Below, piece by piece: positions 1-64,000 of a stretch of DNA of 64,000 nt (position 1 is the stretch's first letter; the number at the start of each line of letters is the position of its first letter). Position numbers and translations under genes: made by a program. Below the pieces are notes generated by a model that did no database searches, was not told where the DNA came from, and saw nothing but the letters and a program-made list of their open reading frames with translations. The stretch comes from Olsenella sp. SW781 (lineage in GTDB: Bacteria; Actinomycetota; Coriobacteriia; Coriobacteriales; Atopobiaceae), in contig NZ_SJOU01000001.1 of assembly GCF_012027725.1 (NCBI RefSeq), forward strand, positions 1-64,000, written 5' to 3'.

Positions 1-6
1 GCTTCC

Positions 7-67
7 CACTATCCGCCCGATTGCAGGGAGGGGGCGGATTTCTTCGCACTATCCGCCTGATTGCAGG
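7..67. repeat. Direct repeat with terminator-like hairpin at window edge
   Basis: Two 21-nt copies (7-27 and 47-67) differ at one base and lie 40 bp apart. Between them ATCCGCCC (11-18) pairs with GGGCGGAT (32-39), followed by a short T stretch, so the left half could end transcription of a gene lying before the window. No gene is visible in the first 100 bases. Confidence 0.5.
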
Positions 68-109
68 ACCTGTCCCTCGGCCGAGGGCGGCCACGGCACG
101 CCCAGCTGC

Positions 110-115
110 TATCAT
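110..115 (+). promoter_or_regulatory. Extended -10 promoter element of the HAD/TPK gene
   Basis: TATCAT preceded by TGC, 38 bp before the start codon. The same TGC-TANNNT pattern recurs before rpmB, rpmF, leuS and other genes in this window. No good -35 box is seen. Confidence 0.4.
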
Positions 116-153
116 GTGCGCTTGGTGACCCAACGGGAGGCAATGGGGGAGCA

Positions 154-1512
154 ATGGAGATTACGGGCGCGATCTTTGACTGCGACGGGACGCTCGTCGA
201 CTCGATGGGCATGTGGTCTCACGCGTTCGCGTGGCTCTGCGAGCGCTATGGCGTCGAGGGCGTGCCCATGGAGCGCGTGGAGTCCATCTCGCTGCGCGAC
301 GGCTGCGCCCTGCTGCACGACGAGTACGGCGCGGGGTCCTCGGTCGACGAGGTCTACGAGGACATGTGCGCCCACGTGCGCGACGCCTACGAGCACGAGG
401 TCCCGCTCATGCCGGGCGCCCGGGAGTTCCTCGAAGAGCTCGCCGCGGCGGGGGTGCCGATGATACTCGCCTCCTCGACCCCGGTCCGGGAGCTGCGCTG
501 CGCGCTCGCGGCCAACGACCTCGCCGGCTACTTCGTCGACGTGGTGAGCACGGAGGACGTGGGCGGGCGCGACAAGGAGTTCCCCGACGTCTACCTCGAG
601 GCGGCGCGGCGCCTGGGCACGCCGCGCTCGTCCACCTGGGTCTTCGAGGACGCCCCCTTCGGGGTGCGGACCGCCCGGCGCGCGGGCTTTCCCGTCGTCG
701 GCCTCATGAACGACCACGACGGCCGGCGCGAGGAGGACGTCCGACCGTGGTGCGACGTCTTCGTCCACGGCTACGCCGAGCTCTCGCTCGCCCTCCTGCG
801 CGACTACGAGCGGCCCGCCAGGGCCGCGGGGGAGCCGCTCCGCGCGCTCGTGGTCGCAGGCTCCCCGGAGCCGAGCGCGCCCGGCCTCGTCTCCCTGCTC
901 GCCGAGGGCGCCGACTACGTCGTCTGCGCGGACGGCGGCGCGGACGTCTGCCGCGCGGCGGGCGTCGTGCCCGACGTCCTCTGCGGGGACGGAGACTCCG
1001 CGAGCGCCGCCGCGGCGGCCTGGGCCGCCTCCGCAGCCCGCACGCGCGTGACGTTTCCCTCAGAGAAGTACGCGACCGACCTCGCCCTCGCGATCGACTG
1101 CGCGCGGCACGAGGCGTCCCGTCGCGAGGCACCGCTCGCCCTCACCGTCACCTGCGCGTCGGGCGGCCGCCCGGACCATGCGCTCGCGGTGGTGGGCCAG
1201 CTCGCCGGCTCCGGCGCGGCGTCCGCGCGCATCGTCGAGGACGGATACGAGATGCGCATCGTCTCCGAGAAGGGCGAGCGCGCGTGGCGGCTCGGCCCGG
1301 ACGCCGTGGGGCGCACCTTCTCCGCCGTCGCCGTGGCGCCGGGGACGCGCATCGACGAGCGCGGCATGCGCTGGGAGCTCGAGGACAGGCCGATGGGCCT
1401 CCTCGACGACCTCGGGATCTCCAACGTGGTCTCTAGCCCGGAGGCCGAGGTCGTCTGTCGCGCGGGCGCCGTGGCGGCGTTCCTGCTGGGCGCAACAAAA
1501 AAGCCACAATAA
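154..1512 (+). CDS. HAD hydrolase fused to thiamine pyrophosphokinase
   Basis: A 452-residue two-domain protein. Residues 1 to about 220 are a HAD phosphatase of the beta-phosphoglucomutase type: motif I DCDGT at 9-13, motif II SST near 108, and the acidic motif FEDAPFGV near 166. From about residue 230 the sequence is a thiamine pyrophosphokinase: CADGGAD and CGDGDS motifs, then the C-terminal domain ending in the typical GISN stretch. The second domain should make thiamine diphosphate from thiamine and ATP. The HAD half may dephosphorylate a thiamine phosphate or an unrelated sugar phosphate; that is inference. The ATG at 154 is chosen because GGGAGG and GGGGGA lie just upstream; the frame is open further 5' but without family similarity. 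Confidence 0.85.
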   Translation: MEITGAIFDCDGTLVDSMGMWSHAFAWLCERYGVEGVPMERVESISLRDGCALLHDEYGAGSSVDEVYEDMCAHVRDAYEHEVPLMPGAREFLEELAAAGVPMILASSTPVRELRCALAANDLAGYFVDVVSTEDVGGRDKEFPDVYLEAARRLGTPRSSTWVFEDAPFGVRTARRAGFPVVGLMNDHDGRREEDVRPWCDVFVHGYAELSLALLRDYERPARAAGEPLRALVVAGSPEPSAPGLVSLLAEGADYVVCADGGADVCRAAGVVPDVLCGDGDSASAAAAAWAASAARTRVTFPSEKYATDLALAIDCARHEASRREAPLALTVTCASGGRPDHALAVVGQLAGSGAASARIVEDGYEMRIVSEKGERAWRLGPDAVGRTFSAVAVAPGTRIDERGMRWELEDRPMGLLDDLGISNVVSSPEAEVVCRAGAVAAFLLGATKKPQ

Positions 1513-1526
1513 GTTGGGGTTTCTTG

Positions 1527-1554
1527 TTGCAGCCGCCACCGCATGTGCTATATT
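1527..1554 (+). promoter_or_regulatory. rpmB promoter
   Basis: TTGCAG (1527-1532), a 16-bp spacer and TATATT (1549-1554), the latter with an upstream TGTGC giving an extended -10. It lies 60 bp before rpmB. Confidence 0.6.
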
Positions 1555-1613
1555 CGTACGGCTATGAAAGATGCGGGCGCGAGAGAGCGCCGCGCCCCCG
1601 AGGAGGTACGAGC

Positions 1614-1802
1614 ATGTCCAAGGTCTGTGAGTTCTGCGGCAAGCACGCCGTTGCCGGTCATTCCATCAGCCACTCCCACCGTGTGGTGAACCGCACGTTC
1701 AAGCCGAACATCCAGCGCGTCACCGTCGTCGTGGACGGCCACCGTCGCAAGGCCAACGTCTGCTCTCGTTGCCTCAAGTCCGGCAAGATCGCCCGCAGCT
1801 AG
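1614..1802 (+). CDS. rpmB: 50S ribosomal protein L28
   Basis: A 62-residue protein of normal L28 length and sequence. It has the zinc-binding type: CEFC near the N-terminus and CSRC near the C-terminus, with the HSISHSHR segment and the NIQRV core between. It is a structural part of the large ribosomal subunit. The ATG follows GAGGAGG by 7 bases. It stands alone with its own promoter and terminator. Confidence 0.97.
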   Translation: MSKVCEFCGKHAVAGHSISHSHRVVNRTFKPNIQRVTVVVDGHRRKANVCSRCLKSGKIARS

Positions 1803-1828
1803 TTCGCTGCCACATCGAGCATCGCAAG

Positions 1829-1856
1829 GGGAGGTCGCCTCGGCGGCCTCCCTTTT
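1829..1856 (+). terminator. rpmB rho-independent terminator
   Basis: An 11-bp GC stem (1829-1839 with 1842-1852, one G-T pair) followed by TTTT, 26 bp after the rpmB stop. Confidence 0.8.
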
Positions 1857-1893
1857 CGCGTCCGCGGGAGGGGGCTCGCGGCGGCCGCGGCCC

Positions 1894-2056
1894 CGTTGCG
1901 GGATCCGGGCTCGTGGCAGTCCCGGGCGAGCGGGCGTTGCGCGGGTGGGGGTCGTGGCAGCCCGCACTTCTCGCCATCTGCGGCTCTTCTCGACGCCGTT
2001 GCGAAAAGGGGGCCTGTGGCAGCGCCGTTTCTGCCACAGGCCCCATCCGCGCAACG
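1894..2056. repeat. 26-nt repeat family G, locus 1 (four copies)
   Basis: The rpmB to M20 gap (1803-2131) holds four 26-nt units at 1894, 1935, 1997 (plus) and 2031 (minus). Each reads CGTTGC, 13 variable bases rich in G, then GTGGCAG. The last two face each other and form a perfect 14-bp hairpin. Start-to-start spacings are 41, 62 and 34 bp, the same values as at 58958-59167. No ORF of interest is seen in the gap. Confidence 0.8.
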
Positions 2057-2131
2057 CGCCCGTCCGCGCCGCTGCCGTAACCCCGCTTTCCGCAGCGGGC
2101 CCGCCGACGCCGGCGTCCGCCGCCGCCCGCG

Positions 2132-3283
2132 CTACGCCATCCGCAGCAGCCTCCGGTACGTCTCCACCCCCGCGAGCAGCACCCGCTCGTCGAAGTCGAA
2201 CCGGTCGGCGTGGAGCGCGATCCCCGTCCCCGTGCCCAGCAGAAGGAATGCGCCGGGCAGGCACCGCTGGTAGAACGCGAAGTCCTCGGCTATGAGCAGC
2301 GGCTCCTCGACGCGCCCCATCTCCGGCAGCGCGCGCTCAACCAGCGAGAAGAGCTCGGCGTCGTTGTCCACGGGCGGGTAGCCCTCGGAGAACGTCACGT
2401 CGACCGTGCAGCCCTCGGTCCTGGCCGCCCCCTCGGCGAGCGTGCGCAGCGCCCCCCGCGCCCGGTCGAACATCTCGTCCGAGAACACGCGCAGGCTCCC
2501 CTCGGCCCGCGCCTCGCCGGCGATCGCGTTTCTCACCGTCCCGGCCTCGAGCCGGCCGAAGCGCAGCAGGCACGGCTCGCCCTTCTCGCGCGAGAGCCGC
2601 CCGCACATGGCCTCGGCCGACGGCACGAAGCGCGCCGCCGCTGCCAGCGCGTCCGCGCCCTCCTGCCAGCGGGCGATGTGGCTCGAGCGCCCGTGGAAGC
2701 TCACCGTGGTCTCGCTCGAGCGCGCGAGGAGCGGCCCCGGCCGGGAGGCGAGCGCCCCCGCGGGCAGGTCGGGCCAGAGGTGGAAGCCGAAGATCCGCGT
2801 GGCGCCCACGCGCCCGAAGACGCCGCTCTCGCAGACGACCCGCGCGCCGCCCGTGGTCTCCTCGGCGGGCTGGAACACGAGGAGCACGTTCCTCGGCAGG
2901 TCCTCGGCGCGCGTCCCCGACTCGCGGCCGGCCATCACGCGGTCGACCCACGTCGCGGCGCCGAGCGCCATCGCCATGTGGCCGTCGTGCCCGCAGGCGT
3001 GCATGCGCCCGGGACGCTCGCTCGCGTACGGGGCGCCCGTCGCCTCCGCCACGGGCAGGGCGTCCATGTCCGCGCGCAGGGCCACCGTCTCGGGCCGGCC
3101 GAGGTCGAAGTACGCGCAGAGCGCGCCCGCGCACGGCTCCCACACCTCGCAGGAGAGACCGTCGAGCACGCCGCGCACGTAGGCCGTGGTCTCGGGCAGC
3201 TCGAAGTCGAGCTCGGGAATGCGGTGCAGGTCGCGCCGCCAGCGCGTGAGGGCGGCGAGCTCCGGGTTCTTCTCGTCAGGCAT
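2132..3283 (-). CDS. M20D amidohydrolase, probable N-acetyl-diaminopimelate deacetylase
   Basis: A 383-residue metal-dependent amidohydrolase of the hippurate/IAA-amino-acid hydrolase type. The N-terminus has the family signature RRDLHRIPELDFELPET. LRADMDALP lies near residue 72, the metal-binding HACGHDGHMA near 94, PAEETTGGA near 137, and IAEDFAFY near the C-terminus. GGAGG precedes the ATG. Members of this family include N-acetyl-L,L-DAP deacetylase. The neighbouring lysA-dapA-dapB-dapH genes, especially the N-acetyltransferase dapH, make that the most likely role. A general amino-acid amidase is the alternative. It is divergent from lysA across a gap holding the lysine riboswitch. Confidence 0.8.
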   Translation of the reverse strand: MPDEKNPELAALTRWRRDLHRIPELDFELPETTAYVRGVLDGLSCEVWEPCAGALCAYFDLGRPETVALRADMDALPVAEATGAPYASERPGRMHACGHDGHMAMALGAATWVDRVMAGRESGTRAEDLPRNVLLVFQPAEETTGGARVVCESGVFGRVGATRIFGFHLWPDLPAGALASRPGPLLARSSETTVSFHGRSSHIARWQEGADALAAAARFVPSAEAMCGRLSREKGEPCLLRFGRLEAGTVRNAIAGEARAEGSLRVFSDEMFDRARGALRTLAEGAARTEGCTVDVTFSEGYPPVDNDAELFSLVERALPEMGRVEEPLLIAEDFAFYQRCLPGAFLLLGTGTGIALHADRFDFDERVLLAGVETYRRLLRMA

Positions 3284-3350
3284 GGGTCCTCCAATCGTTA
3301 CGAGAGTATATCAGCCGCACATTTCCGGGCGCGCCCGGGCGGGCTCGTGC

Positions 3351-3525
3351 TAGAGTGACCTCACTCGATAGAGGCGCGGGCGAGAAGATCCGCGGGGCAG
3401 CCGGCAGGCGTCACGACCCCGCGGGGAGGCGAGCCCGCCGAACTCGGCGCCCGGGCGCGGGCGCGGGGTGGGCCTGCGGGAAAGACCCGCAGGACTGTCT
3501 GCATGAAACCTGCAGGAGCGCTATC
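3351..3525 (+). promoter_or_regulatory. Lysine riboswitch (L box) before lysA, with -10 element
   Basis: Starts with GATAGAGGCGCG (3367-3378) and ends with GGAGCGCTATC (3515-3525), so GATAG pairs with CTATC as helix P1. Inside are GGGGAGGCGAGCCCGCCGAA (3422-3441) and ACTGTC (3494-3499), matching conserved blocks of the Bacillus lysC leader. The ribosome-binding site AAGGGAG comes directly after P1 and there is no T-tract terminator, so lysine binding probably blocks translation. An extended -10 (TGC-TAGAGT, 3348-3356) sits just upstream. Confidence 0.85.
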
Positions 3526-3537
3526 AAGGGAGCTTGC

Positions 3538-4860
3538 ATGACGTGCGTGAAGCAGCCTTTTGTGACCACCGACCAGCTCGTCGACATCGCCGAGCGGTAC
3601 CCCACCCCCTTCCACCTGTACGACGAGGCCGGCATCCGCCGCAACGCGGAGGCGGTGCTCGACGCCTTCTCGTGGAACCCGGGCTTCAGGGAGTACTTCG
3701 CCGTCAAGGCCAACCCCAACCCCGCGCTCATCAAGATCTTGCTGGAGTACGGCTGCGGCTGCGACTGCTCCAGCTACACGGAGCTCCTCATCGCGCGGGC
3801 GCTCGGCGTGCCGGGCGAGAAGATTATGTTCTCGTCCAACGACACGCCGGCCGAGGACTTCCGCCTCGCGCGCGAGCTCGGCGCCATCGTGAACTTCGAC
3901 GACATCTCGCACATCCCGTTCTTCGAGGAGGAGGCGGGGCCCGTTGGCCCGGTCGCGAGCTGCCGCTTCAACCCCGGCGGACTCTTCCGCCTGGCCAACG
4001 GCATCATGGACAACCCGGGCGACTCCAAGTACGGCATGACCGAGGAGCAGCTCTTCGAGGCGTACCGCATGCTCGTCGAGCGCGGCTGCACCACGCTGGG
4101 GCTGCACGCGTTTCTCGCCAGCAACACGCACGGCAACGACTACTATCCCGCGCTCGCGCGCATCCTCTTTGGGCTGGCGGTCCGCCTGCGCGATGAGACC
4201 GGCGCGCACGTCGGGTTTGTCAACCTCTCCGGCGGCGTGGGGATCCCGTACCGGCCTGAGGAGGAGCCCTGCGACATCCGCGCCATCGGCGAGGGCGTGC
4301 GGCGCGCCTTCGAGGAGGTCCTCGTGCCCGCCGGCATGGGCGACGTGGCCATCTTCGCCGAGATGGGCCGCTTCATGATGGGGCCGTACGGCTGCCTGGT
4401 CACGCGCGCCATCCACGAGAAGAACATCTACAAGGACTACCTCGGCGTGGACGCGAGCGCCGTGGACCTCATCCGTCCCGCCATGTACGGCGCCTACCAC
4501 CACATCACCGTGATGGGGCAGGCGGGCGGCCCGGACAAGTGCGCGTGGCCGGCCACGCGCACCTACGACGTCACGGGCAGCCTCTGCGAGAACAACGACA
4601 AGTTCGCCGTGGACCGGGAGCTCCCCGAGGTCGAGCGCGGCGACCTGCTCGTCATTCACGACACCGGGGCCCATGGCTACTCGATGGGCTACAACTACAA
4701 CGGCCGGCTTCGGTCCGCGGAGGTTCTGCTGCGCGAGGATGGCTCCACCGAGCTCATCCGCCGCGCCGAGAAGCCCTCCGACTACTTCGCCACGCTGGCG
4801 TGCAACGGGGCCGTGCAAAGGGGACAGTCACTTTTGCACGCGAACACCGTGCAAAAGTGA
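3538..4860 (+). CDS. lysA: Diaminopimelate decarboxylase
   Basis: 440 residues, fold-type III PLP decarboxylase, making L-lysine from meso-DAP. The PLP lysine is in FAVKANPNP near residue 60. GSLCENNDKFA and DTGAHGYSMGYNYNGR near the C-terminus are the active-site and dimer motifs. The ATG at 3538 is set by AAGGGAG and by the riboswitch ending at 3525; the frame is open upstream but that sequence is the riboswitch. The last residues, after about CNGA, are read from a palindromic repeat (4813-4875), which also supplies the stop codon, so the native C-terminus has been replaced or extended. dapA follows 58 bp later. Confidence 0.93.
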   Translation: MTCVKQPFVTTDQLVDIAERYPTPFHLYDEAGIRRNAEAVLDAFSWNPGFREYFAVKANPNPALIKILLEYGCGCDCSSYTELLIARALGVPGEKIMFSSNDTPAEDFRLARELGAIVNFDDISHIPFFEEEAGPVGPVASCRFNPGGLFRLANGIMDNPGDSKYGMTEEQLFEAYRMLVERGCTTLGLHAFLASNTHGNDYYPALARILFGLAVRLRDETGAHVGFVNLSGGVGIPYRPEEEPCDIRAIGEGVRRAFEEVLVPAGMGDVAIFAEMGRFMMGPYGCLVTRAIHEKNIYKDYLGVDASAVDLIRPAMYGAYHHITVMGQAGGPDKCAWPATRTYDVTGSLCENNDKFAVDRELPEVERGDLLVIHDTGAHGYSMGYNYNGRLRSAEVLLREDGSTELIRRAEKPSDYFATLACNGAVQRGQSLLHANTVQK

Positions 4861-4875
4861 CTGTCCCCTTTGCAC
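4813..4875. repeat. GGGACA-type palindrome (family H), copy in the lysA 3' end
   Basis: Perfect 27-bp inverted arms, 4813-4839 and 4849-4875, around a 9-nt loop. Each arm is itself nearly palindromic: GTGCAAA ... TTTTGCAC around GGGGACAGTCA. It overlaps the lysA stop (4858-4860) and separates lysA from dapA. Related copies lie at 15199, 23498, 32813, 38648 and 52716. Confidence 0.85.
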
Positions 4876-4918
4876 GATCGCACGCCCTCCGCACACGACA
4901 CGAGAGAGAGGTACCACC

Positions 4919-5809
4919 ATGGACATGACCAACCTGACTGGATCGATCGTCGCGCTGGTGACGCCGTTCGCCGAGGACGGCTCCGTCGACTACCCCGCGC
5001 TCGAGCGCCTCGTGGACTTCCACCTGGCAAACGGCACGGACGGCATTCTCGTGCTCGGCACCACCGGCGAGTCCTCCACGATGACCGACGAGGAGGACCT
5101 CGAGGTCGCGCGCTGCGTGGTGGAGCGCGTTGGCGGTCGCATCCCCGTGATCGGCGGCGCGGGCTCCAACGCGACCTTCGAGTCCGAGCGCAAGGCCGCC
5201 GGCCTCGTCAGGATCGGCGTGGACGGGCTGCTCCTCATCACGCCGTACTACAACAAGTCCAACGAGGAGGGCATCTACCGCCACTTCACCGCCGTCCTCG
5301 ACAAGGTGGACGTGCCGTGCATCCTCTACAACATCCCCGGCCGCACCGGCTGCTCCATCAGCGAGAAGAACCTCGCCCGCCTGGCGCAGCACCCCAACGC
5401 GTGGGGCATCAAGGAGGCCTCGGGCTCCATCGGCTACGCGACCATGGCCGCCCAGTACCTCTCCGACGACTTCCGCATGTTCTCCGGCAACGACGACATC
5501 GTGGTGCCGCTCATGAGCCTCGGCGCAAAGGGCGTCATCTCCGTGTGGGCCGACGTCGCGCCCGCCACGGTGCACCAGATGTGCGCGGACTTCCTCGCCG
5601 GCGACGTCGAGTCCGCGCGTCGCACGCAGCTCGAGAACCTCGAGCTCATCCACGCCCTCTTCTGCGAGGTCAACCCAATCCCGGTCAAGTGCGCCCTGGC
5701 CGAGATGGGCATGATCGGCGAGCACTACCGCCAGCCGCTCTGGACGATTTCCGACGCCGGCCGCGAGCGCCTCGTCGCCGCGATGAGGGGGGTCGGTCTC
5801 CTTGGCTAG
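4919..5809 (+). CDS. dapA: 4-hydroxy-tetrahydrodipicolinate synthase
   Basis: 296 residues, the usual DapA length. It condenses pyruvate with aspartate semialdehyde. Visible family features are GTTGESST (47-54), the catalytic Tyr137 in YNIPGRTG and the Schiff-base Lys165 in GIKEASGS. GAGAGAGAGG precedes the ATG; the longer open frame upstream runs through the end of lysA and the repeat and is not used. The stop overlaps the dapB start by 8 bp, so the two are translationally coupled. Confidence 0.97.
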   Translation: MDMTNLTGSIVALVTPFAEDGSVDYPALERLVDFHLANGTDGILVLGTTGESSTMTDEEDLEVARCVVERVGGRIPVIGGAGSNATFESERKAAGLVRIGVDGLLLITPYYNKSNEEGIYRHFTAVLDKVDVPCILYNIPGRTGCSISEKNLARLAQHPNAWGIKEASGSIGYATMAAQYLSDDFRMFSGNDDIVVPLMSLGAKGVISVWADVAPATVHQMCADFLAGDVESARRTQLENLELIHALFCEVNPIPVKCALAEMGMIGEHYRQPLWTISDAGRERLVAAMRGVGLLG

Positions 5810-6521
5810 CGCGATCGTCATCGGCGGAAACGGCCGCATGGGCCGCCTCGTGTGCGAGGAGCTTCTCGCCCGCGGCTTCGAGCTTCTCGGCTCCTACGAC
5901 GTGGACAACATCGACGAGCTTGACGGGGCCGCGCCGGCGGCGGACGTTGCCGTGGACTTCTCCGCGCCCGCATCGCTGCCGCACGCGCTGGCGTACGCGC
6001 GCCGCACGGGCGCGGCGGTGGTCTCCGGCACCACGGGCCTCTCGGAGGAGCAGCTCGGCGAGCTCCGCGCGCTCGGCGAGACGAACCGCGTGATCTGGGC
6101 GTCCAACTACTCCCTCGGCGTCGCGGCCCTGCGCCGTGCCACGGCGATGGTGGCCCGCACGCTCGCGGGCTGGGACGTGGAGATCGTGGAGACGCACCAC
6201 AACCAGAAGGTGGACGCGCCCTCCGGCACCGCAAAGGCGCTGCTCGCGGCCATCGACCCAGAGGGGGAGCGCCGCGTGGTGAACGGGCGAACCGGCCAGG
6301 TGGGCGCGCGCGTCCCCGGCGAGATCGGCATGCACGCCATCCGCGGCGGCACCGTCGCCGGCACGCACGAGGTGCACTTCTTCGGCACCGACGAGGAGGT
6401 CTGCCTCACGCACCGCGCCACGAGCCGGCAGATCTTCGTCACCGGCGCCGTCGCCGCCGCGGCGCGCCTGCTCGAGCGGCCCGCGGGGTTCTACGACTTC
6501 GACGAGCTGATGTTTGGCTGA
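5802..6521 (+). CDS. dapB: 4-hydroxy-tetrahydrodipicolinate reductase
   Basis: 239 residues. It makes tetrahydrodipicolinate with NAD(P)H. The N-terminal Rossmann motif is GGNGRMG (8-14) and the active site is THHNQKVDAPSGTA, with His132 and Lys136. It starts with TTG at 5802 inside dapA, with AGGGGGG upstream. The protein is at the short end for DapB but complete. A hairpin terminator follows directly. Confidence 0.95.
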   Translation: MASAIVIGGNGRMGRLVCEELLARGFELLGSYDVDNIDELDGAAPAADVAVDFSAPASLPHALAYARRTGAAVVSGTTGLSEEQLGELRALGETNRVIWASNYSLGVAALRRATAMVARTLAGWDVEIVETHHNQKVDAPSGTAKALLAAIDPEGERRVVNGRTGQVGARVPGEIGMHAIRGGTVAGTHEVHFFGTDEEVCLTHRATSRQIFVTGAVAAAARLLERPAGFYDFDELMFG

Positions 6522-6525
6522 CGCA

Positions 6526-6555
6526 CGTCCTTCTCGCCCCATGGCGAGAAGGACG
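6526..6555 (+). terminator. dapB terminator built from an inverted CTTCTCG pair
   Basis: A perfect 13-bp stem, 6526-6538 with 6543-6555, loop CCAT. Each arm contains one copy of the 10-mer GTCCTTCTCG (or its complement) described in the findings. There is no T tract, so it may act as a processing or weak termination hairpin. Confidence 0.65.
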
Positions 6556-6596
6556 GCGCGGCCGTCGGGGCGTCGCCGCCGATCCTGCGGCGGCGG

Positions 6597-7162
6597 CACT
6601 CAGTTCCGCATCTGCGTACGGGGCCGTGCGCAGTTCCGGAACTGAGTGACGGGCCTCGACTCAAATCCGGATTTGAGTCGTCTTCTGGCTCGGAACGGAC
6701 GCGCAATACGCGATGTGACGTGGCCGGGGAGCCCAGGCCGGCGCTCAGTTCCGGATTTGAGCGACGGCCCGCACTCAGTTCCTGATCTGAGCAACGGCCC
6801 GCACTCAGTTCTGGATTTGAGCGCCGGGCCGCGGGGCATCGCGGGCGGCGCGCGACCTCGACCTGCGCGAACGTGGCCGGCCGGGGGCGGACGTCCCGGG
6901 CGCCGGCGGGCAGGGCCCGTCGCGCCGCTCAGTTCCGGATTTGCGTGCCGACCCGTGCTCAGTTCCGGAAATGAGTGCCGGCCCGCACTCAAATCCGGAA
7001 GTGAGCGCCGAGCCGGGCTGGGCTAGGCGGCGCGTCGGTCATCGACGTGCCGGCACCTGTGGGAACGTCGGAGCCGCGCGAGCCGCGGGGCAAGTGGCCG
7101 CGAGGCGCCGCTCAGTTCCGGATTTGCGTGCCGACCCGTGCTCAGTTCCGGAGCTGAGCGCC
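6597..7162. repeat. 30-bp-periodic palindrome array A1 (11 units)
   Basis: Most of the dapB-dapH gap. Units are imperfect palindromes of the form CTCAG-TTCCGGAA-CTGAG. Using the CTCA or equivalent position, units start at 6599, 6629, 6660; 6744, 6774, 6804; 6928, 6958, 6988; 7111, 7141, that is three triplets and a pair with 30-bp spacing. Some are perfect, such as 6657-6680. Positions 6922-6969 and 7105-7152 are an exact 48-nt duplication. Confidence 0.85.
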
Positions 7163-7252
7163 CGACCGAGGCACGCCCCGGTCAGGCGCCGGGGCGGCTA
7201 CCATGGAGGAGACAGGACGAGACGCGGCGGGGGCCGCCGGGGAGGGGAACAC

Positions 7253-7954
7253 ATGGACGCTCAGGAGATCATCGACTTCATCGCGACGGCGCCTAAGAAG
7301 ACGCCCGTCAAGCTGTACGTGCGCGAGAAGGGCGGGGCGCGCCTGGACTGGGGCGACGCCCACGTCTACGGCGGGCCCGAGGGCCGCGTCGTCTTCGGCG
7401 AGTGGGCCGACCTCGAGCCCGTCCTTCTCGCCAACGCGGACGCCGTCGAGTACGCGGACGTGGAGGCGGACCGGCGCAACTCCGCGGTGCCGCTCCTCGA
7501 CCTCAAGGGCGTGAACGCGCGCATCGAGCCGGGCGCCATCATCCGCGACCGCGTGGAGATCGGCGACAACGCCGTCATCATGATGGGCGCCGTCATCAAC
7601 ATCGGCGCCGTCGTCGGCGAGGGCACCATGATCGACATGGGTGCCGTGCTCGGTGGCCGCGCCATCGTGGGCCGAAACTGCCACGTGGGCGCCGGCACCG
7701 TGCTCGCCGGAGTCGTGGAGCCCGCGAGCGCCACGCCCGTCGTCGTTGAGGACGGCGTCATGATCGGCGCCAACGCGGTGGTCCTCGAGGGCGTGCGCGT
7801 GGGCGCGGGCGCCGTCGTGGCGGCGGGCGCCGTCTGCGTGGAGGACGTCCCCGCCGGCGCCGTCGTTGCCGGCGTGCCGGCGCGCGTCATCAAGATGCGC
7901 GACGAGCGGACGGACGGCAAGACGGCCCTCGTCGAGGAGCTCCGCCGGCTGTAG
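7253..7954 (+). CDS. dapH: Tetrahydrodipicolinate N-acetyltransferase
   Basis: 233 residues. The N-terminal domain is [20 protein letters not shown], then a left-handed beta helix with hexapeptide repeats from about residue 85, including [20 protein letters not shown] and the CoA-binding stretch GAGTVLAG. It acetylates tetrahydrodipicolinate, starting the acetylase branch of DAP synthesis. The ATG at 7253 follows GGGGAGGGG; the open frame before it is repeat array. A TACCAT -10-like box at 7199-7204 suggests its own promoter. The M20 amidohydrolase at 2132 is the likely deacetylase partner. Confidence 0.93.
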
Positions 7955-7985
7955 CTCGGAGCTCGTTGACCGCACGGAACGATGC

Positions 7986-8150
7986 GTCGCCAGACCCCCG
8001 CACGGCCGCCCCGCGGGGGCGAGGCGACATTTCCGCGGAGAAAAACGTCGCCTCGGCCCCGCACGCCCGCCGCGCGGGGGTCCCGCGACACCCTCGGAGG
8101 GGAAACCGTCGCCAGACCCCCGCACGCCCGCCGCGCGGGGGCGAGGCGAC
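7986..8150. repeat. 61-bp-periodic 43-nt palindromic repeat (family D, three units)
   Basis: The dapH to asp23 gap (7955-8255) holds three 43-nt units at 7986, 8047 and 8108. Each begins GTCGCC and ends with a GCGAC-type inverse, with GCACGCCCGCCGCGCGGGGG in the middle. The period is exactly 61 bp with 18-nt spacers. Unit 3 is nearly identical to unit 1; unit 2 has changes in both arms. Confidence 0.8.
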
Positions 8151-8201
8151 GGATTCCGGTCGGCGCCCGCCGCCCCGCCGCCGCGTTCTTCTCGCCCGCG
8201 C

Positions 8202-8207
8202 TATAAT
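8202..8207 (+). promoter_or_regulatory. -10 box before the asp23-fakA operon
   Basis: A perfect TATAAT, 49 bp before the Asp23-family start. No clear -35 hexamer is found 17 bp upstream. Confidence 0.45.
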
Positions 8208-8255
8208 CAGATGGATTCCGATAAGGAGCACTTCCTGCCAGCGAGAGGAGACCGC

Positions 8256-8603
8256 ATGTCTGGTGTCGTTCCGGGAACGCTGAGGGTGTCAAACGACTGC
8301 ATTGCCGACCTCGCCGGCTACGCCGCGCTCGAGTGCTACGGCGTCGTCGGCATGGCCGAGATTGACGAGCAGGCCGGCGTCGCCCGCCTGCTGCCGTCCT
8401 TCCGCCTGAGGAAGGGCATCGACGTCGCCTCCGCGGGCGGCCGCGTCGCCGTGGACCTCCACGTGATCGTGGAGCAGGGCGTCAACATGTCCTCCGTCGT
8501 GGGCAACCTCACGAGCTCGGTCAAGTTCCTGCTCAAGCAGATCGCCGAGCTCGAGAACGTTGACGTGAAGGTGCACATCGTGGGACTGCGCAACGCGCGC
8601 TAG
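8256..8603 (+). CDS. Asp23/Gls24 family envelope stress protein (YloU-like)
   Basis: 115 residues matching the Asp23/Gls24 family: GTLRVSNDCIADLAGYAALECYGVVGMAE at the N-terminus, then VDLHVIVEQGVNMSSVVGNL and VKVHIVGL. Family members sit at the cell membrane and respond to envelope or alkaline stress; the exact biochemical role is not known. GAGAGGAG precedes the ATG. The arrangement before a DAK2/fatty-acid kinase gene and recG matches Bacillus yloU-yloV-recG, supporting the call. Confidence 0.85.
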   Translation: MSGVVPGTLRVSNDCIADLAGYAALECYGVVGMAEIDEQAGVARLLPSFRLRKGIDVASAGGRVAVDLHVIVEQGVNMSSVVGNLTSSVKFLLKQIAELENVDVKVHIVGLRNAR

Positions 8604-8637
8604 GCGCCCCCGTCGAGAAGAACCGAGGTACCCCAAG

Positions 8638-10305
8638 ATGATTTCGACCGTCATCCGCACCTGCTTCCCCGTCGCCGCGAAGGTCGTGGCCGACCGTGCG
8701 GAGGAGATCAACAAGCTCAACGTGTTCCCGGTCCCTGACGGCGACACCGGCACGAACATGTCCCTCACGCTCAACACCGTGGTCAAGGAGGTCGAGGCCC
8801 TCCCCGCGAGCGCCACGATCGACGACATCGCCAAGGCGATCACCCACGGCTCGCTCATGGGCGCGCGCGGCAACTCGGGCGTCATCACGAGCCAGATCCT
8901 GCGCGGCATCGCCGAGGGCCTCTGCGACGCGAAGAACCAGGACCACCCCACGCCCGGCGACATCGCGCACGCCTGGCGGCGCGGCGTGAAGGTGGCCTTC
9001 AAGGCCGTCCGCAAGCCGGTCGAGGGCACCATCCTCACGGTCCTGCGCGACGTCTCGGCCAAGGCCGACCAGCTCGAGAAGCGCCGCGACCTTACCTGCC
9101 ACGAGATGCTCGACGCCCTCGTCGTCGAGGCCTACGAGTCCGTGGCCCGCACGCCCGAGCTCCTGCCCGTCCTCAAGGAGAACGGCGTCGTGGACTCGGG
9201 CGCCTTCGGCTTCGCCACGTTCCTCGAGGCCTTCGTGAACGCCGCCACCGGCAAGGCCGGCGAGCTCACCGACTTCAAGACCACCGTCGACGCCAAGGCC
9301 GACGTCTCCGCCAAGGTGCAGATCGAGCTCAACGACGACTGGGAGGGCTCGGAGTTCCGCTACTGCAACGAGTTCCTCTTCAAGGCCGAGAAGGACTTCG
9401 ACGTCGACGCGTCTCTGGCCTACCTCGCCACGCTCGGCGACTGCGAGCTCATCGTGGGCGCCTACCCCGACTTCAAGGTGCACGTGCACTCCAACGAGCC
9501 CAACCGCGTGCTCGAGTACATGCTCCAGTTCGGACAGGTCTACGAGGTCTTCATTCACAACATGGACATGGAGTCCCACGACCGCACCGCCAAGATCGCC
9601 GCCGACCAGGCCGGCGAGGCCGAGAAGGACGGGCCGCGCAAGGCCCTCGGCTTCGTAGCCGTGGCCGCCGGCTCGGGCGAGGAGGAGATCCTGCGCTCCC
9701 TCGGCGTCGACGTGGTGGTCTCCGGCGGCCAGACGATGAACCCGTCGACGGCCGACATCCTCACCGCCATCGAGGAGGTCAACGCGGAGAACGTGATCGT
9801 CCTGCCGGGCAACGGCAACATCCGCATGGCCGCCGAGGCCGCGGCCTCGGCCTGCGAGGGCTCGAAGGTGGCCGTGGTCCCCACCAAGACCGTGCTCCAG
9901 GGCTTCTCCGCGATGTTCGTCGTGGACCCGGAGGGCACGCTCGAGGACAACGTCGAGGCCATGACCGAGGCCATCGCCGACGTCCGCGGCGGCGAGGTCA
10001 CCACCGCCGTGCGCGACTCGCAGGCCGCCGACGGCAGCCCCATCCACGCGGGCGACGTCATGGGCATCCAGGACGACTCCATCGACGTGGTGGGCTCCTC
10101 CGTGGAGCAGGTCACGCTCGACCTCATCGCCAAGATGCAGGACGAGGAGGAGGGCGACTCGCTCACCATCCTCGCCGGCCAGGACATGGACGACGAGGCC
10201 TTCGAGGCGCTCGTCGCCGCCATCGAGGAGGCCCAGCCCGACCTCGAGGTCGACCCGCACCGCGGCGAGCAGCCCCTCTACCCGGTGATCTTCTCCATAG
10301 AGTAG
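8638..10305 (+). CDS. fakA: Fatty acid kinase catalytic subunit FakA-like (DAK2/DegV-associated)
   Basis: 555 residues. The N-terminal DAK2 kinase domain (about 1-200) contains EINKLNVFPVPDGDTGTNM (22-40), which binds ATP-magnesium, and the ARGNSGVITSQ motif near 78. A middle and a C-terminal domain follow, ending in GEQPLYPVIFSIE, the typical end of YloV proteins. Family members phosphorylate exogenous fatty acids bound to a FakB (DegV) partner, feeding PlsX/PlsY phospholipid synthesis. plsX and acpP lie in the same gene run. GAGG precedes the ATG. No FakB gene is in the window. Confidence 0.88.
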   Translation: MISTVIRTCFPVAAKVVADRAEEINKLNVFPVPDGDTGTNMSLTLNTVVKEVEALPASATIDDIAKAITHGSLMGARGNSGVITSQILRGIAEGLCDAKNQDHPTPGDIAHAWRRGVKVAFKAVRKPVEGTILTVLRDVSAKADQLEKRRDLTCHEMLDALVVEAYESVARTPELLPVLKENGVVDSGAFGFATFLEAFVNAATGKAGELTDFKTTVDAKADVSAKVQIELNDDWEGSEFRYCNEFLFKAEKDFDVDASLAYLATLGDCELIVGAYPDFKVHVHSNEPNRVLEYMLQFGQVYEVFIHNMDMESHDRTAKIAADQAGEAEKDGPRKALGFVAVAAGSGEEEILRSLGVDVVVSGGQTMNPSTADILTAIEEVNAENVIVLPGNGNIRMAAEAAASACEGSKVAVVPTKTVLQGFSAMFVVDPEGTLEDNVEAMTEAIADVRGGEVTTAVRDSQAADGSPIHAGDVMGIQDDSIDVVGSSVEQVTLDLIAKMQDEEEGDSLTILAGQDMDDEAFEALVAAIEEAQPDLEVDPHRGEQPLYPVIFSIE

Positions 10306-10310
10306 GTCCC

Positions 10311-12473
10311 TTGGCGGCGCGACCGTCCATACCGGCAGCTGCGGAGAGGGTGCAGAGAACCTGCGCCCTCTCTGACTCTGTGTCGCGCCTGCGCTACGTC
10401 TCGGGCGCGCGCGAGGAGGCGCTGCGCCGCCTGGGGCTCGCGCGCGTGCGCGAGCTCATGCTGCACGTGCCGCACCGCTACCTCGACTTCACGCGCGTGA
10501 CCAAGATCGCCCGCGCGGACGTGGGGACGGACGCCACGATCGTGGCGACGGTCGACCGCGTGGAGCTCAAGCGGCCGCGCCCCCGCATGCAGATCGTCGA
10601 GCTCTCGGTGATGGACGAGACGGGCGTGCTCGTGGCCACCTTCTTCCGCCAGCCCTGGATCGCCGAGCAGGTGCGCGTCGGCGACCGCGTGGCCCTCTCC
10701 GGCAAGGTGGAGTTCTCCTACGGCTTCAAGCGCATGAAGGCCCCGTTCCACGAGGTCCTGGGCCCCGCCGCCGGGGCGGGCGGCTACGCCCGCGTGCTGC
10801 CGGTCCACCCGGTGGGGGAGGGCGTCACCGCCTCGTGGATGCGCCGCATCGTGGCCGCGGCCCTCGCGGACGTGGGCGACGTCTGCGACTGGCTCCCGGC
10901 GGGCCTCGTCGCCCGGCGCGGGCTCATGACGCTCGCCCGCGCGCTTCGCGAGGTGCACTTCCCCACGTCGGTCGCCGCGGCGGGGCGCGCCCGGCGCCGC
11001 CTCGCCTACGACGAGCTCCTCTGCCTGCAGCTCGCGCTGCTCTGCCGCCAGAGCGTGGAGCTCGCCGGCGTGGAGCCGGTCTCGCACGTGACGTCCGGCC
11101 CGCACATGGACGCGCTTCTCGCCGCGCTGCCCTTCTCGCTCACCGACGAGCAGCGCGCCGCCGCCGACCGGGTCCTGGCCGACATGGCCGCCCCGCGCGT
11201 GATGAACCGCCTGCTCCTGGGCGACGTCGGCACCGGCAAGACCGCCGTCGCCGCCGTGGCGCTCGCCGCCGTCGCGGACACCGGGACGCAGGCGGCCGTC
11301 ATGGCGCCCACCTCCGTCCTCGCCCGGCAGTACGCCGAGAAGCTCGGCCCCGTCCTCGACGAGGCGCGCGTGAGCTGGGCCCTCGTGACCGGCTCCACGC
11401 CGGCCGACGAGCGCGCCATCGCCGAGATGGCCGCGGCCCGCGGGGAGCTCACGGTGCTCTTCGGGACGACGGCGCTCCTCTCCGAGGGCGTCGAGTTCGC
11501 CGCGCTCTCGCTCGCGGTGATCGACGAGCAGCACCGCTTCGGCGTGGACCAGCGCGCGGCGCTCCGGCGCAAGGGGGCGGGCGCGGACCTGCTCGCCATG
11601 ACGGCCACGCCCATCCCACGCACGCTCGCGCTCTCGTTCTACGGGGACGTGGAGCTCTCGGAGATCCGGCGCCGCCCGCGCCCCGGCGCCGGCGTCGAGA
11701 CCCGGCTCGTGACGCCCGACAGCCTCGACCTCGCCTGGGGGGCCATACGCGAGGCCGCAGCGGCGGGGCACCAGGCCTACGTGATCTGCCCGCTCGTCGA
11801 CGACGCGGACGACGGCGCCGAGCTCGACGACGTGCCGGAGGGCCTCACCTCGGCCGCGCCGCGCCTGCGCTCGGCCACCTCCACCCTCGCCGACCTGCGC
11901 TCGCACATCCTGCCGGAGCTCTCGTGCGACCTCCTCACGGGCCGCATGGCGGCGGGCGAGAAGGACCGCGCGATGGAGCGCTTCCGCTCCGGGGAGACGC
12001 AGGTGCTCGTCTCCACGACGGTCGTCGAGGTGGGCGTGGACGTCCCCAACGCCACCGTCATGGTGGTGCTCGACGCCGACCGCTTCGGCCTCGCGACCCT
12101 GCATCAGCTGCGCGGTCGCGTGGGCCGCGGCGACGTCGCGGGCACCGTCTTCCTCTCGAGCGCCGCGAAGCGCGGCTCCACCGCGAGGCGGCGCCTCTCC
12201 GCGCTCGAGCGGACGTCGGACGGCTTCGAGCTGGCGGAGCTCGACCTGCGCCTGCGGCACGAGGGGGAGGTGCTCGGCTATCGCCAGCACGGCGGCGTGA
12301 CGCTCAGGATCTCCGACCTCGAGGCGGACCGCGACCTCGTGGAGGCCGCGCACGCCGACGCCCGGGCCATCGCGGACGACGACCCGCGCCTGCGCGCGCC
12401 CGCCCACCGGGCGATGGCGCTCGAGGTGCGCGACCGCTTCGGCGCCTACTTCGAGGAGCTTGACCGAGCATGA
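10311..12473 (+). CDS. recG: ATP-dependent DNA helicase RecG
   Basis: Up to 720 residues. An N-terminal wedge/OB domain is followed by superfamily 2 helicase motifs: Walker A GDVGTGKT near 303, the RecG-type DEQH box IDEQHRFG near 403, MTATPIPRT near 423, and VVEVGVDVPNA with QLRGRVGRG near 570-605. It remodels stalled replication forks and branched DNA. The TTG at 10311, 5 bp after fakA, is used; a GTG at 10380 is a possible shorter start. It overlaps rsmD by 4 bp. Confidence 0.95.
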   Translation: MAARPSIPAAAERVQRTCALSDSVSRLRYVSGAREEALRRLGLARVRELMLHVPHRYLDFTRVTKIARADVGTDATIVATVDRVELKRPRPRMQIVELSVMDETGVLVATFFRQPWIAEQVRVGDRVALSGKVEFSYGFKRMKAPFHEVLGPAAGAGGYARVLPVHPVGEGVTASWMRRIVAAALADVGDVCDWLPAGLVARRGLMTLARALREVHFPTSVAAAGRARRRLAYDELLCLQLALLCRQSVELAGVEPVSHVTSGPHMDALLAALPFSLTDEQRAAADRVLADMAAPRVMNRLLLGDVGTGKTAVAAVALAAVADTGTQAAVMAPTSVLARQYAEKLGPVLDEARVSWALVTGSTPADERAIAEMAAARGELTVLFGTTALLSEGVEFAALSLAVIDEQHRFGVDQRAALRRKGAGADLLAMTATPIPRTLALSFYGDVELSEIRRRPRPGAGVETRLVTPDSLDLAWGAIREAAAAGHQAYVICPLVDDADDGAELDDVPEGLTSAAPRLRSATSTLADLRSHILPELSCDLLTGRMAAGEKDRAMERFRSGETQVLVSTTVVEVGVDVPNATVMVVLDADRFGLATLHQLRGRVGRGDVAGTVFLSSAAKRGSTARRRLSALERTSDGFELAELDLRLRHEGEVLGYRQHGGVTLRISDLEADRDLVEAAHADARAIADDDPRLRAPAHRAMALEVRDRFGAYFEELDRA

Positions 12474-13087
12474 GGATCGTTGGGGGAAAGTGGCGCGGTC
12501 GCGCCATCGAGGCGCCCAGGGGGCGCGACGTCACGCGGCCGACGACGGACCGCACGCGCGAGCGCGTGGCGTCGATGGTCCTTTCGGCCATGGGGCTCGA
12601 CCTCTCGGGCCGCTCGGTGCTCGACGCGTTCGCGGGGTCGGGCGCCATGGGGTTCGAGCTGCTCTCGCGCGGCGCCGCGCGGGCGACCTTCGTGGACCGC
12701 GACCGCAGGGCCGTGGCGCTCGTCCGCCGCACCGCGGCCTCGCTCGGGGCGCGCCCCGGCGAGTTCTTCTCGCTCGCGGGCGACGTCTGCGCGCTCGCGG
12801 GCCGGGGGCTCCCGGGGGCGCCCTTCGACGTCGTCTTCCTCGACCCGCCCTACGCCATGGGGGCCGACGCCGTGAGCGGGCTCGTCTCCGGGCTCGCCGG
12901 GACGGGGCAGCTCGCCCCGGGCGCCGTGGTGGTGTACGAGCACGCGGCGCGCACGCCCGGCCTCTCGTGCGCGGGCCTCGACCTCGTCCGCTCGAAGACG
13001 CACGGCGTCTCGACGGTGGACCTGCTGACCTATGACACCCCGGCCGAGGGCGCGCACGCCCCCGCCGCGGGACCGGAAGGGGAGTGA
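12470..13087 (+). CDS. rsmD: 16S rRNA (guanine966-N2)-methyltransferase
   Basis: 205 residues. It starts MRIVGGKWRGR, typical of RsmD, followed by RPTTDRTRERV, the SAM-binding DAFAGSGAMGFE (about 47-58) and the catalytic DPPYA near 124. It methylates G966 of 16S rRNA in the assembling 30S subunit. It overlaps recG by 4 bp and nearly touches coaD; the rsmD-coaD pair is widely conserved. Confidence 0.94.
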   Translation: MRIVGGKWRGRAIEAPRGRDVTRPTTDRTRERVASMVLSAMGLDLSGRSVLDAFAGSGAMGFELLSRGAARATFVDRDRRAVALVRRTAASLGARPGEFFSLAGDVCALAGRGLPGAPFDVVFLDPPYAMGADAVSGLVSGLAGTGQLAPGAVVVYEHAARTPGLSCAGLDLVRSKTHGVSTVDLLTYDTPAEGAHAPAAGPEGE

Positions 13088-13089
13088 GC

Positions 13090-13599
13090 ATGAGCTCTGA
13101 GACCATCACCCACGTCGTCGTCCCGGGCACCTTCGACCCGGTGACGCTCGGACACGTCGACGTCATCCGCCGCGCCCGGAGGCTCTTCCCCCGGGTGACG
13201 GTGGCCGTGGCGGCGTCCGTCAACAAGAACGGGCGGGGCACCGCCTTCACCCTCGAGGAGCGCGCCGACATGATCCGCGAGGCCATCGCGCTCGAGGGCA
13301 TGCCCGCCGACATCGAGGTCATGCCCTTCACCGGGCTTCTCGTCGACTTCTGCAAGGAGCTCGGCGCGGGCGGCGTCGTGAAGGGCCTGCGCGCCATGAC
13401 CGACTTCGAGTACGAGCTGCAGCAGGCGGACCTCAACTTCCACCTCTCGCCCGACATCGAGTCGGTCTTCGTCATGTCGAGCCCCGAGTACGGCTACGTC
13501 TCGTCCTCCATCGTGCGCGAGATCGCGTCGATGGGGTCGGACGTGAGCAGCCTCGTTCCCGCCAACGTGGACGCGCGCCTGCGCGCCCACTACGCCTGA
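13090..13599 (+). CDS. coaD: Phosphopantetheine adenylyltransferase
   Basis: 169 residues. The nucleotidyltransferase motif GTFDPVTLGHVDVI is near residue 10, KGLRAMTDFEYE follows near 95, and SSSIVREIASMG near 140 holds the second signature. It makes dephospho-CoA from phosphopantetheine and ATP. The ATG at 13090 has GGGGAG at good spacing; a GTG at 13084 overlapping the rsmD stop would add two residues. Confidence 0.95.
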   Translation: MSSETITHVVVPGTFDPVTLGHVDVIRRARRLFPRVTVAVAASVNKNGRGTAFTLEERADMIREAIALEGMPADIEVMPFTGLLVDFCKELGAGGVVKGLRAMTDFEYELQQADLNFHLSPDIESVFVMSSPEYGYVSSSIVREIASMGSDVSSLVPANVDARLRAHYA

Positions 13600-13670
13600 C
13601 GAAGCTGCCCCACATCCCTGACGTTCTCGTTGAGCAGGGCGTCTGCTGCCTTTGCCCGTCGCGAATCTGC

Positions 13671-13713
13671 TACCATGCTGAGAGATAGGGCTCGACCATC
13701 GGGCTTGGCGCCC
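13671..13713 (+). promoter_or_regulatory. Extended -10 and leader hairpin before the coiled-coil gene
   Basis: TGC-TACCAT (13668-13676), the same box as before ileS, then a small hairpin TCGGGC-TTGGC-GCCCGA near 13697-13713. It marks a transcription start inside the coaD-yceD run. Confidence 0.45.
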
Positions 13714-13739
13714 GACGAATCACGCGAAAGGAACCATAG

Positions 13740-14237
13740 ATGCAGCCAGGTGAGGAGATCGAGAGCTTGGTCGACGAGCTCGAGCAGATCGTGACCGAGG
13801 CTAAGTCCCCGATCATGGACAACGGGCAGAAGAAGATCGTCGACGCCCAGGACATCTACGAGATCCTGGACGAGATTCGCCGCGTCTTCCCGCAGGAGTT
13901 CGCCGACGCGCGCCGCATCCTCAAGGAGGAGCAGGAGACCATCGACCGCGCCCAGCAGCAGGCGAGCTCCATCATCGCCGACGCCCAGCAGCAGGCGATG
14001 ATCCTCGCGGGCGACCAGGAGATCGTCCGCCTCGCCCAGCAGCAGGCCGACGGCATCCGCGACCAGGCCGCGCAGTACGAGCGCGACACCCGCTACAACG
14101 CCGAGGAGTACGCCGACACGGTGCTCGCCCACCTCGAGGAGAACCTCAAGAGCCTCACGAGCTCGGTCACGCGCGTGCGCCAGACGCTCGACGAGAACTC
14201 CGGCCCGCGCAACACCACCAACAACGTCCCCTGGTAG
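13740..14237 (+). CDS. Coiled-coil protein of unknown function (ATPase/DivIVA-like)
   Basis: 165 residues, acidic, with a long helical middle rich in Q, A and E: RILKEEQETIDRAQQQASSIIADAQQQAM ... QQADGIRDQAAQYERD, heptad-like and resembling the stalk of V-type ATPase subunits or DivIVA proteins. There is no signal peptide, membrane segment or Walker motif. AAAGGAA precedes the ATG. It sits 2 bp before yceD in the conserved coaD-yceD-rpmF region, so a cell-division or envelope-related role is possible, but the function cannot be read from the sequence. Confidence 0.75.
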   Translation: MQPGEEIESLVDELEQIVTEAKSPIMDNGQKKIVDAQDIYEILDEIRRVFPQEFADARRILKEEQETIDRAQQQASSIIADAQQQAMILAGDQEIVRLAQQQADGIRDQAAQYERDTRYNAEEYADTVLAHLEENLKSLTSSVTRVRQTLDENSGPRNTTNNVPW

Positions 14238-14239
14238 CC

Positions 14240-14833
14240 ATGGACCCCATCATCCTGCCCATCGACGAGCGCCTCGCGGCCGCGGGCGACACCTGGTCGC
14301 TCGCGGGGCACCTCGACGAGCCCGGCTACGTCGTCGGCGACCACGAGTTCTCGCTTCCCTCCGGCATCGACTACGACGTCGTGCTCACCAACTCCGGCGA
14401 GGGCATCCTCGCCACGGGCATCCTGCGCGCCCACGTTGTGGGCACCTGCGACCGCTGCCTCGAGGACGCCGAGTTCGACGTCGACGCCGAGGTGGACGGC
14501 TACTACCTCTTCGAGGAGCCCGAGCAGCTCTCCGATGACGAGGACGAGGCCGACTTCGAGCTCGTCTCGGCCGACCGCACGATCGACCTCTCGGGCGCGC
14601 TCGTCTCCGCGCTCGTGATGGAGACGCCCTTCGTGGTGCTCTGCCGCGAGGACTGCGCCGGGCTCTGCCCCGTGTGCGGCGCCAACCTCAACGAGGAGGA
14701 CTGCGGCCACGCCGCGCAGCTCGAGGCCCGGCGCGAGGCGGACCGGATCGCGTCGTCGCCCTTCGCGGCGCTCGCCGGCCTCGACCTCGGCGGGGAGGGC
14801 CCCTCGGACGCGGCCGCGCCCGACGCGGAGTGA
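14240..14833 (+). CDS. YceD/DUF177 family protein
   Basis: 197 residues. The DUF177 core is recognisable by GTCDRCLEDAEFDVDAEVDGYYLF and a second cysteine cluster CREDCAGLCPVCGANLNEEDCGH, giving two CXXC-type pairs that probably bind zinc. In other bacteria and plastids YceD affects 23S rRNA accumulation and is encoded just before rpmF, as here. An acidic EDEAD stretch is in the middle and a poorly conserved tail follows. Confidence 0.9.
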   Translation: MDPIILPIDERLAAAGDTWSLAGHLDEPGYVVGDHEFSLPSGIDYDVVLTNSGEGILATGILRAHVVGTCDRCLEDAEFDVDAEVDGYYLFEEPEQLSDDEDEADFELVSADRTIDLSGALVSALVMETPFVVLCREDCAGLCPVCGANLNEEDCGHAAQLEARREADRIASSPFAALAGLDLGGEGPSDAAAPDAE

Positions 14834-14851
14834 AGAATTGCTGATGAGGTG

Positions 14852-14880
14852 TTCTTTGTCTCGCCCAGTCGTGCTATAGT
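14852..14880 (+). promoter_or_regulatory. rpmF promoter
   Basis: TTCTTT (14852-14857), a 17-bp spacer and TATAGT (14875-14880) with TGC upstream. It lies 76 bp before rpmF, giving a leader with two small hairpins. Confidence 0.6.
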
Positions 14881-14956
14881 GTCTCTTCGCATGACTGGCG
14901 ACACGCCATCTCCGTGCGTGCGGAGGGGCAGAGGTTTGTGAACAGGAGAGTCTGAC

Positions 14957-15136
14957 ATGGCAGTACCCAAGCAAAAGAAGGGCCGCGGCGCCACCCACAC
15001 CCGTCGTTCGGCCAACAGCAAGCTCGAGGCCTCGGCCCGTTCCGTGTGCCCCCAGTGCGGCGCCCCCAAGCTCCCGCACCACGTGTGCCCCAACTGCGGT
15101 CACTACAAGGACCGCGAGGTCATCGTCACCGAGTAG
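14957..15136 (+). CDS. rpmF: 50S ribosomal protein L32
   Basis: A 59-residue protein starting MAVPKQKKGRG, with HTRRSANSKL and a zinc ribbon CPQCGAPKLPHHVCPNCGHY. This is the four-cysteine L32 form, and its length is normal for the family. ACAGGAG precedes the ATG. It lies between yceD and plsX, the order seen in many bacteria, but has its own promoter and terminator here. Confidence 0.97.
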   Translation: MAVPKQKKGRGATHTRRSANSKLEASARSVCPQCGAPKLPHHVCPNCGHYKDREVIVTE

Positions 15137-15165
15137 GCACGCCAGGCCGACTCATCGGAGCCTTC

Positions 15166-15196
15166 GGGGCCGTCCCGCTCGGGGACGGCCCCTTTT
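15166..15196 (+). terminator. rpmF rho-independent terminator
   Basis: GGGGCCGTCCC (15166-15176) pairs with its perfect complement ending at 15192, loop GCTCG, then TTTT. Confidence 0.85.
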
Positions 15197-15198
15197 CG

Positions 15199-15231
15199 TT
15201 GCCTAAATGGGGACAGGCCCCTTTTAGGCAA
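15199..15231. repeat. GGGACA-type palindrome (family H), single unit
   Basis: TTGCCTAAA-T-GGGG-ACAGG-CCCC-T-TTTAGGCAA, a near-perfect 33-nt palindrome immediately after the rpmF terminator. The core GGGGACAGGC matches the other copies of this family. Confidence 0.75.
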
Positions 15232-15257
15232 GTTTCGCCGTGCGCCCCGCCCTTCGC

Positions 15258-15483
15258 CGAGCATGCCCCGGAGCACGGAAACGACCGGTTCGGGGCCAGG
15301 TCCGTGCACCAGGGCATGCTCGGCGGGTCCCGGGGCCTCACGGGGGACGGGCCGTTGCTGCCCTGAGCATGCCTCGGCGCACGCTTCCGGCGAGCATGCC
15401 CCCGTGCACGGTTTGTGTCCCCGAATCGGCTCATTCCGTGCGCCGGGGCATGCTCGGCGATTCCGTGCGAGGGGGCATGCTCG
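15258..15483. repeat. 22-nt repeat family B, locus 1 (six copies)
   Basis: The rpmF-plsX gap holds 22-nt units reading CGAGCATGCC-YCNG-NGCACGGA. Plus-oriented copies start at 15258, 15364 and 15391; inverted copies at 15301, 15435 and 15462. Facing pairs are 43-44 bp apart start to start and tandem ones 27 bp. The same element and spacings recur at 58341-58671. Confidence 0.85.
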
Positions 15484-15545
15484 GCGAAGGGCGAGAAGGA
15501 CGTGCCGCCCGCGTGGCGAGAAGAACGCGCGCCTGCTACTTGCGG

Positions 15546-15551
15546 CATAAT
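15546..15551 (+). promoter_or_regulatory. -10-like box before plsX
   Basis: CATAAT, 46 bp before the plsX start and right after the repeat region. No convincing -35 box. Confidence 0.35.
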
Positions 15552-15596
15552 GAAGGGGTATGTGACGGGGCGCGACCGCCCCACTAAGGAGGAAGC

Positions 15597-16586
15597 ATGA
15601 CCACCATCTGCGTCGACGTCATGGGGGCGGACAAGGAGCCGCCCGTCCTTCTCGAGGGCGTCGAGGCCGCGCTCGCCGCGGACCCCGAGCTCGAGGTGCT
15701 CGTCGCCGGGGCGGCCGACGTCGTGGAGCCCTTCGCGGCCTCGCACAGCCGCGCCCGCGCGCTCGTCACCACCGAGGTCATCGCCATGTCCGAGCATCCC
15801 GCCAACGCCGTGCGCGTGAAGAAGGACGCGAGCATCGTGCGCGCCGCCGCCGCGGTGCGCGCGGGCGAGGCCGACGGCCTCTTCTCGGCCGGCTCCACCG
15901 GCGCCGTGCTCACGGCCGCGACCTTCGGCGTGGGCCGCATCAAGGGCATCAAGCGCCCCGCGCTCTCGCTGCCGTTCCCGGGCGTCTCGGGCAAGGCGAC
16001 CGTGTTTCTCGACATGGGCGCCAACGCGGACGTGAAGCCCGACGTGCTCGTGCAGTTCGCCCACATGGGGCGCGCCTACAGCCGCGCGATCATCGGGGTC
16101 GACGAGCCGCGCGTGGGCCTGCTCTGCAACGGCTCCGAGGACACCAAGGGCTCCGAGATGGCGCTCGCGTACCACGCCGCGCTCGAGGCCGGAGACTGCG
16201 GCTTCGCGGGCAACGCCGAGGGCACCGACCTGCTCGCCGGGACCTTCGACGTCATCGTGGCGGACGGCTTCACCGGCAACGTGGCCCTCAAGTCCATCGA
16301 GGGCACGGGCAAGTTCGTCATCAAGCGCCTGAAGGCGGCGATGGGCGAGTCGCTCGGCAACAAGATCGGAATGGCGCTTCTCGCCAAGTCGCTCAAGTCG
16401 CTCGCCGCCGAGATGTCCGGCGACGAGTACGGCGGCGCCATCCTGCTGGGGCTGCGCGCCCCGGTGGTGAAGGGCCACGGCGCCACGAGCGCCCGCGCCG
16501 TCTGCCAGGGCACGCTCGCCGCGGCCGCGGCCGTGCGCGCCGGGCTCACCGACAAGATCGCCGCCGCCTGCGAGATCGCGGGCTAG
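15597..16586 (+). CDS. plsX: Phosphate acyltransferase PlsX
   Basis: 329 residues. It converts acyl-ACP to acyl-phosphate, the first step of membrane phospholipid synthesis with PlsY. Family features are VDVMGADKEP at the N-terminus, SEHPANAVRVKKDASI, FSAGSTGAVLTA, FLDMGAN, and the C-terminal GGAILLGLRAPVVKGHG. A strong TAAGGAGG precedes the ATG. acpP follows, giving enzyme and carrier side by side. Confidence 0.96.
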   Translation: MTTICVDVMGADKEPPVLLEGVEAALAADPELEVLVAGAADVVEPFAASHSRARALVTTEVIAMSEHPANAVRVKKDASIVRAAAAVRAGEADGLFSAGSTGAVLTAATFGVGRIKGIKRPALSLPFPGVSGKATVFLDMGANADVKPDVLVQFAHMGRAYSRAIIGVDEPRVGLLCNGSEDTKGSEMALAYHAALEAGDCGFAGNAEGTDLLAGTFDVIVADGFTGNVALKSIEGTGKFVIKRLKAAMGESLGNKIGMALLAKSLKSLAAEMSGDEYGGAILLGLRAPVVKGHGATSARAVCQGTLAAAAAVRAGLTDKIAAACEIAG

Positions 16587-16654
16587 GGCCGGGGCGCGCC
16601 GACGCGCCCGGGACGGGTAGAATCACGGGGGATACCCCTTCGGAAGGAGACACC

Positions 16655-16894
16655 ATGGATCATGAGGCCACGCTCGCAAAGGTCATCGAGGTCGTCGACG
16701 ACACGCTGCAGCTCGGCGAGGGCGTGCAGCTCACCGAGGACACCAACCTCAAGGAGCTCGGCGCCGACTCGTTCGACCTGCTCGAGCTCGTGACCGCGCT
16801 CGAGGACGAGTTCGGCATGACGTTCCAGGACGACGCCGTCGGCAGCATCGTGACGGTCGGCCAGGTCGTCGCCGCCATCGAGGCCGCCAAGTAG
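16655..16894 (+). CDS. acpP: Acyl carrier protein
   Basis: 79 residues, strongly acidic. GADSFDLLELV carries the serine that takes the 4'-phosphopantetheine arm (canonical DSL/DSF motif), followed by the recognition helix. It carries growing acyl chains in fatty-acid synthesis. GGAAGGAG precedes the ATG, and a TAGAAT box near 16617 may be a -10. rnc starts 12 bp after the stop. Confidence 0.95.
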   Translation: MDHEATLAKVIEVVDDTLQLGEGVQLTEDTNLKELGADSFDLLELVTALEDEFGMTFQDDAVGSIVTVGQVVAAIEAAK

Positions 16895-16906
16895 GGGGCC
16901 CGTTCA

Positions 16907-17635
16907 TTGAAGATGCACCAGCGGGTGGTCGCGGCCGAGGAGGTCTGCGGCCACCACTTCGAGAACCAGGACCTCATCGTGGCCGCGCTCACGCACCCGT
17001 CGGCCGCCGAGGGCAAGTCGCACGCGGCGTCCTACGAGCGCCTCGAGTTCCTCGGGGACTCCGTCCTGGGGGCCATCGTCGCCACGGACCTCTACGGCCG
17101 CTTCCCGGACATGGACGAGGGCGAGCTCACGCAGGCCAAGATCAGCCTCGTCTCGGGCAGGATGCTCTCGAGCGTAGCCGAGAAGATCGGCGTGGCCCCG
17201 CTCATCCTCATGGGGGAGTCCGAGAGGGGCACCGGCGCCCGCGGCATGCACTCCGCCCTCGAGAACGTCTACGAGGCCATCGTCGGCGCGCTCTACCTGG
17301 ACGCCGGCTACGGGACCACGCACGAGTTCGTCATGCGGACGCTCGGGCCCGAGGTGTCCCCCGCGCTCGCCAAAAAGCCCATCAGCCCCAAGTCGCGCCT
17401 GCAGGAGGTCGCGCAGCGCGACATGCACTGCGGGCCCGAGTACAAGCTCGTCTCCGAGGACGGCCCCGCGCACGACCCCACGTTCACCTCCGTGGCCATG
17501 GTGGGGGGCAGGAGGATCGGGCGCGGGTCCGGGCCCTCCAAGAAGTCCTCGGAGAGCGCCGCCGCGATCGACGCCCTCGTCCGGCTCGGCTATGCCGAGC
17601 AGGACGACTTCGAGGGCGCCGGCATCACCAACTAG
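16907..17635 (+). CDS. rnc: Ribonuclease III
   Basis: 242 residues. The catalytic domain carries the signature ERLEFLGDSVLGAIV near 42-56 and the second acidic site ENVYEAIVGALYLD near 120. A C-terminal double-stranded RNA-binding domain (SPKSRLQEVAQ ... GPSKKSSESAAAIDAL) follows. It cleaves double-stranded rRNA precursors and hairpins. The TTG at 16907 is preferred over the ATG at 16913 because GGGGG lies 8 bases before it. Confidence 0.95.
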   Translation: MKMHQRVVAAEEVCGHHFENQDLIVAALTHPSAAEGKSHAASYERLEFLGDSVLGAIVATDLYGRFPDMDEGELTQAKISLVSGRMLSSVAEKIGVAPLILMGESERGTGARGMHSALENVYEAIVGALYLDAGYGTTHEFVMRTLGPEVSPALAKKPISPKSRLQEVAQRDMHCGPEYKLVSEDGPAHDPTFTSVAMVGGRRIGRGSGPSKKSSESAAAIDALVRLGYAEQDDFEGAGITN

Positions 17636-17651
17636 CACGAAGGCAGGCCCC

Positions 17652-20600
17652 GTGTACCTCAAGTCGCTCACGCTCAAGGGTTTCAAGTCCTTCGCGGACA
17701 AGACGCAGATGGTCTTCGACCCCGGCCTCACCGTGGTCGTGGGCCCCAACGGCTCGGGCAAGTCCAACGTCTCCGACTCGATCCTCTGGGTCCTCGGCGA
17801 GCAGAGCGCCAAGCAGCTGCGCGGCCAGGCCATGGAGGACGTCATCTTCTCCGGCTCCTCGGCGCGCGGCGCCGTGGGCGTGGCCGAGGTGACGCTCGTG
17901 CTGGACAACTCCGACCACACGCTGCCGATCGACTTCTCCGAGGTGGGCATCACGCGACGGATGTACCGCTCCGGCGAGTCCGAGTACCTCATCAACGGCG
18001 CCCCCTCGCGCCTCATGGACGTCCAGGACATCCTGCACGACTCGGGCCTCGGCAAGGACACCCACTCGATCATCTCCCAGGGCAAGCTCGACTCCATCCT
18101 CTCGAGCCGCCCCGAGGAGCGCCGCGCCCTCATCGAGGAGGCGGCCGACATCTCCAAGCACCGCCGCCGCAAGGAGCGGAGCCTCCGCAAGCTCGCCTCG
18201 ATGGACGAGAACCTCTCGCGCGCCAAGCTCCTCTCGCGCGAGATATCCCGCCAGCTCAAGCCCCTCGAGCGCCAGGTCGACAAGGCGAAGCGGGCGCACG
18301 ACCTCGAGGACGAGCTCAAGGGGCTCAGGGTGCAGCTGGCGGTCGACGACCTGCGCACGCTCCAGGAGGGCTACAACCGGCTCTCCGCTCGCGGGCGCGA
18401 GGCCGACGCGGCCATCGAGCTCGCCCAGTACCGCTTCGACGAGAAGAGCGCGGAGCTCGAGAAGCTCCAGTCGCTGCTCGAGCAGAAGGGCCTCTTCGTG
18501 GGGGACCTCGGCGAGCAGCGCCGGCGCATGCAGGACCTCCTCGGCCGCATGGACTCCGACATGCGGCTGCTCGAGGAGAAGGGCAAGAACATGGTCTCGC
18601 GCCTCTCCGACATGCGGATGCAGCTCTCCGCGATGGAGAAGCAGCGCGCCGACGCCGCCTCCGAGCACGAGCGCCTCGCGGCGGAGCTGTCCGACACCGC
18701 GGTTCGCGAGGAGGACCTCAAGCGGCGCGCCGCCGAGCTCGCCTCGGCCTCGCACGGGGCCGTGGAGCGCCGTCGCGCGCTCGACGCGGAGATCGGCCGC
18801 ATCACCGCCGCCGAGCGCGCGGCCCGCTCCGAGGCCGACCGCGAGACGCTCGCCTATGCGAAGCTCGAGGAGCAGATCTCGAGCGCCGAGGTCGAGGATC
18901 AGATGTTCGTCTCGCGCATCGACCAGCTCGACGAGACCGCCCGGACCGCCGAGGAGGCGCTCGAGGAGCGCGTTTCGGCGGCGGAGCGCCTCGAGGGGGA
19001 GCTCACTGCCGCCCGCGACCGGGCCGACGCGCTCGCGCGCGAGATCGCGGCGCACGACGCCGCGCTTTCCTCCGCGCGCCGCGAGGAGTCGGCCGCCCGC
19101 GCCGAGCTCTCCTCGGCCGAGGCCACGCTCGACGCGCTGCGTGCCGTCGACGCGGACGTGGAGTCCGCGAGCCCGCTCGTGGCCGCCCTCGCCGAACGCG
19201 CCGGGGAGCGCGTGGAGTGCCGCCTCGCCGACCTCATCGACGCCGAGCCGTCCGTGGAGGAGCTCGTCGAGCGGCTGCTCGGCGACGACCTCGCGGCCCT
19301 CGTGGTCCCCGAGGGGGCGGACGCCGCGGCCCTCGCCGAGTCCGCCCTCGGCCTCGCGGACGCCGGCGGCCGCGCGACCATCCTCGCCCGCGCCGCCGCC
19401 CGCCCGCCGCAGGGCGACGCCGGGGCGGCGGGGGAGTCCCTCATCGCGCGCCTGCGCGTGCCCGACGGCGCGCGCCAGCTGCTCGAGGCCCTTCTCGGCG
19501 ACGTCCGCATCGTCAGCGACGCGGCCGAGGCGGTATCCGCCCACGCGAAGGACCCCTCCCGCACCTACGTCACCGCCGACGGCGTGACCGTCCTGCCCGA
19601 CGGGCGCGTCCACGTGGGCGACGCCCCCTCGAGCGAGGCGGGCGCGCTCGAGCGCAAGCGGCGCATCCGCGAGCTCGACGAGGGCATGGCCGCGCTGCGC
19701 GAGGCGCTCGACGCCGCCGGCGGCGCGGTCGAGCGCGCCGAGCGCGAGCTCGCCGCGGCGCGCGAGGCGTCCGCGTCCGCGAAGGGCGAGGTCGCCCGGC
19801 TCTCCGCCGAGCTCTCCTCGGCCACCTCCGAGCGCGGCCGCCTGGAGGCCCAGCTCGCGAGCGCCCGCTCCGAGCTCGCCCAGGTGGAGAAGCGCCGCGC
19901 GGCGTCGCGCGAGCGCGCCCGCGAGGCGCGCGGGAAGATCGACGGGCATCGTGCCGCGGCGCGCGAGGCCCGCGAGCGCGCGGACGAGCTGGCCGCCGAG
20001 CTCTCGGAGCGCTCCGACGCGCACGAGGAGGCCATCCGCGAGCAGGGCAGGGCGAGCCGCGAGCTCTCCGACGCGCGCCTGGAGCTCGCCATGGCGTCCG
20101 AGCGCCGGGGCAACCTCGCCACGCGCGAGCGCGAGCTCTCGAAGCGCGTCGCGGAGCTCGACGAGCGGATCGAGGCGACCGAGCGCGGGTCGCGCTCGCT
20201 CGAGGTGGTCCGCCTGCGCGTGGACCCGCTCCACGACCGCTACGACGCCATCCGCTCGCGGGCCCTCGAGTGGGCCGCGCGGCTCAGGGACCGCGCGTCG
20301 CTCGCCGAGGCCGACTCCGACTCCCTCAAGCGCACGATCGGCGACGCCAAGGCCGCCGTGAGCGCCGCCTCGGAGGAGCTCGAGCGCGCCCGCTCGGCGG
20401 CGAACGAGGTCAAGGTCGACCTCGGCAGGCTCGAGGTCCAGGTGGAGACCGCCATCAACGCCATCACGGCGACGGGCGCCGTCCTCGACGACGCGCTCGC
20501 CATCCCCGCGCCGGAGGACCGCGACGCCGCGGAGCGCCGCGTCGCCGAGATCGGCCGCCAGCTCGAGTCCATCGGTCCCGTGAACGAGGTCGCCATGGAC

Positions 20601-21191
20601 GAGTACCTGCGGCTCAAGCAGCGCCATGACTACATCTCCGAACAGGTGGAGGACCTCGAGAGCGCCCGCGCGTCGCTCAAGAAGATCACGGCCGCGATCG
20701 AGCGCAAGATGCGCAACCGCTTCCTCGTGGTCTTCGACAAGGTCAACGAGAACTTCTCCGAGATCTTCTCGCTGCTCTTTCCGGGCGGGCAGGCGCACAT
20801 CGAGATGACCGACCCCGAGAACCCCTCCGAGACGGGCATCGAGATCGTGGCGCAGCCCCGCGGCAAGCGCCTCTCCAAGATGATGCTCATGAGCGGCGGC
20901 GAGAAGTCGCTCACGGCGCTCGCGCTGCTCTTCGCGGTCTACAAGGTCCGCACGGTCCCGTTCTACGTCTTCGACGAGGTCGAGGCGGCGCTCGACGACT
21001 CCAACCTCTCCAAGCTGCTCGGCGCCATCGAGCGGCTCAAGGAGAGCACGCAGCTCATCGTGATCTCCCACCAGCGGCGCACGATGGAGCAGGCGGACGT
21101 CCTCTACGGCGTGTCGATGCAGGCCGACGGCGTGAGCCGCGTGGTCTCGCAGCGGCTCGACCGCGCGACAGGAAAGGTGGTAGATGCATAG
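17652..21191 (+). CDS. smc: Chromosome segregation protein SMC
   Basis: 1179 residues starting with GTG at 17652, which gives the usual VYLKSLTLKGFKSFADKT N-terminus. Walker A GPNGSGKS is near residue 31, two long coiled-coil arms (about 170-490 and 670-1010) flank the hinge near 500-640, then the ABC signature LMSGGEKS near 1078 and Walker B YVFDEVEAALDD near 1104. It condenses and helps segregate the chromosome with ScpA/ScpB, which are not in the window. ftsY starts at the next base after its stop. Confidence 0.97.
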   Translation: MYLKSLTLKGFKSFADKTQMVFDPGLTVVVGPNGSGKSNVSDSILWVLGEQSAKQLRGQAMEDVIFSGSSARGAVGVAEVTLVLDNSDHTLPIDFSEVGITRRMYRSGESEYLINGAPSRLMDVQDILHDSGLGKDTHSIISQGKLDSILSSRPEERRALIEEAADISKHRRRKERSLRKLASMDENLSRAKLLSREISRQLKPLERQVDKAKRAHDLEDELKGLRVQLAVDDLRTLQEGYNRLSARGREADAAIELAQYRFDEKSAELEKLQSLLEQKGLFVGDLGEQRRRMQDLLGRMDSDMRLLEEKGKNMVSRLSDMRMQLSAMEKQRADAASEHERLAAELSDTAVREEDLKRRAAELASASHGAVERRRALDAEIGRITAAERAARSEADRETLAYAKLEEQISSAEVEDQMFVSRIDQLDETARTAEEALEERVSAAERLEGELTAARDRADALAREIAAHDAALSSARREESAARAELSSAEATLDALRAVDADVESASPLVAALAERAGERVECRLADLIDAEPSVEELVERLLGDDLAALVVPEGADAAALAESALGLADAGGRATILARAAARPPQGDAGAAGESLIARLRVPDGARQLLEALLGDVRIVSDAAEAVSAHAKDPSRTYVTADGVTVLPDGRVHVGDAPSSEAGALERKRRIRELDEGMAALREALDAAGGAVERAERELAAAREASASAKGEVARLSAELSSATSERGRLEAQLASARSELAQVEKRRAASRERAREARGKIDGHRAAAREARERADELAAELSERSDAHEEAIREQGRASRELSDARLELAMASERRGNLATRERELSKRVAELDERIEATERGSRSLEVVRLRVDPLHDRYDAIRSRALEWAARLRDRASLAEADSDSLKRTIGDAKAAVSAASEELERARSAANEVKVDLGRLEVQVETAINAITATGAVLDDALAIPAPEDRDAAERRVAEIGRQLESIGPVNEVAMDEYLRLKQRHDYISEQVEDLESARASLKKITAAIERKMRNRFLVVFDKVNENFSEIFSLLFPGGQAHIEMTDPENPSETGIEIVAQPRGKRLSKMMLMSGGEKSLTALALLFAVYKVRTVPFYVFDEVEAALDDSNLSKLLGAIERLKESTQLIVISHQRRTMEQADVLYGVSMQADGVSRVVSQRLDRATGKVVDA

Positions 21192-22091
21192 ATGGGCTTT
21201 CTCGACAGCCTGAAGAAGGGCCTCCAGCGCTCGCGCGAGGCCATCAACGAGATCTTCTACATGGGCGGCGAGGTCGACGAGGACTTCTGGGAGGAGCTCG
21301 AGGACACGCTCGTCATGGGCGACATGGGCGCCGAGGTGGCCATGCGCGTGACCGACGACCTGCGCGAGCAGGCGGCCCGCGAGAACCTCTCCCGCGCCGA
21401 GCAGCTGCGCGACGCCCTCGCGCGCCGCCTGGCGGCCGAGTTCCCCGAGGCCGGGCGCGACCCGTTCTCCGACCTCCCGAGCACGGTGCTCTTCGTGGGC
21501 ATCAACGGCGCCGGCAAGACGACCACGGTGGGCAAGCTCGCCGGGCGCGCCCGCGAGGCGGGCGTCCCCTGCCTGATCGGCGGGGCGGACACGTTCCGCG
21601 CCGCCGCGATCGAGCAGCTCGAGGTCTGGGGCCAGCGCGCGGGCGTCGACGTCATCACCCGCGAGCGCGGGGCGGACCCCGCGAGCGTCTGCTACGACGT
21701 GGTGGACGAGGCCGAGCGCCGCGGGGCGCAGCTCACGCTCATCGACACCGCCGGGCGCCTCCACACCTCGGCCGACCTCATGCGCGAGCTCGCGAAGGTC
21801 GTGAACGTCACCAGGAAGCGCTCCGCCGCCCCCGTGACGGTGGTGCTCGTCATCGACGCCACGACGGGCCAGAACGGCCTCAACCAGGCGCGCGAGTTCA
21901 ACGACGCCCTCGAGCTCGACGGCCTCATCGTCACCAAGCTCGACGGGACCGCCAAGGGCGGCATCGCGCTCGCCATCTCCAGCCAGCTCGGCCTGCCTAT
22001 CTACCGGATCGGCGTGGGCGAGTCCATCGACGACCTCCAGTCCTTTGACGCGCTCGACTTCTGCCGCGCGCTCGTGGGTGAAGGGATGTAA
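21192..22091 (+). CDS. ftsY: Signal recognition particle receptor FtsY
   Basis: 299 residues with a short N domain and no long acidic A domain. The SRP-type GTPase motifs are GINGAGKTTTVGKLA near 104, GGADTFRAAA, IDTAGR and TKLDGTAKGG. It docks the Ffh-ribosome complex at the membrane. Its ATG directly abuts the smc stop, and ffh begins 3 bp after its own stop, so both SRP partners are co-expressed. Confidence 0.97.
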   Translation: MGFLDSLKKGLQRSREAINEIFYMGGEVDEDFWEELEDTLVMGDMGAEVAMRVTDDLREQAARENLSRAEQLRDALARRLAAEFPEAGRDPFSDLPSTVLFVGINGAGKTTTVGKLAGRAREAGVPCLIGGADTFRAAAIEQLEVWGQRAGVDVITRERGADPASVCYDVVDEAERRGAQLTLIDTAGRLHTSADLMRELAKVVNVTRKRSAAPVTVVLVIDATTGQNGLNQAREFNDALELDGLIVTKLDGTAKGGIALAISSQLGLPIYRIGVGESIDDLQSFDALDFCRALVGEGM

Positions 22092-22094
22092 GCC

Positions 22095-23489
22095 ATGGCA
22101 GTGTTCAGCTCTCTCTCGGACCGTCTCCAGGACACCTTCGACTCCCTGCGCGGCAAGGGCCGCCTCACGGAGGACGACATCAACGTCGCCATGCGCGAGA
22201 TCCGCATGGCGCTGCTCGAGGCCGACGTCAACTACCGCGTGGTCAAGGGCTTCGTCGGGCGCTGCAAGGAGAAGTGCCTCGGCGCGGACGTCCTCGACTC
22301 GCTCTCGCCCGCGCAGAACGTCGTGCGCATCGTCCTCGACGAGCTCACCGTCCTTCTCGGCTCAACGGACTCCAAGCTCACGCTGGCCCAGAACCGCACG
22401 CCCAACGTGATCATGCTCGTGGGCCTGCAGGGCTCGGGCAAGACCACCGCCGCGGCAAAGCTCGCCTACCTGCTCAAGTCCCAGGGCCACAGCCCGCTTC
22501 TCGCCGCGTGCGACACGCACCGACCGGCCGCCGCCGACCAGCTCGCCACCCTCGGCGGCGAGATCGGCGTCTCGGTCTTCCGCGGCGACGGCAGGGACGC
22601 CGTGGCCGTGGCCGAGGGCGCCATCCGCGAGGCCGTCGACCACCTGAACGACATCGTGATCGTGGACACGGCCGGCCGCCTCCAGATCGACGAGGAGATG
22701 ATGCAGGAGGCCGTGGCCATCAAGCAGGCCGTGCGCCCCGACCAAATCCTCATGGTCGTGGACGCCATGACGGGCCAGGACATCGTGAACGTGGTCACCG
22801 AGTTCGCCAACCGCGTGGACTTCGACGGCGTCATCATGTCCAAGCTCGACGGCGACGCCCGCGGCGGCGGCGCACTCTCCGTGCGCGAGGTCACCGGAAA
22901 GCCGATCAAGTTCGTCTCCATGGGGGAGAAGCCCGACTCGCTCGAGGTCTTCCATCCCGACCGCATGGCAAAGCGAATCCTCGGCATGGGCGACGTGGTC
23001 GGCATCATCGAGCAGGCCCAGAAGGTCGCTGACGAGCAGCAGATCGAGGACGCCGAGCGCATGCTCCGCGAGGGCTTCACGATGGACGACCTCCTCGCGC
23101 AGATGCAGCAGATCCGCAAGATGGGCGGCCTCCAGAAGATCATGGGCATGATCCCGGGCATGGAGCGGGCCCTCGCCCAGGCCCCCCAGGCCGTGGACGA
23201 CTCCCAGATGACGCGCATCGAGGCCATCATCCGCTCGATGACCCGCGAGGAGCGCCTGCGCCCCAAGATCATCAACGGCCAGCGCCGCCGCCGCATCGCC
23301 ACCGGCTCGGGCCGCACCGTGCAGGAGGTCAACCAGCTCATCAAGCAGTGGGACGAGATGAACAAGATGGTCGGCCGCATGAAGGGCATGATGCAGCAGG
23401 GCGGCGGTCGCAAGGGCGCCAAGAAGGGGCGTCGCGCCATGCAGCAGATGATGCGCAACATGGGCGGCGGCAACGGGCTTCCGTTCTAG
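22095..23489 (+). CDS. ffh: Signal recognition particle protein Ffh
   Basis: 464 residues. The NG domain has GLQGSGKTTAAAKLA near 110, DTHRPAA, VDTAGR and SKLDGDARGGGAL. The methionine-rich M domain (from about 330) binds SRP RNA and signal peptides, with the GSGRTVQEVNQLIKQ helix and a basic, Met-rich tail. The SRP RNA gene is not found in the window. Confidence 0.97.
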   Translation: MAVFSSLSDRLQDTFDSLRGKGRLTEDDINVAMREIRMALLEADVNYRVVKGFVGRCKEKCLGADVLDSLSPAQNVVRIVLDELTVLLGSTDSKLTLAQNRTPNVIMLVGLQGSGKTTAAAKLAYLLKSQGHSPLLAACDTHRPAAADQLATLGGEIGVSVFRGDGRDAVAVAEGAIREAVDHLNDIVIVDTAGRLQIDEEMMQEAVAIKQAVRPDQILMVVDAMTGQDIVNVVTEFANRVDFDGVIMSKLDGDARGGGALSVREVTGKPIKFVSMGEKPDSLEVFHPDRMAKRILGMGDVVGIIEQAQKVADEQQIEDAERMLREGFTMDDLLAQMQQIRKMGGLQKIMGMIPGMERALAQAPQAVDDSQMTRIEAIIRSMTREERLRPKIINGQRRRRIATGSGRTVQEVNQLIKQWDEMNKMVGRMKGMMQQGGGRKGAKKGRRAMQQMMRNMGGGNGLPF

Positions 23490-23497
23490 GGCGCATT

Positions 23498-23574
23498 CCG
23501 GACCTGACAAAGGTGACAGGGTCAACTGTCATGATTTTCATGACAGTTGACCCTGTCACCTTTGTCAGGTCCGG
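23498..23574. repeat. Perfect 37-bp inverted repeat after ffh (family H)
   Basis: Arms 23498-23534 and 23538-23574 are perfectly complementary with a 3-nt loop. The arm contains CTGACAAAGGTGACAGGGTC, related to the GGGACA palindromes elsewhere. It starts 8 bp after the ffh stop, so it also makes a very strong transcript-end hairpin, though without a T tract. Confidence 0.85.
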
Positions 23575-23614
23575 GACGGCGGGAGCCCGGCGACATTTTT
23601 CGGCCTCAGAATGA

Positions 23615-23706
23615 CGCGTGCGCCCCGCAGAAAGCATCTGCGGGGCGCACGCGACGGTTCTTCTCGGCTGACGGCCCTGCCGCCCGGAGGGGCTCCGGCC
23701 AGGGCC
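23615..23706. terminator. Hairpins between convergent ffh and L,D-transpeptidase genes
   Basis: A perfect 17-bp stem (23615-23631 with 23637-23653, loop AAGCA) is followed by a second imperfect stem from GGCCCTG (23673) to CAGGGCC (ending 23706), which on the minus strand lies just after the transpeptidase stop. Together they probably end both transcripts; U tracts are poor. Confidence 0.55.
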
Positions 23707-23714
23707 CCCGGTGA

Positions 23715-25244
23715 TCAGTAGTGGACCACCACGACGTCGCCGACTTTGGTGAGGTCGTAGAGCTCGGCCGCCTTGCCGAGGGGCAGGTTCACGCAGCCGT
23801 GGCTGCCGTTGCCCTGGTAGATGGTCCCGCCGAAGTTGCTGCGCCAGTCGGCGTCGTGGAGCGCCACGAGGTTGCCCACGAAGGGGATCCAGTAGTTGAC
23901 GTGGCTCTCGTAGTCGGGCTCGCCGTCCTCGTCGTAGTCAAGCCCCTTGAGCGTCTGGTCGAGCGCCTTGTAGGAGTTGATGGGGTTGACGCCCGTGGGC
24001 GTGTCGTAGCCCTGGGTGGGGTCGCCCGTGACGCAGGCGGACTCAAAGATGAGCGAGCCGTCATCGCCGTACATGCGCACGTACTGCTCGGAGATGTCGA
24101 TGTCGATGTAGCGGTTGCCCCAGTCGCGCCCTCCCTGGTCGGGGGCGAAGCCCGTGCTCTGCTTGAGGGGAATCTCGATGGCCTGGGGCGAGCCGCCCTT
24201 GATCGCGGAGATGAGGGCCGTCGTGGTCTCCGCCTCGTTGGTGACGATGCCCCACGACCCGCCGGAGACGCTCACCTGCTTGCCGTCGGGGCGGGTGTAG
24301 GTGCGGGTCTTGCCCACGGTGTCGAGCGCGCCGACGTTCTCGTGCACCCACTCGCCGATGGCCTCCTCGTTGAGCGAGACCGAGAGGTCCTCGCCGATCG
24401 CCACCCAGCTGGAGACGAGGTCGGGGCTCACGTCGAGCACGAGCTGGCCGCTGATGAGCAGGGTCGTTCCCGCGGAGGCGAGGTAGGTGTTCGCGGCGTC
24501 CGCGGCGGCCTGGAGCGCGCTCGCGTCGGAGAGGCACTCGTCGCCGATCTCGACGGTGGGGGAGAGCTCGGAGACGGCCTGCTTCACGCGCTCGCACACG
24601 GCCGTCGCGTCGAGCAGGCTCGCTGCGGCGTGCTCGTCGACGACGTAGGCGCCCGCCTCGGCGCTGTAGGAGACCCCAAGCCCGGTGGTCTCCTCGGCGG
24701 CGCGGACCCGCTCCTCGACGGCAGGCGTCACGATCTGCGCGAGCTTGTCGGCATCGAAGACGGGGTCGGCCTCGAGCGTGAGGTCGCGCGTGCCGGCGAC
24801 CTCGAGGGGCCAGGCCCAGGGGTTCACCTGCTCGAGCGCGGCCTGCGCGTACGCGGTCCCGTCGTAGGAGAGGCCGATCTCGGGGGCGGAGACGGTGAGG
24901 TCGAGCCCCTGCCCCGTGATGTGGAGGGCATATCCGTCGAGCGACGCGGTCTTCTCGGCCGCGACCTCCTCGACGGAGCGCAGGGAGACGTCGGCCCCGT
25001 CGAGCGTGGTTCCCGGCATGAAGTTCGACTGAAAGTAGACGCCCCCCGCCACGTAGGCGCCGGCGAGAAGGACGACGATGACGGCGGGTATGGCCCACAG
25101 GAGCCGGCGGCGCGGGCGCTGGGGCGTCGGGCCGTCGGAGACGGGGCTAACGAAGGCGCTCTCGGGGCCGGGGATAAAGCTCGCGCCGGGGGCGGCCCCC
25201 TCGGCAGGGCGCGAGTCGGTCTGCTTCTTCATATGGCTAGGCAT
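23715..25244 (-). CDS. L,D-transpeptidase (YkuD) with peptidoglycan-binding repeats
   Basis: 509 residues. There is a cytoplasmic N-terminal segment of about 45 residues, one membrane helix (RRRLLWAIPAVIVVLLAGAYVAGG), then extracellular putative peptidoglycan-binding domains rich in DA repeats (about 80-340). The C-terminal YkuD domain has the catalytic HGCVNLP motif and ends at VGDVVVVHY. Such enzymes form 3-3 cross-links in peptidoglycan outside the membrane. The ATG at 25244 follows AGGGTGG; a GTG four codons upstream is possible. It is convergent with ffh. Confidence 0.88.
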   Translation of the reverse strand: MPSHMKKQTDSRPAEGAAPGASFIPGPESAFVSPVSDGPTPQRPRRRLLWAIPAVIVVLLAGAYVAGGVYFQSNFMPGTTLDGADVSLRSVEEVAAEKTASLDGYALHITGQGLDLTVSAPEIGLSYDGTAYAQAALEQVNPWAWPLEVAGTRDLTLEADPVFDADKLAQIVTPAVEERVRAAEETTGLGVSYSAEAGAYVVDEHAAASLLDATAVCERVKQAVSELSPTVEIGDECLSDASALQAAADAANTYLASAGTTLLISGQLVLDVSPDLVSSWVAIGEDLSVSLNEEAIGEWVHENVGALDTVGKTRTYTRPDGKQVSVSGGSWGIVTNEAETTTALISAIKGGSPQAIEIPLKQSTGFAPDQGGRDWGNRYIDIDISEQYVRMYGDDGSLIFESACVTGDPTQGYDTPTGVNPINSYKALDQTLKGLDYDEDGEPDYESHVNYWIPFVGNLVALHDADWRSNFGGTIYQGNGSHGCVNLPLGKAAELYDLTKVGDVVVVHY

Positions 25245-25367
25245 GCGATGATCCACCCTAGGTAGCTCGTGTGCGGTTCCTGGCGGCCGGCGGCCGTCTC
25301 GGCTATCGTACCCTACAGGCGCGACAGATTCCGCTCAGATCGCGTCCCGTCATCAAAAGGGGGAGGA

Positions 25368-26183
25368 ATGGCACACACCGTTCGGCTCGAGGGGCTCGAG
25401 GACCCGAGGCTCGACGTCTTCGCCCGGCTCACCGACCATCAGCTCCGCGCGGGGGTCGAGGCGGGGCGCGGGCTCCTCGTCGCAGAGTCGCCGCTCGTCG
25501 TCGAGGTGGCGCTGGAAGAGGGGGTGGAGCCGGTCTCGTTCCTCGTCGACGAGCGGCATCTCTCGACCTGCTCGGCACTGCTCGAGCGCGCGGGGGACGT
25601 GCCGGCCTTCGTGCTGCCCGGCGAGCAGATGGAGCGGCTCTGCGGGTACCGCGTGACGCGCGGCTTCCTCTGCGCGATGCGCCGCCCGCGCCCACTTTCG
25701 GTTGAGGCCGCCCTCGAGGGGGCCCGCAGGGTCGTCGTGCTCGAGGACCTCGTGGACGTGACCAACGTGGGAGCGCTCTTCCGCTCCGCCGCCGCGCTCG
25801 GGGCGGACGCCGCGATCCTCTCGCCGCGCTGCGCCGACCCCTACGTGCGCCGGGCCGTCCGCGTCTCGATGGGGTGCGTCTTCAAGCTTCCGTGGGCGCG
25901 CGCCGACGAGGCCTCCTGGCCCGAGGCCACGCTCGAGGGGCTGCGCGGGCGGGGCTTCTCGGTTCTGGCGCTCGCGCTGGAGGAGGGCGCGCTGCCCCTC
26001 GACGACCCGGCGCTTCTCGCGGGCGACCGGCGCGCCCTGCTCTTCGGCAGCGAGGGCTACGGGCTCTCACGCCGGGCGCTTGCCGCCTGCGACCGATCGG
26101 TCATCATCCCCATGTCGCACGGCGTCGACTCACTGAACGTGGCCGCGAGCTCGGCCGTCGCCTTCTGGCAGCTCTTCAGGTAG
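25368..26183 (+). CDS. TrmH/SpoU family RNA 2'-O-methyltransferase
   Basis: 271 residues. An N-terminal substrate-binding domain is followed by the SPOUT fold: VVVLEDLVDVTNVGALFRSAAALGADA (motif 1) near 125, LLFGSEGYGLS (motif 2) near 226 and IIPMSHGVDSLNVAASSAVAFW (motif 3) near 245. It should methylate a ribose in rRNA or tRNA; the target is not identifiable. A GGGGGAGG ribosome-binding site precedes the ATG. Confidence 0.9.
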   Translation: MAHTVRLEGLEDPRLDVFARLTDHQLRAGVEAGRGLLVAESPLVVEVALEEGVEPVSFLVDERHLSTCSALLERAGDVPAFVLPGEQMERLCGYRVTRGFLCAMRRPRPLSVEAALEGARRVVVLEDLVDVTNVGALFRSAAALGADAAILSPRCADPYVRRAVRVSMGCVFKLPWARADEASWPEATLEGLRGRGFSVLALALEEGALPLDDPALLAGDRRALLFGSEGYGLSRRALAACDRSVIIPMSHGVDSLNVAASSAVAFWQLFR

Positions 26184-26351
26184 GGCCGCGATCGAGGGGC
26201 GTTTTTCTCGCTAGCGCGACGTTCTTCTCGGTCGCGGCGCTCTGCCGCACGCCGCGCGTCTCGCCGCTGCGTTGTCCCTTGCGGCGCGCCGTCCTTTCTG
26301 GCGCGCTGGCGCCCTCGTTCCGCTGCCTCTTCGCTCTGCCTTAAGTCATGG

Positions 26352-26583
26352 GCACTCAGCTCCGCATCTGAGTACTGGATGGTGCTCACTTCCGGAACTG
26401 CGTACGTCGTGGTACTCATTTCCGCATTTGCGTACCACCCGAAGCCCCCATGGCCTCCAAACCTGGAATTGCGTCTCATCGACGTCGAGAGTCGGCACTC
26501 AGTTCCGCATCTGTGTACGGCGTGATACGCATCTCCGGAACTGCGTATCATTTCATGCTCAATTCTGGATTTGCGTACCGTGA
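26352..26583. repeat. 30-bp-periodic palindrome array A2 (two triplets)
   Basis: Most of the gap between the methyltransferase and the next minus-strand gene. Units of type CTCA-NNTCCGGANN-TGAG or CGCA ... TGCG start at 26355, 26385, 26415 and 26498, 26528, 26558, exactly 30 bp apart within each triplet, with a degenerate unit near 26456. The unit at 26524-26549 is closed by GATACGCA/TGCGTATC, a compensated variant of the usual arm. Confidence 0.85.
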
Positions 26584-26597
26584 CCCAAGAGCCGTGA

Positions 26598-27692
26598 CTA
26601 CGTCGCCGCTTCGCGCGGGAGCTCGCGCGACCCCTCCATGAGGAGGTGGTCGGACCGCCCGGTCCAGGTGAGGCCGTCGATTCGCTCGAGGTCATGCCAG
26701 AGGCGCTCGCGCCGCGCCCGCCTCGCCTCCAGCGCCCCCGGCCTGAGCCGCAGCTCCTCGAGCCCGAGGTCGCGGCGGATGTGCGAGACGAGCCAGTCGA
26801 GGTAGTCGGGGTCGTCGTAGTGCTCCTTCTCGATCTCGTACGGCTTGACGCCGCAGGCGAGCAGCTCGTTGCGACGATTGGTGTCGCGCCCGGCCTGAAT
26901 CTCGTCGCGATGATAGCCTCCCTGGTAGTCTAGGGCGCAGCCGCGAAACGGGATGGAGCCCTCCGGCGCGTCCGCTGGAGCGAGCAGCATGATGTCGGGC
27001 TTTCTGATGCGCTCGCGCGACGCGGCGAGCGTCGCATCGGCGCGCTCGACGAGGACCGGGTCGTTGAGCGCCACGACCTCGAGGCCGTACCCGCCGAGGC
27101 GCGGGGAGAACTCGAGGCGGTGGACCGTCTTGCTCTCGCGCAGCGACCCGGAGCGCTCCCGCGCGCGTCCGACGGCGCGCCGAAGCTTCGATGCCCCGCG
27201 GGGCGTGCTCGCGCGGTCGAGGTAGTCCAGGATTCGCCTCGTGTTCGTGAGCGGGTCCGATCGCTTGACGAGTCCCTTGCTTGCGCGCGGCTGAATCCCG
27301 TAGTGCCCGCAGAGCTCGTCCACGAGGAGAAGGAGCTCGAGGTCAGTGGCATACTCCGCCATCTGGAGCAGGACGAGCTCCGGCGACGCGCAGTGCACCT
27401 CGGGGGAGAGCGAGAAGAACGAGCCGGGCGGTTGGAGCGCCTGCGTCTGGTGCGCGACGAGCAGCTCGGAGCGATGTCGCGCCGTCGTTCCGGAGACGAT
27501 GACGTGATAGGGCGGCCGGAGCGCCGAGAGCGCCTCGACGCGCCCCAGGGCCTCATCGCATCTTCGCAGTTCGGGCATGCGCTCTGGCGGTCGAGCAGAC
27601 CCTTCTTGCCGGCCTCGCTCTAGGAGTCGTGGTGCGTTCCAGCAGCGGAGAACCTCGAGTGCAGTGGTATGTGAAAGGCAGATGGTCATCAT
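26598..27692 (-). CDS. Unrecognised protein with restriction-nuclease-like C-terminus
   Basis: 364 residues, no close family recognised. The C-terminal third reads KPDIMLLAP ... CALDYQGGYHRDEIQAGRDTNRRNELLACGVKPYEIEKEHYDD, which resembles the D ... G ... H ... D-R-R-x-x-L-x-x-x-G pattern of Vsr/DUF559-like PD-(D/E)XK nucleases. The N-terminal half has no clear motif. No signal peptide or membrane segment. It stands alone on the minus strand, and both ends are flanked by copies of the same 30-bp repeat array (A2 and A3). The start could be the second Met. Function is not assigned; a nuclease is a weak inference. Confidence 0.6.
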   Translation of the reverse strand: MMTICLSHTTALEVLRCWNAPRLLERGRQEGSARPPERMPELRRCDEALGRVEALSALRPPYHVIVSGTTARHRSELLVAHQTQALQPPGSFFSLSPEVHCASPELVLLQMAEYATDLELLLLVDELCGHYGIQPRASKGLVKRSDPLTNTRRILDYLDRASTPRGASKLRRAVGRARERSGSLRESKTVHRLEFSPRLGGYGLEVVALNDPVLVERADATLAASRERIRKPDIMLLAPADAPEGSIPFRGCALDYQGGYHRDEIQAGRDTNRRNELLACGVKPYEIEKEHYDDPDYLDWLVSHIRRDLGLEELRLRPGALEARRARRERLWHDLERIDGLTWTGRSDHLLMEGSRELPREAAT

Positions 27693-27911
27693 GCGTCGAG
27701 CGTAGCGCGCTGCGGGTCGTCTCGGCTGGGGATTGTGCGAAAGCTCGCCAGCTTGCTGCCGCGAAGCGTGCGCGACGCTGACCAGACCATCCGTTCGCGC
27801 AGGTCATACAACTTGACATAAGACGAGGTACTCGAAGAAGGCGTGCCGCGGCCGACCGCGCCCGGTCACAGTCCGACCGTCCACCGCCCGTGCGCCACGA
27901 AACACGCTCGG

Positions 27912-28376
27912 GTGCTCAGTTGCAGAAATGAGTACGAAGCGGTGCTCACTTTCGGATTTGCGTGCGGCGCGGTGCGCACATTCGGAAGTGAGTACCTCCT
28001 CAGCGCGCAGCCGGTCGGGTCGGGCGAGAAGAACCTCGGGTTTTGGTTTGCCCGGCGCCGATGCCGGCCCGATGCGGCACTCATTTCCGAAAGTGCGTGC
28101 TGCGTCGTACACAGCTCCGGAAATGAGTACCGAGGTATGCGCAATTCTGGATATGAGTACCACGCTGCGTGCAGTTGCGGATGTGCGTGCTGCATTGAAT
28201 GCGGTTGCGGGCGTGAGTGCCGTGCTGCGGCGCACTCAGTTCCGGAAATGAGTGCCGTTCCGTGCGCAGTTGCGAAAATGAGTACGGCACGGCACGCAGA
28301 TGCGGAAGTGAGTGCCGCGCCATGAGCAGCTCCGAATCCGCGCGCCCCGCCGCACGCGGCCCCGGATCCGCGTGCC
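27912..28376. repeat. 30-bp-periodic palindrome array A3 (13 units)
   Basis: The gap between the nuclease-like gene and ftsH (27693-28469). Units start at 27915, 27945, 27975, then 28080, 28110, 28140, 28170, 28200, then 28235, 28265, 28295, 28325, 28355: three blocks with 30-bp spacing inside each. The unit at 28230-28255 is a near-perfect palindrome (GGCACTCA ... TGAGTGCC, with one unpaired core position). The preceding 27693-27911 shows nothing recognisable. Confidence 0.85.
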
Positions 28377-28391
28377 GTCCCATGAAGAGGC

Positions 28392-28437
28392 GCCTCCCTC
28401 ACGCGGCTTCTGCTAAGCAGTGAGCGGTGAGGGAGGC
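28392..28437 (-). terminator. ftsH downstream hairpin
   Basis: GCCTCCCTCAC (28392-28402) pairs with GTGAGGGAGGC (28427-28437), with an inner CTGCTAAGCAG stem. It lies 33 bp after the ftsH stop on the minus strand. No long U tract. Confidence 0.6.
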
Positions 28438-28469
28438 ACCTCGTGCTTGGGGCTCGCGGACAGCGGCCG

Positions 28470-30374
<1,905 letters not shown>

Positions 30375-30426
30375 GAGTTGCGGTTACCCTTCGTGCGTGT
30401 CCATACCTGGGTTCTTTGATACCCAG

Positions 30427-30456
30427 ATTATCAGCCCTTAGTTTCGGAACAGACAA
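30427..30456 (-). promoter_or_regulatory. ftsH promoter
   Basis: On the minus strand TTGTCT (30456-30451), an 18-bp spacer and GATAAT (30432-30427). Just downstream CTGGGT pairs with ACCCAG around an 8-nt loop, a leader hairpin of unknown role. Confidence 0.55.
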
Positions 30457-30508
30457 TCTCCCGGTTTGCGTCATGCCGCGCCAGCGGCGTCACCCATCGA
30501 CGGCGTGC

Positions 30509-32401
30509 TCAGGCCCGCGCGCCGGCGTGCTCGGGCAGCTCTCCCGTGCGGTACCCGTCGAGCAGGGCGCGCAGGTCGGAGATCTGCTCGCGGATGTCGG
30601 CGCCCGTGTCGGTGTCGTTGATCGTGAGCGGGCGCGGGTTCACCTCGAAGCGATCGTCGTCGCTCATGATGTCCGTGTTGAGGTCGAGGACGTCGGCGAT
30701 CGAGCCGAAGGGGCGGTGCGCCTTGATGCGCATGCCGTGCGGGTCGGAGATGAGCGTGTAGCCCGCGATGCCCGTCGTCTTGTGGTAGGCCTGGCAGAAG
30801 CCGCCGTCGATGACGATGAGGTGGCCGCCGGCCCGCACGGCCTTCTCGCCCTCCGAGGCGTGGACCGGCGTGTGGCCGTTGATGATGTGGCCGCGGTCGG
30901 GGTTGACGCCGAACTCCTCGAGGATGCGCCGGCAGACCTCGGGGTTGTCCGTGAGGGCGTAGTAGGGGTCGCGCGGCTCGGCCCAGGTGGAGCGGTCCTT
31001 GAAGTAGGTCCGCTCGAAGGTCTTGACCACGCGGCCCGACAGCGGCGAGTAGCGCCCGCACCACAGGTACCACATCCAGTCGAGCGATATCTCGTCGTGC
31101 TCGTGCCAGGCGCGCCGGGCGAGGCGGTCGGCGTAGTCGTAGTAGGCCTTGCCGGCGAGGAGCTGCCCCTGGTGGTTCACGGGGTGGAAGGTCCCGTCCT
31201 CGTTCATGGGGACGCACGCGTGGAAGAGCACGTCGTCGTTGTGGACGAGGTAGGCGCTGCCGCGCTCGTAGAGGAAGTTCACGTGCGCCTGCAGCTTGTA
31301 CGAGGTGCGCACGGCCTCGAGGAGGTTGTCCATGACGCGGATCTCGTCCTCGGAGAGCGCGTAGGGGTCGCTCGGGTCGAGGGTGGGGAAGTCGCTCGAG
31401 ACGAGCTCGTACTCGCGGCCGCCCACCGCGCACACGCCGCGCGCGGGGTCCACGTGGCCCAGCAGCAGGCGGTCCTCCATGTGCCAGTTGGGGTGGCGCG
31501 CGATGGTCTGCCCCTCGAGCTTGAAGAGAATGACCGAGATGGCCTTCTCGAGCGGCGTCATGGCGTCGTCGGCCGCGTAGGTGGCCTCGGCGAACAGGGC
31601 GAGCTCGCGCAGCGAGACGCCGTAGGCGCTCTCGAGGATCTTGAGCGAGTCGTAGCGGATGTTGTTGCGGATTACCGCCGCGAGGCACGTGGCCGAGCCC
31701 GCCGCGGCGCCCATCCACACGATGTCGTGGTTGCCCCACTGCAGGTCGACGGAGTGGTACTCCATCAGGCGGTCGAGGATCTTGTCGGCGTGCGCGCCGC
31801 GGTCGAAGACGTCGCCCACGAGGTGGAGGTGGTCCACGGCGAGCCGCTTGATGAGCGAGGCGAGGCTCACGATGAAGTCGTCCGCCGAGCCCGTGTCCAC
31901 GATCGTGTCGATGATGCGCTGGTGGTAGCGCTGGCGCTGCTCGCCCTCGCCGGGGGCGGCGTGGAGGAGCTCGTCGATGATGTAGGCGTACTCCACCGGC
32001 ATGGCCTTTCGGACCTTCGAGCGCGTGTAGGAGTCGGAGAGGTAGCGCGCCAGGCGCACGAGCCGCATGAGCGTGATGGCGTACCACTCCGCGCTCACGA
32101 CGCCCGAGGCCTTGAGGCGGCGGAGCTTCCGGTGCGGGTAGTAGATGAGCGTGCAGAGGTCCGCCTGCTCGTCGTGGGTGAGCTCGAAGCGGAACGTGGC
32201 CTGCACGCGCTCGCGGATGACGCCCGAGCAGTTGTTGAGGATGTGCTTGAAGGCGTCGTACTCGCCGTGGACGTCGGACACGAAGTGCTCGGTGCCCTTG
32301 GGCAGGTTGAGGATGGCCTCGAGGTTGATGATCTCCGTGTAGGCCGACTGCGCGGTGGGGAACTTCTCGGAGAGCAGCTCGAGGTACTTGCGGTCTGGCA
32401 T
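30509..32401 (-). CDS. fbp: Fructose-1,6-bisphosphatase class 3
   Basis: 630 residues, the large manganese-dependent class found mainly in Bacillota. Metallophosphatase motifs seen are FVSDVHGEYDAF near the N-terminus, HLVGDVFDRGAHADKI, QWGNHDIVWMG, and INGHTPVHASEGE towards the C-terminus. It makes fructose 6-phosphate in gluconeogenesis. The start MPDRKYLELL is chosen because AAGGGA precedes it; two in-frame upstream ATGs lack a ribosome-binding site. It is divergent from the ileS leader. Confidence 0.95.
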   Translation of the reverse strand: MPDRKYLELLSEKFPTAQSAYTEIINLEAILNLPKGTEHFVSDVHGEYDAFKHILNNCSGVIRERVQATFRFELTHDEQADLCTLIYYPHRKLRRLKASGVVSAEWYAITLMRLVRLARYLSDSYTRSKVRKAMPVEYAYIIDELLHAAPGEGEQRQRYHQRIIDTIVDTGSADDFIVSLASLIKRLAVDHLHLVGDVFDRGAHADKILDRLMEYHSVDLQWGNHDIVWMGAAAGSATCLAAVIRNNIRYDSLKILESAYGVSLRELALFAEATYAADDAMTPLEKAISVILFKLEGQTIARHPNWHMEDRLLLGHVDPARGVCAVGGREYELVSSDFPTLDPSDPYALSEDEIRVMDNLLEAVRTSYKLQAHVNFLYERGSAYLVHNDDVLFHACVPMNEDGTFHPVNHQGQLLAGKAYYDYADRLARRAWHEHDEISLDWMWYLWCGRYSPLSGRVVKTFERTYFKDRSTWAEPRDPYYALTDNPEVCRRILEEFGVNPDRGHIINGHTPVHASEGEKAVRAGGHLIVIDGGFCQAYHKTTGIAGYTLISDPHGMRIKAHRPFGSIADVLDLNTDIMSDDDRFEVNPRPLTINDTDTGADIREQISDLRALLDGYRTGELPEHAGARA

Positions 32402-32513
32402 GCGGGGTCCCTTCTCGTCGCGTATCCGTTCCATGGTGTGCCGTCGGTATCGATTCCGCACCCCACAATTCGGCGAGTAGAACAAGCTTGTAACGCGTGC
32501 GCGCCAAACGTGC

Positions 32514-32796
32514 TACCATGCTGCAACAGGCGATGACGGGGAGAGTACCCGGGGTCGCGCGGCCAAGAGAGAGCGGGGACGGTGGGAGCCCGCGGTCGCG
32601 TCCCGGCGAAGATCACCCCCGAGCCGCGGCCCCAAAGCCTGGCGGGAAGGGCGTTCTTCTCGCCGCGCGAGTAGGCGTCGCCGGAGTGGCCGCCGACACA
32701 GGCCAGCCGAGTACGGCGGATATCCGCTCGCTGGGTGGTTCACAAGCGAAGTCGCGTGCGCGCTTCGTCCCAGCAGGAGGGGCGGGCGCGTTTTTT
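32514..32796 (+). promoter_or_regulatory. T-box leader of ileS with promoter and terminator
   Basis: Promoter TGC-TACCAT (32511-32519). The leader begins near 32532 with GATGACGGGGAGAGTA, the AGTA and GAA (32608-32610) halves of the loop E motif; the specifier ATC (Ile) is at 32612-32614, followed by A. The T-box GGGTGGTTCAC (32733-32743) contains TGGT, complementary to the ACCA end of tRNA-Ile. The terminator stem 32757-32790 is followed by TTTTTT (32791-32796). Uncharged tRNA-Ile should allow readthrough into ileS. Confidence 0.9.
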
Positions 32797-32812
32797 CGTG
32801 TCCGGGTAGAGC

Positions 32813-32839
32813 GTGCAAAAGTGCCTGTCACTTTTGCAC
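32813..32839. repeat. GGGACA-type palindrome (family H) between T-box and ileS
   Basis: GTGCAAAAGTG-CCTGT-CACTTTTGCAC, a perfect 11-bp stem. It lies after the T-box terminator and ends 3 bp before the AAGGAGGAG ribosome-binding site of ileS, so it may affect translation. Confidence 0.8.
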
Positions 32840-32855
32840 ACAGAAGGAGGAGAGC

Positions 32856-35687
32856 GTGGCGAAGAACGAGTACAAGAAGACCACCAACCTGCCGAGCACG
32901 GGCTTTCCCATGCGCGCCGGCCTGGCCCAGAACGAGCCCAAGCGCCTGGCGATGTGGGAGGAGAACCACGTCTACGAGCAGATGATCGCCAAGAACGAGG
33001 GGCACGAGAAGTTCGTCCTGCACGACGGCCCCCCGTACGCCAACGGCCCCATCCACCTCGGCCACGCGCAGAACAAGATCTCCAAGGACATCATCAACCG
33101 CTACTGGTCCATGCGCGGCTACCAGACGCCGTACGTCCCCGGCTGGGACTGCCACGGCCAGCCCATCGAGCACAAGGTCGAGACCATGCTCGGCACGGAG
33201 AAGTTCAACCAGCTTCCCACCGAGAAGATTCGCGAGCTCTGCCGCAAGATGGCCGTCGAGCAGGTGGACACCCAGCGCCAGGGCTTCAAGCGCCTGGGCG
33301 TCCTCGGCGAGTGGGACAACCCCTACCTCACCTACGTGAACGACTACGACGCCACCGACGTCGAGATCTTCAAGGCCATCTTCGACGCCGGCGCCATCAC
33401 GCAGGGCTCCAAGCCCGTGCACTGGTGCTCGCACTGCCACACGGCCCTCGCCGAGGCGGAGATCGAGTACGGCGACGAGGTCAGCCCCGCCATCTTCGTG
33501 CGCTTTGAGATGACCACGGTGCCGGAGGGCCTGGAGGCCTGGGCCGGCAGGCTCTTCGTTGACATCTGGACCACCACGCCGTGGACCCTCCCCGCCGACG
33601 ACGCCGTCATCTGCCACCCCGAGGCCACCTACGTGGCGCTCGTCCACGACGGCCGCGCGGAGATCGTGGCCGAGGCGCTCGCCGAGCGCTGCGCCGCCAA
33701 GTTTGGCTACGGCGAGGTTGCACTCGTGCGCGGCGAGGACGGCGAGCCCTGGCGCGCCACGGGCGAGCAGCTCGCGCACAACCGCTACAAGCAGCCGATC
33801 TTTGGCGACCAGGGCGAGACGGGCGAGTTCATCTACGCCGACTACGTCACTCTGGATGACGGTACGGGCATCGTCCACTGCGCGCCCGGCCACGGCGTGG
33901 ACGACTACCTCGCCGGCCAGAAGTTCGGCATCCCCACGGTCATGCCGGTCGACGACGACGGCCGCTTCTTCGTGGGCGACGGCATGGGCACCGGCGGCCC
34001 GTGGTCCGGCATGGAGGTCAACGAGGCCAACCCCAAGATCATCGAGTGGCTGCGCGAGCGCGGCACGCTGATCCTGCACGAGGACATCAACCACAGCTAC
34101 CCGCACTGCTGGCGCTGCAAGGAGCCCGTCATCTTCCGCGCCACGAGCCAGTGGTTCGTCTCGATGGACAAGCCCCTGCGCGGCGGCAAGAGCCTCCGCG
34201 AGCAGGCGCTCGAGGAACTCTCCAAGGTGAAGTTCTACCCCGGTCACGCCATCAAGCGCATCGGCTCGATGGTTGAGGGCCGCCCGGACTGGTGCATCAG
34301 CCGCCAACGCAACTGGGGCGTGCCCATCCCGGCCTTCACCTGCCAGGACTGCGGCGAGACCGTCATGAACGACGACACGCTCGACGCCGTGATCGAGCTC
34401 TTCCGCGAGAAGGGCTCCGACGCCTGGTTCACCGACGACCCCGCGAGCTACCTTGGGCAGTCGTGCGTCTGCCCCAAGTGCGGCGGGCACCACCTCAAGG
34501 CCAACAAGGACATCCTCGACGTGTGGTGGGACTCCGGCGTCTCCCACACCGCCGTCTGCCGCCACCGCGACAACCTCACGTTCCCGGCCGACATGTACCT
34601 CGAGGGCTCCGACCAGCACCGCGGCTGGTTCATGAGCTCGCTCATGACCTCCGTGGGCGCCTACGGCGTGGCGCCGTACAAGTCCGTGGTCTCCCAGGGC
34701 TTCACGCTCGACGGCCAGGGCCGCAAGATGTCCAAGTCGCTCGGCAACGTCATCGACCCCAACGCCGAGTGCGACACCCGCGGCGCCGACATCCTGCGCC
34801 TGTGGGTCACCTCCGTCGACACCTCCAACGACATCCCCTGCGACGGCACGATCCTCGACCACGTGGGCGAGGCCTACCGCCGCTTCCGCAACACGCTGCG
34901 CTTCCTGCTCGGCGAGATCGAGGGCCAGTTCGACCCGGCGACCGACGCCGTGGCTTTTGACGAGCTCCTCCCGTACGACAAGCTCACGCTCGCGCGCCTC
35001 TGCCAGGTCCACGACCAGGTGAGCGCCGCCTACGAGTCCTATCGCTTCAACGTGGTCTACCGCATGCTCTACGACTACGTGATCACGGAGCTCTCCAACG
35101 GCTACCTCAACGCCACCAAGGACCGCGTCTACTGCGGCGAGAAGAACGGCTTCGAGCGCCGAAGCGCCCTCACCGTCTGGGCGCAGATCCTCTCGATGCT
35201 CGTGCACGACCTGCAGCCCATCCTCGTCTACACCACCGACGAGGCCATGAGCTACCTCCCGGAGTCGCTGCGCGACGGCCAGGAGTTCGCCGCCCTTCTC
35301 GACTGGTACCAGGCTCCCTGGACCGCCGAGGAGTACGAGCCCTACCTCGCCGCCTACGACGCCGTCGTCGAGGCCCGCGCCGCCTTCACCAAGGCCTACG
35401 AGACCGCCATCGCCGACGGCACGCTCACCGAGAAGACCACGCAGGCCGCCCGCGCCACTCTGACGGCGCCCGCGGAGCTGCACGCGCTTCTGGCCGGCGA
35501 GCTTGGCTGCGACCTTGCCGAGCCCTTCGTCTGCTCCGAGGTCCTTCTCGCCCAGGGCGACGAGCTCGCCTGCTCAGTTGAGCCCGCGCACGGCGAGAAG
35601 TGCCCGCGCTGCTGGAACTTCCGCGAGCTCGGCGAGGACGGCCTCTGCCCGCGCTGCCACGACGCCGTGGCCGCGCTCGGGGAGTAG
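32856..35687 (+). CDS. ileS: Isoleucine--tRNA ligase
   Basis: 943 residues, bacterial-type class I synthetase. HIGH motif as PIHLGHAQNK near 62, an editing (CP1) domain, KMSKS as GRKMSKSLGN near 623, an anticodon-binding domain, and a C-terminal zinc finger CPRCWNFRELGEDGLCPRCH. The GTG start at 32856 follows AAGGAGGAG. Controlled by the T-box upstream. lspA starts 2 bp after the stop. Confidence 0.97.
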   Translation: MAKNEYKKTTNLPSTGFPMRAGLAQNEPKRLAMWEENHVYEQMIAKNEGHEKFVLHDGPPYANGPIHLGHAQNKISKDIINRYWSMRGYQTPYVPGWDCHGQPIEHKVETMLGTEKFNQLPTEKIRELCRKMAVEQVDTQRQGFKRLGVLGEWDNPYLTYVNDYDATDVEIFKAIFDAGAITQGSKPVHWCSHCHTALAEAEIEYGDEVSPAIFVRFEMTTVPEGLEAWAGRLFVDIWTTTPWTLPADDAVICHPEATYVALVHDGRAEIVAEALAERCAAKFGYGEVALVRGEDGEPWRATGEQLAHNRYKQPIFGDQGETGEFIYADYVTLDDGTGIVHCAPGHGVDDYLAGQKFGIPTVMPVDDDGRFFVGDGMGTGGPWSGMEVNEANPKIIEWLRERGTLILHEDINHSYPHCWRCKEPVIFRATSQWFVSMDKPLRGGKSLREQALEELSKVKFYPGHAIKRIGSMVEGRPDWCISRQRNWGVPIPAFTCQDCGETVMNDDTLDAVIELFREKGSDAWFTDDPASYLGQSCVCPKCGGHHLKANKDILDVWWDSGVSHTAVCRHRDNLTFPADMYLEGSDQHRGWFMSSLMTSVGAYGVAPYKSVVSQGFTLDGQGRKMSKSLGNVIDPNAECDTRGADILRLWVTSVDTSNDIPCDGTILDHVGEAYRRFRNTLRFLLGEIEGQFDPATDAVAFDELLPYDKLTLARLCQVHDQVSAAYESYRFNVVYRMLYDYVITELSNGYLNATKDRVYCGEKNGFERRSALTVWAQILSMLVHDLQPILVYTTDEAMSYLPESLRDGQEFAALLDWYQAPWTAEEYEPYLAAYDAVVEARAAFTKAYETAIADGTLTEKTTQAARATLTAPAELHALLAGELGCDLAEPFVCSEVLLAQGDELACSVEPAHGEKCPRCWNFRELGEDGLCPRCHDAVAALGE

Positions 35688-35689
35688 GC

Positions 35690-36205
35690 TTGGCCGGCGC
35701 GTACGCCACGAACTCCGCCCGCGCGCGGCGGCTGGCGCTCTTCGCGCTGGTCGCCGCCGCGGTCGTCGCGCTCGACCAGGCGAGCAAGGCGGCCGCTCGC
35801 GCGACGCTCGTCCCCGGCGAGCCCGTGACGCTCATCCCGGGCGTGATGGACCTGAGCCTCGTCTACAACACGGGGGCCGCCTTCTCGCTCGGCGAGGGCG
35901 GCGGCCCCGTCTTCGTCCTGCTGGCCGCCGCGATCCTCGTCGCGGGGGTCGTGGTCGCGTGGCGGCGCGTCGATGTGCCGCTGCCGCTCGTGCTCACCGC
36001 CGCCGCCGTCGCGGGGGGCGGCGTGGGCAACGCGATCGACCGCGTGGCGCTCGGCGCCGTCACGGACTTCTTCAAGACGACGTTCGTCGACTTCGCCGTC
36101 TTCAACGTCGCCGACGTCTTCGTCACCTGCGGCGTATTTCTCGCCGTCGTGCTCTGGTGGCGCTGGGACCTCGCCCGCGAGCGCGCCGCGGCGGCGGGGG
36201 AGTAG
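35690..36205 (+). CDS. lspA: Lipoprotein signal peptidase
   Basis: 171 residues with four hydrophobic segments. It removes signal peptides from prolipoproteins in the membrane. Conserved blocks: LDQASKAAAR near 28, VYNTGAAFSLGEG near 60, GNAIDRVALGAVTDFF (first catalytic Asp) near 115 and FVDFAVFNVADVFVTCG (second) near 132. The TTG at 35690 with GGGGAG just upstream is used; the frame is open further into ileS. Followed by rluD-like in the common lspA-rluD order. Confidence 0.94.
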   Translation: MAGAYATNSARARRLALFALVAAAVVALDQASKAAARATLVPGEPVTLIPGVMDLSLVYNTGAAFSLGEGGGPVFVLLAAAILVAGVVVAWRRVDVPLPLVLTAAAVAGGGVGNAIDRVALGAVTDFFKTTFVDFAVFNVADVFVTCGVFLAVVLWWRWDLARERAAAAGE

Positions 36206-36275
36206 CGCCCGCCCGCGCCTCCGCCCGTGATACGATAGCCAGCCGAGGAGCCGCCCGCCGACGAGAGGAGCCCGC

Positions 36276-37304
36276 ATGGCGCAGCGCATCGTGAACCTGC
36301 TCGTGGACCCCGCGGCCGACGGCATGCGGCTCGACGCGTTTCTCGCCACGGGCGACGGCATGCCCTCGCGCTCGGCGTGCGCCCGCCTCGTGGAGGAGGG
36401 CGCCGTCACGATCAACGAGACGCCCGCCACCTCAAAGTCCGAGAGGGTCCTTCTCGGCGACCGCGTCCGCGCGACCCTCGACGAGCCCGAGCCCGAGCTC
36501 GCGGGCGGCCTGCTCGCCCCCAACCCCTACATCCCGCTCGACATCCGCTTCGAGGACGAGTACCTCATCGTGCTCTCCAAGCAGGCGGGGCTCGTCTGCC
36601 ACCCGAGCCCCGGCCACGTCGACGACACGCTCGCCAACGCGCTCGTGGCGCACTGCGGCTACGCGCACCTCGGCATGCTCCAGGGCGAGGAGCGGCCCGG
36701 CATCGTCCATCGCCTTGACATGGACACCTCGGGCCTCATGGTCGCCGCCAAGGACGACGCCACGCAGAGGGCCCTGCAGGACCTCATCCGCCTGCGCGTG
36801 CTCGACCGCCGCTACGTCACGCTCACGCACGGGTACGTGGCGCACGACGAGGGGACCGTCGTCACCGGCATCGCCCGCTCCACGCGCGACCGCATCCGCA
36901 TGGCCGTCTCCGACGCCCCCGGCGCGCGCGAGGCCATCACCACCTTCCGCGTGCTCGAGCGCTTCGAGGCGGCGCGGCGCGACGAGGGCTACACGCTCAT
37001 GGAGTGCCACCTCTACACCGGGCGCACGCACCAGATCCGCGTGCACATGCGCCACGTGGGCCACGCCCTCGTGGGCGACCCGCTCTACGGCCGCGGTGAC
37101 GCCCGGCTGAACCTCGGGCTCTCGCGGCAGTTCCTCCACTCGTGGCGCATCGCCTTCGACCACCCGGCGACGGGGGAGCGCATCACGATCGCCGACCGCC
37201 TGCCGGACGACCTTCTCGCTATACTAGAGGGACTGAGAGAGCGCTCGATGGGCCGGACCGCGGCGGGCGAGGAGATCTGCCCCGCGCTTGGCGCCGGGGC
37301 GTAA
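36276..37304 (+). CDS. RluA-family 23S rRNA pseudouridine synthase
   Basis: 342 residues. An N-terminal S4 RNA-binding domain (about 12-70) is followed by the catalytic domain with the signature HRLDMDTSGLMVAAKD near 144, where the second Asp is the nucleophile, and TGRTHQIRVHMRHVGHALVGDPLYG. This is the RluD/RluA type, modifying 23S rRNA uridines; the exact positions cannot be told. A TACGAT -10-like box lies at 36230-36235. Confidence 0.9.
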   Translation: MAQRIVNLLVDPAADGMRLDAFLATGDGMPSRSACARLVEEGAVTINETPATSKSERVLLGDRVRATLDEPEPELAGGLLAPNPYIPLDIRFEDEYLIVLSKQAGLVCHPSPGHVDDTLANALVAHCGYAHLGMLQGEERPGIVHRLDMDTSGLMVAAKDDATQRALQDLIRLRVLDRRYVTLTHGYVAHDEGTVVTGIARSTRDRIRMAVSDAPGAREAITTFRVLERFEAARRDEGYTLMECHLYTGRTHQIRVHMRHVGHALVGDPLYGRGDARLNLGLSRQFLHSWRIAFDHPATGERITIADRLPDDLLAILEGLRERSMGRTAAGEEICPALGAGA

Positions 37305-37346
37305 GGAAGCGAGAAGGACCGCGAGCAGACCGCGAGGGGTGTCGCC

Positions 37347-38648
37347 ATGCCCATGATGGAGTTCAACAGACTCGGCCTCACGCCGATCGTCATCTTCAAC
37401 CTGATCATCTGGCTCTTCTTCACGCTCGCGTACTTCTATCAGATCGTCTACGTGGTCCGCGTCATGTTCCGCGGGACGGTGACGCTGCCCAAGGCCAAGA
37501 AGCAGCACCGCTACGCGTTCTTCATCTCGGCGCACAACGAGGAGCTCGTCATCGGCAACCTCGTGCGCTCCATCCTCGCGCAGGACTACCCGCGCGAGCT
37601 CATGGACGTCTTCGTGGTCTGCGACGCGTGCACGGACAACACGCACGAGGAGGCCGAGAAGGCCGGCGCCATCGTCTGGGACAGAAACGACCTCGCGCGG
37701 CGCGGCAAGAGCTGGGCGCTCGACTACGGCTTCGACCGGATCCTCAACGAGTACGGCGACAAGTACGAGGCCTTCGTAGTCCTGGACGCGGACAACCTCG
37801 TGTCCAAGGACTTCATCTCGGTGATGAACCAGGCCTTCGACGCCGGCTACCTCGTCTGCACCGGGTACCGCAACTCCAAGAACTTCGACTCCTCCTGGGT
37901 GAGCGCCGCCTATGCGCTCTGGTTCATGCGCGAGGCCAAGTTCCTCAACAACGCCCGCATGATGGTCGGCACGAGCTGCGCCATCTCCGGCTCCGGCTGG
38001 ATGGTCTCCGAGCGCATCGTGCGCGGCATGCACGGCTGGGACTTCCACACGCTCACCGAGGACATCCAGTTCTCCACCTTCTGCTGCGCCAACAACGTGC
38101 AGATCGGCTACGCGCCGGCCGAGTTCTTCGACGAGCAGCCCGTCACCTTCAAGGCCTCCTGGACGCAGCGCATGCGCTGGACCAAGGGCTTCTACCAGGT
38201 GTTCTTCTCGTACGCGCGCGACCTTGTGAAGGGCATCTCCAAGGGCCGCTTCGCGAGCTACGACATGCTCATGACGGTAGCGCCGGGCATGATTCTGACG
38301 CTGCTCTCGTTCTTCGTGAACGCCACGTACCTCATCGTGGGCTCGCTCTCCCACGGCTTCATCGCCACCCAGGGGGAGCTCAACATGTGCGTGGGCTCGC
38401 TCATCATGACCTTCGCGTCCATGTACGTCGTGTTCTTCATCCTCGCGATCATCACCACGGTCTCCGAGCGCAAGAAGATCCACGCCAAGAAGAAGTGGCG
38501 CGTGGTGGCCAACCTCTTCACGTTCCCGCTCTTCATGATGACCTACATCCCCATTACGGTGGCCGCGCTCTTCAAGAAGGTCGAGTGGGTGCCCACCAAG
38601 CACGACATTGCCGTCAACGTGGACGACATCGTGAGCGGCAACGCGTAG
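37347..38648 (+). CDS. Membrane glycosyltransferase, GT2 family
   Basis: 433 residues. An N-terminal membrane helix (about 12-36) precedes a cytoplasmic GT2 domain with SAHNEELVIGNLVRSILAQDYP near 57, the DAD metal site in VVLDADNLV near 146, TEDIQ near 236 and QRMRW (QXXRW) near 273. Three or four C-terminal helices follow (from about 310). This layout is that of processive or hyaluronan/cellulose-synthase-like transferases that polymerise and export a polysaccharide. The sugar is not predictable. No partner glycan genes adjoin. Its stop overlaps a long palindromic repeat. Confidence 0.85.
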   Translation: MPMMEFNRLGLTPIVIFNLIIWLFFTLAYFYQIVYVVRVMFRGTVTLPKAKKQHRYAFFISAHNEELVIGNLVRSILAQDYPRELMDVFVVCDACTDNTHEEAEKAGAIVWDRNDLARRGKSWALDYGFDRILNEYGDKYEAFVVLDADNLVSKDFISVMNQAFDAGYLVCTGYRNSKNFDSSWVSAAYALWFMREAKFLNNARMMVGTSCAISGSGWMVSERIVRGMHGWDFHTLTEDIQFSTFCCANNVQIGYAPAEFFDEQPVTFKASWTQRMRWTKGFYQVFFSYARDLVKGISKGRFASYDMLMTVAPGMILTLLSFFVNATYLIVGSLSHGFIATQGELNMCVGSLIMTFASMYVVFFILAIITTVSERKKIHAKKKWRVVANLFTFPLFMMTYIPITVAALFKKVEWVPTKHDIAVNVDDIVSGNA

Positions 38649-38758
38649 GCAAAAGGGGACGTGTTTTTTCGCGCAGGGCTTTTGGGACAGGCCTGCCCAC
38701 GCTTGGTGGGCAGGCCTGTCCCAAAAGCCCTGCGCGAAAAAACACGTCCCCTTTTGCC
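38648..38758. repeat. Perfect 53-bp inverted repeat (family H)
   Basis: Arms 38648-38700 and 38706-38758 are complementary over 53 bp with a 5-nt loop GCTTG. The arm carries GGCAAAAGGGGACGTG at its base and TTTTGGGACAGGCCTG further in, so it looks like two nested GGGACA-type units. Its first base is the last base of the glycosyltransferase stop codon. Confidence 0.9.
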
Positions 38759-38766
38759 CTTTTGCC

Positions 38767-38815
38767 CCGAAGATCCGGCGCACTCTCTTGGCGGGGTGCG
38801 CCGGATCTTCGGTTT
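38767..38815 (+). terminator. Glycosyltransferase terminator
   Basis: A perfect 17-bp stem (38767-38783 with 38796-38812) followed by TTTG, 8 bp after the long inverted repeat. Confidence 0.75.
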
Positions 38816-38907
38816 GTGGGTGATGCCCCTTCGGCCGCGGCGCGTTTCTGACCTGCGGTGTCCTTCTCGTTCCTACGATGGTCCCAGCATCGTGGAAGGA
38901 GAGGGAC

Positions 38908-40518
38908 ATGGAGAGAAGAACCTCGGGCGGGAAGGCATACCCGCTCTTCAGGCCGAGCGCGCGCAACCTCGCGCTAGCGCTCGGCGTGGCGTCCGGGACC
39001 GTGCTCTCGGCGGCAGCGGCGTACCTGCTGGGAGCGATCGTGGACGCCCTGGCGTCCGGCGCGCTCACGCTCGGTGAGATTGCGGCGCGGCTTGCGGCGT
39101 TTCTCGGCGTGTCGCTCGCGGCCGCGCTTGCGAAGTTCGCCCTCGATGACTGGCTTCCGCTCAGGGCCAACCTCCGCGCGGAGGTGGACGCCTCGGACGA
39201 GGCGATTGACCAGCTGCTCGCCATGCCGCAGCGCGCCTTCGAGCGCCACGACGCCGGCCACTTCCTGAACGTGGTGAACGGCGCGGCGTTTGGCTACGGC
39301 GCCATGGCGGTCTACCTGAACGTGAACGCGGTGGGGTACGCGATCGCGGTCGCGGCGCTGCTGGGGTGCGCCGCGGCAATCGACCTCGTGCTCGTGCCGG
39401 TCTTTCTCTGCGGGCTGGTCGTGTACTTTGCGGTCAACTGGGTTCCCATGCACTCCGCCGGGCGCCTGCTCATGGAGATGATGCCCGCGCGCGAGGCCTG
39501 GCAGGAGGAGGCCCGTCGCCTCGTGGAGGAGAAGCGCGCGGCCAACGCCTGCGGCGCCGAGGGGTTCTACGAGCGGCGCTTCGAGGGATGCACGAACGAG
39601 TACCGCGCGTTCCTCCGCCGGCACCGCCTCGCCGACACCGCGCAGACGACGCTTCCCGCCGCCGTCTCGCCGGCGCTCCAGGTCGTGGTGCTCGCCGTGT
39701 GCGTGGCGCTCTGGGTGGCGGGGCAGGTCAGCCTCGGGGCGGTCGTCGCGGCGTGGCAGCTCTTCTCGCTGCTGCAGACCCCCATGGCGGGCATCTGCTC
39801 GTTCGTGAGCTTCTACGTGGCAAACCGCCCGAACCTCGCGCTGCTGCGCGAGCACGCGGAGGAGGCCGCAGAGCCCTCCGGCTTCGAGGCGCTCGCGACG
39901 GGCGAGAAGGACCTGGTGGTGCGCGTGGAGGGCGCCCTCTGGGCGACGCCCGAGCGCGGCGAGGGCGGCAGGCGGCTCTGGGCGGGGGAGTTCGAGGTTC
40001 GCCCGGGGGAGCTCGTGGTGGTGAAGGGCGCCAACGGCTCGGGCAAGTCCCGCCTGCTCGACCTCGTTCGCGGGCTCTCCGACCCGGCGGACCTCGACGG
40101 GCGCCTCGAGCTCGCGCCGGGGATGCTCGACGCGGCCTACCTCACGTACCCGATGCCCGTGGTGTCCGGCACGCTCGAGGACAACCTCCTCGGCGGCGCG
40201 GCGGACCCGGAGGTCGCGCGCGTGCTCGACCTGGGCGACCTGCCGGAGCGCGCCATCACGGACCAGCCGCTCAACCTCTCGCTCGGCGAGCGCCAGAAGC
40301 TGGGGCTCCTGCGCGCCCTCTCGCGCCCGGAGCCGGCGGTCCTTCTCGACGAGCCGCTCGCCAACCTCGACGCCGCCACGAGCGCGCGGCTCTGCGGCTA
40401 CCTCGCGGGGCTCCGGGGCCGTCGCACCGTCGTGGCAATCATGCACTCGGGCGAGCTCGACGCGGCGGCGGACCGCATCTACGAGATCTGCGACGGCCGG
40501 CTCACGCGCGTCAAGTAG
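38908..40518 (+). CDS. ABC-type exporter, fused permease and ATPase
   Basis: 536 residues. An N-terminal transmembrane region (about 15-300, five or six helices) is fused to an ATPase domain with Walker A KGANGSGKS near 374, signature NLSLGERQK near 457 (in place of LSGGQ) and Walker B VLLDEPLANLD near 477. The transmembrane region is type I exporter-like but rather short. The substrate is unknown. The ATG at 38908 follows GGAAGGAGAGG. The MERRTS start contains AGA AGA codons within the recurrent CTTCTC-type motif. A TACGAT box at 38873-38878 is a possible -10. Convergent with the AraC gene. Confidence 0.8.
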   Translation: MERRTSGGKAYPLFRPSARNLALALGVASGTVLSAAAAYLLGAIVDALASGALTLGEIAARLAAFLGVSLAAALAKFALDDWLPLRANLRAEVDASDEAIDQLLAMPQRAFERHDAGHFLNVVNGAAFGYGAMAVYLNVNAVGYAIAVAALLGCAAAIDLVLVPVFLCGLVVYFAVNWVPMHSAGRLLMEMMPAREAWQEEARRLVEEKRAANACGAEGFYERRFEGCTNEYRAFLRRHRLADTAQTTLPAAVSPALQVVVLAVCVALWVAGQVSLGAVVAAWQLFSLLQTPMAGICSFVSFYVANRPNLALLREHAEEAAEPSGFEALATGEKDLVVRVEGALWATPERGEGGRRLWAGEFEVRPGELVVVKGANGSGKSRLLDLVRGLSDPADLDGRLELAPGMLDAAYLTYPMPVVSGTLEDNLLGGAADPEVARVLDLGDLPERAITDQPLNLSLGERQKLGLLRALSRPEPAVLLDEPLANLDAATSARLCGYLAGLRGRRTVVAIMHSGELDAAADRIYEICDGRLTRVK

Positions 40519-40552
40519 GCGCGTCACGCCGATTCTTATCGACTCAGCACCG

Positions 40553-40696
40553 CACTCCCCGCCGGCACTCATGAGTGCCGGCGGGGAGTGCCGGCGTTCT
40601 CGAATGGTGGAAGAGGGGAGTGTCGGCACCCAATTGGCGTCTGTCGAGAAGTGCCGGCTTCGCGCTTCCGAGGAGCCGACACTCATGGGTGTCGGC
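40553..40696. repeat. CACTCATGAGTG palindromes (family F)
   Basis: In the ABC-AraC gap (40519-40823): a perfect 38-nt palindrome 40553-40590 centred on CACTCATGAGTG with GCCGG and CCCC arms, and a second, GCCGACACTCATGGGTGTCGGC-like, near 40675-40696. GGGAGTGNCGGC recurs between them at 40584 and 40616. No ORF is supported here. Confidence 0.7.
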
Positions 40697-40748
40697 CCAG
40701 GGGTCGGAGCCCTCGCGCGTCTCCGTCCGCCTCTCGGGAGACCGTCCA

Positions 40749-40830
40749 AAATTAATCCGCCCTGTGGCGCTGAGAAAATGAAAAAGCCCAGTTGGGCGTT
40801 AGCTGACGGACCGTCAGGGCGGATTAATTT
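40749..40830 (-). terminator. AraC gene terminator inside a larger inverted repeat
   Basis: A 16-bp perfect outer stem, 40749-40764 with 40815-40830, overlaps the stop codon of the AraC gene. Inside it, on the minus strand, GCCCA-AC-TGGGC is followed by TTTTT (40798-40781), a classical terminator, and CTGACGG-CCGTCAG forms another small stem. Confidence 0.75.
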
Positions 40831-41651
40831 CGCGCCGCCTCGCGCCACTCCGCGGGACCGCGCCCAAACTGAGCCCGGAACGCGCGGTAGAAGTTGCTCG
40901 TCCCGGCGTAGCCCACCTGCCGGGCCACCTCGCGCACCGGAAGGCTCGTCGCGCGCAGCAGCATCGCCGCGCGCTCCATGCGTTGCTCGGCCACGAGCTC
41001 CGTGAACGTCTTCCCGCAGCGGTCGTGGATGAGCTCGGAGAGGTACGTGGTGCTGTAGGAATAGCGCCGTGCCAGCCCAGAGAGGCTCACGGACTCCGGG
41101 TGCGCGGAGATCTCCTGCAAGATCACGGCGAGCGCCTCGTCCGCCCCCTTCGGCCCCTCCTCGGGGATGGCGGGGGAGGCCAGGGCCACTATCGCGACGC
41201 CAAGCGCCTCCACCACCTGCTCCCAGCCGTCGCGCCGCTCCACGTAGGTCACCGCAGCGGCGGCATAGAGGTCGACCATGAGCTCCTTGTCAGGCTCGGG
41301 CGCGCTGACGCGCCGCGCGGAGTGGCGCTTCGTCGCGGTGGTCGTGAGCATGCGAAAGAGCGGCGAGTCCTCGTCCGCGATGGGCGTGAGGCTCTGAACG
41401 AAACGCTCTGTCGTGAAGTACAGGGCGAGAAAAACCGTGCGGTCCGCGCCCGGGCACGACGCGTCTCCGCAGAGCACGCCGAGTGGCGCCGACATCGAGA
41501 TGATGTCGTGGTCGCCGGGGTTGGGCGGCATCGCGCCCATCTCGTCCTCGAGCCACGCGAGCATGAGAACGTTGCGCCCCGCCCGTGGCGCCCGCCCCGC
41601 CGTCTCGTCCATGATCTGCCGCACCGCCGCGGCCACGCGCGCGCTCTTCAT
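40824..41651 (-). CDS. AraC family transcriptional regulator
   Basis: 275 residues. The N-terminal part (1-165) has no recognised sensor motif. The C-terminal AraC DNA-binding domain has two helix-turn-helix units: SLSGLARRYSYSTTYLSELIHDRCGKTFTELVAEQRMERA and LPVREVARQVGYAGTSNFYRAFRAQFGRGPAEWR. GAGGGGG precedes the ATG, and a TATACT box lies 28 bp before it. Convergent with the ABC exporter and divergent from guaB; target genes are unknown. Confidence 0.9.
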   Translation of the reverse strand: MKSARVAAAVRQIMDETAGRAPRAGRNVLMLAWLEDEMGAMPPNPGDHDIISMSAPLGVLCGDASCPGADRTVFLALYFTTERFVQSLTPIADEDSPLFRMLTTTATKRHSARRVSAPEPDKELMVDLYAAAAVTYVERRDGWEQVVEALGVAIVALASPAIPEEGPKGADEALAVILQEISAHPESVSLSGLARRYSYSTTYLSELIHDRCGKTFTELVAEQRMERAAMLLRATSLPVREVARQVGYAGTSNFYRAFRAQFGRGPAEWREAARN

Positions 41652-41772
41652 GAGGCCCCCTCTCGACGCCTTGAGTATACGGCGCGCGCCTCCTGCGGCC
41701 GCCCTCCGCGTGTCCTTATCGTGAGCTGGTACTTCTCGGCAAACGGCAGCCGATAAACCCGTGAGCGGATGT

Positions 41773-41778
41773 TACAAT
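41773..41778 (+). promoter_or_regulatory. guaB -10 box
   Basis: TACAAT preceded by TGT, 51 bp before the guaB ATG. TTATCG and CGATAA, an inverted pair at 41716-41756, lie just upstream and could be an operator. Confidence 0.4.
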
Positions 41779-41828
41779 GGCGTGAACTCAGCCAGTCATC
41801 CGCCGCGGGCGGGGAGAGGAGCCAGCAC

Positions 41829-43340
41829 ATGGCCACGTTCTTCGAGGGGGAGTCCCACACCTTTTCCGAGTACCTGCTCGTCCCCGGATACTCCTCGGCG
41901 GAGAACATCCCCGCCAACGTGTCGCTCAAGACCCCGCTCGTGAGGTTCCGCCGCGGCGAGGAGCCCGCGCTCAGCCTCAACATCCCGATGGTCTCCGCCA
42001 TCATGCAGTCCGTCTCCGGCGTCGACATGGGCGTGGCGCTCGCCATTGAGGGCGGCCTCGCCTTCATCTACGGCAACCAGACGCCCGAGGCCGAGGCGGC
42101 CATGGTCAAGGCCGTCAAGGACCACAAGGCCGGCTTCGTCGAGTCCGACTCCACGCTCACGCCGGACATGACGATGGAGCAGGTCATGGAGCTCAAGGAG
42201 CGCACCGGCCACTCCACCATGCCCGTCACCGACGACGGCTCCTCCCGCGGCAAGCTCCTCGGCATCGTGACGAGCCGCGACTACCGTCCCAGCCGCGACG
42301 ACCACCAGAAGAAGGTCCGCGAGTTCATGACCCCGCGCGAGCGCCTCATCGTGGGGGACAAGGACATCACGCTCAAGAAGGCCAACGACGTCATCTGGGA
42401 CAACAAGCTCAACGCCCTGCCCGTCGTTGACGAGAACGACCACCTCGTGGGCATCGTCTTCCGCAAGGACTACGACCAGCACAAGTCCAACCCCAACGAG
42501 CTCCTGGACGCCAACAAGCGCTACATGGTGGGCGCGGGCATCAACACCCGCGACTACGCCGAGCGCGTGCCGCTGCTCGTGGAGGCCGGCGCCGACGTGC
42601 TCTGCATCGACTCCTCCGAGGGCTTCTCCGAGTGGCAGAAGCGCACGCTCGAGTGGGTGCGCGCCAACTACGGCGACTCGGTCAAGGTGGGCGCCGGCAA
42701 CGTCGTCGACGAGGATGGCTTCCGCTTCCTCGCCGACTGCGGCGCCGACTTCGTGAAGGTCGGCATCGGCGGCGGCTCGATCTGCATCACGCGCGAGACC
42801 AAGGGCATCGGCCGCGGCCAGGCCTCCGCGGTCATCGACGTCTGCCGCGCGCGCGACAAGTACTACGAGGAGACCGGCATCTACGTGCCCGTCTGCTCCG
42901 ATGGCGGCATCGTCTACGACTATCACATGACGCTCGCGCTCGCCATGGGCGCCGACTTCATGATGCTCGGCCGCTACTTCGCCCGCTTCGACGAGAGCCC
43001 CACCGAGCGCGTGAACGTCAACGGCCAGTACATGAAGGAGTACTGGGGCGAGGGCTCCGCGCGCGCCCGCAACTGGCAGCGCTACGACCAGGGCGGCGCC
43101 TCCAAGCTCGGCTTCGTCGAGGGCGTCGACTCCTACGTGCCCTACGCCGGCTCCCTCAAGGAGGGCGTGGGCCAGACGATCTACAAGATCAAGTCCACGA
43201 TGTGCAACTGCGGTGCCAAGACCATCAAGGAGCTGCAGGAGAAGGCGCGCCTGACGCTCGTCTCGTCCACCTCGATCGTCGAGGGCGGTGCGCACGACGT
43301 CGTGGTCAAGGACTCCCAGCACTCTGTGAGCTACCGCTAG
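41829..43340 (+). CDS. guaB: Inosine-5'-monophosphate dehydrogenase
   Basis: 503 residues. The TIM-barrel catalytic domain is interrupted by two CBS domains (about 115-215). The active-site Cys is in [20 protein letters not shown] near 317, and the flap region [14 protein letters not shown] follows near 415. It makes XMP from IMP, the rate-limiting step to GMP. The ATG at 41829 follows GGGGAGAGGA; the open frame upstream covers the promoter. A strong hairpin follows. Confidence 0.95.
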
Positions 43341-43362
43341 GCGAGAAGAACCTGCGACTGCC

Positions 43363-43431
43363 GGCCTCCCGGACGTCTCTTTGAGAAGTGCGCTGCGCGG
43401 AACTTCTCTCCGAGACGTCCGGGAGGCCTTT
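43363..43431 (+). terminator. guaB terminator with repeat family C core
   Basis: A perfect 17-bp outer stem (43363-43379 with 43412-43428) and TTT tail. The apical part is GAGAAGT-GCGCTGCGCGGA-ACTTCTC, the same 26-nt core found in the leuS hairpin. The inner stem starts 3 bp after the outer one. Confidence 0.85.
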
Positions 43432-43438
43432 CGTTGCT

Positions 43439-43498
43439 GGAACTTCCTCACGGCGGTCGGACGTTCCGTAGTGAGGTTTCGCGCAGCGCACTTCTCGG
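43439..43498. repeat. Second family C copy before leuS
   Basis: GGAACTTCCTCAC at 43439 and, inverted, GTGAGGTTTC with GCGCAGCGCACTTCTC ending near 43496. This is a rearranged, inverted relative of the guaB terminator core. A TACAAT -10 for leuS (43531-43536, TGC upstream) follows. Confidence 0.6.
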
Positions 43499-43573
43499 AG
43501 GAACACCCCTGCGGCCCTTTGAGTTGCTGCTACAATGGCACGGTTGACCATCACGCACGAAGGAGTCACGCAG

Positions 43574-46135
43574 ATGAGCGACGCCGAGAAGAACTTCGAG
43601 GTCCCGGCCTACGACGCCGAGGAGATCGAGACCCGCTGGCAGGCCGAGTGGGACGCCGAGGAGCTCTACAAGACCGAGGAGAGCCCCGAGAAGCCCAAGA
43701 AGTACGTGCTGGAGATGTTCCCGTACCCCTCGGGCGACCTGCACATGGGCCACGCGCGCAACTACACGATCGGCGACGCCATGGCGCGCCAGGCGCGTAT
43801 GCGCGGCTTCGACGTGCTGCACCCGATGGGCTACGACGCCTTTGGCCTGCCCGCCGAGAACGCCGCCATCAAGCACAACACGCAGGCGAGCGTCTGGACG
43901 CACCAGAACATCGCGCAGGCCACCAAGACCATGCGCCGCATGGGCTTCTCCTACGACTACGACCGCATGTTCAACACCTGCGACCCCGAGTACTACAAGT
44001 GGGGCCAGTGGATCTTCCTCAAGATGTGGGAGAAGGGCCTCGTCTACCGCGACAACTCGCCGGTGAACTGGTGCCCCGGCTGCCAGACGGTGCTTGCCAA
44101 CGAGCAGGTCGTCGACGGCAAGTGCTGGCGCTGCGGCTCGGTGCCCGAGAAGCGCGCTCTCTCCCAGTGGTACTTCAAGATCACCGACTACGCCCAGGAG
44201 CTGCTCGACGACCTCAAGAAGCTCGAGGGCAAGTGGCCCGAGCGCGTCCGCGCGATGCAGGCCAACTGGATCGGCCGCTCCGAGGGCGCCGAGATCGACT
44301 TCACGCTGGCCGCGGAAGACGGCGTGACCCCCACCGACACCAAGATCACCGTCTTCACCACGCGCCCGGACACGCTCTTTGGCGTCTCCTTCTTCCTGCT
44401 GCCGCCCGAGAGCCCGCTCGCCGCGGAGCTCGTGGCCGGCACCGAGCACGAGGCCGCCTTCCTCGAGCTCAAGGCCGCCGCGGAGAAGGTCTCCTCGGTC
44501 GACCGCCAGGGCTCCGAGCGCGAGAAGCACGGCGTCTTCACCGGCCGCTACGTCATCAACCCGGTGAACGGCCGCCCGGCGCCCATCTGGGTCGCCGACT
44601 ACGTCCTCATGGACTACGGCACCGGCGCCGTCATGGGCGTGCCCTGCGGCGACCAGCGCGACTTCGACTTCGCCAAGAAGTACGGCCTCGAGATCGCCCC
44701 GATCATCTGCGAGAAGGACGACCCGCTGTACGAGCAGCTCAAGGACGAGCGCGAGCTCGTGGTGACCTCCGTCGACTGGGACCACGCGATGGAGGCAGAG
44801 GGCTACCTCGTGCAGTCCGGCCAGTTCACCGGCATGAAGGGCGGCAAGCACTCCGAGGCCGTGGACGCCATCATCGACTGGCTTGGGCGGCAGGGCCTCG
44901 GACGCAAGACGGTGCAGTTCCGCCTGCGCGACTGGCTCATCTCCCGCCAGCGCTACTGGGGCAACCCGATCCCGATGATCCACTGCGACGACTGCGGCGA
45001 CGTGCCGGTGCCCTACGAGGACCTGCCCGTCACGCTGCCGGACGCGCTCGACCTCGGCGCTGGCGAGACGCTCGCCGCCTACGCGCCGTTCTACGAGACC
45101 ACCTGCCCCAAGTGCGGCAAGCCCGCCAAGCGCATCACCGACACCATGGACACCTTCACGTGCTCCAGCTGGTACTACCTGCGCTACTGCGACCCGCACA
45201 ACGAGGAGCTGCCCTTCTCGCGCGAGGCCGTGGACCGCTGGATGCCGGTGGACAACTACATCGGCGGCATCGAGCACGCCATCCTGCACCTGCTCTACAG
45301 CCGCTTCTTCACCAAGGTCCTGCGCGATCTCGGCATGATCGGCATCGACGAGCCCTTCGAGAACCTGCTCTGCCAGGGCATGGTCAAGGACGCCAACGGC
45401 GACACCATGTCCAAGTCCAAGGGCAACGTCGTGCCGCCGTCCTCGGTGATCGAGCCCTACGGCGCGGACACCATGCGCCTGGCCATTCTCTTCATCGCCC
45501 CGCCCGAGAAGGACTTCAACTGGGACGAGGAGGCCGTCGCCGGCGCCAACCGCTTCATCAAGCGCGCGTGGCGCGTGGTCTGGCTGCTCAGCCAGGGCGC
45601 GGCCGCCGGCGCCGTGAGCGCGGGCACCCTCGACGCGGCGGGCAAGGAGCTCTGGCGCACGCTCAACGGCATGGGCATCAAGTGCACCACCGACTTCGAC
45701 CGCGGCCAGTTCAACACCGCCATCTCCGCCGTCATGGAGATCACCAACGCGGCGTCCAAGTACGTGAACGACGTGGCGCCCGAGCAGCGCGACCCGGCGC
45801 TCAGCTTTGCCGTGGCGCACGCGATCGTGACGATGCTCGCGCCGATCTGCCCGCACTGGGCCGAGGAGCTCTGGCACAAGGCGCTGGCCCAGGAGGGCTC
45901 GGTCTACAACGCCGCCTGGCCCGAGTTCGACGCCGAGGCCGCCAAGGCCGACGAGGTGGAGATCGCGGTCCAGATCAAGGGCAAGGTCCGCGGCCGCGTG
46001 ACCGTCGCCGCCGACGCCACCGACGACGAGGTCGCCGAGGCCGCCAAGGCCGCCGTGGCCGAGCAGCTCGCCGGCAAGGACATCAAGAAGGTCATCGTGA
46101 TCAAGGGCCGCCTGGTCAACATCGTGGCGGTGTAG
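43574..46135 (+). CDS. leuS: Leucine--tRNA ligase
   Basis: 853 residues, bacterial LeuRS. HIGH as [13 protein letters not shown] near 57, zinc-type cysteines in [23 protein letters not shown], an editing domain, the LeuRS-specific SSWYYLRY near 535, MSKSKGNVV near 611, then anticodon-binding and C-terminal domains ending in GRLVNIVAV. The ATG at 43574 follows AAGGAG; the ATG at 43535 overlaps the -10 box and is rejected. No T-box is seen here, unlike ileS. Confidence 0.97.
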
Positions 46136-46152
46136 GCCCTCACGCGTGGGGC

Positions 46153-46220
46153 GGGCCCCTCCGTCCTGTCCGCGAGAAGTGCGCTGCGCGGAACTTCTCG
46201 CGGACAGGACGGAGGGGCCC
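46153..46220 (+). terminator. leuS hairpin with 28-bp perfect stem
   Basis: 46153-46180 pairs perfectly with 46193-46220 around the loop GCGCTGCGCGGA. The upper stem is CGCGAGAAGT/ACTTCTCGCG, again the family C core and an inverted CTTCTCG pair. It starts 17 bp after the leuS stop; no T tract. Confidence 0.8.
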
Positions 46221-46409
46221 GCGCGTCTCGGCATGCACGCGCTGCCGTCGGGGGAAGTGCGCTGCGCGGAACTTCTCGCGGACAGGACGGAGGGGCCCGC
46301 GCGTCTCGGCATGCACGCGCTGCCGTCGGGGGAAGTGCGCTGCGCGGAACTTCTCTCCGGAACATCGGCGGGCCTCCTGCGCGTCGGCCTGCACGCGCTG
46401 CCGTCAGGG
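46176..46409. repeat. 78-bp tandem repeat downstream of leuS
   Basis: GAAGTGCGCTGCGCGGAACT starts at 46176, 46254 and 46332, exactly 78 bp apart. Units 1 and 2 are identical over almost the whole 78 bp, including GCATGCACGCGCTGCCGTC; unit 3 diverges after the core. The right arm of the leuS hairpin is part of unit 1. Confidence 0.9.
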
Positions 46410-46656
46410 GGGTGCGTTGCAGCTGAGGGAATGCGCAATCTGGTGTTTCCAGAAATGTCGGATTGCGCGTTCAGTGGCACGTGGATTTGGATACGTAGCT
46501 CGTCATTTGAAGCCATTTTTAATGCGTAGACTGACTTTATTGGCACTTTTACGGGCGAGAAGGACGCGTAACTTCGATTGTTTGAAAACGCGGGGTTGCG
46601 CGTCCTGCCTGGTGCCGCCCGCCGATGCCCGATGTGGGGTTCTCGTGGAGCCGCGG
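46410..46656. other. AT-richer gap with hairpins before rimP
   Basis: Noticeably lower GC than its surroundings. TGCGCAATC near 46432 pairs with GATTGCGCG near 46460, and GGACGCGTAAC (46562) pairs with GTTGCGCGTCC (ending 46601). No gene, tRNA or known RNA family was recognised. Confidence 0.5.
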
Positions 46657-46685
46657 TTGACGCAAGGCGAGAAACACCGTAGACT
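46657..46685 (+). promoter_or_regulatory. Promoter of the rimP-nusA-infB operon
   Basis: TTGACG (46657-46662), a 17-bp spacer and TAGACT (46680-46685), the best sigma-70 match in the window. Confidence 0.7.
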
Positions 46686-46712
46686 AGCAGCGTATTCGAA
46701 GCTGTAACCGTA

Positions 46713-46749
46713 GGAAGTGGGGTGGATCTTCTCGCCCCGCTTCCTTTCT
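46713..46749 (+). terminator. Possible attenuator before rimP
   Basis: GGAAGTGGGG (46713-46722) pairs with CCCCGCTTCC (46735-46744, one G-T pair), followed by TTTCT. It lies between the promoter and rimP, so it looks like a leader terminator for the nusA operon. The loop contains CTTCTCG. Confidence 0.6.
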
Positions 46750-46769
46750 GTATGAAGACGGGAGGGGCG

Positions 46770-47276
46770 ATGCCCAAGCAAGGTCTCGAGCAGACGATCA
46801 TCGACGCGCTGGAGCCCACGGCCGCCGAGCGCGGCATCGACGTCGTCGACGTCGAGGTCGTCGGCGCGAGCAAGGCGCCGTGCGTGCGCGTCCGGATCGA
46901 CCACGCGGACGAGTCCGCGCCCACCATCACGCTCGACGAGGTGACGGAGGAGACCGAGTGGATCTCGGCCGCGCTCGACGAGCTCGACCCCATTCCGTCG
47001 AGCTTCACGCTCGAGGTCTCGAGCCCCGGCATGGCGCGCCCGCTTCGCAAGCCGCGCGACTTCGCGCGCTTCGCCGGCCAGACGGTGGCGGCGAGCCTCG
47101 TCCCGGGCGAGGGGAGGCGCCGCTACACCGGCACCCTTCTCGGCATCGAGGGGGAGACGGTGGCCCTCGAGGTCGACGGCGAGCGCGTGGAGCTCGCGCT
47201 CGGCGATATCAGGAAGTGCACGATCAAGCCCGACTTCGGCGAGGCCGACGCCTCCGCCCCGGGCAGGAGGAAGTAA
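46770..47276 (+). CDS. rimP: Ribosome maturation factor RimP
   Basis: 168 residues. The RimP fold is supported by RGIDVVDVEVVGASKAPCVRVRID at the N-terminus and LEVSSPGMARPLRKPRDFARFAGQTV in the middle. It helps assemble the 30S subunit. The ATG at 46770 follows GGGAGGGG. It lies directly before nusA, as in most bacteria. Confidence 0.94.
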   Translation: MPKQGLEQTIIDALEPTAAERGIDVVDVEVVGASKAPCVRVRIDHADESAPTITLDEVTEETEWISAALDELDPIPSSFTLEVSSPGMARPLRKPRDFARFAGQTVAASLVPGEGRRRYTGTLLGIEGETVALEVDGERVELALGDIRKCTIKPDFGEADASAPGRRK

Positions 47277-47286
47277 GGAGAAACCC

Positions 47287-48531
47287 ATGGCCTCTCAGAT
47301 GATGGAAGCCCTCGAGCTGCTCTGCCAGGAGCGTCACATCGACCAGCTCTACCTGCTCGACCGCCTCGAGCAGTCGCTCGCGAAGAGCTACGCGGACGTC
47401 CTGCACCTGCCCTTCGGCGCCCGCGTCACGATCGACCGCCAGACCGGCAAGGTCTACGTCTACGAGCTCGTCCCCAAGGGCGAGGAGGACCCGGAGACCG
47501 GCGAGTACACCGAGTTCGATGAGGTCGACGTGACCCCCGCCGACACGAGCCGCATCGCCGCCCAGCACGCCAAGGCCGAGATCAAGGCCATCGTGCGCAA
47601 CGCCGCGCGCGTCCAGATCTACGAGGAGTTCTCGCAGCGCGTGGGCGACATCATCACCGGAACGGTCCTGCAGACCACCTCGGACTTCACGATCATCAAG
47701 ATCCGCGAGGGCGTCGAGGCGGAGCTGCCGCACTTCGACCAGCGCCGCTTCCCCGAGGAGCGCAACGAGCGCCCCGCAGGCGAGCGCTACGCCCACAACC
47801 AGCGCATCCGCGCGATCATTATCGACGTGCGCGACCCCAACTCCACGCAGCCCGTGGTCCGCGGCGAGCGCCAGCGCCCGCCCATCGTGGTCTCCCGCAC
47901 CCACCCGGACCTGCTTCGCCGCCTCTTCGAGCTCGAGGTGCCCGAGGTCTACGACGGCGTCGTCGAGGTCAGGAGCATCGCCCGCGAGCCCGGCGTGCGC
48001 TCCAAGGTGGCCGTCTCGTCAAACGACCCGCGCCTCGACCCGGTGGGCGCCTGCGTCGGCCCCAAGGGCAGCCGCGTGCGCACCGTGGTCTCCGAGCTTC
48101 GCGGCGAGCGCGTCGACGTGGTCCTCTGGAGCGACGACCCCGCCCGCCGCGTGGCCTCCGCGCTCTCGCCGGCGCGCGTCTCCCGCGTGATCATCGACGA
48201 GGAGACCGACTACGCGACCGTCATCGTCCCCGACGACCAGCTCTCGCTCGCCATCGGCAAGGAGGGCCAGAACGCCCGCCTCGCCGCGCGCCTCACGGGC
48301 ATGCACATCGACATCAAGAACGAGTCCCTCGCCGCCGGCGTCCTGCGCGACCTGCCGCACGCCGTCGCGGAGGACGACCTGCTCGACGACGGCGAGTCGC
48401 ACCGCTGCGAGTTCGTCGGCGCCAACGGCGTCCAGTGCCGCAACATGGCCCGTCCGGGCTCGCGCTTCTGCGGCATCCACGAGGCGATCGCCAGCGCCGA
48501 GGTCAGCTCCGACCCCGACTCGCTCATCTAG
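47287..48531 (+). CDS. nusA: Transcription termination/antitermination protein NusA
   Basis: 414 residues. N-terminal RNA polymerase-binding domain (1-125), S1 domain (about 130-200, QRVGDIITGTVLQTTSDFTIIKI), then two KH domains with VGACVGPKGSRVRTVVSEL and LSLAIGKEGQNARLAARLTG. It binds RNA polymerase and nascent RNA. The C-terminus carries an unusual cysteine/histidine tail, HRCEFVGANGVQCRNM ... FCGIH (about 372-398), which could bind zinc. The usual downstream ylxR gene is absent and infB follows 58 bp later. Confidence 0.95.
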   Translation: MASQMMEALELLCQERHIDQLYLLDRLEQSLAKSYADVLHLPFGARVTIDRQTGKVYVYELVPKGEEDPETGEYTEFDEVDVTPADTSRIAAQHAKAEIKAIVRNAARVQIYEEFSQRVGDIITGTVLQTTSDFTIIKIREGVEAELPHFDQRRFPEERNERPAGERYAHNQRIRAIIIDVRDPNSTQPVVRGERQRPPIVVSRTHPDLLRRLFELEVPEVYDGVVEVRSIAREPGVRSKVAVSSNDPRLDPVGACVGPKGSRVRTVVSELRGERVDVVLWSDDPARRVASALSPARVSRVIIDEETDYATVIVPDDQLSLAIGKEGQNARLAARLTGMHIDIKNESLAAGVLRDLPHAVAEDDLLDDGESHRCEFVGANGVQCRNMARPGSRFCGIHEAIASAEVSSDPDSLI

Positions 48532-48589
48532 GGCGCCCGCTACGAATTGACAGACGGGCGCGTGCCCGAAGGTTTGGAAGGTAGGTCAC

Positions 48590-51220
48590 ATGGCAAAGAC
48601 GCGCGTACATGACCTCGCGAAGGAATACGGGATGTCGAGCAAGGAGATGCTCGGACACCTCGCCGACATGAAGATACCGGCCAAGTCGGCCTCCTCGACG
48701 CTCGAGGACGCCTACGTCTCCATCGTGCGCAAGAAGCTCAAGCCCATCCTCGAGGCCCGCGCCGCGGAGATCGAGGCGGCCAAGCGCGCCGAGGAGGAGG
48801 CCAAGGCCGAGGAGGCCCGCATCGCCGCCGAGCAGGCCGAGGCGGAGCGCATCGCCGCCGAGGAGCGCCGCGAGCGCGAGCGCGCCGAGGAGGAGCGCCG
48901 CCGCGCCGCCGCCGAGGCGGAGCGCAAGGCCAAGGAGGCCGCCAAGGCCGAGGCCGAGCGCAAGGCCCGCGAGGAGGCCGAGAAGAACCGCGTGCGCGAC
49001 AACGCGCCGAAGTCCGTCCCGTCCTTCTCGTCCCTGCTCGACCAGATCGCGCAGCAGGAGCAGGTCCTGAAGCAGCAGGCCGAGGAGGCCGCGCAGAAGA
49101 AGGCCGCCGAGAAGGGCGGGCGCGCCCGCCGCGCCGACGGCGCCCGGCCGGCCGGCCGGCGCGGCTCCGGCCCCGCCCCCGCGGCGCAGCCCGGCCCGAG
49201 CGCCCCGGCGTCAGACGACGGCCGCCGTCGCGGCAAGAAGGGCCGTCGCGGCGGGGAGGGCGGCGAGGACCGCTACAGCCGCATGGCGCGCGAGGCCGAG
49301 GCCTACAACCGCAGCCGCGTCCTCGAGGAGGCCCGCGTGGCCGTCGAGGAGGCGTCGCGCGAGTCCACCGGACGGCGCAAGCGCCGCAAGGAGCGCCGCC
49401 AGAAGCAGGCCGAGCAGGCCGCCGAGCAGCACCGCATCGAGGAGGCCATCGCCAACGACCAGGACCTCTCGCAGCTCGACACCGTGAGGGTCCCGCAGGG
49501 CTCCACCGTGGGCGAGCTCGCCGAGCTCCTCGGCGTGCCGGCCAACGACATCATCAAGCGACTCTTCCTGCTGGGCACCCCGCTCACGCTCACCGAGTCC
49601 ATGTCCGACGAGCTCATCGAGCTCGTGGCCGACGACCTCGGCCGCGACGTCAAGGTCATGACCAAGGAGGAGGAGAACTCCTTCACGTTCTACGACGACC
49701 CCGCCGACCTCAAGCCGCGCCCGCCCGTGGTCACGGTCATGGGCCACGTCGACCACGGCAAGACGTCGCTGCTCGACGCCATCCGCCACACGGGCGTGGC
49801 CGAGGGCGAGGCCGGCGGCATCACGCAGGCCATCGGCGCCTCCCAGGTCAAGATCAACGGCCGCACGATCACCTTCATCGACACGCCGGGCCACGAGACC
49901 TTCACGGCCATGCGCGCCCGCGGCGCCAAGGTGACCGACATCGTCATCCTGATCGTCGCCGCCGACGACGGCGTCATGCCGCAGACCGTCGAGTCGATCA
50001 ACCACGCCAAGGCCGCGGGCGTCCCCATCATCGTGGCCGTCAACAAGATCGACAAGCCCGGCGCCAACCCCGACAAGGTGCGCCAGGAGCTCACCGAGTA
50101 CGGCGTCATCCCCGAGGAGTGGGGCGGGCAGAACATGTTCGTCAACATCTCCGCCAAGCAGAAGATCGGCATCGACGAGCTGCTCGAGACCGTCATCCTC
50201 CAGGCCGACGTCCTCGAGCTCAAGGCCAACCCGGACACCTTCGCCTCCGGCAACGTCCTCGAGGCCAAGCTCGACCGCGGCCGCGGCTCCGTGGCCACGG
50301 TCCTCGTGACGCGCGGCACCCTGCACATCGGCGACGCGCTCGTGGCGGGCATGGCCTACGGCCGCGTCCGCGCCATGCTCGACCCCAAGGGCAACTCCGT
50401 CACCGAGGCGGGCCCCTCCGACGCCGTCGAGATCCTCGGCCTCCAGAGCGTGCCCATGGCCGGCGACGAGTTCCGCGTCTTCCAGGACGACCGCGACGCC
50501 CGCGACCTCGCCGACCAGCGCGCCCTCAAGGCCCGCATCGAGGAGCAGAACCGCGTCAAGCACGTCACGCTCGAGAACCTCTTCGACACCATGGCCGACG
50601 CCGAGGTCAAGGAGCTCAACCTCATCATCAAGGCGGACGTCCAGGGTTCGATCGAGGCGCTCCAGGACTCGCTCGACAAGATGGATCAGTCCGAGGTCCG
50701 CATCAACACGATCCACTCCGCCGTCGGTGCCATCACGGAGACCGACGTCGTCCTCGCGGACGCCTCCAACGCCATCATTATCGGCTTCGGCGTGCGCCCG
50801 GAGGCGAAGGCCCGCGCGGCCGCGGAGCGCGACGGCGTGGAGATCCGCACCTACAGCGTCATCTACAAGGCCATCGAGGACATCGACGCCGCCCGCATCG
50901 GCATGCTCAAGCCCACCGAGGTCGAGGTCCAGACCGGCACCGCCGAGGTCCGCGACACCTTCAAGGTGCCCAAGGTCGGCATCGCCGCGGGCTGCATGGT
51001 CCAGGACGGCGAGATCTCCCGCGACGACCAGGTCAGGCTCGTCCGCGACGGCATCGTCGTCTACGACGGCAAGATCGCGTCGCTGCGCCGCTACAAGGAC
51101 GACGTCAAGAGCGTGAAGGCCGGCTTCGAGTGCGGCATCGGCCTGGAGAACTTCCAGGACGTCAAGCCCGGCGACATCATCGAGGGCTACCGCATCGACC
51201 AGGTCGCGCGCACCGAGTAG
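48590..51220 (+). CDS. infB: Translation initiation factor IF-2
   Basis: 876 residues. An IF2N domain ([22 protein letters not shown]) is followed by a long charged linker rich in E, A, K and R (about 55-290), a second IF2N-like segment, then the GTPase: G1 GHVDHGKT near 385, G3 DTPGHE, G4 NKID, then domains II-IV ending at [16 protein letters not shown]. It places initiator tRNA on the 30S subunit. It is the middle gene of the rimP-rbfA operon. Confidence 0.97.
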
Positions 51221-51228
51221 TCACGGAC

Positions 51229-51254
51229 GGGGCGGGGCCGCGCGGCCCCGCCCC
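51229..51254 (+). terminator. GC hairpin between infB and rbfA
   Basis: A perfect 11-bp stem GGGGCGGGGCC (51229-51239) with loop GCGC, no T tract. It may limit expression of rbfA and later genes or protect the infB message. Confidence 0.5.
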
Positions 51255-51271
51255 GCTTGGGGGCATAACCA

Positions 51272-51703
51272 ATGAAGCAGAACCAGTACTCGAGAAGGAC
51301 CAACGCGCTCGCGAGGGAGAAGCTCGCGAGCATCCTGCTCTTCGAGGTGTCCGACCCCGACCTCGCGCTCGTGACCGTCACGGGCGTCGAGGTGTCGGTC
51401 GACAAGTCGCTCCTGCGGGCGTTCGTGAGCTGCGACGCCGATCGCTACGACGAGGTCACCGCCGCGCTCGCGCGCGCCAAGGGCCGCATCCGCTCGCTGC
51501 TGGGCCGCTCGCTCGGCTGGCGCGTGACCCCGGAGCTCGACTTCCGCATCGACACCACGACCGACGAGGCCGAGCGCATCGCGCGCGCCCTCGAGGACGT
51601 GCCGCCCACCATCGGCGTCGAGAAGGACGAGTTCGGCTATCCGATCGCCGGCGAGCCCGCGGGCGCGGGCGAGTCGACTGGCGAGAAGAGCGACGGGGAA
51701 TAG
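51272..51703 (+). CDS. rbfA: 30S ribosome-binding factor A
   Basis: 143 residues. The KH-like RbfA fold is seen in NALAREKLASILLFEVSDPDLALVTVTGVEVSVD, followed by KGRIRSLLGRSLGWRVTPELDFRID. It acts in late 16S rRNA maturation. Residues 7-11, SRRTN, use the codons TCG AGA AGG ACC, rare arginine codons that spell the recurrent 10-mer CGAGAAGGAC. A variable acidic tail follows residue 115. Confidence 0.93.
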   Translation: MKQNQYSRRTNALAREKLASILLFEVSDPDLALVTVTGVEVSVDKSLLRAFVSCDADRYDEVTAALARAKGRIRSLLGRSLGWRVTPELDFRIDTTTDEAERIARALEDVPPTIGVEKDEFGYPIAGEPAGAGESTGEKSDGE

Positions 51704-51712
51704 GGGGTCCGC

Positions 51713-52759
51713 ATGCTGGGGGGATCCATGCCCGCCGAACAGGCCGCGCAGTTCGACGCGATCGCCCGCCTGATCGAGGGGGCGCGCACGGTCGTCGTCT
51801 GCGCGCACACCTCGCCTGACGGCGACGCGCTCGGCTCGGGCCTCGCCCTGGCCGAGATTATCGAGCGCACCTGGCCGGGCCGCGAGGTCACGAGCCTGCT
51901 CGCAGACGACGACGTCGTCCCGCGCACCTACGAGTTCCTCCCGGGCGCCAACGGCTTCGTGCGCGCCTGCGCCTACGAGGGCTCGCCCGACCTCTTCGTC
52001 TGCGTGGACCTCTCGCAGCCGGGTCGTCTCGCCGACGCCCGCGCCGTGCTCGAGCGCTCGGCCCACGTGGCGGTGCTCGACCACCATCCCGGGGGAGAGC
52101 CGAGCTGGGACGCCGGGGTCGTGCGCACGGACGCCGCGGCCGCCGGCATCATCGTCGCCGAGTTCGCGCGTCACGTGGGCTGCGAGCTCACGCCCACGAT
52201 CGCGCAGAACCTGCTCTGCGCCCTCATGACGGACACGGGCTGCTTCCAGTACCAGAACGCCAACGGCGAGGCGTTCTGCGTCGCGAGCTCGCTCGTCGAG
52301 GCCGGCGCCTCGCCGTCCGAGGTGTCGCTCCACGTCTACCAGAGCGACCGGCTCGCCTACATTCACCTCTCCGCCACCGTGATGAGCCGCATCACCACCT
52401 TCGAGCAGGGCAAGATCGCCTACAGCTACGCCACGTCGGCCGACTTCGCCGCGACGGGAGTGCCCGTCGCTGAGTGCGACGGCCTCGTCGACCTCGTCCG
52501 CCGCGTCGACGGCTGCGAGGTGGCCCTCTTCCTGAAGGAGGTCCCCGGCGGAAAGGTCCGCGGCAACCTGCGCGCCAAGTCCGACCGCGACATCTCCTCG
52601 ATCGCCCGCGAGATGGGCGGCGGCGGGCACCCCGCCGCGGCGGGCTTCACCGTGGACGGCGACATCGACGAGGCGCTCGCCGTCGTCCTGCCCAAGCTCC
52701 GCGCCCTGTACGCATGTGCAAAAGGGACAGGCACTTTTGCACGCTCCGCGGAGAGCTGA
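51713..52759 (+). CDS. DHH/DHHA1 phosphoesterase, NrnA-like oligoribonuclease
   Basis: Up to 348 residues. The DHH domain has AHTSPDGDALGSGLAL near 32, CVDLSQPGR, VLDHHPGG near 123 and LLCALMTDTGCFQY. The C-terminal DHHA1 domain has RGNLRAKSDRDISSIAREMGGGGHPAAAGFT near 280-312. Family members degrade nanoRNA or cyclic dinucleotide products; the position between rbfA and truB is typical of nrnA. Two starts (51713 and 51728) both have GGGGG upstream. The last residues (CAKGTGTFA) are read from a GGGACA-type palindrome at 52716-52742. Confidence 0.9.
   Translation: MLGGSMPAEQAAQFDAIARLIEGARTVVVCAHTSPDGDALGSGLALAEIIERTWPGREVTSLLADDDVVPRTYEFLPGANGFVRACAYEGSPDLFVCVDLSQPGRLADARAVLERSAHVAVLDHHPGGEPSWDAGVVRTDAAAAGIIVAEFARHVGCELTPTIAQNLLCALMTDTGCFQYQNANGEAFCVASSLVEAGASPSEVSLHVYQSDRLAYIHLSATVMSRITTFEQGKIAYSYATSADFAATGVPVAECDGLVDLVRRVDGCEVALFLKEVPGGKVRGNLRAKSDRDISSIAREMGGGGHPAAAGFTVDGDIDEALAVVLPKLRALYACAKGTGTFARSAES
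52716..52742. repeat. GGGACA-type palindrome (family H) inside the nrnA-like 3' end
   Basis: GTGCAAAAG-GGACAGGCA-CTTTTGCAC. It lies wholly within the coding sequence, 15 bp before the stop, and 20 bp before the truB/ribF start codon. Confidence 0.85.
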
Positions 52760-52761
52760 CG

Positions 52762-54906
52762 TTGGCCCGCCGTCCGAGCGCGTTCTCGGCGCTCATCGCC
52801 ATAGACAAGCCCGCCGGCATGACGAGCCACGACGTCGTCTCCCGCGTCCGCCGCGCGGTGGGCGAGAAGCGCGTGGGCCACGCCGGCACGCTCGACCCGG
52901 CCGCCACGGGCGTCCTCGTGGTGGGGATCGGCCAGGCGACGAAGCTCCTTGGGCTGCTCACGCTCGACCGCAAGGGCTACGACGCCACGTTCCAGCTCGG
53001 CGCCGAGACCACGACCGACGACGCCGAGGGCGAGGCCACGCGCACGGCCCCGGTGCCGGACGAGCTTCTCGACTACATGCGCGCCAAGGCCGAGGTCCTG
53101 AGCCTCAGGGGCGAGCAGGACCAGGTGCCCCCGTCCTTCTCGGCCGTGTCCGTGGGAGGGCGACGCGCCTACGACGCCGCCCGGGCGGGGGAGGAGCTCG
53201 AGCTTTCCGCCCGGCGCATCCGCGTCTATGACGCGCGCCTCCTCTCCGTTGACGCCGGGGCCGGGAGCTGGGAGCTCTCGCTCGACGTCTCCAAGGGCAC
53301 CTACGTGCGCAGCCTCGCGCGCGACCTTGGTCGCCGCCTCGGGTGCCGCGCGCACGTCTCCGCCCTCCGGCGCACCTTCTCCGGTCCCGTCACGCTCGCC
53401 GACTGCATGACGCTCGAGGAGCTTGAGGCCCGTGGCGTGGAGCTCGTCCACGAGCGCTGCCTCGACCCCGTTCGCGTCCTCGGCCTTCCCGAGCGCGCCC
53501 TTGGGCTCGACGAGGTCGTCGACGTCATGAACGGCCGCAGGATCGGGCTCGGGTCCGTCCGGGATGGCGGCGACCTCCGCGTGCCCGCCCCCGGCGAGCG
53601 CGTTGCCCTCACCCTGGGCGGCGGGCTGGCGGGCATCTGGCGCCGCGACGGCCGCCATCTCGTCTGCGATACAAACTTCCCGCAGGCCGTCGAGGGCGTG
53701 CGCGGGCCGGTCGACGTCCGCTCGCTGGGCCCCGAGTCGCCGCTTGGCCCCCGCGACGTTCGCGAGCTCGTGCGGGCCTCCGTTCCCGCGGGCCGCGCGT
53801 TTCGCGGCGGCTTTGGCATGCGTCTGCTCGGGGGCTCCGTCGAGTGCGTGCTCGACGTCCCCTACTGCGAGCCGTTCTTCTCCGTTGCCGTCGACGAGAA
53901 CGGCGCCCGGGTCGATGACCCGCTCTGTTCCGAGAAGGCCGCGCTTGGCGAGGACCGCCGCTTCGTCTGCGCCATCGGCGCCTTCGACGGCCTGCACCGC
54001 GGGCACCGCGCCCTTCTGCGCCGAGCCCGCGCGGAGGCCGACCGCCGCGGCTGCCGCCTGGCCGTCGTGACCTTCTCGCCCGACCCCGCGCGCGTGCTCT
54101 CGCCGGACGCCGCCCCCGATGACCTGCTCTCCGTTGACGACCGAGAGCATGCGCTCATAGACTCCGGAGCCGACGCGCTCCTCGTGTTCTCGTTCACGCC
54201 CGAGCTTGCGGCCGTGCCCTACGAGCGCTTCGTGCGCGAGGGGCTCGGCCCCTTGCTCGACGTGCGCGCCATCGTGGTCGGCGAGGACTTCCGACTGGGC
54301 GCCCGTGGCGCGGGCACCGTGGACGCCCTGCGCGGGCTCGGCGGGGCCGACGGCTTTGACGTCATCGGCGTCGAGCTCTCCCGCGAGGGCGACGAGCCCA
54401 TCACCGCAACGCGCATCCGCGGCCTCATCGAGCGGGGGAGCGTCGAGGAGGCGTCCGCGCTTCTCGGCCGCTGCCACTACGCCGCGGGCGAGGTCGAGCA
54501 CGGGCGCGGCGAGGGCACGGGCTTCGGCTTCCCCACGGCGAACGTGCGCGTGAGCGAGGACGCCTGCCTTCCCGCGGAGGGGGTCTACGCCGGCTTCGTC
54601 GTCGTGGGCGACGGCCTCGGCACCGACCACGTGGGCGAGGTCGCCTACCCCTCCGCGATCAACGTGGGCAAGCCGAGGTCCTTCTCGCCGGGCGAGGAGG
54701 GCGAGGCCTTCCTCGAGGCGACGCTCCTTGGCTTTGAGGGGGACCTCTACGGGGAGCGCGTCCGCGTGGTCTTCGTGCGCTGGCTTCGCGAGCCGCGCGC
54801 CTTTGGCTCCGTGGAGGAGCTGGAGCGCGTGGTTCTGGGCAACGTCGACTGGGTGCGCAAGGCCCTGGGACGGGAGGGCGTCGAGCTCTCGGGGAGGTGC
54901 GCGTGA
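52762..54906 (+). CDS. Fused tRNA pseudouridine-55 synthase and riboflavin kinase/FAD synthetase
   Basis: One 714-residue frame carries two normally separate enzymes. Residues 1 to about 310 are Tru[14 protein letters not shown], the catalytic Asp in [12 protein letters not shown] near 43, [10 protein letters not shown] and a PUA-like tail. After a linker of about 85 residues comes Rib[13 protein letters not shown] near 406 (FMN adenylyltransferase), [13 protein letters not shown], then the riboflavin kinase motif GFGFPTANV near 588 and a C-terminal kinase domain. truB and ribF are often adjacent, so a loss of the stop between them is likely. The start is TTG at 52762 with GGAGAG upstream. 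The last 4 bp overlap dnaG. Confidence 0.92.
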
Positions 54907-56864
54907 TCACCGACGAGGACAAGGAGCGGGTCCGCCAGGCGACGGACTTCGTGCAGCTCGTGGCCGAGACCGTGGAGCTGCGCCAGCGCGGGCAGGAGTT
55001 CTGGGGCTGCTGCCCCTTCCACGGCGAGAAGAGCCCGTCCTTCAAGGTGAACCCGGCGACGGGCCTCTGGCACTGCTTCGGCTGCGGCGACGGCGGCGAC
55101 GTCTTCTCCTACGTTCAGCGCCGCGAGAACCTCGACTTCCCCGATGCCATCCGCTACCTCGCGGACCGCGCCGGGATCGAGCTCGCCGAGGAGCGAGGCG
55201 GCCGGCGCGGCCCCAAGAAGACCCGCCTCATGGAGGCGCTCGGCGCGGCCGAGGAGTACTACCACACCATGCTCATGCGGGGGAGGGGCGCGGGCCCGGA
55301 CGAGGCCAGGCGCTACTTCGCGGGCCGCGGCTTCGGCTCGGCCGTCTGCCGGCGCTGGGGGCTCGGCTTCGCCCCGGGCCGCGGGCAGCTCGTGGCGCAG
55401 CTGCGCGCCAAGGGCTTCACGCCCGCCGAGCTGATCGCGGCCGACCTCGCGCAGGAGCGCTCGGGACGCGTCATGGACCGCTTCTACGACCGCGTGATGT
55501 TCCCCATCCACGACGAGCAGGGCCGCACCATCGCCTTCGGCGGGCGCGTGATCGGGCCCAAGCGCGACAACGTGGCCAAGTACGTCAACACGCGCGACAC
55601 GGCCGCCTTCAACAAGGGCAAGCACCTCTTCGCCTACGACCGGGCCAAGGAGACGATGGCGGCCACCGGCGAGGCCATCGTCTGCGAGGGCTACACCGAC
55701 GTCATCGCCATGCACGAGGCCGGCTTCACCAACGCGGTGGCCGCGCTCGGCACGGCCTTCCGCCTGGACCACGTGCGGCTCATGGAGCGCCAGCGCGTGA
55801 GCAGGATCGTCTGCATGTTCGACGGGGACGCCGCGGGGCAGCGCGCTGCCGAGCGCGCGGTTCGCTACATCGACAAGACGTCGGCGGCGCTGCTGTGTGT
55901 GGTGCTGCCGGACAACCAGGACCCGATGGAGTTCCTCTCCGCCCACGGCGCCGACGCGCTGCGCCCCATCCTCGCCGGCGCCCGCCCGCTCATGGACTTC
56001 GTCTTCGAGAAGCGCCTGGCGGGCCTCGACCTCTCCGCCCCGGGGCTTCGCGTCCGCGCCCTCGCCGACATGGCCCAGCTCCTGGCGCCGCTCAAGCACT
56101 CCGTCCTTCTCGACGAGTACGCCACGCGGCTCGCGGACACCCTCGGCATGGACGTCTCCGAGACCAAGCGCGCGATCCGCGAGGCCAAGGTCGTGGAGGC
56201 CGAGGAGGACCGCGCCCCGGCGCGCGCGGCGAGAAGGACCTCCCGCCCTGTGTCTGCGGCCGCCCGACAGGCGCACCCCGAGGCGCCCCTCGCCGACGAG
56301 GCGGACTACGTGCCCGACGACTACGTGCCCGCCGACGCCTACGAGGACGCCCCGGCCCCGACGCCGGCCCGCCCCGCCGGCGGGGCGGGGTATCGCGCCC
56401 TCTCCGCCGACGACCGCATGCAGGTCGCGGCGGAGCGCGAGCTGCTCGGCGCCATGGCGCAGCGCCCGGACGCCCTCAGGCCCTACGCCGAGCGCATCGC
56501 CGGGCTCTCCTGGTCGGACGCCCGCCACGAGGCGATGGCGTGGGCGATCCTCTCCACGCCGGAGGGCACGACCCCGGCCGCGGCGGTCGCGGCGGCGAGC
56601 TCCGTCGTCCCCGAGGCCCCCTCGATCCTCTCGGGCGGGCGCGTTATGGGCGACGACGAGCTCTCGGACGCCGAGAAGCTCGACTTCATCGTGGACACCG
56701 CCGAGCTCTGCTCGTGCCGGAGGCGGATCCGCCAGATACGCGCGGCGCTCAGCTCCTCGTCGCGCCCCGACGAGGAGTCCCAGGCGCTCTTCCGCGAGGC
56801 GACCGAGCTTCAGCGCCGGGTGAACGAGTTGGTCAGGGCACTTTCCTCGGTATCGTCCGAGTAG
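54903..56864 (+). CDS. dnaG: DNA primase
   Basis: 653 residues. N-terminal CHC2 zinc finger [16 protein letters not shown] ... [11 protein letters not shown], a catalytic core with TOPRIM residues [15 protein letters not shown] near 260 and FDGDAAG near 307, then a less conserved helicase-binding tail from about 430. It lays down RNA primers at the fork. The GTG at 54903 is used because GGGGAGG lies 6 bases upstream and it overlaps the previous stop. Residues near 444 (ARRTS) again use AGA AGG in the recurrent 10-mer. rpoD follows, as in many bacteria. Confidence 0.95.
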
Positions 56865-56872
56865 GTTTCGGG

Positions 56873-56878
56873 TATAAT
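56873..56878 (+). promoter_or_regulatory. -10 box of rpoD
   Basis: A perfect TATAAT in the dnaG-rpoD gap, 31 bp before the rpoD start. The -35 region would lie inside the end of dnaG and has no good hexamer. Confidence 0.45.
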
Positions 56879-56908
56879 CTCGAAGTTCATGCGTCGAAGG
56901 GGAGATAC

Positions 56909-58264
<1,356 letters not shown>

Positions 58265-58285
58265 ACCGTCCCTCTGGCCCTGCCC

Positions 58286-58317
58286 GCGGTCCCGCGCCCC
58301 TCACGGTGCGGGGCCGC
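58286..58317 (+). terminator. rpoD terminator-like hairpin
   Basis: GCGGTCCCGC (58286-58295) pairs with GCGGGGCCGC (58308-58317, one G-T pair), followed by TTCTCGT; 21 bp after the rpoD stop. Confidence 0.6.
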
Positions 58318-58340
58318 TTCTCGTGCGGGGGCGAGAGCGC

Positions 58341-58671
58341 CGAGCATGCCCCCGTGCACGGTTTTTGCCCACTCGACCCCGATCCGTGCGCGGTGGCATG
58401 CTCAAGCACGTCTTGCGAGAAGAACGTGCGCCCCTCACGCCTCATCGAGCATGCCTCCACTCACGGAAGCCCCGTCGAGCCCGCAGCACGCGGTCCTTCT
58501 CGTCTCGCAAGCCATTTCGTGCACGGGGGCATGCTCGGGTCCGTCTGCCAACAAGAAGAACCCGCTCCCAAGCCCCGTCGAGCATGCCTCCACTCACACA
58601 GTCGTCGAGCATGCCCCCGCGCACGGAACCGGCCGTCTCAGGCCCGGAAACCGTGCGTCAAGGCATGCTCG
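58341..58671. repeat. 22-nt repeat family B, locus 2 (seven copies)
   Basis: Plus copies start at 58341, 58446, 58579 and 58606; inverted copies at 58383, 58516 and 58650. The unit at 58341 is identical to that at 15391 over 22 nt. Facing pairs at 42 and 44 bp and a tandem pair at 27 bp repeat the spacing of locus 1, 43 kb away. It fills the rpoD to tRNA gap. Confidence 0.85.
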
Positions 58672-58745
58672 AGGGACATCGTGGGTTTCGTCTGCGGATA
58701 ACAAAAAAAGGGACCGAAGCTCGAACTTCGGTCCCTCGCATGTCC

Positions 58746-58820
58746 TGGCTCCCCGGGTAGGATTCGAACCTACGACACGCTGATTAACAGTCAGCTGCGC
58801 TACCACTGCGCCACCGGGGA
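58746..58820 (-). tRNA. tRNA-Asn (anticodon GTT)
   Basis: 75 nt including an encoded CCA end. The acceptor stem TCCCCGG/CCGGGGA is perfect, the discriminator is G, the anticodon arm is CTGACTGTTAATCAG, and the T loop is GTTCGAATC. It stands alone on the minus strand, between repeat families B and G. Confidence 0.95.
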
Positions 58821-58957
58821 ATGTGGTGTGCGCGTTCGCACAAGAGAAGAGTATACAGATTCCTCTGAGGCGCGCAAGGGAAAATCGCAGATTTCTTTTG
58901 GGACGGGGCCGGGGAGGGCAGCTCTTCTCGCCCGCGCCGACGGACCTCCTTCACTGA

Positions 58958-59167
58958 CGTTGTCGATATGTGGGTTGTGGCAGCCCTGCGGGTGAAGGCG
59001 TTGCTGAATCTGGGGTCGTGGCAGTATCTGGCCTGCCATGACCCCAGATTCAGCAACGGGGCGAGAAGAACGTCCAGCTGGCTCTTTCCTGCGGTTGCCA
59101 CAACCCCAGAAGCGGCAACACAGCAGCTCCGAGAATTGCCATGGCCCCCTTTTCAGAAGCGGCGACG
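58958..59167. repeat. 26-nt repeat family G, locus 2 (five copies)
   Basis: Units start at 58958 and 58999 (plus) and 59033, 59095 and 59136 (inverted; the last has a 5-bp insertion). Spacings are 41, 34, 62 and 41 bp. The pair 58999/59033 forms a hairpin with a 26-bp stem and a single G-T pair. The rest of the 58821-59263 gap shows no gene. Confidence 0.85.
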
Positions 59168-59263
59168 GCAGGAGCCCTACCCCCGGCCTCTGCCGTTTCT
59201 ATGACTCCCGACGCCCTGTGTTAGGATTTCAACGCAACAGCCATCCGCATGCCGGGAGGAACC

Positions 59264-60088
59264 GTGAGCCACACCATCGAGGCGGCCGACAGGGCCGCGC
59301 ACGTCACCGGCGCGCTCGCCAAGGACCGCTTCATCCTTCAGCAGCTCGTGACCAAGGACTTCAAGCTGAGGTACCGCCGCTCGGTCCTCGGCGTCATCTG
59401 GAGCGTCCTCAACCCGCTGCTCATGATGATGATCATGAGCTTCGTCTTCTCGTACTTCCTGCGCGGATCCAACGTGGAGAACTACCCGCTCTACCTCATC
59501 GTGGGCAACATCACGTTCTCGCTCATGAGCGAGGCCACCAACGGCGGCCTGACGTCCATCATCAGCGCGGCCCCGCTGCTCAAGAAGGTCAAGGTCGACC
59601 GCTGGGTGTTCCCGGTCCAGAAGGTCTTCTCCGCGATGATGAACTTCGGGTTCTCGCTCATCGCCGTCGTCGTGGTCATGCTGTTCTTCCAGGTCATGCC
59701 CACCTGGCATATCGTCTGGATGATCCCGGCGCTCTTCCTGCTCATGCTCTTCTGCATAGGCATCAGCCTGCTCATCGGTGCCGCCGCGGTCTTCTTCCGC
59801 GACATGATCCACCTCTGGAGCGTCGCCCTCACGGCCTGGACCTACCTCACGCCCATCTTCTGGGACCTCTCCCTGCTCACCAACGCCGGCGCCCCCCAGT
59901 TCGTGGTGTGGGTCGTCAAGGCGAACCCCATGTACAACTACCTCGAGATGATGCGCTGCGCCATCGTGTACCAGTCGAGCCCCACCACGACGGTGCTCCT
60001 GCTCGCGGCCTTCTGGGCGCTGCTCATGCTCGTCATCGGCTACCTCGTCTTCCGCAAGACCGAGCACAAGTTCATCCTCTTCATCTAG
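59264..60088 (+). CDS. ABC-2 type permease, polysaccharide/teichoic-acid export
   Basis: 274 residues with six predicted membrane helices. The N-terminus LVTKDFKLRYRRSVLGVIWSVLNPLLMMMIMSFVFS is typical of Wzm/TagG-type permeases that export undecaprenyl-linked glycans. The GTG at 59264 follows GGGAGGA. It is paired with the ATPase 12 bp downstream. No glycan synthesis genes are beside it, so the polymer is unknown; the GT2 gene at 37347 is 21 kb away. Confidence 0.88.
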   Translation: MSHTIEAADRAAHVTGALAKDRFILQQLVTKDFKLRYRRSVLGVIWSVLNPLLMMMIMSFVFSYFLRGSNVENYPLYLIVGNITFSLMSEATNGGLTSIISAAPLLKKVKVDRWVFPVQKVFSAMMNFGFSLIAVVVVMLFFQVMPTWHIVWMIPALFLLMLFCIGISLLIGAAAVFFRDMIHLWSVALTAWTYLTPIFWDLSLLTNAGAPQFVVWVVKANPMYNYLEMMRCAIVYQSSPTTTVLLLAAFWALLMLVIGYLVFRKTEHKFILFI

Positions 60089-60100
60089 GGCGGTATCCCC

Positions 60101-60856
60101 ATGGCTGACACCACCGGCTCCGAGTACGCGATCGAGGTCAACGACGTCTCGATGATCTTCAACATCGCGAGCGAGCAGCTCAACAACCTCAAGGAGTACT
60201 TCATCAAGATCATGAGGCACGAGCTCTTCTTCAAGGAGTTCCGCGCGCTCGACCACGTGAGCTTCAAGGTGCGCCGCGGCGAGGTCGTCGGCCTCGTGGG
60301 CACCAACGGCTCCGGCAAGTCCACGATGCTCAAGTGCATCGCCGGCGTGCTCGAGCCCTCCGAGGGCTCGATCGTCGTGCGCGGCAACATCGCCCCGCTC
60401 ATCGAGCTCGGCGCGGGCTTCGACGCCGAGCTCACCGCCCGGGAGAACATCTACCTCAACGGGTCGCTGCTCGGCTACTCCCGCGAGTTCGTCGACGAGC
60501 ACCTCCAGGAGATCATCGACTTCGCCGAGCTCCAGGACTTCATGGACATGCCGCTCAAGAACTACTCCTCCGGCATGGTGGCGCGCATCGCCTTCGCCAT
60601 CGCCACGGTGACCGAGCCCGACGTCCTCATCGTCGACGAGACGCTCTCCGTCGGCGACGTCTTCTTCCAGGAGAAGTGCGAGGCGCGCATCAAGAGCTTC
60701 ATCGACTCGGGCAACGTCACGGTGCTCTTCGTGTCCCACTCCATGAAGCAGGTGGAGCGCATCTGCGAGCGCGCGATCTGGATCGAGAAGGGCGTCCAAC
60801 GGATGGACGGCCCCGTCGAGGAGGTCGTCGAGGCGTACGAGCGGCAGTTCGGGTAG
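60101..60856 (+). CDS. ABC transporter ATPase, polysaccharide/teichoic-acid export
   Basis: 251 residues. Walker A GTNGSGKST near 67, the Wzt/TagH-type segment NIAPLIELGAGFDAELTARENIYLNG near 96-121, a degenerate signature NYSSGMVARIAFAIA near 152 and Walker B VLIVDETLSVGD near 172. It lacks the C-terminal glycan-binding domain found in some Wzt proteins. It pairs with the upstream permease. The next gene, pyrR, is in a separate, attenuated operon. Confidence 0.9.
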   Translation: MADTTGSEYAIEVNDVSMIFNIASEQLNNLKEYFIKIMRHELFFKEFRALDHVSFKVRRGEVVGLVGTNGSGKSTMLKCIAGVLEPSEGSIVVRGNIAPLIELGAGFDAELTARENIYLNGSLLGYSREFVDEHLQEIIDFAELQDFMDMPLKNYSSGMVARIAFAIATVTEPDVLIVDETLSVGDVFFQEKCEARIKSFIDSGNVTVLFVSHSMKQVERICERAIWIEKGVQRMDGPVEEVVEAYERQFG

Positions 60857-60895
60857 GTGGTCCGCGCGGTCGCGTCCCGGCGCGCCCGAATGGTG

Positions 60896-61014
60896 TACAC
60901 TGTGGGGGATTCTTTAAGCCGGTGCGAGACGCCAGCAAGGTCAGGTCCTCCCATGGGGACGCTCTCATAGCCTTATCTCGACGCTCGTGCCGGCATACGG
61001 CAGGGCGTCTTTTT
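60896..61014 (+). promoter_or_regulatory. PyrR-dependent attenuator of the pyr operon
   Basis: A TACACT -10-like box (60896-60901), then the PyrR-binding type hairpin TTTAAGCCGGTGCGAGACGC (60913-60932) followed by CAGCAAGG. A terminator lies at 60980-61014: GACGC ... TGCCG, loop GCATA, CGGCA ... GCGTC, then TTTTT. AGACGCC (60927-60933) is complementary to GGCGTCT in the terminator 3' arm, offering an alternative pairing. UMP-bound PyrR should favour termination. Confidence 0.8.
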
Positions 61015-61018
61015 GTGA

Positions 61019-61582
<564 letters not shown>

Positions 61583-61601
61583 CACAGGAGGTGCCAACCA
61601 C

Positions 61602-62537
61602 ATGCTGTCCGTCAAGCACCTGATCGACACGACGAGCCTCACCGCGGACGACATCACGCAGATCCTCGACACGGCCCGCTCGTTCTCCGAGGTCAACAAG
61701 CGCGCCATCAAGAAGGTCCCGGCGCTGCGCGGCCGCACGATCGTGAACCTCTTCCTCGAGCCGTCCACGCGCACCAAGAGCTCCTTCGAGCTCGCCGAGA
61801 AGCGCCTCTCCGCCGACTCCCTCTCCATGGGCGGCGCCACGAGCTCCGTCGTGAAGGGCGAGAGCCTCGCCGACACCATCGAGACGATCGACGCCATGAA
61901 CGTCGACATGTTCATCTGCCGCGCCAAGCTCGCCGGCACGCCGCAGAAGATCACCGAGCACACCGACGCCATCGTCATCAACGCCGGTGACGGCAAGCAC
62001 CAGCACCCCACGCAGGCGATGCTCGACCTCTACACCATCCGCGAGAACTTCGGCCACCTCGACGGCCTCAAGGTCGCCATCGTGGGCGACCTCTCCCACA
62101 GCCGCGTGTGCGGCAGCCTCGTGCCCGCGCTCAAGACCATGGGCGCCGAGGTCACGCTCGTGGGCCCGCCCACCTTCCAGGTGGACGACCCGGACTACTA
62201 CGGCGTCCCGCAGACGGCCGACCTCGACGCCGTCATCCCCGAGATGGACGTCGTCTACATGCTGCGCGTCCAGCTCGAGCGCATGGAGGGCGCCGCGATC
62301 CCGTCCCGCCGCGAGTACAACCGTCTCTGGGGCCTCGACATGGCCCGCGTCAACAGGATGAAGCCCGAGGCCATCATCTGCCATCCCGGCCCCATGAACC
62401 GCGGCATGGAGATCAACGCCGACGTGGCCGACTGCGCGCGCTCGCGCATCCTCGACCAGGTGAACGCCGGCGTCCTCACGCGCATGGCTGAGATGTACCT
62501 GCTTCTGGGAGGAGAGAACAATGGCGTATCTGCTTAA
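61602..62537 (+). CDS. pyrB: Aspartate carbamoyltransferase catalytic subunit
   Basis: 311 residues. Carbamoyl-phosphate motif EPSTRTKSSFELA near 48-60, SVVKGESLADT near 84, the H(Q)HPTQ motif GKHQHPTQAMLDLYT near 131 and CHPGPMNRG near 262. It makes carbamoyl aspartate. No pyrI regulatory subunit follows. CAGGAGG precedes the ATG; the 3' end overlaps pyrC by 17 bp. Confidence 0.97.
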   Translation: MLSVKHLIDTTSLTADDITQILDTARSFSEVNKRAIKKVPALRGRTIVNLFLEPSTRTKSSFELAEKRLSADSLSMGGATSSVVKGESLADTIETIDAMNVDMFICRAKLAGTPQKITEHTDAIVINAGDGKHQHPTQAMLDLYTIRENFGHLDGLKVAIVGDLSHSRVCGSLVPALKTMGAEVTLVGPPTFQVDDPDYYGVPQTADLDAVIPEMDVVYMLRVQLERMEGAAIPSRREYNRLWGLDMARVNRMKPEAIICHPGPMNRGMEINADVADCARSRILDQVNAGVLTRMAEMYLLLGGENNGVSA

Positions 62538-63834
62538 GGGTGCCCACGTCGTCGACCCGCAGGTGGGCCTCGACGACGTCCGTGACGTGCTCATCGACGG
62601 CGACAAGATCGCCGCGGTGGGGGAGGGCCTTGACGCCCCGGAGGGCGCGGAGGTCATCGACGCCGCCGGCAAGTACCTCGTGCCCGGCCTCGTGGACATG
62701 CACGTGCACTTCCGCGACCCCGGCTTCGAGTACAAGGAGACCATCGAGACCGGAGCCCGCGCGGCCACCCACGGCGGCTTCACCGACGTGGCCACGATGC
62801 CCAACACCGACCCGGTGACCGACAACGGCGCCGAGGTCCGCTACCAGATCGACCGCTCCCGCCACGCCGGCCTCTGCCACATCCGCCCGATCGGCGCGCT
62901 CACGGTGGGCGAGAGGGGCGAGACGCTCGCGGAGATCGGCGACATGGTCATGGAGGGCGCGGTCGCCTTCTCCGACGACGGCCACGGCGTCCAGAGCGCC
63001 GGCATGATGCGCACCTGCATGGAGTACGTCTCCCAGTTCGACAAGGTCGTCTCCGCCCACTGCGAGGTGGAGTCGCTCACCACGCACGGCGTCATCAACG
63101 AGGGGCGCGCCTCCACGCGCCTTGGCATGTTCGGCTGGCCCGCGCTCGGCGAGGAGCTGGAGATCTACCGCGACATCGAGCTCTGCCGCATGACCGGCTG
63201 CGCCCTGCACATCGCCCACATCTCCACCGAGAAGGGCCTCGAGCTCGTGCGCGCCGCCAAGGCCGAGGGCCTGCCCGTCACCTGCGAGGTCACCCCGCAC
63301 CACCTGTTCCTGTGCGAGGACGACATCACCGACGCCTACGACACCAACCTCAAGATGAACCCGCCGCTGCGCACCGCCGCGGACGCGGCCGCGCTGCGCG
63401 AGGGCATCCTCGACGGCTCGATCGACTGCATCGTGACCGACCACGCCCCGCACGCCCCGCACGAGAAGGACTGCGAGTGGGAGATCGCCTTCTTCGGCAT
63501 CGTGGGGCTCGAGACGTCGCTGCCGCTCATGCTCACCAACCTCGTGCTGCCCGGCACGATGAGCTGGTCTCGCCTCGTCGAGGTCATGGCCGTGAACCCG
63601 CGCCGCTGCCTGCGCCTGCCGGAGATCCGCGTGGAGGCGGGCAGCACCGCCGACCTCACGCTCATCGATTCCGCGGCCGAGGTCACGGTCACCGAGGACT
63701 GGCTCCAGAGCCGCTCCAAGAACTCCGCGTGGCTCGGGGCAACCCTTACGGGTGCCGCGTGTGACGTCTTCGTCGCCGGTCGCCACACGCTCACCGACGG
63801 CGAGGTCACCCCGGTCAAGCGGGTCCTGCGATGA
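62521..63834 (+). CDS. pyrC: Dihydroorotase
   Basis: 437 residues, the type I (PyrC/AllB-like) form. Metal site DMHVHFRDPG near 60, EYKETIETGARAA following, HCEVES and HIAHISTEKG histidines, and the catalytic Asp in CIVTDHAPHAPHEK near 306. It closes carbamoyl aspartate to dihydroorotate. It overlaps pyrB by 17 bp and pyrK by 4 bp. Confidence 0.96.
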   Translation: MAYLLKGAHVVDPQVGLDDVRDVLIDGDKIAAVGEGLDAPEGAEVIDAAGKYLVPGLVDMHVHFRDPGFEYKETIETGARAATHGGFTDVATMPNTDPVTDNGAEVRYQIDRSRHAGLCHIRPIGALTVGERGETLAEIGDMVMEGAVAFSDDGHGVQSAGMMRTCMEYVSQFDKVVSAHCEVESLTTHGVINEGRASTRLGMFGWPALGEELEIYRDIELCRMTGCALHIAHISTEKGLELVRAAKAEGLPVTCEVTPHHLFLCEDDITDAYDTNLKMNPPLRTAADAAALREGILDGSIDCIVTDHAPHAPHEKDCEWEIAFFGIVGLETSLPLMLTNLVLPGTMSWSRLVEVMAVNPRRCLRLPEIRVEAGSTADLTLIDSAAEVTVTEDWLQSRSKNSAWLGATLTGAACDVFVAGRHTLTDGEVTPVKRVLR

Positions 63835-64000
63835 GCGCCGGGCTTGACGTCCACGGCTTCACCGTCGTCTCCAACGAGCCGGTGGCCGACGGCCTCATGC
63901 GCATCGTGCTCCGCGCGCCCGAGCTCGCGGCCGCGCTCGCCCCGGGCCAGTTCGTGAACATCCACGTGCCCGGCGACGCGAGCCAGGTCCTGCGAATCCC
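63831..64000 (+). CDS. pyrK: Dihydroorotate dehydrogenase electron-transfer subunit (partial)
   Basis: Only the first 56 codons are in the window. MSAGLDVHGFTVVSNEPVADGLMRIVLRAPELA ... APGQFVNIHVPGD matches the FAD-binding start of PyrK. The ATG overlaps the pyrC stop as ATGA. PyrK passes electrons from PyrD type 1B to NAD, so pyrD probably follows beyond the window. Confidence 0.85.
   Translation, partial: MSAGLDVHGFTVVSNEPVADGLMRIVLRAPELAAALAPGQFVNIHVPGDASQVLRI

Follow-up and report, generated by a model that had tools for sequence, protein, structure and literature searches.

TruB and RibF in one reading frame: a gene fusion in Olsenella sp. SW781 and its relatives

In Olsenella sp. SW781 one open reading frame carries a tRNA pseudouridine(55) synthase (TruB) followed by the FMN adenylyltransferase (FMNAT) and riboflavin kinase domains of RibF. 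This arrangement raises the question of whether the frame is real and, if so, whether it gives one protein, how it arose and whether it ties tRNA modification to flavin synthesis. The locus was analysed in a stretch of 64,000 nucleotides (contig NZ_SJOU01000001.1, positions 1 to 64,000, hereafter the window) and in related genomes. The reading that we favour, with a probability of roughly 0.8, is that two housekeeping genes under translational coupling were fused by the loss of a stop; both halves would be active and the tether between them passive.

One conserved frame across TruB and RibF

The translation of the gene is free of stops, and its domains match established families in the expected order (Table 1). 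Pfam TruB_N covers residues 30–182 (E 3.9e-44, above the curated cut-off) and TruB_C_2 residues 183–223 (above its gathering score), while FAD_syn (E 8e-37; 126.9 bits for a gathering score of 27) and Flavokinase (E 1.8e-24; 86.8 bits for a gathering score of 19.6) account for the C-terminal part. The TruB equivalog of NCBIfam, TIGR00431, is passed with 220.2 bits for a cut-off of 151.45. The whole-protein RibF models match significantly (best E 2.4e-73) yet remain below their curated cut-offs (TIGR00083, 173.7 against 184.35 bits; NF004160, 246.7 against 295 bits), and RibF is used here as a label for the domain pair FAD_syn plus Flavokinase, not as an equivalog call. The best solved relative of the TruB part is 1sgv (E 3.5e-55), presumably the Mycobacterium tuberculosis enzyme, and those of the RibF part are 4uze and 2x0k, which we take to be Corynebacterium ammoniagenes RibF and which align over residues 402–704. 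Compared with known tRNA pseudouridine(55) synthases (TIGR00431; 1sgv and 1k8w, the latter presumably Escherichia coli TruB), the window protein has a full TruB match and the GHAGTLDP motif, but carries RibF at its C-terminus; compared with the bifunctional RibF enzymes (2x0k/4uze), it has both domains with their motifs in the usual order, but its N-terminal extension is joined to TruB.

Table 1. Position of the fused gene, its parts and its neighbours in the window (names of the three neighbours are presumed)
Feature	Position	Strand	Remarks
Fused truB-ribF gene	52762..54906	+	714 codons, TTG start, TGA stop
TruB part, residues 1–314	52762..53703	+	end set from the stop of split relatives after ..EGVR
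Linker, residues 315–397	53704..53952	+	equivalent to the RibF N-terminal extension of split relatives
FMN adenylyltransferase (FAD synthetase) domain, residues 398–550	53953..54411	+	Pfam FAD_syn, solved relatives
Riboflavin kinase domain, residues 568–700	54463..54861	+	Pfam Flavokinase, solved relatives
rbfA-like gene	51272..51703	+	upstream, same gene run; presumed name
nrnA/DHH-type phosphoesterase-like gene	51713..52759	+	ends 2 nt upstream of the fused gene; presumed name
dnaG-like (primase) gene	54903..56864	+	directly downstream; likely GTG start overlaps the TGA of the fused gene (GTGA); presumed name

The first possible start of the dnaG-like frame in the list of open reading frames is at 54897. 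Elsewhere in the window lie a lysine riboswitch (3361–3531, +) and a tRNA gene (58749–58820, −); the window holds no FMN riboswitch, the genome's only example being at G000:C33:102059. A short palindrome with arms GTGCAAAAG and CTTTTGCAC occurs with equal spacing at 52716–52742, 32813–32839 and 4831–4857, the first of these copies falling within the nrnA-like gene, at its 3′ end, where it is read as protein. No record in the plasmid collection matched at 80% coverage.

Among 31 genomes sampled in this genus of gut bacteria, TruB was found in 30; 13 genomes have the two genes fused in one frame and 16 have them split into two. The remaining two are G305, in which TruB has a stop and RibF is cut by the contig end, and G300, which gave no TruB match. 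A separate contig scan yielded five fused loci and one split locus (G237, G084, G292, G302, G181 and G297), which were not added to this count, these genomes being in the sample already. The TTG start lies at the identical place in all 13 fused genomes, and in the seven near fused genomes (7/7) the segment between residue 300 and the RibF part measures 285 nt, open and without indels. In the shared frame dN/dS is 0.42 for the linker, compared with 0.18 for TruB, 0.17 for FMNAT and 0.18 for the riboflavin kinase domain, whereas the other two frames of the linker give nonsynonymous to synonymous ratios of 1.35 and 1.45, so that the codon pattern of the linker fits the shared frame only. At the level of sequence, truB-ribF is thus a true single-chain gene fusion, with one conserved frame and purifying selection across the junction. 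The translation, the Pfam domains and the 13 species genomes agree with the original prediction of one uninterrupted frame of 714 residues; the linker that it described is also present, although with 83 residues instead of about 85. An assembly or sequencing error that deleted the stop codon, a possibility raised with that prediction, has a negligible probability, as the frame is shared by 13 species genomes from separate assemblies and selection acts in it, which makes a sequencing frameshift or stop between the domains very unlikely and led us to reject it as an explanation of the junction.

The junction and its stop–start overlap

The split relatives indicate where the two genes met. Their TruB ends in NFPQ[AG]IEGVR followed by a stop, at the position of residue 314 of the fusion, and this stop overlaps the RibF start, as TGATG in most of them and ATGA in a few. 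The genes are also split in all of the 28 genomes sampled in other genera of the family, mostly with a stop–start overlap. In the nearest of these genera (G269 and G216) TruB has the same tail as the fusion, ends in EGVR/K and overlaps RibF by TGATG, and the N-terminal extension of RibF, MLADELLALGPDAPL, matches the fusion linker; RibF of G269 begins with MLADELLALGPDAPLAPERAAELVR, and the linker aligns to that extension. The last truB codons of the split species and of this nearest split genus contain a Shine–Dalgarno-like GAGGGGGT. The pattern GAGGG[GA]GT, with a purine in the Gly codon of EGVR, is found in 16/16 split and 4/13 fused genomes (Fisher p 7e-5, the genomes not being independent), and the strict GAGGGGG in 13/16 and 4/13 (p 0.01). 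Such a decay in the fused genomes would be expected if internal initiation had fallen out of use.

These observations are consistent with a simple model. In the ancestor, truB and ribF would have been translationally coupled, with the TruB stop overlapping the RibF start in a TGATG or ATGA. A small indel would have removed both the stop and the start and placed RibF in the TruB frame, and the former N-terminal extension of RibF would have become the 83-residue tether. A single ribosome pass would then make one protein of 714 residues with three active sites: TruB would isomerise U55 of tRNA, the riboflavin kinase would make FMN and the FMN adenylyltransferase would make FAD. The two halves would most likely behave as independent modules produced in a fixed 1:1 amount, and the fusion may be no new regulatory device but a near-neutral result of overlapping genes in an operon.

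The RibF extension of the split genomes of the genus (for example at loci L100, L106 and L120) contains palindromes, whose best arms are 11–20 bp in 11/16 genomes and 8–9 bp in the other five. One of the 11, G262, has an assembly gap inside the palindrome. The longest palindrome arm in the 13 fused genomes is 9 bp.

The order of events within the genus was addressed with a tree of 35 rows built from the TruB and RibF domains, the linker being left out. The 16 split genomes group in a single branch (SH-aLRT 91) surrounded by the fused genomes, which amounts to two changes. Since the best tree nests the split clade among the fused branches G169, G281 and G261, it would need either a re-split or several fusions, and it suggests an alternative in which the fused state is ancestral in the genus and the split clade a later reversion. 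However, a tree forced to have the 13 fused genomes as one clade is worse by only 1.84 log-likelihood units (AU p 0.457), so that one fusion in the genus without reversal is not rejected. In addition, both TGATG and GAGGGGGT are common to the split species and the nearest split genus, for which retention is the simplest explanation. The presence of the TGATG overlap in the split clade as well as in the outgroup favours a single fusion without reversal, and we regard a later re-split as possible, if rather unlikely.

The tree of the flanking genes conflicts in places with that of the locus, which suggests recombination. In G187 (L114) the flanking genes are near-identical to those of the window, yet truB-ribF groups with that of G259, and recombination at this locus is probable. 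In a split genome, G157 (L124), the RibF FMNAT domain probably carries an insertion: it exceeds that of relatives by about 20 residues, and its score is far weaker (E 1.2e-21, where relatives reach about 1e-38).

Products and activities of the fused frame

A long frame does not necessarily give a long protein, and proteolysis in the linker, or initiation within it, could yield two products. The linker is poorly conserved, with many in-frame GTG and ATG codons, and evolves faster than the domains (dN/dS 0.42 against 0.17–0.18). At residue 353 the codon is ATG in six of seven near genomes and GTG in the seventh, with GGAGG before it in one of them (G302). Residues 304–385 are moreover the least confident stretch of an AlphaFold model of the fusion, which was built from eight related rows and is itself of low confidence (mean pLDDT 56.8), so that no structural claim is drawn from it. 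Against two products, the fused genomes have no conserved internal start with a Shine–Dalgarno match in the linker, and in 9/13 of these genomes the ancestral GAGGG[GA]GT is no longer intact. We consider separate products quite unlikely, and the fused protein would remain uncleaved.

In support of the idea that both halves are active, the TruB motif GHAGTLDP (GH.GTLDP) and the RibF motifs GAFDG.H.GH, GFPTAN and EATLL are each intact in all 13 fused genomes of the genus. We take GH.GTLDP to be the catalytic-Asp motif of TruB, and G.FDG.H.GH, PTAN and the Glu of EATLL to be functional motifs of RibF. In a profile search of the genome of Olsenella sp. SW781, TruB_N, FAD_syn and Flavokinase each have a single match. 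As the motifs are intact and the genome holds no other copies, the fused protein very likely keeps Psi55 formation, riboflavin phosphorylation and FMN adenylylation, and because the domains are sole copies, both activities are probably still needed.

A second fusion clade and the question of a flavin–tRNA link

The domain pair was looked for in other Coriobacteriia and is present, beyond part of the genus, in a second clade. Among 296 genomes sampled across the class, a common frame for TruB and FAD_syn also occurs in families f7 (two genomes), f9 (nine) and f10 (three), at loci L135–L147 and L189; in two of these 14 genomes a contig end truncates the gene, in G038 at the TruB start and in G026 inside FMNAT, with the frame kept. 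The f7/f9/f10 fusions form one clade (support 99, with 11 of the 14 used as rows), and the data reject a single origin shared by every fused row (AU p 4.1e-6). Judged from these trees, the f7/f9/f10 fusion arose independently of that of the genus, which it resembles in domain order and in its single frame. It differs in that six of the nine f9 genomes (G006, G035, G029, G041, G023 and G038; L139–L143 and L145) have no riboflavin kinase domain; the gene stops a short way past the FMNAT motif SSTR.R. No Flavokinase (PF01687) was found anywhere in these six genomes, while it is present in the eight others of that search (8/8). The archaeal-type CTP-dependent riboflavin kinase (PF01982) was considered as a substitute and rejected, with no match in the ten genomes searched, the six included. 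The six genomes are 59–93% complete and still hold flavin enzymes such as Dus. The lack of Flavokinase in 6/6, together with the gene end itself being seen in all six, argues for a real loss of the riboflavin kinase that leaves a TruB–FMNAT protein.

In a sample of 149 genomes of the phylum, in which frames were compared by eye, the only genomes among the matches listed that have both genes in one frame are G000 and G015. G317 was rejected as a fusion: its frame lengths are equal, but the genes are in different frames. In most of the genomes listed truB and ribF lie, again by eye, close together.

It had also been proposed that the fusion links tRNA modification to flavin synthesis. The corresponding alternative is that selection favoured the fusion for the coupling of flavin supply to tRNA modification that it would provide, perhaps through channelling or through a form of local sensing that involves both TruB and RibF. 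The same pair was fused twice independently (p 4e-6 against one origin), and the six genomes of the second clade kept TruB and FMNAT fused despite the loss of the riboflavin kinase. Nevertheless, repeated fusion is expected from the adjacency of truB and ribF in most genomes, close sister species keep the two genes apart, and the linker evolves fast. TrmFO is an FAD-dependent enzyme acting on the neighbouring U54; it is present in 13/13 fused and 15/16 split genomes of the genus, the one that lacks it (G297) being 81% complete, and Dus is present in all 45 genomes searched. A functional link through either of these flavin-using tRNA enzymes was thus rejected, both being found with or without the fusion. 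With a stop loss in the overlap sufficient to explain the fusion, the proposed link finds no support, and selection for coupling appears highly improbable. Also improbable is a broader reading, that TruB–RibF is an adaptive design recurring in Coriobacteriia: TruB, as the half that binds tRNA, would position or regulate flavin synthesis, and one lineage, reduced to TruB–FMN adenylyltransferase without riboflavin kinase in the genome, would need FMN uptake or another kinase.

Multifunctional entries of the TruB–RibF kind may exist in InterPro or UniProt. No paper on a TruB–RibF fusion was found in the open-access library searched. The truB-ribF gene pair is already known as an operon, with the same genes in the same order but, in the accessible portion of that paper, in two separate reading frames instead of one protein (PMC4630832), and the accessible portion of another paper makes no mention of riboflavin or pseudouridine (PMC3711429).

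In conclusion, the window holds a real, conserved and recurrent fusion of two adjacent housekeeping genes, which is a modest evolutionary curiosity. A coupling between flavin supply and tRNA maturation would, if true, be a new regulatory link, and nothing found here requires it. The riboflavin-kinase-free TruB–FMNAT lineage is the more curious part, as it raises the question of the source of FMN. Sister species that differ in whether they carry the fusion offer a ready comparison, and the coupled genes, the fused gene and the reduced fused gene form a natural series of how a stop–start overlap becomes one protein.
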